A DNA stretch of 5,020 nucleotides from Acidobacteriaceae bacterium (GTDB taxonomy: Bacteria; Acidobacteriota; Terriglobia; Terriglobales; Acidobacteriaceae), in contig PLSH01000388.1 in assembly GCA_003165095.1 (NCBI GenBank), positions 1,773 through 6,792 of the forward strand, in the 5' to 3' direction. The notes beneath the pieces were generated by a model, which did no database searches, had not been told where the DNA came from, and was given only the letters and a program-made list of their open reading frames with translations. The translations under genes and the position numbers were made by a program. Shown in pieces: positions 1 through 5,020 of this stretch. Within the stretch, counting starts at the first letter, position 1; each line of letters starts with the position of its first letter.

Positions 1-961
1 CGCCAACAAAATCTGGAACGCCGCAAGATTCATCTTCATGAATATTGATCGAGCGTTTGAAGTAGGCATCACGGTCGATCCCAACGCGCTCGGCCAAATG
101 CCGACAGCCCCCGCCGACGCTCCGCTCGAAGCTCGCTGGATCGTCGCGGAGTTGCACGCGACCACAGCCAAGGTGAATCAGGCGCTCGAAAATTACCGCT
201 TCGACGACGCAGCAAATTTCATCTACCAATTCTTCTGGGGCAGCTTCTGCGATTGGTACATCGAGATCGTGAAGCTCCGTCTCGATTTCTCCGAGACCGC
301 CGACAAAGCCGCAACAAAGGCCGCGCTCACCACGCTGGTTCAAGTTTTCGAAACATCTCTCCGTCTGCTCTCGCCCTTCATGCCGTTTCTCACCGAAGAG
401 CTATGGCACGCAATCTACGACGGCAATCCGCCAGCCAGGTCGATCGCATTGACGGAGTTTCCAACCGGAAACGCGCATCTGGATGATGGGGCTGTTCTCG
501 ACATGGTGGGGTTGCAGAGCCTGATCGTCGAGGTCCGCGCCTTGCGCAAAGAAATCGGCGTCGAGGAGAAGGCGATTACCCCAATTGAGGTCCAAGCCGG
601 CGCAATCGTGCAGGCTGCACTCAATGAAAACATCGCAATCGTCGAGCGCCTCGCCAGAGTCAGCGAAGTCCGTTTCGTCGAATCAATCACTGCCGGTCTG
701 TCGAAGCACTCCACAGCTTCATTCGACGTTGCCGTCGTCTACGAGCGCACCATCGACGTCCAAGCCGAACGCGACCGCCTCACCAAAGACATCGCCAAAT
801 ACGAAAAAGGCCTCGCCGCCGCCGAACGCCAACTCGGCAACGAGTCCTTCATCCAAAAAGCTCCCGCCCACATCGTCGAAGGCCTGAAGAAACAGGAATC
901 CGAAACCCGCGCCCTGCTCGACAAAGCCCGCGCCGCGCTCGAAAATCTGCCGCCGGAATAA
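1..961 (+). CDS. valS: Valine--tRNA ligase, C-terminal part (5' end outside window)
   Basis: ValRS charges tRNA-Val with valine in the cytoplasm. The reading frame is open from base 2 (base 1 ends the preceding codon) to TAA at 959-961, giving 319 visible residues. The visible start, NKIWNAARFIFMN, is the segment that opens the anticodon-binding domain of ValRS, so the first ATG at 38 is internal and not the true start. PFMPFLTEELWHAI at visible residues 125-138 is the typical motif of this helical domain. From about residue 252 to the end is a charged heptad-like region (AERDRLTKDIAKYEKGL, then LGNESFIQKAP). It matches the C-terminal coiled-coil tRNA-binding arm that distinguishes ValRS from IleRS and LeuRS. 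The HIGH and KMSKS catalytic motifs and the editing domain must lie upstream. The next gene begins 6 nt after the stop. The C-terminus looks intact. Confidence 0.96.
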   Translation, partial: ANKIWNAARFIFMNIDRAFEVGITVDPNALGQMPTAPADAPLEARWIVAELHATTAKVNQALENYRFDDAANFIYQFFWGSFCDWYIEIVKLRLDFSETADKAATKAALTTLVQVFETSLRLLSPFMPFLTEELWHAIYDGNPPARSIALTEFPTGNAHLDDGAVLDMVGLQSLIVEVRALRKEIGVEEKAITPIEVQAGAIVQAALNENIAIVERLARVSEVRFVESITAGLSKHSTASFDVAVVYERTIDVQAERDRLTKDIAKYEKGLAAAERQLGNESFIQKAPAHIVEGLKKQESETRALLDKARAALENLPPE

Positions 962-967
962 CGAAGA

Positions 968-1738
968 ATGCCCTGCGCCTGCGAGCAATGCCATCGGCAC
1001 GCACAAACGCTCGGCCTGTCCGGCACCGCGCCCTCAAAAGCCGTCCTCCACAAGGCATTCCGCGCCGCCGCCAAGCTCTGGCATCCCGACCGCTTCGAGC
1101 ACGATCCCCAAAAGCGTCTCGAAGCCGAAGAGAAGTTCAAAACTCTCCAAACCGCCTACAGCGAACTGTCCGAGCACTGCGAAAACCCCGTCGAGTTGCC
1201 GTTCCTCGTTCAGCCGATTCCAGATCAGCCGCTTCCCGCGCAGCCTTTCGATGCCCCGTTCGCCCGCCCCACGCCAGCCCGCGCAGCGCCGCCCGTCTTT
1301 GGCAACGCGCCTGGATGCTTCGTCGCGCCGGTTTTCTCTCTGCGCGCCGAAGAAATCATCTTCACCCACGTCCGCGAGCCCGACCGCGCACTCGCCATCG
1401 TCGACCTCTCCGGCCATTCATCGCCGCCCGGCGCTCTCAACCAGTACATCCTCTTCACCCTACACGGCATGTATGTCCGCGACGCCTCCAATATCCACTC
1501 GCTGCTCTGGTATCAGGACCTCGGCGACATCACGTTCATTGACCAGCGCAGGGATGGCAAGCTCCCCCTCCGGCAGAGATTCGTCGAGAAGATTTCGCAC
1601 ACCGAGCAGAAATACGCGCTTGAAATCCGCCGCCGCAACGGAACCCTCTTTTATGCAATTGCCAACCAGGCCGATGACAGTGTAAAGAAGGTTATCTATA
1701 ACTTTCTTCAGCGAATGAAGCCTGAGCCGCATCGTTAA
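968..1738 (+). CDS. J-domain (DnaJ-like) protein with Cys-rich N-terminus and unassigned C-terminal domain
   Basis: The 256-residue product has a J domain at about residues 13-70, with the HPD tripeptide at 39-41 inside KLWHPDRF. HPD is what J proteins use to stimulate the ATPase of a DnaK/Hsp70 partner. It is followed by a helix rich in Lys, Glu and Ala and ending AYSEL, as in helix III of J domains. Ahead of it, MPCACEQCHRH carries C3, C5, C8, H9 and H11, a possible metal site. Residues 75-112 form a Pro/Ala-rich linker. Residues 125-250 form a second domain that I do not recognise; alternating beta-like segments (QYILFTLHGMYVRD, KYALEIRRRNGTLFYAI) and a final helix (DSVKKVIYNFLQRM) resemble a PH-like fold, which is inference only. 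The Gly/Phe region, zinc repeats and substrate domains of true DnaJ are absent, so this is a class C type J protein. There are no signal peptide or membrane segments. The ATG at 968 has only a weak, close purine stretch upstream; coupling to valS, 6 nt away, is likely. The client or role is unknown. Confidence 0.85.
   Translation: MPCACEQCHRHAQTLGLSGTAPSKAVLHKAFRAAAKLWHPDRFEHDPQKRLEAEEKFKTLQTAYSELSEHCENPVELPFLVQPIPDQPLPAQPFDAPFARPTPARAAPPVFGNAPGCFVAPVFSLRAEEIIFTHVREPDRALAIVDLSGHSSPPGALNQYILFTLHGMYVRDASNIHSLLWYQDLGDITFIDQRRDGKLPLRQRFVEKISHTEQKYALEIRRRNGTLFYAIANQADDSVKKVIYNFLQRMKPEPHR
1674..1702 (+). promoter_or_regulatory. Candidate sigma-70-type promoter for nadC-birA-coaX
   Basis: ATGACA at 1674-1679 (5 of 6 to TTGACA) and TATAAC at 1697-1702 (5 of 6 to TATAAT) are separated by exactly 17 nt. 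They lie in an AT-richer patch at the 3' end of the J-domain gene, 64 nt before the nadC ATG. The match is good for a GC-rich window, but it sits inside coding sequence and may be coincidence. If real, it would let the cofactor genes be transcribed independently of valS. Confidence 0.35.
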
Positions 1739-1766
1739 TAACAGACTGTAACCGGGAAGAATAATC

Positions 1767-2660
1767 ATGGACTGGAAAAGCCACCGCATCGAAGCGATCC
1801 TCGAACAGGCCCTGGTTGAAGACCAGGCCGTCCTCGATGCCACCACCACCCTCACCATCGACCCCAATCTGCGCGCCACGGCAGCCATCCTCGCCCGCCA
1901 GGAGCTGGTCGTCGCCGGCCTCGGCGCAGTGCCCCGCTTCTTTGAGATCTTTGCCCGCCTCGATCCGCGTCCCCACGCCCACAACCGCTTTGAGGTCGTC
2001 AGCCATCCTGAAATCTTCGACGGCGTCCGCGTCCCGGCCGGCCAGGTGCTCGCCATCGTCCGCCACAACGCGTGTGTCCTGCTCTCCTCCGAGCGCGTCA
2101 TCCTCAACCTGCTCCAGCACCTCAGTGGCATCGCCACCCTCACCCACCAGTTCGCCGACGCCATACAAGGCACCCATGCGCGCGTGCTTGACACCCGCAA
2201 GACCGTTCCCGGCCTCCGCGCTCTTGAGAAATACGCCGTCCTCTGCGGCGGAGGAACCAATCACCGCATCGACCTCGCCTCCGGCATCCTCATCAAGAAC
2301 AATCACATCTCGCTCGGCGGCGGCCTCACAAAAGTCATCGCCCGCGCCCTCCAGTCGCGCCAGCCCGGCCAGCGCGTGCAGGTTGAAGTGCGCACGCTCG
2401 AGGAGCTTGAAGAGGCACTCGCCGGCGGCGCAGAGGCCATCAAGCTCGACCAAATGACCGCTGCCCAGGTAAAGCAGTCCATCGTCTGCATCAAGCAGGA
2501 GAAGCGCTGGATTCCCACCGAAGCCTCGGGCGGCATCGGGCTTGAAAACATCCGCTCCTACGCCGAAACCGGCGTCGACTTCATCAGCGTCGGCGCGCTC
2601 ACCCACTCCGCCAAAGCCGCCGACATCTCCATGTCCATTACCGCGGAGACGGCTGATTGA
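1767..2660 (+). CDS. nadC: Nicotinate-nucleotide pyrophosphorylase (quinolinate phosphoribosyltransferase, carboxylating)
   Basis: NadC converts quinolinate and PRPP to nicotinate mononucleotide, CO2 and pyrophosphate, the last step of de novo NAD synthesis before the shared NaMN pathway. At 297 residues it has the usual full length. Diagnostic blocks are all present: the N-terminal sandwich domain (residues 1-115), ERVILNLLQHLSGIAT at 109-124, TRKTVPGLRALEKYAV at 143-158, CGGGTNHR at 160-167, LIKNNHI at 175-181, EVRTLEELEEAL at 207-218, KLDQM at 226-230, EASGGI at 252-257 and FISVGALTHS at 272-281. The R, K and H residues in the TRKT, NHR and IKNNH motifs are those expected to bind quinolinate and PRPP in this family. 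The ATG at 1767 is preceded by a GGGAAG ribosome-binding site at 1754-1759 with 7-nt spacing, the clearest in the window, which supports this start. Its TGA overlaps the birA ATG by one base. nadA and nadB are not in the window. Confidence 0.97.
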   Translation: MDWKSHRIEAILEQALVEDQAVLDATTTLTIDPNLRATAAILARQELVVAGLGAVPRFFEIFARLDPRPHAHNRFEVVSHPEIFDGVRVPAGQVLAIVRHNACVLLSSERVILNLLQHLSGIATLTHQFADAIQGTHARVLDTRKTVPGLRALEKYAVLCGGGTNHRIDLASGILIKNNHISLGGGLTKVIARALQSRQPGQRVQVEVRTLEELEEALAGGAEAIKLDQMTAAQVKQSIVCIKQEKRWIPTEASGGIGLENIRSYAETGVDFISVGALTHSAKAADISMSITAETAD

Positions 2661-2662
2661 TG
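2645..2662 (+). promoter_or_regulatory. nadC/birA stop-start overlap with ribosome-binding site
   Basis: The nadC stop TGA (2658-2660) shares its last base with the ATG of birA (2660-2662). GGAG at 2645-2648, inside the end of nadC, lies 11 nt before that ATG. This arrangement typically gives translational coupling by re-initiating ribosomes. A TTG at 2657 immediately before the ATG is in the same frame and would add a single Met, but the ATG is the more likely initiator. Confidence 0.6.
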
Positions 2663-3490
2663 TTTGACCTGGCAGCGCTTGAATCCGACCTTGCCCACAC
2701 CATCTTCGCCGGCAATCTCCATTTCGCCGCCGTCACCGGCTCCACCAACTCCGATGCCATGGCCGCCGCGCGCAATGGTGCGCCGCACGGCTCCGTCTGG
2801 CTCGCCGACGAGCAGTTGGCCGGCCGCGGACGCGGCGGTCACGCCTGGCACTCGGCCGCCGGCCAGGGCCTTTACGTCAGCGTGCTTTTGCGCCCCCAAC
2901 TCCCCGCCGCCAGCCTGCCGCTTCTCCCCCTCGTCGCGGGCCTCGCCGCCGCCCATGCCATTCGCGCCGTCTCCTCGCTCGCTGTCGATCTGCGCTGGCC
3001 CAACGATCTGCTCATCGGCCCTCGTAAAGCCGGCGGCATTTTGATTGAGGCACGAAATGACTCCGAAGGGCTGCCCCACGCAGTGGTGCTCGGCATCGGC
3101 ATCAACGTCCACCAGCGCAGCTTTGATGCCGGCCTTCCACCCCAGCGACGAGGACCTGTCGCTGGGGACCCCGGGTTTGCCACGCCCGCAACTTCACTGG
3201 ATCTCGCCGCAGGCCGCACCATCAGCCGCCAGACCCTGCTCATCGCCCTGCTAAAATCGCTGCAACGCGAAACCAACGCGCTGCTTGATCCCGGCGAAGC
3301 CGCAAAGGTTCCCACGCGCGTTGGGCAGGCTTCCACCTGGGTTCGCGGCCGCAATGTCGAAGTGCACGGCCCGCAAGCCTGCGTGGGCGTAACAGACGGC
3401 CTCGACGAGCAAGGATTCCTGCGCGTCCAAACCGCTGCCGGACTCGTAATCGTGCAGACCGGCGGCATCCGCGCACCGGAGATAAACTGA
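2660..3490 (+). CDS. birA: Biotin--[acetyl-CoA-carboxylase] ligase, monofunctional
   Basis: The enzyme makes biotinyl-AMP from biotin and ATP and transfers biotin to a lysine of the biotin carrier protein of acetyl-CoA carboxylase and related enzymes. In the 276-residue product, TGSTNSDAM at 27-35 and GRGRGGHAWHS at 55-65 form the biotin/ATP-binding loop. LRWPND is at 111-116 (R in place of the common K), RKAGGILIE, with the likely catalytic Lys K123, is at 122-130, and LGIGINV is at 144-150. ATSLDLAAGR at 177-186 and an SH3-like C-terminal domain (about 222-272) complete the fold. There is no N-terminal helix-turn-helix domain, so unlike E. coli BirA it cannot act as a biotin operon repressor in the same way. 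Residues about 160-173, just before ATSL, are encoded by a palindromic repeat and look like an in-frame insertion in a loop. It is translationally coupled to nadC, and coaX follows after 4 nt. An in-frame TTG at 2657 is an alternative start. Confidence 0.95.
   Translation: MFDLAALESDLAHTIFAGNLHFAAVTGSTNSDAMAAARNGAPHGSVWLADEQLAGRGRGGHAWHSAAGQGLYVSVLLRPQLPAASLPLLPLVAGLAAAHAIRAVSSLAVDLRWPNDLLIGPRKAGGILIEARNDSEGLPHAVVLGIGINVHQRSFDAGLPPQRRGPVAGDPGFATPATSLDLAAGRTISRQTLLIALLKSLQRETNALLDPGEAAKVPTRVGQASTWVRGRNVEVHGPQACVGVTDGLDEQGFLRVQTAAGLVIVQTGGIRAPEIN
3138..3177 (-). repeat. About 40-bp palindromic dispersed repeat, copy A (inside birA)
   Basis: This segment, read on the minus strand, matches 3561-3600 of the plus strand at 33 of 40 positions without gaps (counted by hand). 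Its core is a perfect 10-bp inverted repeat, CCCCAGCGAC at 3140-3149 and GTCGCTGGGG at 3158-3167, around an 8-nt loop. It encodes birA residues about 160-173 without breaking the frame. It sits between the GIGIN strand and the ATSL motif, where family members normally have a shorter loop. I infer a small non-autonomous element tolerated as a protein loop. I saw no obvious flanking target duplication. Confidence 0.75.
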
Positions 3491-3494
3491 AACC

Positions 3495-4346
3495 ATGCTG
3501 CTAGCCCTCGACGTCGGCAATACCAACACGGTCCTCGGCCTCTACCGCCTCGATGGCGAAAACCCGGTGTCCCCCGCGACAGCTCCTGGTCCCGGGGATG
3601 TTGATAAACCCGAACTTGCCGCGCACTGGCGCATCACCACCCATCGCGCCCAGACCGTCGACGAATACGGCGTCTTCTTCGTCAATCTTTTTGAGATGCA
3701 CGGCATGGCGCCCAGCCAGGTCACGCACATCATCATCGCTTCCGTCGTCCCGCCCGTCGACTCCACGCTGCGCCGCGTCTGCGAAGAGTACTTCCACGTT
3801 GAGCCCATGTTCGTCGAGCCCGGCATCAAGACCGGCATGCCCATGCTCATCGACAACCCCACCGAGTTGGGCGCAGACCGCATCGCCGACTGCGTCGCAG
3901 CCTTCGCCCGCTACGGCGGTCCCTGCATCGTGGTCGATTTCGGCACCGCAACCAAGTTTGAAGTCATCTCCGCCCGCGGCGAATACATGGGCGGAGCCAT
4001 CGCGCCCGGCCTCGGCCTCAGCGCCGACGCCCTTTTCTCCCACGCCGCGCGTCTCAGCCGCGTCGACATCAAGCGCCCCGCAAAAGTCATCGCCACCAAC
4101 ACCGTCGGCCATCTCCAGAGCGGCCTTTACTTCGGCTACATCGGCCTCGTCGACGGCATCATCGAGCGCATCCTCGCCGAGCTCGGCGACCAGCAGCCGC
4201 GCATCGTCGCCACCGGCGGCCTGGCCCGCATGATCGCCGCCGACTCGCGCTACATCCAGGAGATCGACGAGATGCTCACCCTCGAAGGCCTGCGCATCCT
4301 CTTCGACCGCAACCGCACCGCCCGCCCCCGCGGCCGCGCCAGCTGA
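3495..4346 (+). CDS. coaX: Type III pantothenate kinase
   Basis: CoaX phosphorylates pantothenate with ATP, the first step of CoA synthesis. It belongs to the ASKHA (acetate/sugar kinase-Hsc70-actin) fold and is generally insensitive to CoA feedback. The 283-residue product shows DVGNTNTVLG at 6-15 (phosphate loop), IASVVPPVD at 81-89, NPTELGADRI at 121-130 (the Asp of GADR is the proposed catalytic base), VVDFGTATKFEVIS at 146-159, GGAIAPGLGLSADAL at 166-180, SGLYFGYIGLVDGI at 209-222 and VATGGLA at 238-244. Family members are usually about 255-260 residues. The excess comes mainly from residues about 20-38, a Pro/Gly-rich stretch between GLYRLDG and ELAAHWRI, most of it encoded by the repeat at 3561-3600. 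The rest is a basic C-terminal tail (RTARPRGRAS). ATG at 3495 places the P-loop at its normal distance from the N-terminus; a GGAG at 3478-3481 lies 13 nt upstream. It is the last gene of the forward run. Confidence 0.97.
   Translation: MLLALDVGNTNTVLGLYRLDGENPVSPATAPGPGDVDKPELAAHWRITTHRAQTVDEYGVFFVNLFEMHGMAPSQVTHIIIASVVPPVDSTLRRVCEEYFHVEPMFVEPGIKTGMPMLIDNPTELGADRIADCVAAFARYGGPCIVVDFGTATKFEVISARGEYMGGAIAPGLGLSADALFSHAARLSRVDIKRPAKVIATNTVGHLQSGLYFGYIGLVDGIIERILAELGDQQPRIVATGGLARMIAADSRYIQEIDEMLTLEGLRILFDRNRTARPRGRAS
3561..3600 (+). repeat. About 40-bp palindromic dispersed repeat, copy B (inside coaX)
   Basis: This is the partner of copy A in birA, in the opposite orientation and about 380 bp downstream. 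Shared blocks include AACCCGG, GTCCCC, GCGACAG, TCCT and GGG. The stem is decayed compared with copy A: only CCCCG at 3572-3576 pairs with CGGGG at 3593-3597. It encodes coaX residues 23-35 (N-P-V-S-P-A-T-A-P-G-P-G-D), in frame, in the loop between the first two beta strands of the kinase. Similarity may continue a little upstream (TGGC, then an A-run before CCC) with a 2-nt gap. The same element is thus read in opposite strands by the two genes. Confidence 0.72.
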
Positions 4347-4371
4347 ATTCCCATTCATCAGAATGCGCGAA

Positions 4372-4411
4372 GCCCATTACACCCCAAATGCACTGGGCCC
4401 ATTTACACCCC
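4372..4411 (+). repeat. Short imperfect tandem direct repeat
   Basis: GCCCATTACACCCC at 4372-4385 recurs as GCCCATTTACACCCC at 4397-4411, differing by one inserted T, with a 25-nt period. Between the copies lies AAATG, which can pair with CATTT at 4400-4404 in the second copy. Too short to assign a role; it may be slippage or a protein-binding site. Confidence 0.5.
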
Positions 4412-4430
4412 TGTCATCCCGCGCAGCCCT

Positions 4431-4455
4431 GAACGCTCCCAACGTTCTTCTTTCG
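4431..4455 (+). terminator. Weak candidate terminator for the coaX-ending operon
   Basis: GAACG at 4431-4435 can pair with CGTTC at 4443-4447 around a 7-nt loop, followed directly by a pyrimidine/T-rich tract (TTCTTTCGC). The stem is only 5 bp and the tail is interrupted, so this is a marginal candidate. It lies 85 nt after the coaX stop. Confidence 0.15.
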
Positions 4456-4695
4456 CTTCTATCAACGGCAATCCGGAAATAACTGCCTTCTCTACCGACG
4501 AGTTGGCCGCAACACACCCGGAACCGGAAACTCCTTCTGCTTGTGTGTGCGGTCGCCTTCGCAAAGCTGAGCCCAAAGCGATATCTAAGCCTGGGAACGA
4601 TTGATACTTCGTCACCGCATAACTCCAGAGGATGCCGATCAAACAAGTTCAAGGGTCTTGGTGAGAGAGAGGCCGGCGCCTTCGGGACGGAACAT

Positions 4696-5020
4696 CTACT
4701 CACCCTTCATCAGCGTCGCTATCAGTGAATCCCTGCGTTGGTTGGCATTGTCATCCGAGTAGTGCAATACGCGCATCCAGAAAAGTAATGCGACCAGGGC
4801 CAGCGCTAAAAATATGGGCACGGGTAGCCACCGGTCCTTCAAAGACCAGCAGATCCAAAAGACCGACGCCCCGACGCCGAGCACTCCCAACTGAATGAAC
4901 ATGGCCGGCAACGTATTCGCCTGCGCTCCAGCCGGCCGCGTGATTCGGCCCGGATTGATGCGGTACGGCATTGCGAGTGAAAAGATGATTCCCGCGGCCA
5001 GATTGCAAGGCAGCGCAAAT
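4696..5020 (-). CDS. Small multi-pass membrane protein, C-terminal part (5' end outside window)
   Basis: Read on the minus strand, the frame stays open from the window edge (first full codon at 5019) to TAG at 4698-4696, giving 107 visible residues. The ATG at 4971 is therefore probably internal: the residues before it (FALPCNLAAGIIFSLA) are hydrophobic and look like the end of another membrane segment. Further predicted helices lie at visible residues 40-60 (MFIQLGVLGVGASVFWICWS) and 65-85 (PVPIFLALALVALLFWM). A basic loop (YRINPGRITRP) sits between the first two, and a polar tail of about 22 residues (SDDNANQRRDSLIATLMKGE) ends the protein. I do not recognise the family, so the function is unknown. 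It converges on coaX and is unlikely to belong to the same transcription unit. Confidence 0.72.
   Translation of the reverse strand, partial: FALPCNLAAGIIFSLAMPYRINPGRITRPAGAQANTLPAMFIQLGVLGVGASVFWICWSLKDRWLPVPIFLALALVALLFWMRVLHYSDDNANQRRDSLIATLMKGE

Follow-up and report, generated by a model that had tools for sequence, protein, structure and literature searches.

In-frame insertion of palindromic sequences into proteins has been described above all in Rickettsia, and other bacteria have furnished some cases as well. Rickettsia palindromic elements (RPEs) occur in and between genes, and are found in frame in conserved proteins of unrelated function; classic members measure 105-146 or about 150 bp (PMC2229807, PMC10969869). 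The shorter RPE-4 and RPE-6 have been classed as CGTC repeats (PMC3733652), and target duplication by RPEs is entered as '?' in the review table consulted. The GTAG and CGTC REPs are short, high-copy palindromes that also form dimers, and several species have copies lying wholly inside ORFs, intragenic REPs outside Rickettsia being thus already in print (PMC3733652). The same survey mentions acidobacteria a single time, for transposases flanked by terminal inverted repeats, of which Koribacter ORF1552 has a repeat family (PMC3733652), and the RepRanger count table includes a Granulicella genome. The YPAL (RU-2) repeat of Yersinia creates a target duplication and goes into sites of dyad symmetry or positions beside them (PMC2229807), and IS1397 and ISKpn1 insert into REP palindromes between genes (PMC1525189).

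The window analysed here, a stretch of 5,020 nucleotides, carries two copies of a 38-bp palindrome which, judging from sequence comparison, very probably represents a non-autonomous mobile family (RPE/MITE-like) of the Acidobacteriaceae and near relatives. Like RPEs, the element is palindromic and occurs in frame in genes as well as between them (56 of 154 sampled arrays were genic, with clean empty sites); it differs in its acidobacterial hosts and in being 38 bp long and G+C-rich, with duplicated flanks and no end tag. Size alone would not exclude RPE membership, because RPE-4 and RPE-6 are short. The likeness to RPEs drawn in the earlier note holds for the element's behaviour, yet by comparison with published descriptions it looks like a distinct family. 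With REPs it shares a short, high-copy palindrome whose stem varies but stays paired, and it differs from them in having tails other than GTAG or CGTC at the core ends in nearly all of the 124 copies compared (CGTC is present inside the core), and no flanked RAYT at 30 Y1_Tnp loci, the REPtron criterion holding for GTAG repeats only. As regards the 'mostly extragenic' trait of REPs, 98 of the 154 arrays, a non-random sample, were not wholly genic and 56 were genic. Target duplication and hairpin sites are shared with YPAL/RU-2, which is, however, about 168 bp long, makes duplications of 3-26 bp and belongs to enterobacteria (PMC2229807). Intergenic insertion into pre-existing palindromes is shared with IS1397 and ISKpn1, which are complete insertion sequences encoding a transposase, whereas the acidobacterial element is 38 bp long and gene-free. 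In genic arrays, and more weakly between genes, its target is duplicated over about 4 bp, a feature shared with MITEs. In line with the earlier note, which knew of no named family for this host, the parts of the literature searched held no acidobacterial family of this kind, and one may exist under another name.

Many 38-bp copies in acidobacteria, together with orthologues having empty sites, make the origin and fate of protein insertions testable, and the flank duplication hints at how insertion occurs. They also call for caution in annotation, as mobile DNA may be the source of some short loops that lack an explanation in proteins of acidobacteria.

The copies in birA and coaX

The window comprises the end of valS, an ORF with a DnaJ domain, nadC, birA and coaX. 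One element copy is found in each of the last two genes, birA (biotin protein ligase; 2660..3490, plus strand; Pfam BPL_LplA_LipB, 3e-18; 43 orthologues aligned) and coaX (type III pantothenate kinase; 3495..4346, plus strand; Pfam Pan_kinase, 6e-72). The minus strand of 3138-3177 and the plus strand of 3561-3600 are identical at 33 of 40 bases without gaps; the runner-up inverted 40-mer match anywhere in the window stands at 27 of 40, and in each of 60 first-order Markov shuffles of the window the highest score for two separate positions was 25-27. The inverted match described in the earlier note is thereby upheld, as are its statements that both copies lie in coding sequence (both reading frames are open), that they are read in opposite orientations (the birA core on the minus strand, the coaX core on the plus strand), and that both keep the frame, with 42 bp in birA and 45 bp in coaX relative to empty relatives.

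Delimited by this match and by gaps in the orthologues, the birA insertion spans 3137..3178 (minus strand, 42 bp) and encodes residues 160-173, PPQRRGPVAGDPGF. Its 38-bp core (3137-3174, minus strand) is a clean hairpin, with ten perfect pairs between arm 1 (3140..3149) and arm 2 (3158..3167), both read on the minus strand and corresponding to the stem that covaries in the family. The 45-bp coaX insertion (residues 23-37) lies at about 3561..3605 on the plus strand, as indicated by the protein starts of relatives (n = 45), the gap difference and the loop length; its exact ends are uncertain because the flanks repeat. The coaX core (3564-3601, plus strand) is decayed, with two of ten stem pairs lost when read from the sequence. 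AlphaFold models place the inserts in segments predicted with pLDDT below 50 between regular elements, at residues 157-173 of BirA and 22-36 of CoaX. A search of Rfam gave no match covering the element; the sole match, RF03018, lies away from it and was rejected, its 18.6 bits being far under the 82-bit gathering score.

A 38-bp core and its empty sites

A model of 38 columns was built from 13 copies first found by sequence profile alone. The core consists of a 10-bp stem, an 8-base loop and short tails, which read CCGGGGT and TGG in almost every one of 124 copies, the inverted arms that form the hairpin stem lying 7 and 3 bases from the core ends. Stem positions were paired in 98.5% of cells in the 13 starting copies (90.2% when shuffled), in which three stem pairs had changed on both sides, and in 98.9% for 91 distinct cores (88.2% with shuffled arms, maximum 90.0%), a set that favours pairing because it was found with a model containing the stem. 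The inner stem covaries by swapping pairs, and there is hardly any variation in the loop and the outer stem. In stretches L269-L279, from three genomes (G343, G286 and G417), the cores have stem variants of their own (e.g., ACAAAC and ACGAAC) with similar outer flanks, and every sampled core was called intergenic.

Of 17 related acidobacterial genomes, 16 gave model matches, at least 632 in all when no more than 150 candidates were scored in any one genome; the largest count was at least 114 matches in 2.7 Mb. Matches were carried by at least 53 of 150 genomes from the family of G001, one of the 17, and by at least 26 of 297 genomes from the phylum, both lower bounds since few candidates were scored per genome (45 and 22, respectively); the same model gave no match in 34 other genomes, one group 22 acidobacterium included. 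A scan of L081-L220 for isolated half-cores, as possible marks of an autonomous element, returned only degenerate remnants.

Orthologues were sought among CoaX relatives, of which the best 80 of 205 were kept; L001-L044 are contigs of acidobacterial MAGs with 71-86% CoaX identity, L045 standing at 59%, and the relatives are labelled Acidobacteriaceae, Acidobacteria, Acidobacteriota, Terracidiphilus and, in one case, Bryobacteraceae. For 43 of 45 relatives, tblastn gave an alignment across the birA site; none of these 43 has the window's 14 residues, and L038 has two tandem 14-residue units slightly downstream. When gap differences in DNA were taken at each site relative to the best five relatives listed, we obtained 42 bp for birA of the window, valS of L040 and L031, and rlmD of L019, and 84 bp for the tandem pair in birA of L038. 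In coaX both the window and L019 differed by 45 bp and L007 by 84 bp; the inserts in this gene are mostly 45 bp, a point against a uniform gain of 42 bp. A comEC-like site in L035 was not clean (difference of about 102-104 bp). At the occupied valS site of L031, L019 has a degenerate, element-like stretch of 48 bp, which may be an old insertion common to both.

Among 45 proteins in which the coaX loop was measured, it comprises 12 residues in 33, is 4-6 residues longer in three, and is longer by 14, 15, 19 or 28 in nine, among them the window, with 27 residues against 12 in empty proteins. On the coaX tree, 8 of 41 taxa were marked as carriers and 8 parsimony changes were required, compared with a shuffled mean of 7.6; the 27-residue cut-off wrongly omitted L016 (26 residues), the pattern did not fit L035, and the tree lacked 5 of 46 taxa. 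The insert is scattered on the tree, and independent insertion is indistinguishable from repeated loss; the site is either occupied recurrently or holds an old, decaying insert.

Further empty sites came from comparisons of UvrD and GatB, each covering 16 of the 17 genomes. UvrD of G001 has a 14-residue insert that the 15 other aligned genomes do not have; in GatB the site is empty in 12 genomes and filled in four, by 14 residues in two, by 18 in one and by 14 in a shifted position in another. The peptidase S9 gene of L151 contains 14 residues missing from its L185 counterpart, whose own copy was not clean, the region being 34 residues longer than in L151. Fifteen residues in RNase R of L174 are absent at the L187 site, a case not counted because the ORF is cut by the end of the stretch.

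These comparisons show that at several sites the copies were inserted and are not ancestral, and that the genic insertions compared preserve the frame, 42 bp being the commonest length. The proposal of a mobile or amplified palindromic element made in the earlier note agrees with this repeat family and its empty sites: relatives hold many more copies, genic and intergenic, with common boundaries, and the segment is missing exactly at several sites, birA and coaX included. The contrary outcome that it had named, the same protein loops encoded by unrelated DNA, was not what we found, since DNA and not one peptide is conserved, with genic copies in all six frames despite a strong preference for one.

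Genic and intergenic placement

To describe placement, 140 stretches were fetched, with 186 model matches (117 plus 69), of which 178 were exactly 38 bases long; 176 were left after removal of identical contexts, forming 154 arrays. Genes were called with our own codon model, with element codons masked; 76.6% was called coding, and the model may miss genes. Of these arrays, 56 were genic, 97 intergenic and one partial, a genic share that is no random-sample estimate because the stretches came from listed, mostly best-scoring matches. The first 80 stretches yielded 37 genic ORFs, and a Pfam scan of 30 of these gave a match in 26 (25 above the curated cut-off) and none in four; the part covered by the match included the insert in RibD_C, E1_dh, two peptidase S9_N, valyl-tRNA synthetase, UvrD helicase and GatB_N, and the functions of the host genes are unrelated to each other. 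Genic arrays lay on the gene's own strand in 41 of 56 cases and in one of the six frames in 27, the dominant reading being xGVPSDRSSSLGW. All six frames of the consensus core are free of stop codons, which by our estimate is not remarkable by itself at this G+C content. In the glycine dehydrogenase gene of L204 (2592-2851), two copies 222 bp apart have identical 8-base flanks, which suggests an internal duplication carrying the element.

The four bases on each side of the 56 genic arrays were 61.2% identical (31.3% in shuffled pairs), with exact 4/4 matches in 13 (1.0 expected) and matches at three or more positions in 31 (6.5 expected); over 5000 shuffles, the maxima were 42.0% identity, 6 exact and 16 with at least three. 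The other 25 arrays match at two positions or fewer, the birA copy of the window being one of them (AAAC/AAGG). Identity was weaker between genes, at 37.5% against 24.4% in the control. By this comparison, the bases flanking genic copies are shown to be duplicated over about four positions. All 12 tandem linkers in genes measured 4 bp; those between genes measured 3, 4 or 5 bp, with 4 bp in 4 of 10, and a linker can repeat the flank, as does AACG four times in L219.

After arrays in the commonest hairpin family were left out (98 reduced to 78), 20 of 78 intergenic arrays lay between complementary arms of at least 7 bases, against 4.6% of controls; for genic arrays the figure was 3 of 56, against 3.7%. 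A separate hairpin family, mostly of 27 bp (GTGGCTTTTTC...GAAAAAGCCAC), occurs in its short form at 67 places in G002, 45 in G005, 12 in G007, three in G008, one in G001 and none in G011. Another 43 places in G005 have the 38-bp core or a variant between the arms of this hairpin; an exact pattern detected no core between its arms in G002. These composites measure 63 (2), 64 (1), 65 (20), 66 (17) or 67 bp (3), exceeding the modal hairpin by 36-40 bp, and since the right junction is mostly identical, they may spread as a unit.

Proposed movement of the element and rival readings

The reading that we favour is that an enzyme acting in trans would insert the element at staggered cuts, leaving a target duplication of roughly 4 bp, which together with the 38-bp core would give 42 bp, or 14 codons, as the usual gain. 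With a core free of stops in all frames, insertions into loops could be translated and tolerated, and selection would purge from genes those that break the frame or are harmful; between genes the frame would be irrelevant, with lengths varying and copies often lying between the arms of other hairpins. Frame-keeping purely by mechanism was rejected as the whole story, because intergenic linkers of 3, 4 or 5 bp and the lengths of the G005 composites vary. Tentatively, and with considerable doubt, the element might even be adapted to coding DNA through its 42-bp gain, its stop-free core and the mild, hydrophilic 14-residue linker encoded in one orientation, so that an enzyme could sprinkle short peptides into housekeeping proteins throughout a bacterial family.

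Movement of the copies as REPs, in the form of single-stranded DNA and by IS200-type REP-associated transposases (RAYTs), is an unlikely alternative, although the element is a short, imperfect, high-copy palindrome, its intergenic copies lie between hairpin arms, and Y1_Tnp (IS200-type transposase) matches occur in all 17 genomes searched. At 30 fetched Y1_Tnp loci, part of all such matches in these genomes and with flanks of up to 1.5 kb, only two had an element copy, one each, and none had a flanking inverted pair of copies (REPtron). One of the two (L136, 1462-1500) lies in frame within the transposase ORF itself (GSPAHELCALGWKP). The tails CCGGGGT and TGG are not GTAG or CGTC, CGTC being internal though, and target duplication is not a known feature of IS200-type insertion. 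No transposase for the element was identified, linkage to Y1_Tnp being mostly negative at these loci.

Less plausible still is selfish spread after which genic copies were kept because the 14-residue linker, or an mRNA hairpin, is useful. The strand and frame bias in genes (41/56 and 27/56) and the use of the same loops across several genomes in coaX and gatB would fit such a role; however, purifying selection on the peptide explains the frame bias equally well, some coaX and gatB copies look decayed, the host genes are functionally unrelated, and the insert is absent from most orthologues. Finally, local coincidence, codon bias or gene conversion between birA and coaX, to which the 400 bp separating the copies in adjacent genes might point, is refuted by the at least 632 family matches and the empty sites, with shuffles that never attain 33/40, compensatory stem changes, and copies in valS, rlmD, UvrD, GatB and other genes.
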